Assembly: GCA_023299945.1 (NCBI GenBank)
Contig: JALZVZ010000271.1
Location: 1 to 14,176 of the forward strand
Source: Altererythrobacter sp.
GTDB taxonomy: Bacteria > Pseudomonadota > Alphaproteobacteria > Sphingomonadales > Sphingomonadaceae
Reading direction: 5' to 3'
Length of the DNA: 14,176 bases
This document shows, piece by piece, positions 1-14,176 of the stretch. The notes beneath the pieces are model-generated. The model was given only the letters and a program-made list of their open reading frames with translations, searched no databases and was not told the origin of the DNA. The translations under genes were made by a program, and so were the position numbers. The first letter of the stretch is position 1. Every line of letters starts with the position of its first letter.

Positions 1-598
1 CATAATCCGCCTTGGGATTATCGCCGATATGCAGAACATCAGCAGGGTTGCATTTCAACTTTTTAAGAACATGCGCAAGCATGCCTTCTGCTTTGGAAAT
101 TCCGATTTGCGAAGAGCAATAAATCTGCTCGATCAGATCGCGCACCTCTTGCCCTGCGGCCACTTTAATCAGCTCGCCCAATTGCGCAGCGCTTAGGTAA
201 GTGTCGGAGGCTATCACCACCGGAATGCCCTTGGCTTTGGCGGCCCGCATCAACGCCACCGTAGGCGCAAAGGCAAAACAGCAGCGCGCTTCTGCCTTCA
301 GCTCGCCATCCACAGCGCTCGCAAGGTCAGCAGGGCTGGCGCTGGGCATAGCGGCTGCATAAATCTGCTCAACAGTGACTTCATTCTTGCGCCGCAATGC
401 CCGCATGGATTTGCGAGCATTGGCCTCGCCCACAATACGCTGGCCGCGGCCTAGCCCTTCCAACGCATCAAAAACGCCGTCGGGCCGGTGGACATCGCGC
501 CATAGCAAAGTGTCAAAGCAATCGAGCGAAAGCACTTTGACTTGCGACGCCCGCTCGAGGGCAAGAGGTATTTCATGCGGAAGAATTGTATCGGTCAT
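1..598 (-). CDS. HAD-superfamily hydrolase, C-terminus cut off by window edge
   Basis: The frame opens at an ATG (598-596) and stays open to the left edge, giving about 199 residues without a stop. All four HAD motifs are visible: LDCFDTLLWR at residues 25-34 with the presumed nucleophile Asp26, a serine in VIASDTYLS, a lysine in ISKAEG, and GDNPKAD near the cut end. The DxFDT form of motif I, with Phe where classical phosphatases have the second Asp, resembles the 'FDxFDTLL' group of predicted HAD hydrolases rather than a textbook phosphatase. The substrate cannot be told. It lies 108 bp beyond motB on the same strand, so it may be read from the flagellar transcript or have its own control. 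The GGAG ribosome site sits at the foot of a 9-bp hairpin. The HAD family call is firm; any link to motility is inference. Confidence 0.85.
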   Translation of the reverse strand, partial: MTDTILPHEIPLALERASQVKVLSLDCFDTLLWRDVHRPDGVFDALEGLGRGQRIVGEANARKSMRALRRKNEVTVEQIYAAAMPSASPADLASAVDGELKAEARCCFAFAPTVALMRAAKAKGIPVVIASDTYLSAAQLGELIKVAAGQEVRDLIEQIYCSSQIGISKAEGMLAHVLKKLKCNPADVLHIGDNPKADY

Positions 599-607
599 GC
601 GCGCGTC

Positions 608-629
608 TCCATTGCAGTGTTGCAATGGA
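608..629. repeat. 9-bp perfect inverted repeat at the HAD gene ribosome-binding site
   Basis: TCCATTGCA and TGCAATGGA are separated by four bases (GTGT). On the minus strand the stem ends in GGA, part of the GGAG that lies about 8 nt before the HAD start codon, so the hairpin could mask the ribosome site or be a dyad operator. Neither strand has a T-tract after the stem, so an intrinsic terminator is unlikely. Confidence 0.6.
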
Positions 630-706
630 ACTAAGCAAACATGCTTGGCGGTTTATGAGCGGCGACCCACGCGGGAATGCCTAGTAACGGGCGCGCAGGC
701 AAATGC

Positions 707-1558
707 CTATTGCAGCAGAATGGATATGCGGCGGTTGCGCGGATCGGCGGGATTATCAGGGATCAGCGGCTCGCGTTCGGCCACGCCTTCGATCCGGCTA
801 TAGCGACCGGTGCTCAGCCCCGATTGCATCAAAGCCTGACGCGTCGCTTCTGCTCGGCCAGTCGATAGCGACCAATTGTTCGCTTGGACCCCATCGCGCC
901 ATGGCAGGCTGTCAGTATGACCGCGGATCGCCAGCGTCACCGGTTTTTCAACCAGCGTTTCAGCCACAATCTCCAGCAGTTCGCGCGCCTGCGGAACCAG
1001 CACGGTCGTGCCCAATGCAAACATGGAGAAATCCGCATCATCGACCAGATCAATCCGCACGCCTTCAGGCACAGCCTCAACCTTGATTTGCTTAGCAAGC
1101 TTGCGAAGCTCGCTCTTCTTTTCAAGTTTTTCTTTGATTTCTTTTTCCAGCTTTTCCTTCAGCTCGCTGCGTTCCTTTCCCGCGGCCACGCCTTCCAGTG
1201 GGCCGCCTTTGGCGGCGCGCGGGATGGTGATGGATTTGTTGCCAGTTTGACCCTGGCGATTGGGCATATTATCAACGTCCGTGATCGAAGATCCGTTCAT
1301 AAAACCCTCGGAACCAGCCCCGCGTTCCTTGATTTTCACAAGCGTCGGTGTGAAATAATCAGCGAGGCCCTTGCGCTGATCCTCTGTGGTCGCGCCCAGC
1401 AGCCACATCAGTAGGAAAAACGCCATCATTGCCGTTACAAAATCGGCATAGGCAACCTTCCACGCGCCGCCATGATGGCCGCCGCCTTCTTGAACAATGA
1501 TCTTTTTGACGATGATCGGCTGAAGCGGTTCAGGGGCAGTAGGGGCAGCACTAGCCAT
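707..1558 (-). CDS. motB: Flagellar stator protein MotB
   Basis: This 283-residue protein has the MotB layout. A cytoplasmic N-terminus is followed by one membrane helix beginning AWKVAYADFVTAMMAFFLL, where Asp39 is the expected proton-carrying residue. A plug/linker region follows, and then an OmpA-type peptidoglycan-binding domain from about residue 180 to the end, with RGHTDS at 212 and NNWSLSTGRA characteristic of the family. The linker holds a strongly charged Lys/Glu-rich segment (about residues 133-160, KEKLEKEIKEKLEKKSE) likely to be helical. It works with MotA to couple ion flow to rotor torque while anchored to the cell wall. The start lies 4 bp after the motA stop, so the two are translationally close. 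This is the last gene of the flg-mot unit. Confidence 0.96.
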   Translation of the reverse strand: MASAAPTAPEPLQPIIVKKIIVQEGGGHHGGAWKVAYADFVTAMMAFFLLMWLLGATTEDQRKGLADYFTPTLVKIKERGAGSEGFMNGSSITDVDNMPNRQGQTGNKSITIPRAAKGGPLEGVAAGKERSELKEKLEKEIKEKLEKKSELRKLAKQIKVEAVPEGVRIDLVDDADFSMFALGTTVLVPQARELLEIVAETLVEKPVTLAIRGHTDSLPWRDGVQANNWSLSTGRAEATRQALMQSGLSTGRYSRIEGVAEREPLIPDNPADPRNRRISILLQ

Positions 1559-1562
1559 AGGT

Positions 1563-2426
1563 TTATGCCCCGCGCATCATATCAAGCAAATCGGTCAGCT
1601 TAGGCCGATGCGCAGGTGGCAGGCCAGAGCGCGCGGCTTCCAAAACCAATGGCTGCGGATAGCCGTGGAGCGAGGCAATAATGACCTGCTTGACCGAGTA
1701 ATAAATTTGCTGGTCATGCTTGTTTATCTGACCAAGGCGCCCGGCCATCGGGCCGACAAAACCATAGGCAAGCAAAACGCCCAAAAACGTTCCCACAAGT
1801 GCCGCACCAATCATCTTGCCGAGCACTGCTGGTGGCTGATCAATCGAGCCCATCGTCTTAATCACGCCCAAAACCGCCGCGACGATACCCAGAGCAGGCA
1901 GGCCATCGGCCAATGTCTGGATCGCATGGGCAGGCTCTTCCATTTCATGCAGTTGCGTTTTGATCGCGCTATCGATCACATCCTCGACCGCATTGGTGTC
2001 CAATGTACCGCTGGAGACAACCATCAAAGTCAGCGCATCACAGATCAAATCGCGCACTGGCGCATCGGCAAGCAGATTGGGATATTCAGCAAAAATGGCA
2101 GAGCTGTCGGGCTCTGTCACATGGCTTTCCAATGCAACAGCACCTTCTGAACGCATGATTTTCATCAGCTTACTGGTGAGGGCAATGGCATCAATATGGT
2201 CCTGATCGGAATAGACCGGCCCTTTAAAGACTTTGGCAAAGCCGCCGCCCAGCGCTTTTAGCTCGTGCATTGTATTGCCGATCACCAACGCGCCAATGGC
2301 AGCGCCGCCAATGATCATCATTTCCAGCGGCAATGCGGCCAAAACCGGCCCGAGCGAGCCGCCTGCAAGCACAAAACCGCCAAAAACCATGACGAGCAGA
2401 ATTACAATACCAATGGCAGCGAACAT
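1563..2426 (-). CDS. motA: Flagellar stator protein MotA
   Basis: This 287-residue protein is a proton-type MotA with four predicted membrane helices, two near the N-terminus and two around residues 173-226. Key positions of the E. coli protein are kept: Arg92 and Glu100 in the cytoplasmic loop (equivalent to R90 and E98), and Pro177 in DGLPALGIVAAVLG and Pro226 (equivalent to P173 and P222). The segment GTFLGVLLAYGFVGP is a family signature. The ATG has only a weak ribosome site, but an in-frame stop lies just upstream, so no earlier start is possible. It begins 39 bp after flgL and is followed at once by motB, which places the stator genes at the end of the hook-basal body operon. Confidence 0.97.
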   Translation of the reverse strand: MFAAIGIVILLVMVFGGFVLAGGSLGPVLAALPLEMMIIGGAAIGALVIGNTMHELKALGGGFAKVFKGPVYSDQDHIDAIALTSKLMKIMRSEGAVALESHVTEPDSSAIFAEYPNLLADAPVRDLICDALTLMVVSSGTLDTNAVEDVIDSAIKTQLHEMEEPAHAIQTLADGLPALGIVAAVLGVIKTMGSIDQPPAVLGKMIGAALVGTFLGVLLAYGFVGPMAGRLGQINKHDQQIYYSVKQVIIASLHGYPQPLVLEAARSGLPPAHRPKLTDLLDMMRGA

Positions 2427-2465
2427 GGTTTTGGCTTTCTATCCCTTAGCTAAGGAACTGTTGGA

Positions 2466-3383
2466 TCAGATCGAGTCGAAGAGACTGAGGTTGGTGAGGC
2501 GTGCAAAGCTGGCCTGGCTCGCCTCCAAAACGGTGAGGGTTTGCTGCAATTGCGTGATCGCCTCAGCAAGATCGGTATCGCCAAGCTCAGACTGTTCTTC
2601 CGCGCGGGTTTCGTCGCGTGCAATCGCGCCAAATTGCACGGTATCAATCCATGCCAGCCTTGCGCCCAGCACCGTTTGCGTGCGGCTGGCTGTGTCGATA
2701 CTGGCATCAAAACCGCTCAATGCATCGCGGGCTGCTGCGGCTGGATCTGCGGCGGCCCCGCGAATGTCAGCGGCGAAACTGGCAAGGAAAGCAAACGCAT
2801 CTGTCGCCGCGCCATCATTGCTGAAATTCACGACATTGGGCCCGGTTACGCCGCGTTCTACGCTGACGCCAAGGCCGATTTCTACCGTGTCAGTTGTGGC
2901 AGAGCCAACGTAACTGATCACGCCGCCAGCTCCTTCCACAAAGGCAGGAGCCGCGCTTTGGCCGCCAAACAATGGCCGCCCGGATGCGTCCTGCATATTG
3001 GCAAGGCCCAGCAGCGATGCACGCAATTCATCGATTTCAGTGGCGATTGCCTCGCGCCCATCAGGGCCGGTCGTATCACTGCCCGCTTGCACTGCCAGCT
3101 CGCGCGCACGGATTAGCAAATCGGTCATATCTTCCAGCGCGGTCGAGGCGCTTTGCAGGCCAGTGGAGGCGGCATTGGCATTGGTTTCGTCAATCGCGGC
3201 CATGCGATCTTCACGCGCCAAAGCGCGCAGCCGCGAGGAGGCCACCGGATCATCAGACCCGCGTGCCAATTTTTCGCCGGTTGCTACCTGCGTTTGCAAA
3301 CGCTCAGCTGAATTACGCAGACGCGTCATCTGATCGAGCGAATTTTGGTAAAAGCTAGAGGTGGAGTTTTGCGCGGCGATCAT
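2466..3383 (-). CDS. flgL: Hook-filament junction protein FlgL (HAP3)
   Basis: The protein is flagellin-like. Its N-terminal helix region contains ATGEKLARGSDDPVAS (residues 34-49), and a C-terminal helix contains QTLTVLEASQASFARLTNLS, the paired coiled-coil ends typical of FlgL. It joins the filament to FlgK at the hook tip. The frame extends 12 codons further up, to 3419, but I chose the ATG at 3383. It sits one base after the flgK stop, has a GGGGA about 9 nt upstream, and gives an N-terminus (MIAAQNSTSSFYQNSLDQM) like other FlgL proteins. The resulting 305 residues is a normal size. The longer start would overlap flgK by about 35 bp and add an unusual leader. Confidence 0.93.
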   Translation of the reverse strand: MIAAQNSTSSFYQNSLDQMTRLRNSAERLQTQVATGEKLARGSDDPVASSRLRALAREDRMAAIDETNANAASTGLQSASTALEDMTDLLIRARELAVQAGSDTTGPDGREAIATEIDELRASLLGLANMQDASGRPLFGGQSAAPAFVEGAGGVISYVGSATTDTVEIGLGVSVERGVTGPNVVNFSNDGAATDAFAFLASFAADIRGAAADPAAAARDALSGFDASIDTASRTQTVLGARLAWIDTVQFGAIARDETRAEEQSELGDTDLAEAITQLQQTLTVLEASQASFARLTNLSLFDSI

Positions 3384-3384
3384 T

Positions 3385-4722
3385 TTAACGGATCCCCAAA
3401 ATTGTGTCGAAGATGTCATTGGCGACTTGAATAATCCGGCCAGAGGCTTGGAAGCTCTGCTGGAAACGGATCAAATTGGCCGCTTCTTGATCCAGATCGA
3501 CCCCGGTTGCACCAGCAAGGCTCGACTGTGCCGATTGCGCAATTGTCGCCAAAGCGTCCCTGGTCACCGAACGGCTGCGCACGGTACTGGACAATTCAAA
3601 CAGCATGCTATCGGCCTGCGAGGCGGGCCCGCCATTGGCGAGTGCGTTTCTAAGCGCGCCCAAATTAGAGGTATCCAGACTGCCTGCAGGAGCACCTGAT
3701 GGCGCTGTTGCAATGCCCGATCCATCGGTCAAACTAACGGTGATATCGCCCGCCCCACTGCCGGAAAAGAAGGGCTGACCCGCGCTGCCATCAGCGGCCG
3801 AACCGCTGGATTGCGCGGTGTTCAATGCTCCAATCGTAGAGGCGGCCACAGCGTCCAGATCGCTCAGCAATCCTGCCTGCGCCGTCAATGCGCTGGCTTG
3901 ACCTGCCAATTTGCCAGAGGAAAGCGTAACCGCGCTGCCATCCAGATCAAAGGACAAAGTGCCATCACCATTGGTCGTCGAAGATAAAGCCGCTGCGCTA
4001 GTGCCATTGACCAGCATTGGCCCGCTGGCATCGCCAAGCCGCACATTCGCCACGCCGCTTGGGCTGATGTCCGCGGTGACGCCCACTTGCTCCGATAGAT
4101 CACCCAGCAATTTGTCGCGCTGATCCAGCAGCACGGCATGGCTGGCAGTGCCTGCCTCTGAGCGGGTAAAGGCGACGTTGACGCTCGCCAGTTCGCCTGC
4201 AAGCCGGTTGACTTCATTGACGCTATTTTGCGCATCCAACCGCACGAAATCGCCGCCCTGTTTGAGCCCGCTGCTGGCAAGCTGAAACGTATTCGCCAAA
4301 CTCTCACCTTCCGCCAAAGCATTTGCGCGCAGTGACGGATTAAGCGGGTCGGATTGCAATTGCGCAAAGCTGGCTTCGAACTCCACCAAAGCGCCGTAGA
4401 GCCCGGATTGCTCCAATGTGGTTTCCGCCGAGCTTAACGCCGACAATTCCGCATCGGCCTGCGACAAAGATCCCGCGCTGCGCCGCGCCTCTGCGTTTAA
4501 AAGCGGCACATCAGGCCGGTAAATACCGCCCGTTCGCACGCCATTGAAAGTCGCGCCGGAAAACTCGCCAACCGCGCCTGCACCAGCCAATTCGGTCTGC
4601 CCCAAACGCCGGCGAACATAGCCCTCTGTCTGGGAATTGGCGATATTCTGCGCGGTCACCTCCAGAGCAGATCGCGCCGCTGTCGCGCCTGATTGGCCAA
4701 TATTAATGAGCGACATGGACAT
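3385..4722 (-). CDS. flgK: Hook-filament junction protein FlgK (HAP1)
   Basis: The 445-residue protein starts with SLINIGQSGATAARSALEV and NIANSQTEGYVRR, the N-terminal rod/hook-family helix and motif. It ends with a C-terminal helix containing NLIRFQQSFQASGRIIQVA, the FlgK signature. The middle is rich in Ala, Ser, Gly and Asp, as expected for the surface domains, and shorter than in Salmonella FlgK (about 550 residues). It caps the hook and forms the first junction zone to the filament. The start has a good GGAAGGA ribosome site about 8 nt away. An ATG two codons in (4716) is equally possible. It lies 3 bp after flgJ and 1 bp before flgL. Confidence 0.95.
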   Translation of the reverse strand: MSMSLINIGQSGATAARSALEVTAQNIANSQTEGYVRRRLGQTELAGAGAVGEFSGATFNGVRTGGIYRPDVPLLNAEARRSAGSLSQADAELSALSSAETTLEQSGLYGALVEFEASFAQLQSDPLNPSLRANALAEGESLANTFQLASSGLKQGGDFVRLDAQNSVNEVNRLAGELASVNVAFTRSEAGTASHAVLLDQRDKLLGDLSEQVGVTADISPSGVANVRLGDASGPMLVNGTSAAALSSTTNGDGTLSFDLDGSAVTLSSGKLAGQASALTAQAGLLSDLDAVAASTIGALNTAQSSGSAADGSAGQPFFSGSGAGDITVSLTDGSGIATAPSGAPAGSLDTSNLGALRNALANGGPASQADSMLFELSSTVRSRSVTRDALATIAQSAQSSLAGATGVDLDQEAANLIRFQQSFQASGRIIQVANDIFDTILGIR

Positions 4723-4725
4723 AAA

Positions 4726-5070
4726 TTATTCCTTCCGTGCGTCAGTGATTTGGGCGGTTTGCGCAGATGGCTCAGAGGACGGCAAATACGCCGCCAGCTG
4801 TTCCTCGATGGAACGGGCAAGGCCGAGACCACCTTTGTTTTGGCTGGAAATATCGGCGAAATGTTCATCACGCATAGCTTCGAACTGCTCGAGCCCTTGA
4901 CCTGAAAATATGTCATCCCCGCCAAAATCTGTGGCCCGCGCACTGGCGAGCAATTGGCGCAGGAAGATCGCCTCAAACGCTTGCGCGGCCTTGCGCAATT
5001 CTGCGCGTTCCGGCGTCAGAGCCTCGGCCGGTTTTGCAGCCTGTGTAGCGGGGTTGATCGCACCAATCAT
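4726..5070 (-). CDS. flgJ: Rod-binding protein FlgJ, scaffold domain only
   Basis: This 114-residue protein matches the N-terminal rod-binding half of FlgJ. The core at residues 29-92 includes QAFEAIFLRQLLASARAT and GQGLEQFEAMRDEHFAD, followed by GLGLARSIEEQL. The C-terminal peptidoglycan-hydrolase domain found in enteric FlgJ (about 310 residues) is absent. That is normal for alphaproteobacteria, where a separate muramidase is thought to open the wall for the rod. The start ATG overlaps the flgI stop by four bases (ATGA), indicating coupled translation. Product assignment rests on this motif pattern plus its position between flgI and flgK. Confidence 0.9.
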   Translation of the reverse strand: MIGAINPATQAAKPAEALTPERAELRKAAQAFEAIFLRQLLASARATDFGGDDIFSGQGLEQFEAMRDEHFADISSQNKGGLGLARSIEEQLAAYLPSSEPSAQTAQITDARKE

Positions 5071-6173
5071 AGGACAACCATTTCAGCTTGCAATGCGCCT
5101 GCTTGCTTCAGGCTTTCGAGGATCACCACCAGATCAGAGGCCCCTACGCCCAGCATGTTGAGTGCATCGACAATCTCATTGAGGGATGCAGCACTCGGCA
5201 TCAAAGCGACACGGCTGCTTTCTTGTTCCACTGTGATTTCGGAGGCTTCTTCGACGGCAGTGACACCATCTGAAAACGGTTCAGGCTGAACGATGCGCGG
5301 GCTTTCCGAAATGCTGATCGTCAGCTTTCCGTGGCTGATCGCAGCAGGCGACAGGCGCACCGCTTGATTGATCACCACCGTGCCCGTGCGGCTGTTAATG
5401 ATGACGCGCGCAGGCTGCGGCGCAGGCGTCACCGCCAGCATCTCAACAGTGGCGAGCATAGCGGCACGCGAATTCGGCATGCCGGGCAGATCGACTTCGA
5501 TGCTCACCCCGTCGATGACGCGGGAGGCGCCGGGATAAACATCATTGATTGCATCGCGTACGCGGGTCGCGGTGAGGAAATCAGACTGGTGCAAATTGAA
5601 GCGCAGCGAGGTGCCTTTTTCAAAGCCGCTCGCGACCGCGCGTTCCACCGATGCCCCATCAGGAATGCGGCCTACGGTGGCGATATTGACGGTTAGCTGC
5701 GAGCCATCGCGGCCCGATACGCCGAGACCGCCAACCGCAATATTGCCTTGCGCCATAGCGTAAATCTGGCCGTCGGCGCCGTATAGAGGCGTTAGAATCA
5801 GAGCCCCGCCGCGCAGGCTTTTCGCTTTGCCCATGGTGGACACAGTGATATCGATACGCTGGCCCGGTTTTGAAAAAGCAGGCAGATCAGCGGTGATAAT
5901 CACAGCCGCGGCATTCTTTAGACCAGGGGCAACGCCCGGCGGCAACTGCATGCCCAAACGGCCAGACACGCCCTTCATCGCCTCGGTCAAATATTCAAGA
6001 TTGTCATCGCCTGTGCCGGCTAAGCCAACCACCACGCCGTAGCCGGTCAATTGGTTGGTGCGCATCCCTTCGAACGACCCAATATCGCGCACGCGCTCAG
6101 CGGCGGCAGGCTGCGGCAAAGCCGAACCAAGCGCTGCCAATGCAGCGAGTAGAATTTTGGAGACCCAGTTCAT
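5067..6173 (-). CDS. flgI: Flagellar P-ring protein FlgI
   Basis: The 368-residue protein carries a Sec signal peptide (about residues 1-25, MNWVSKILLAALAALGSALP, then ending AAA before ERV). The conserved FlgI body follows: RDIGSFEGMRTNQLTGYGVV, GLAGTGDDN, and a C-terminal LNEIVDALNMLGVGASDLVV. It forms the periplasmic P-ring around the rod, a bushing assembled with the help of FlgA. The reading frame continues far upstream inside flgH, but the signal peptide fixes the start at the ATG 13 bp after the flgH stop, with a modest GGA about 9 nt before it. It overlaps flgJ by four bases at its end. Confidence 0.97.
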   Translation of the reverse strand: MNWVSKILLAALAALGSALPQPAAAERVRDIGSFEGMRTNQLTGYGVVVGLAGTGDDNLEYLTEAMKGVSGRLGMQLPPGVAPGLKNAAAVIITADLPAFSKPGQRIDITVSTMGKAKSLRGGALILTPLYGADGQIYAMAQGNIAVGGLGVSGRDGSQLTVNIATVGRIPDGASVERAVASGFEKGTSLRFNLHQSDFLTATRVRDAINDVYPGASRVIDGVSIEVDLPGMPNSRAAMLATVEMLAVTPAPQPARVIINSRTGTVVINQAVRLSPAAISHGKLTISISESPRIVQPEPFSDGVTAVEEASEITVEQESSRVALMPSAASLNEIVDALNMLGVGASDLVVILESLKQAGALQAEMVVL

Positions 6174-6186
6174 ATTTTTGATCCAA

Positions 6187-6900
6187 TCAAAAAGGCGAGA
6201 CAATGTTGAAGAAGCGGCTGAGCCAGCCAGGCCGTGACGCTTTTTGGATCGCGCCATTGCCGGAATAAATGATCCGCGCATTGGCGACTTGCGAGGAGGC
6301 GAGCTGATTATCGCTGCTGACGTCGGCCAACCGAACGGTACCAGCGAACTGAATCCATTCTTCTCCTTGGCTGAGCGACATCTGCTTTTCTCCAACGACA
6401 GTGGCGGTGCCATTGCCATGGACCGCAGCGATAGTGACGGCGACCGCGCCATTGAGGCGGCTTTGCTGGGCAGCGTCGCCTGAACCACTGAACGTCCCAT
6501 TGGCCGCAGCTTTAAGGGCATTGGGGTTGAGGAAATTGAGCGGGCCGGAAGCTGGCGGCGTAATACCAAAGGAACCATCGCGGTCAGTGCTGGCCGAGGT
6601 GCTTTTGCTAGTCGTGATTGTTTCAGTGAGAATGACCGTGATCAAATCGCCGACACTGCGCGCGCGGTTTCCTTGGTGAAGACCTGCATAGCCAGCCTTC
6701 ACCTGAAAAATTGCGCCATGGCTGGGTACGCTATCAGCCTGCGCTATTACCATTGACGGCGGCGGCGGTGGCGGCGCGAAACCGGCCTGCGGACGCCCGC
6801 CTTCCATCCCGCATCCCGTCAGCAGCATTAGGGCCGCAACCACAAAGGCACTGCGAAAGGCGATATGGGTATGAAGCTGGTCAAAACTGGTCATTATCAT
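6187..6900 (-). CDS. flgH: Flagellar L-ring lipoprotein FlgH
   Basis: This 237-residue protein has a lipoprotein signal: a hydrophobic stretch ending LMLLTGC, with Cys30 as the expected lipidated residue. A proline-rich patch of six consecutive Pro follows, and then the FlgH body with NRARSVGDLITVILTETITT and a C-terminal RIIYSGNGAIQKASRPGWLS. It forms the outer-membrane L-ring. Two ATGs are possible, at 6900 and two codons later at 6894. The AAGGA that overlaps the flgG stop is only 3 nt from the first but about 9 nt from the second, so 6894 may be the true start (235 residues). It begins 6 bp after flgG ends. Confidence 0.95.
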   Translation of the reverse strand: MIMTSFDQLHTHIAFRSAFVVAALMLLTGCGMEGGRPQAGFAPPPPPPSMVIAQADSVPSHGAIFQVKAGYAGLHQGNRARSVGDLITVILTETITTSKSTSASTDRDGSFGITPPASGPLNFLNPNALKAAANGTFSGSGDAAQQSRLNGAVAVTIAAVHGNGTATVVGEKQMSLSQGEEWIQFAGTVRLADVSSDNQLASSQVANARIIYSGNGAIQKASRPGWLSRFFNIVSPF

Positions 6901-6906
6901 TGATCC

Positions 6907-7698
6907 TTAGAGGAGCGTTTGATTGGCGTTACGCAGCATTTCATCGACTGCGCTGACCATTTTCGAATTGATTTCATAGGAGCGTTGAGCCTCGATCATC
7001 TCGACCAGCTCCTCGACCACATTGACGTTGGAACCCTCCAGCATGGCCTGACGGATTGAGCCGCGGCCGTTCGTGCCGCCTGCGCCAATATCGGCTGCGC
7101 CGCTGGCGGCTGTTTCTTGCAAAAAGTTGTCGCCAATCGCTTGCAGGCCAGTGGGGTTTACAAAGCTAGCAATGGTAAGCTGGCCCAATTCGGCGGGTGC
7201 AGCATCGCCTGCCAACGTGGCAGAGACCGTGCCATCAGGGGCAACAGTGATTGATTGCGCGCCCTGCGGCACGTTGATCGCAGGCTCCAATGCAAAACCT
7301 TGCGCGGTGACCAATTGTCCCTCAGCGCTCAGCGAGAAGTTGCCTGCGCGGGTGTAAGCCACCTCGCCGCCGGGCAGCTGCACTTGGAAAAAACCGGGGC
7401 CATCCAGCGCCATATCCAGCGCGTTGCCGGTGGTGTTGAGTGTGCCTTGGCTATCGATCCGGCTGGTGCCTTGGACCTGCACGCCAGTGCCGAGATTCAA
7501 GCCGATCGCATAGGTTGTCTCTGCTGTGGATTGCTGGCCAGCGACCCGCTGATCCTGATAGGCCAGCGTGGCAAAATCGGCGCGGTCGCGCTTAAAGCCA
7601 GCCGTGCCAATATTGGCGAGATTATTGGCGATCACCCGCATGCGGGTGTCTTGCGCCTCTAGTCCGGTGCGGGCGACATGGAGAGCTGAATTGGGCAT
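6907..7698 (-). CDS. flgG: Distal rod protein FlgG
   Basis: At 263 residues this is the normal length for FlgG. The N-terminal rod motif VIANNLANIGTAGFKRD is at residues 22-38, and the C-terminal helix includes EMIEAQRSYEINSKMVSAVD, close to the family consensus. ALDMALDGPGFFQV and YTRAGNFSLSAEGQLV in the middle are also standard. It builds the distal rod that passes through the P- and L-rings. The ATG has an AAGGA site 7 nt upstream. It follows flgF after an unusually wide 79-bp gap for this operon and precedes flgH by 6 bp. Confidence 0.97.
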   Translation of the reverse strand: MPNSALHVARTGLEAQDTRMRVIANNLANIGTAGFKRDRADFATLAYQDQRVAGQQSTAETTYAIGLNLGTGVQVQGTSRIDSQGTLNTTGNALDMALDGPGFFQVQLPGGEVAYTRAGNFSLSAEGQLVTAQGFALEPAINVPQGAQSITVAPDGTVSATLAGDAAPAELGQLTIASFVNPTGLQAIGDNFLQETAASGAADIGAGGTNGRGSIRQAMLEGSNVNVVEELVEMIEAQRSYEINSKMVSAVDEMLRNANQTLL

Positions 7699-7724
7699 AA
7701 TTTGTCCTTAACGGGGGAATGGTT

Positions 7725-7747
7725 CAGGCTTCATGGCAACCAGCCTG
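7725..7747. repeat. Short inverted repeat in the flgF-flgG gap
   Basis: CAGGCT and AGCCTG form a 6-bp stem with an 11-base loop in the 79-bp gap between flgF and flgG. No T-run follows on the minus strand. It might be a modest mRNA stem that affects processing or stability in the longest internal gap of the operon, but chance is not excluded. Confidence 0.3.
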
Positions 7748-7777
7748 CGTAGTTTTCACGGGTTGTAAGGGAGCGGG

Positions 7778-8518
7778 TTATTTCAGCGACATCAAACGCG
7801 CGCCTGCTGTATCCAGCTCGCTGGCTTTGGAAATGATTTTGGCGCGCTGCTCATAAGAACGCTGTGCCTCGATCATTTGCACCAGAGTTTGGGCGGTATC
7901 GACATTGGAGGACTCCAACATGCCGCTGTCGATTTGCGCGGTTGGATCGCCAGGCAAAACGCCTCCGCCCGGCACGCGCAGCAAATTATCAAGACCCTTC
8001 ACAATCGCGCTGCCTTGCGGGCTGGCCAATTTGATCCGGCCCACCTCTTGCGCAGGCGCATCGGCGGCATTGGGATCGGACACGAATATCCGCCCATCCC
8101 CGCCAAAGGAAATGCGCCCGCCTGCTGGAATAGTGATCGGGCCGCCTTCGCCCATTACCGACAGGCCATCACCATTTTGCAGCACGCCAGTATCGGTAAC
8201 CCGCAAATCGCCGCGCCGTGAATAGACCTCGCCGCCATCGGGCGTTTGTAGGGCGATCAGCGCCTCGCCCCTGACCGCAATATCCATACTGCGGCCAGTG
8301 GGCGAAACGCGCCCTGCATCCATATTCGCGCCTCGCACCGCGCCTTGCGCCATGGCACGAACTTCGTGCCCATCGCCTTTCAGCGTTGCCGGAGTGATCG
8401 CAAATTCCTCGGCTTTGAAGCCTGGCGTCGACACATTGGCGAGATTGTTCGCCACGGCTCTTTGCTGGTTCATGGCCGCATCCATTGCGGTAAAAGCGGT
8501 ATAGATCAGACGGTCCAT
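7778..8518 (-). CDS. flgF: Proximal rod protein FlgF
   Basis: This 246-residue protein begins MDRLIYTAFTAMDAAMNQQR and continues with AVANNLANVSTPGFKAE, the N-terminal rod motif. It ends with MIEAQRSYEQRAKIISKASE. The order flgE-flgF-flgG and the short opening MDRLIYTA identify it as FlgF rather than a second FlgG. It forms part of the proximal rod. A TAGGAG ribosome site lies about 9 nt before the ATG, and the gene starts 20 bp after flgE. Confidence 0.95.
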   Translation of the reverse strand: MDRLIYTAFTAMDAAMNQQRAVANNLANVSTPGFKAEEFAITPATLKGDGHEVRAMAQGAVRGANMDAGRVSPTGRSMDIAVRGEALIALQTPDGGEVYSRRGDLRVTDTGVLQNGDGLSVMGEGGPITIPAGGRISFGGDGRIFVSDPNAADAPAQEVGRIKLASPQGSAIVKGLDNLLRVPGGGVLPGDPTAQIDSGMLESSNVDTAQTLVQMIEAQRSYEQRAKIISKASELDTAGARLMSLK

Positions 8519-8538
8519 GGCGCGGTGCTCCTATAGGA

Positions 8539-9354
8539 TTAGCCCTGAAGGTTGATAACGGTTTGCGAGATGGTGGTGGCGGTATCGATGGCCCGCGCAT
8601 TCGCCTGGAAATTGCGCTGCGCTGTAATCAGCGCGACCATTTCCTCGGCCAAATCCACATTGGAGCGCTCCAATGCGCCCGACAACAAGTTGCCAAGACT
8701 GTTATTGCCCGGCGTGCTATATTCCGCAGCGCCTGATTGGCCCGTTGCTGTCCAGTTGGTTTCTCCAATAGATCGCAATCCATCACGCGCAGGGAAGGAT
8801 GCCAGCGCAACGCGGCCCACCGCTTCGTTTGAACCATCGGCATAGGCTGCCTCCAACACTCCGGTCTGGCTAAGTGTGACATTATTGAGCGGGGCGCCGG
8901 CGCTATTGACGGTGGGAACAACCGCATCAATCGGCGTCGTTCCGGTCACAACGCCTGCGACATCAGTTGCAAAGACTTGTAGGGAATAGCCGGAACGATC
9001 GGACAGATTGCCGTCCGCATCCAGTTCAAAACTGCCATTGCGGGTGAAGAATGAATCATTATTCTCTGTATTGCGCGTGCTGAAAAAACCATCACCATTG
9101 ATGGCCAGATCCAGACTACGCCCGGTTTGCTCAACCGAGCCAAGCGAGAAGTTTTGCGAGGTGGAAGACACAGTCGCACCGAGGCCAATTGTCAGCCTCG
9201 GATCGCTGGATGAACCGCGCGAAACAATATCGGAAAACTGCGCCGAGCTCTTTTTAAAGCCGGTGGTTTCCGCATTCGCGATGTTGTGCGCAATGACGCG
9301 TAGATCGGTTTCAGAATTGCGTAGGCCGTTCAGCGAGGTGTAAAATGAGCTCAT
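8539..9354 (-). CDS. flgE: Flagellar hook protein FlgE, short form
   Basis: The protein starts SFYTSLNGLRNSETDLRVIA and continues HNIANAETTGFKKS, the hook-protein version of the rod/hook N-terminal motif. It ends with ALERSNVDLAEEMVALITAQ and a helix finishing QTVINLQG, the matching C-terminal segment. Position between flgD and flgF agrees. At 271 residues it is much shorter than Salmonella FlgE (about 400) and close to FlgG in size. The inner-core parts seem present and most of the outer surface domains reduced or missing. An AAGGA lies about 12 nt before the ATG, slightly far. A distal-rod-like protein is the only alternative, but FlgG and FlgF are both already present. Confidence 0.9.
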   Translation of the reverse strand: MSSFYTSLNGLRNSETDLRVIAHNIANAETTGFKKSSAQFSDIVSRGSSSDPRLTIGLGATVSSTSQNFSLGSVEQTGRSLDLAINGDGFFSTRNTENNDSFFTRNGSFELDADGNLSDRSGYSLQVFATDVAGVVTGTTPIDAVVPTVNSAGAPLNNVTLSQTGVLEAAYADGSNEAVGRVALASFPARDGLRSIGETNWTATGQSGAAEYSTPGNNSLGNLLSGALERSNVDLAEEMVALITAQRNFQANARAIDTATTISQTVINLQG

Positions 9355-9359
9355 GGTTC

Positions 9360-9418
9360 GGGGGTTCCTTAATTGAAATTGGATTGGGGGTTGGCGCTTG
9401 GGGGTTAGGTTGCGGGGG
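9360..9418 (+). repeat. Four G5 runs, the last three in a 14-bp period
   Basis: Runs of five G lie at 9360, 9386, 9400 and 9414 on the plus strand, the template strand of the flg operon. The last three are exactly 14 bp apart, most followed by TT. They cover the flgD-flgE gap and the last codons of flgD. Three 9- to 21-base spacers make a G-quadruplex possible but not ideal. The mRNA would carry the C-rich complement. Confidence 0.5.
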
Positions 9419-9728
9419 CTGCTTCAGGCACGGCTGATTGCACATCAATCAGCGCATCGAGCCGTTCGACGATCGTCTGCAAGGTGTCATTGGTAGCAGT
9501 GGTATTGGCCAGAGATGAGAATTGCGCCATTTGCGCCAGCATCTCCTCATTTTGAACCGGCTCCAATGGGTCTTGCTGTGACAATTGCACCGTCAACAGC
9601 CGCAAAAAATCAGACTGATCCAGCGTGCTCGCCTGACCGTTGCTCTGGATCGTTCCGGGCTGATTGAGCCGGTCGAGCGTTTCATTGGTCAGCGGGTTAT
9701 TGGTCGCAGTATTGGTTATAATATCCAT
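9405..9728 (-). CDS. flgD: Hook-cap (hook assembly) protein FlgD, N-terminal part only
   Basis: The 107-residue protein has the conserved FlgD N-terminal core at residues 37-92: LDQSDFLRLLTVQLSQQDPL, then EPVQNEEMLAQMAQFSSL and a following helix. The C-terminal Tudor/Ig-like region that forms the cap body in Salmonella FlgD (about 230 residues) is absent; only a 15-residue Ala/Pro tail remains. Short FlgD proteins also occur in other alphaproteobacteria such as rhizobia, so this need not be a broken gene. It scaffolds hook growth. The ATG has AAGGAG 8 nt upstream and starts one base after the flgC stop. Confidence 0.93.
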   Translation of the reverse strand: MDIITNTATNNPLTNETLDRLNQPGTIQSNGQASTLDQSDFLRLLTVQLSQQDPLEPVQNEEMLAQMAQFSSLANTTATNDTLQTIVERLDALIDVQSAVPEAAPAT

Positions 9729-9729
9729 C

Positions 9730-10146
9730 TTATTTGCTCCTTAAAGTGTCGAGCATCAGTTGTTTTGCAGTTTGCAATGCTTCGACTAAATTTTGATATT
9801 GCCGCGCGCTTTCCATGATCTCGATCATCTCGCCGCTCTCATCGACAGTTGCATCCCAAACATCGCCATTGGCATCGGCCAGCGGGTGATTGGGATCCTG
9901 GCGCCTGGTGGGTTCCGCTTGGCTAGTGGTGATATGGCTGACCCGCACAGAGGTAAGCCCAGAGGCCTTATCCAGCTCGGCATTGAACACCGGCCGCACA
10001 GCGCGATAGGCACCCTCTTTTGTGGCGGAGACAGAGCCCGCATTGGCAAGGTTAGAGGCCGCCGCATTCATCCGCACCATTTGTGCAGACATGCCGCGTT
10101 CTGCCAGACGGAACAGGTTCATCGGACCGGCTTGATTATCGGGCAT
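9730..10146 (-). CDS. flgC: Proximal rod protein FlgC
   Basis: The 138-residue protein shows the FlgC pattern: MNLFRLAERGMSAQMVRMNA, then ASNLANAGSVSATKEGAYRA, and near the end ESARQYQNLVEALQTAKQLM. It is part of the proximal rod with FlgB and FlgF. An internal ATG at 10122 matches the usual FlgC N-terminus better, but no ribosome site precedes it. The ATG at 10146 has GGTGAG and AGGG just upstream, overlapping the flgB stop region, so I kept the longer form. It starts 2 bp after flgB and ends 1 bp before flgD. Confidence 0.95.
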   Translation of the reverse strand: MPDNQAGPMNLFRLAERGMSAQMVRMNAAASNLANAGSVSATKEGAYRAVRPVFNAELDKASGLTSVRVSHITTSQAEPTRRQDPNHPLADANGDVWDATVDESGEMIEIMESARQYQNLVEALQTAKQLMLDTLRSK

Positions 10147-10148
10147 CC

Positions 10149-10496
10149 CTACTCACCCTTCAATGCGCGGGTGGCGGTTTGAACCTTGCTTTGGACAAAG
10201 GACAAGGTGGCGGAGTAAGCGACCGCGTTCTCGGCAAAGGCGATTTGTTCATTCGCCAGCTCGACCGTATTCCCGTCCATACTCGACATCGTCGGCACGC
10301 GGTAACGCGTGTGTTCGCCAATCGCCTCTGTGCCCGATTTCCCGGCCAGTCGATCATTCAGCGCAGCGGCAAAATCAATGTCGCGCGATTTATATCCAGG
10401 GGTCGCCGCATTGGCGATATTGCTGGTGAGCATCCCCATGCGCTGTGAGCGCAATTCAAGGGCTGCACCGTGTATGCCAAACAGATTCGTGTTCAA
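10149..10496 (-). CDS. flgB: Proximal rod protein FlgB, TTG start
   Basis: The 115-residue protein has the FlgB motif MLTSNIANAATPGYKSRDID at residues 22-41 and a C-terminal helix with SFVQSKVQTATRAL. It is the first gene of the flg operon and encodes a proximal-rod protein next to the MS ring. The start codon is TTG (10496-10494). No ATG gives a full motif, and a GGAG at 10507-10504 lies exactly 7 nt upstream. A sigma-54 promoter ends about 37 bp upstream of the start codon, leaving a leader of roughly 25 nt. The rare start may lower yield relative to downstream rod genes. Confidence 0.94.
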   Translation of the reverse strand: MNTNLFGIHGAALELRSQRMGMLTSNIANAATPGYKSRDIDFAAALNDRLAGKSGTEAIGEHTRYRVPTMSSMDGNTVELANEQIAFAENAVAYSATLSFVQSKVQTATRALKGE

Positions 10497-10497
10497 A

Positions 10498-10539
10498 GCA
10501 AAGCTCCGTTTCGTGATTGTGGGAACAGCTTTGCAAAGC
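10498..10539. repeat. GCAAAGC repeats, one copy forming a palindrome over the -12 box
   Basis: GCTTTGCAAAGC (10528-10539) is a perfect 12-bp palindrome that covers the -12 element of the flgB promoter. A further GCAAAGCT lies at 10498-10505 over the ribosome site, 35 bp from the promoter copy. It could be a repressor site, or simply the -12 box plus chance. Confidence 0.35.
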
Positions 10540-10547
10540 CCGTGCCA
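10533..10547 (-). promoter_or_regulatory. Sigma-54 (-24/-12) promoter of flgB operon
   Basis: Read on the minus strand the sequence is TGGCACGGGCTTTGC, a perfect match to the sigma-54 core TGGCACG-N4-TTGC, followed by A as in the extended consensus. The GG and GC pairs are 10 bp apart as required. Transcription would start near 10522, giving a leader of about 25 nt before the flgB TTG. Sigma-54 promoters need an enhancer-bound activator; candidate sites lie upstream at 10580-10639. Confidence 0.92.
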
Positions 10548-10579
10548 ATTGCGCTTCCACCAAGGGAGCCGCCACCTTG

Positions 10580-10639
10580 CGGCAAAGGCTTGCCTCGAAA
10601 GGCGGCAAAACGGGGCCGTTGCTCACGCCATATTTGCCG
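10580..10639. promoter_or_regulatory. Three CGGCAAA sites, candidate activator (FlbD-type) enhancer
   Basis: CGGCAAA occurs at 10580-10586 and 10603-10609, and inverted (TTTGCCG) at 10633-10639. They lie about 33 to 93 bp upstream of the -24 box of the flgB promoter, a normal place for a sigma-54 enhancer. A CGGCAA core resembles, as I recall it, the ftr sites bound by Caulobacter FlbD. Three copies in 60 bp are unlikely by chance. The protein that binds is inferred. Confidence 0.5.
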
Positions 10640-10653
10640 TGCCGTTATTGGTT

Positions 10654-10699
10654 CAGTGGGCCCACTGCCGCGCGCTAGTCAGGGGTTAAACTGGGCCCA
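10654..10699. promoter_or_regulatory. Palindrome CAGTGGGCCCACTG plus second TGGGCCCA core
   Basis: A perfect 14-bp palindrome occupies 10654-10667, and its central TGGGCCCA recurs at 10692-10699, 35 bp away. Both lie between the enhancer candidates and the start of the divergent stator-like operon. They look like paired operator sites for a dimeric regulator of that operon. No regulator is identified. Confidence 0.45.
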
Positions 10700-10720
10700 A
10701 GTCGCCCGTTCTAAAGTGTT

Positions 10721-10780
10721 GAGGCCAATCGAGGCCAGATGAGGCCAAACGCGAGATGATGCGAGATTACGCAAGATCAG
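10721..10780 (+). repeat. Six-unit decamer array: three GAGGCCA then three GCRAGAT units
   Basis: Six consecutive 10-bp units start at 10721, 10731, 10741 (GAGGCCA plus three variable bases) and 10751, 10761, 10771 (GCGAGAT twice, then GCAAGAT, plus three variable bases). The first seven bases of each unit are constant within its set and the last three vary. The array ends 19 bp before the ATG of the divergent gene, in its promoter or leader. A 10-bp period puts all units on about the same face of the helix. Confidence 0.8.
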
Positions 10781-10799
10781 GGCAGGAAAGTGAGGCAAA

Positions 10800-11519
10800 A
10801 TGTTCGAACCAGCACAGTTAATCGATCCGGTTGCAGCGGCCATTGTTATTGGCGGCAGCATCTTGGCGACATCGGCCCGCTGCGGCTTTGGCCACACCCG
10901 CGATGCCGCAATGCAAGTTTTAAAACTGCCCACCCCTTCGTTCAAATATGAGCGTGTGCGAGCCTCTTTGGCTCCGATGGTAAGCGACATTAAACGCAGC
11001 GGTTTGATCCGCGCAAAGATTGTCAAATCACCGGATCGCGCGATCAATGAAGGGCTGGAGGCGATGCTACGCCGCCGCAGTTTCACCGCCTTTCTCGCCC
11101 ATCAACAAAGCCACCGCGAATTGCGATTGGCAAGCCGATTCCGGGCTAGCGAAAGTTTGGACACCGCGGGCGAGCTTGCCCCGATCCTTGGTTTGACCGG
11201 CACATTGATTGCCCTGAGCCAACTTGAGCCTGATCAATTAGCGGATGCCTCTGCCATGATTTCGGTCATCTCAACCGCGATCCTCTCGACGCTCTATGGT
11301 TTGCTGCTGGCGCATTTTATCTGTCACCCGCTGGCCCGCGCAATTGAGCGGCGCGGCGCACGCGAGGAGGAGGCGCGTGCGGCTCTGACCGATTGGCTGG
11401 CGGATCATATTCCACACAGTGACGCCGAGAACAATGGGACGGAAAAATCCGCAAAATCCGCTACTGCAAATTGGGCGCTAGAACCCCGCCCGATTGGATC
11501 AGGCAGGCATGCGGCATGA
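10800..11519 (+). CDS. MotA/TolQ/ExbB-family membrane protein, three-helix short form
   Basis: The 239-residue protein has predicted membrane helices at about residues 8-27, 124-141 and 150-175. IDPVAAAIVIGGSILATSA resembles the second helix of PomA-type MotA. GELAPILGLTGTLIALSQL matches the third, with Pro128 in place of the conserved MotA proline, and STAILSTLYGLLLAHF matches the fourth. The first MotA helix is missing. The loop between is basic and the C-terminal tail of about 60 residues is hydrophilic. It would form the ring of an ion channel around a B subunit, presumably the next gene, which it overlaps by four bases. GTGAGG lies 4 nt before the ATG. A role in flagellar rotation, ring loading or an unrelated energised process cannot be told from sequence. 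Confidence 0.82.
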   Translation: MFEPAQLIDPVAAAIVIGGSILATSARCGFGHTRDAAMQVLKLPTPSFKYERVRASLAPMVSDIKRSGLIRAKIVKSPDRAINEGLEAMLRRRSFTAFLAHQQSHRELRLASRFRASESLDTAGELAPILGLTGTLIALSQLEPDQLADASAMISVISTAILSTLYGLLLAHFICHPLARAIERRGAREEEARAALTDWLADHIPHSDAENNGTEKSAKSATANWALEPRPIGSGRHAA

Positions 11520-11938
11520 GCAATTCGCCAACCGGAAAATGGGAAATTTTGCTAGCTGATCTAGCACTGATCCTGTTTATTGTTGCGCTGGGCGGGCTGG
11601 TCACAATGCCAATCAAAGCCAAGCCCGCAAGCGCGAGCGAGGCTGCATCAAAAGCCAAGTCAGAACAGCTCGCCATCGCTCCCAGTCAGGCGCTCTATCG
11701 CACGGTACAAAACGGGCCGACATTGGGCGAATGGCTAAAAAGGCAGCCACTCGATCCGCGCGCGACCCTGACAATTTTTGTCGATTACCGGGCCGATGAT
11801 GCGGCACGCGGTCTAGAGCAGGCAGCGGCCATGATCGGCGAGGCGCAAGGCGCCGGAGTGCGAGTGCGCACCGTCATGCGCGATGCGGAGCAGGCGGATA
11901 TATATGCTAGCCTTGCCTTTGATGCGGGCGGAACCTGA
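11516..11938 (+). CDS. Small MotB/ExbD-like membrane protein without OmpA domain
   Basis: The 140-residue protein has one membrane helix at about residues 11-31, beginning WEILLADLALILFIVAL. Trp9 and Asp15 have the same spacing as Trp33 and Asp39 in the MotB of this window, and Asp15 would be the ion-carrying residue. The rest is periplasmic: an Ala/Ser/Lys linker (about 35-55), then a compact domain (about 68-125) with LTIFVDYRAD and EAQGAGVRVRTVM. This resembles the beta-alpha-beta end of ExbD/TolR rather than the OmpA peptidoglycan-binding fold, whose motifs are absent. The ATG overlaps the upstream stop (ATGA), so the two are translationally coupled. The reading frame extends back to 11471 but that would overlap the upstream gene heavily. 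The family assignment is inferred from the helix pattern and gene pairing. Confidence 0.72.
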   Translation: MSNSPTGKWEILLADLALILFIVALGGLVTMPIKAKPASASEAASKAKSEQLAIAPSQALYRTVQNGPTLGEWLKRQPLDPRATLTIFVDYRADDAARGLEQAAAMIGEAQGAGVRVRTVMRDAEQADIYASLAFDAGGT

Positions 11939-11955
11939 GCCGCAAAACCTGTTCC

Positions 11956-13158
11956 CTAAGCGGTTTCAACCCGATTGCGGCCCGCCTCTTTGGCCCGGTA
12001 CAATGCCTCATCTGCGGCGGCCAAAGCCGCGCGCGGATTATCAAATTGGTTGACCTGTGCAACTCCGGCAGAAAATGTAATCTGGCCGTAAGGTTGACCG
12101 GTCTCCCGGTTCATTAAACGTCTTCGCGCCAGTTTCAGGCGAGCATCATCAATCGCCTGAAACGCCTGATCCTTATCCATGGCTGAAAACAAAAGGACAA
12201 ACTCCTCGCCGCCATGACGCGCAACAAAACAGCCATCACCGGCAACGTCAGACAATGCCTTGGAAATAGCCTGCAACACGCGGTCACCGGCACTGTGGCC
12301 GTGCACATCATTGACCAATTTGAAATGATCAATGTCGCAAAACGCCAGCGCCAAAGTGCCCCCATTTGCCTTTATCTTTTCAACTTCTACCTTTAAATTG
12401 CGTTCAAAAGCGCGGCGATTGGGAAGGCCTGTCAGATGATCTACATCCGCTTCTTGGCGCGCCTTTTCCAGGCTTTGCCGCAAACCTTCCGCCTCGCGCT
12501 GATTGCGCTCCATCTCTGCTTCAATCGCTTTGAGTTGGGCAAGCATGGTGCGCGATAGGTCGAGCAGGTTTTGAAACCTCGCCACGCCTTCTGAAACTTG
12601 CCCGTTTGCGCCAAGCTGGCTTTTGGATGGCCCACTTGCATTCGCGTGCGGCTGATCCAAATGCTCGCTCATGGCGCTGCGATATGCGCCGGTCGCCTCG
12701 CGCGCGCTTTGGGTGTTATCTTGAAGATTGTTCATGGCATTTTCCATCAGATCCATCATTTCCTGCATCTGATTGGCGCGCTCTTGCACTTTTGCATGCG
12801 CAGCAGAGGCGCAGGGCCGCAGAGAATCGAGCCACGCCTGATCGATCCGGCCAGATCCTAGTTCGCGCTTTGCCAATGCGCTCCGCAGCCGCGCATCTGT
12901 GCCCGATAGACCGTCACAAACCAAAGCAAGGTTGGCCGCGGTTATTCGCAATTCGTGCCGCACCATAAATTCTCCAACACGGTCCATGAGGTCCCTTTGT
13001 GCCTCCATAGCGACTGATGTTGAGGCAGGTGCCGATTGGCCCTGTTTCCTATCATCGCGCGGCAAAGATTGACTGGCCGCATCGCGCCACCGGCCCGGCT
13101 GCACGAACGCTGTTTTGTCAGAGCCATTGTCTTTTTTCTGATCTTTACCGGTAAACAC
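11956..13158 (-). CDS. Soluble GGDEF diguanylate cyclase
   Basis: The C-terminal 165 residues form a complete GGDEF domain: DVDHLTGLPNRRAFERNL, FCDIDHFKLVNDVHGHSAGD with the metal-binding Asp, and an intact RHGGEEF at about residue 316-320, so it should make c-di-GMP from two GTP. The RxxD inhibitory site usually five residues before GGEEF is absent. No membrane segment is visible. The N-terminal region (about 55-115) has FMVRHELRITAANLAL, a conserved-looking helical module I cannot name, and is followed by two coiled-coil stretches. I chose the GTG at 13158 because GAGGAG (13174-13169) lies 10 nt upstream. The frame also opens with a TTG at 13176 that has no ribosome site. It converges on the stator-like pair with a 17-bp gap and diverges from flgA. 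Confidence 0.9.
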   Translation of the reverse strand: MFTGKDQKKDNGSDKTAFVQPGRWRDAASQSLPRDDRKQGQSAPASTSVAMEAQRDLMDRVGEFMVRHELRITAANLALVCDGLSGTDARLRSALAKRELGSGRIDQAWLDSLRPCASAAHAKVQERANQMQEMMDLMENAMNNLQDNTQSAREATGAYRSAMSEHLDQPHANASGPSKSQLGANGQVSEGVARFQNLLDLSRTMLAQLKAIEAEMERNQREAEGLRQSLEKARQEADVDHLTGLPNRRAFERNLKVEVEKIKANGGTLALAFCDIDHFKLVNDVHGHSAGDRVLQAISKALSDVAGDGCFVARHGGEEFVLLFSAMDKDQAFQAIDDARLKLARRRLMNRETGQPYGQITFSAGVAQVNQFDNPRAALAAADEALYRAKEAGRNRVETA

Positions 13159-13457
13159 GGGCGTCTTGCTCCTCAATCTGAGCGCCGCAGCTGGGGTAGT
13201 GATGGAGAGTATCCAGCGCTCGCGATGTTTGTGGTCTTAGACTGGCTTCAATACCGCCCAGCGAAAACGGACCTCGTGGAAACCACCTATCGAGCTGCCA
13301 AAGCATGGCCGCAGTCGGTGCTGCGCCGTTCTTGCAGCCTACCGCAGCGATGGAGCTTATGGTTCTGAAAGTTACAGCTGCAACTGGCATGGCTCTTGCT
13401 CAAAGATCCTCAAACACGAGCCACAATTACCGCCTTCAAAGGGCCAGGAGAATAACA
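13159..13457. other. Divergent intergenic region, cyclase to flgA
   Basis: This gap of about 300 bp carries the sigma-54 promoter of flgA near its right end. Frames that run through it lack ribosome sites and I see no gene. No CGGCAAA-type enhancer site or obvious promoter for the cyclase is visible. Confidence 0.6.
13385..13400 (+). promoter_or_regulatory. Sigma-54 promoter of flgA
   Basis: TGGCATGGCTCTTGCT matches TGGCACG-N4-TTGCT with one difference (C to T in the first box) and correct 10-bp spacing between GG and GC. The expected start is near 13411, leaving a leader of about 47 nt before flgA. It links flgA to the same sigma factor as the flgB operon. Confidence 0.8.
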
Positions 13458-14009
13458 ATGGCACCGATTACTTCACTTCAAAAAACGCGCGCTGTTCGGC
13501 GCAAATATGCCGGATATTTCGCAGCGGCGGTAATGCTTGTTGCGCCCAATTGGGTCAGCACAGCGCACGCTCAACCGCGCTTCATCGATCCAGTTCAAAT
13601 CGACCGCTCGGTCGAGAATTTTACCGGCCAGCCCGCCGGTTCCATCGGCGGCGCGCGCAGCCCTGCAGACCCGCGGCTGAGGCTGGCTTTATGCGGCAAT
13701 CCGCTCAATGTGACATGGCATGGCAATTTGAAAAACACTGTGAGAGTGGCCTGCGAGGGGCGCTCGCCTTGGCACATTTTTATGGCTGTTCGGGCCGCGC
13801 CCAAATCGGTGAAAGCGGCAAAGATCATCCAACGCGGGGACAGCGTCACTATCGCAGTGGAGGGCCGCGGCTTTACCGTGCGCCGTCCCGGCGAAGCGCA
13901 GCAGGCAGGTGCGATTGGCGATTGGATTGCGGTTAAAACCAGCCGCAAGGCCAAGCCTGTGAACGCCAAAATTGTTCGCCCCGGATTGGTCGTCATTCCG
14001 CTTTCGTGA
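13458..14009 (+). CDS. flgA: P-ring assembly chaperone FlgA
   Basis: The 183-residue protein has a Sec signal peptide (cleavage expected after STAHA at about residue 38). The FlgA features follow: DPRLRLALC with Cys79 and a second Cys99 that could form a disulfide, and a C-terminal SAF-type segment with IIQRGDSVTIAVEGRGFTVR and GAIGDWIAVKTSRK. It is a periplasmic chaperone for FlgI polymerisation. The reading frame runs further upstream, but AGGAG at 13446-13450 lies 7 nt before this ATG and the signal peptide starts here. At about 145 mature residues it is shorter than enteric FlgA (about 200). It is on the opposite strand from flgI and has its own sigma-54 promoter. Confidence 0.93.
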   Translation: MAPITSLQKTRAVRRKYAGYFAAAVMLVAPNWVSTAHAQPRFIDPVQIDRSVENFTGQPAGSIGGARSPADPRLRLALCGNPLNVTWHGNLKNTVRVACEGRSPWHIFMAVRAAPKSVKAAKIIQRGDSVTIAVEGRGFTVRRPGEAQQAGAIGDWIAVKTSRKAKPVNAKIVRPGLVVIPLS

Positions 14010-14094
14010 AATCTTTCGAATTAAATTTAAGCCTGCACTTAAAGATGATCGTATTGGGTCGTTCTGTTGGCTGAGAAGGTAAAGGAACCGGACA

Positions 14095-14176
14095 ATGTCC
14101 ATCAATGATATGATGAAATTACAAGGTGTTGGTGCGGTAAGCCGCGCCACATCTGGCGAACAAGGCGCTACGCTTC
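14095..14176 (+). CDS. flgM: Probable FlgM anti-sigma factor, start only
   Basis: An ATG with AAGGA 9 nt upstream opens a frame (MSINDMMKLQGVGAVSRATS and on) that is cut by the right edge after 27 residues. The MSI opening, polar composition and place right after flgA match FlgM, the inhibitor of the flagellar sigma factor FliA, in many flagellar clusters. The C-terminal sigma-binding part is outside the window, so the call is by context. Confidence 0.6.
   Translation, partial: MSINDMMKLQGVGAVSRATSGEQGATL

Follow-up and report, generated by a model that had tools for sequence, protein, structure and literature searches.

MotCD and LafTU are second torque-generating stators, and SiiAB of Salmonella SPI4 serves a type I secretion system. 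PMC12505986 describes flagellar stators as the product of a single origin from an ion transporter, through the gain of a plug, an OmpA-type anchor, and a fold of four transmembrane helices (four-TM fold). The window analysed here, a stretch of 14,176 nucleotides from an Altererythrobacter genome, holds two genes, designated A and B (Table 1), which, judged by sequence, form a conserved second ion-channel pair next to the genes of the flagellar rod, one that derives from the motor proteins of the flagellum itself and is devoid of a wall anchor. Relatives at this one locus run opposite to the path outlined in PMC12505986, having a stator-type pair with a plug and an OmpA-like domain and then a pair without them, and such a series offers a test of which parts define a stator as such. 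A whole bacterial group would also gain an unrecognised flagellar component; among the titles and abstract openings listed, we found none that describes such a pair in a literature search that took in few subscription journals, and a report elsewhere is possible.

Lineage and architecture of the pair

A and B are co-directional, facing away from flgB and toward flgA, and the ATGA overlap of their stop and start codons constitutes translational coupling. A sequence-only reading of the window had reported coupled ExbB/MotA-like and ExbD/MotB-like genes beside flgB, and the coordinates and the overlap confirmed them. The same reading was correct about a full MotA/MotB pair in the same cluster, since complete motA and motB genes with domains over the cut-offs come after the flg operon. 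No TonB or TolA partner gene was recognised within the window. Median identity within the genus was 48% for A and 49% for B, versus 82% for MotA, 77% for FlgB, and 60% for FlgA. The dN/dS ratios (0.40 for A and 0.37 for B) stayed below 1 in every pair with unsaturated dS (158 for A, 125 for B), indicating that both are working, fast-changing genes and excluding a pseudogene or a chance frame.

Table 1. Features of the window, with positions counted from its first nucleotide.
Feature	Position	Strand	Basis or description
Resident motB with plug and OmpA domain	707..1558	-	PF13677 and PF00691 over cut-off
Resident motA (MotA1/E. coli type)	1563..2426	-	TIGR03818, E 4.6e-97, over cut-off
flgB, opening the divergent flg operon	10149..10496	-	TIGR01396 over cut-off
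sigma54 -24/-12 promoter toward flgB	10532..10547	-	TGGCACG-N4-TTGCA, 12/12 consensus positions
sigma28 (FliA)-like promoter of A-B	10685..10712	+	One mismatch to CTTAA-N16-CCGTTCT
Gene A	10800..11519	+	MotA/PomA-type channel subunit without TM1; 239 aa
ATGA stop/start overlap of A and B	11516..11519	+	Same 4-base overlap in 57/80 named loci (B start 3 bases ahead of the last base of the A stop codon)
Gene B	11516..11938	+	MotB-type axle subunit, 140 aa
Parts of gene B product			TM helix, residues 6-30, with Asp15; disordered linker; small periplasmic domain, residues ~59-135
Gene for a GGDEF diguanylate cyclase, lying between B and flgA and converging on B	11956..13176	-	PF00990, E 1.2e-39
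flgA (start uncertain)	13305..14009	+	PF13144, E 3.1e-11
sigma28-like site before flgM-like start at window end	14038..14065	+	One mismatch; flgM-like by eye (FlgM by Pfam after the corresponding site in six relatives)

The A protein matched Pfam MotA_ExbB (E 4.2e-11) above the curated cut-off. Tree, profile, and fold all placed it on the stator side, with PomA as the best profile and fold match; in the tree, whose outgroup consists of two TolQ/ExbB-like rows only, the A clade (94/87) falls with the flagellar stators. A MotA/ExbB fold was one of the points on which the sequence-only reading had staked its interpretation, and the predicted fold of A is of the stator type. A recent copy of the resident motA was excluded by the tree, since the resident MotA is of the MotA1 type and the A and MotA1 rows lie in separate clades. 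The alignment of A to PomA and MotA begins at TM2, and the window's A has three TM helices, TM1 being absent (TM helices were counted by a plain hydropathy rule, which for 8 of the 16 derived A rows returned 2 or 4 rather than 3). The open frame containing A has only 241 aa, so that no TM1 is hidden upstream and a mis-called start concealing it is excluded. In the structural model, TM3 is one unbroken helix (residues 95-140, in a block with pLDDT 95-98), and the cytoplasmic part is of stator length, with helices at 30-41, 50-67, 80-92, and from 95 onward. The channel Pro and Thr residues are retained in A, and derived A proteins lack cytoplasmic residues conserved in other MotA proteins, namely a V-D-G stretch and a Lys after TM4.

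At E up to 1 the B protein matched no Pfam or NCBIfam family, and when used alone it gave no convincing match among PDB sequences. Some related B proteins carry names that point to Erythrobacter. It has one TM helix, in which D15 is invariant across 79 relatives, and its modelled linker (residues 31-58) is without secondary structure, with pLDDT below 50 at residues 37-48. No plug was modelled in the derived B, and no OmpA-like peptidoglycan-binding motif or domain was found in it. MotB_plug matches were seen in 9 of 10 basal B proteins, and basal relatives retain MotB_plug and/or OmpA matches. These matches, together with the stator lineage and fold of A, would suit a conventional second stator that generates torque, such as MotCD or LafTU, but the derived B without an OmpA motif or a modelled plug and the A without TM1 argue against it; we consider such a stator highly improbable, the basal relatives being better candidates for it than the window.

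When the pair is set beside the PomAB/MotAB stators of the TGI4 kind, using the classes of PMC12505986, A shares their lineage and their unbroken long TM3. Also common to both are the channel Pro and Thr residues, the Asp of B, an operon with A upstream of B, and a flagellar locus. In contrast, A without TM1 does not have the four-TM fold, the derived B has neither an OmpA motif nor a visible plug, and A/B sits between flgB and flgA with a full MotA/MotB already present. Lineage and unbroken TM3 agree with the stator traits given in that paper, and the four-TM fold and the OmpA domain are missing; A/B should be called a derivative of a stator and not a stator. The three-TM A subunit, the short B subunit, and the topology are reminiscent of ExbBD and TolQR; however, A lies outside that lineage by tree and profile, and its TM3 is modelled as unbroken, unlike the broken TM3 that is a feature of those systems. 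An ExbB/ExbD or TolQ/TolR pair was excluded by the tree, by the profile, and by the genome's own TolQ/TolR-like pair. Two more PF01618 loci lie elsewhere in this genome, one (L001) with a MotA_ExbB gene followed by an ExbD/TolR gene and a frame that is TolA-like by eye, and the other (L002) ExbB-like by eye. The pair belongs to the same wide superfamily of 5:2 motors as Zorya ZorAB; assignment to Zorya was rejected, as the PADLOC ZorA and ZorB families gave no match at E up to 1.

Distribution and gene order among relatives

Among 114 genomes of the genus, MotA (TIGR03818 over the cut-off) was found in 71 and a match to A in 73, the match in genome G079 being only at E 5e-4 and not an orthologue. 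Pair and MotA were present together in 70 genomes and absent together in 41, with disagreement in three, so the pair follows the flagellum in the genus. G079 (locus L111) has motA and motB, no pair, and no FlgB match, and G074 and G096 have the pair and FlgB and no MotA over the cut-off. The flagellum of G079 is apparently being lost.

Across the family, MotA1 was over the cut-off in 246 of 397 genomes, and the B profile matched at least 75 of the 397 (25 of 96 genera), a lower bound because the profile misses most of the basal B type. The order sample had B-profile matches in 81 of 396 genomes, each listed under the same family, the number of other families represented in this sample not being shown. 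Twenty MotA-bearing genomes were picked from those missed by the B profile; 13 of the twenty have flgB near motA, eight of these with an A-like gene between flgB and flgA and a MotB-like gene behind it and five without.

Every one of the 61 loci of relatives that had flgB in view, each selected via a match to A or B, showed the order flgB-A-B. So did 80 of 80 named loci, the best 80 of 196 relatives found with the A alignment, with flgA behind B in 79. These best 80 belong mostly to Novosphingobium, Erythrobacteraceae, and unclassified Sphingomonadales. The automatic choice of start was unreliable at L025, L081, L114, L118, and L127, and A is in two pieces at L081 and L127. Used as a single-sequence query against the genome contigs, A found no relatives. 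A survey of gene order had been suggested when the pair was first noticed, and its outcome is conservation of the pair in relatives' flagellar loci; this recurrence, together with dN/dS near 0.4 for both genes, makes the pair more than chance.

Beyond the family, 24 same-order genomes of other families gave weak matches to A only, with frames of MotA size (255-293 aa) in 21. The search of the class yielded matches in 218 of 385 genomes, and of 32 places examined, one was a family member (L189) and carried the pair. Among the other 31, the matching gene lay in a different kind of setting; flgB was seen only at L171, where the A-like gene is not adjacent to it, and the remaining places showed no flgB or flgA by the profiles used. 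The pair was not found outside the family in this thin sampling of 24 same-order genomes and 31 class places. A plasmid search with a Novosphingobium-type B returned one partial match (21% of the query), in a record that annotates the matched stretch with a hypothetical protein and a MotA/TolQ/ExbB protein.

G375 is a flagellated relative without the pair, and its locus L131 (~4470-5944, minus strand) has LPP20 lipoprotein and FlgT_N genes between flgB and flgA. FlgT_N occurred in 2 of 5 genomes without the pair and in none of 30 with it, numbers too small to sustain the idea of FlgT in place of the pair.

Promoters and timing of expression

In the flagellar hierarchy, sigma28 genes are expressed after hook completion. 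The motif CTTAA-N16-CCGTTCT, which has the spacing of the FliA (sigma28) promoter consensus, was derived from the upstream regions of A, so that its presence there is not independent evidence, in contrast to the genes that it marks elsewhere. Eight genomes contained 17 exact copies, 7 of which precede A; the ten others precede FlgM (6), FliD (3), and flagellin (1), all over the Pfam cut-off. When one mismatch was allowed, the motif was rarer than its reversed control in each of the eight genomes. An isolated mismatched site, including that of the window, therefore weighs little alone, and the evidence from this search was restricted to exact sites. In G025 a CTTAA-N16-CCGTTCT site lies 62 bases before A.

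In loci with an assigned start, a relaxed motif was found within 220 bases before A. It occurred in 24 of 26 loci of the genus, 26 of 31 further derived loci, and 71 of the 80 named ones (shuffled expectations 0.03, 0.02, and 0.11, respectively), and in none of 10 basal loci. When the whole flgB-A gap was scanned, one of the ten basal loci (L128) had it. With this presence in derived and near absence from basal loci, the late promoter and the missing OmpA match map to roughly one clade. These upstream sequences suggest that A and B are expressed along with the late flagellar genes.

An energiser of flagellar export or rod assembly, the first use suggested for the pair, would be well placed beside flgB, the first rod gene. 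However, the sigma28-like motif is common to flgM, fliD, and flagellin and points to expression after hook completion, which argues against an early role in export or the rod, and some flagellated relatives do without the pair; we give this role a very low probability. The late promoter motif also argues against an energiser of the envelope or of secretion that, like SiiAB, has no flagellar function and merely shares the locus. In contrast to SiiAB, A/B is tied to the flagellum, tracking it in the genus, and is without a peptidoglycan motif, and no secretion genes, those of type I included, were recognised in the window, so that such an energiser appears improbable.

On the opposite strand, a sigma54 site toward flgB is present in 67 of 67 relatives' intergenic regions (4.8 expected). 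Toward A, such a site was found in 10 of 67 loci versus 4.9 expected from shuffles, giving no general support for a sigma54 promoter of A. At basal L105, L106, and L133, a sigma54-like site (11/12 positions) lies 28-64 bases before A, where the derived clade has its sigma28-like site, a possible promoter switch. Inverted repeats of the form CGGCAAG...CTTGCCG recur between flgB and A in many loci and are perhaps activator sites; a CGGCAA-TTGCCG palindrome as enhancer site was discarded for the window, where it has no exact match.

A possible modulator of MotA/MotB

The explanation we favour, plausible although short of probable, is that A/B began as an extra stator unit of MotA/PomA plus MotB lineage and became, in the Sphingomonadaceae-type family, a proton-driven unit that resembles ExbBD, has no anchor, serves the flagellum, and modulates MotA/MotB. 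Stator ancestry, loss of the MotA TM1, intact channel residues, a constant position between flgB and flgA, co-occurrence with the flagellum across the genus, and a sigma28-like promoter motif are supported by computation. The peptidoglycan motif of MotB is lost in the derived clade, and the plug is apparently lost too. A and B would form a five-to-two ring, made after the hook and not anchored to the wall, in which protons may be conducted past Asp15 of B and Thr135 and Thr164 of A. Without plug and wall anchor, the unit would not push FliG as a normal stator does; instead, the small conserved periplasmic domain of B may be turned against a putative partner at or near the finished basal body, and the MotA/MotB motor might thereby be modulated in stator recruitment, load, or stopping. 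We propose, still more tentatively, that a stator was turned back into an ExbBD-like unit, losing TM1 and then the plug and anchor, gaining a late promoter, and keeping its proton channel, to give much of the family a second ion-driven flagellar machine acting on a periplasmic motor part and not on FliG. The interpretation offered by the sequence-only reading is upheld in part, its export or rod energiser being unlikely.

Next after the modulator ranks a rotor brake or competitor for stator slots, which we regard as unlikely: A would dock on FliG via its retained cytoplasmic loop, and the unit, lacking TM1, plug, and wall anchor, would produce no torque and fill stator places, perhaps under the control of the neighbouring diguanylate cyclase. 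The stator-length cytoplasmic part with its modelled helices would suit such docking, and 23 of the 24 loci from the genus (L025-L048) have a GGDEF gene next to B. However, derived A lacks the V-D-G stretch and the Lys after TM4, the GGDEF gene is found between B and flgA outside the genus only in a few annotated loci (L080, L083, and L118), and a pure plug-in brake would not need every channel residue to be invariant. The GGDEF gene is not part of the pair, though conserved beside it in the genus; the protein encoded at 11956-13176 has a GGEEF motif and might act on the pair or on the motor. At the other end of the window, just past motB, a gene for a HAD-family hydrolase (PF00702; 2-625, minus strand) is cut by the window end.
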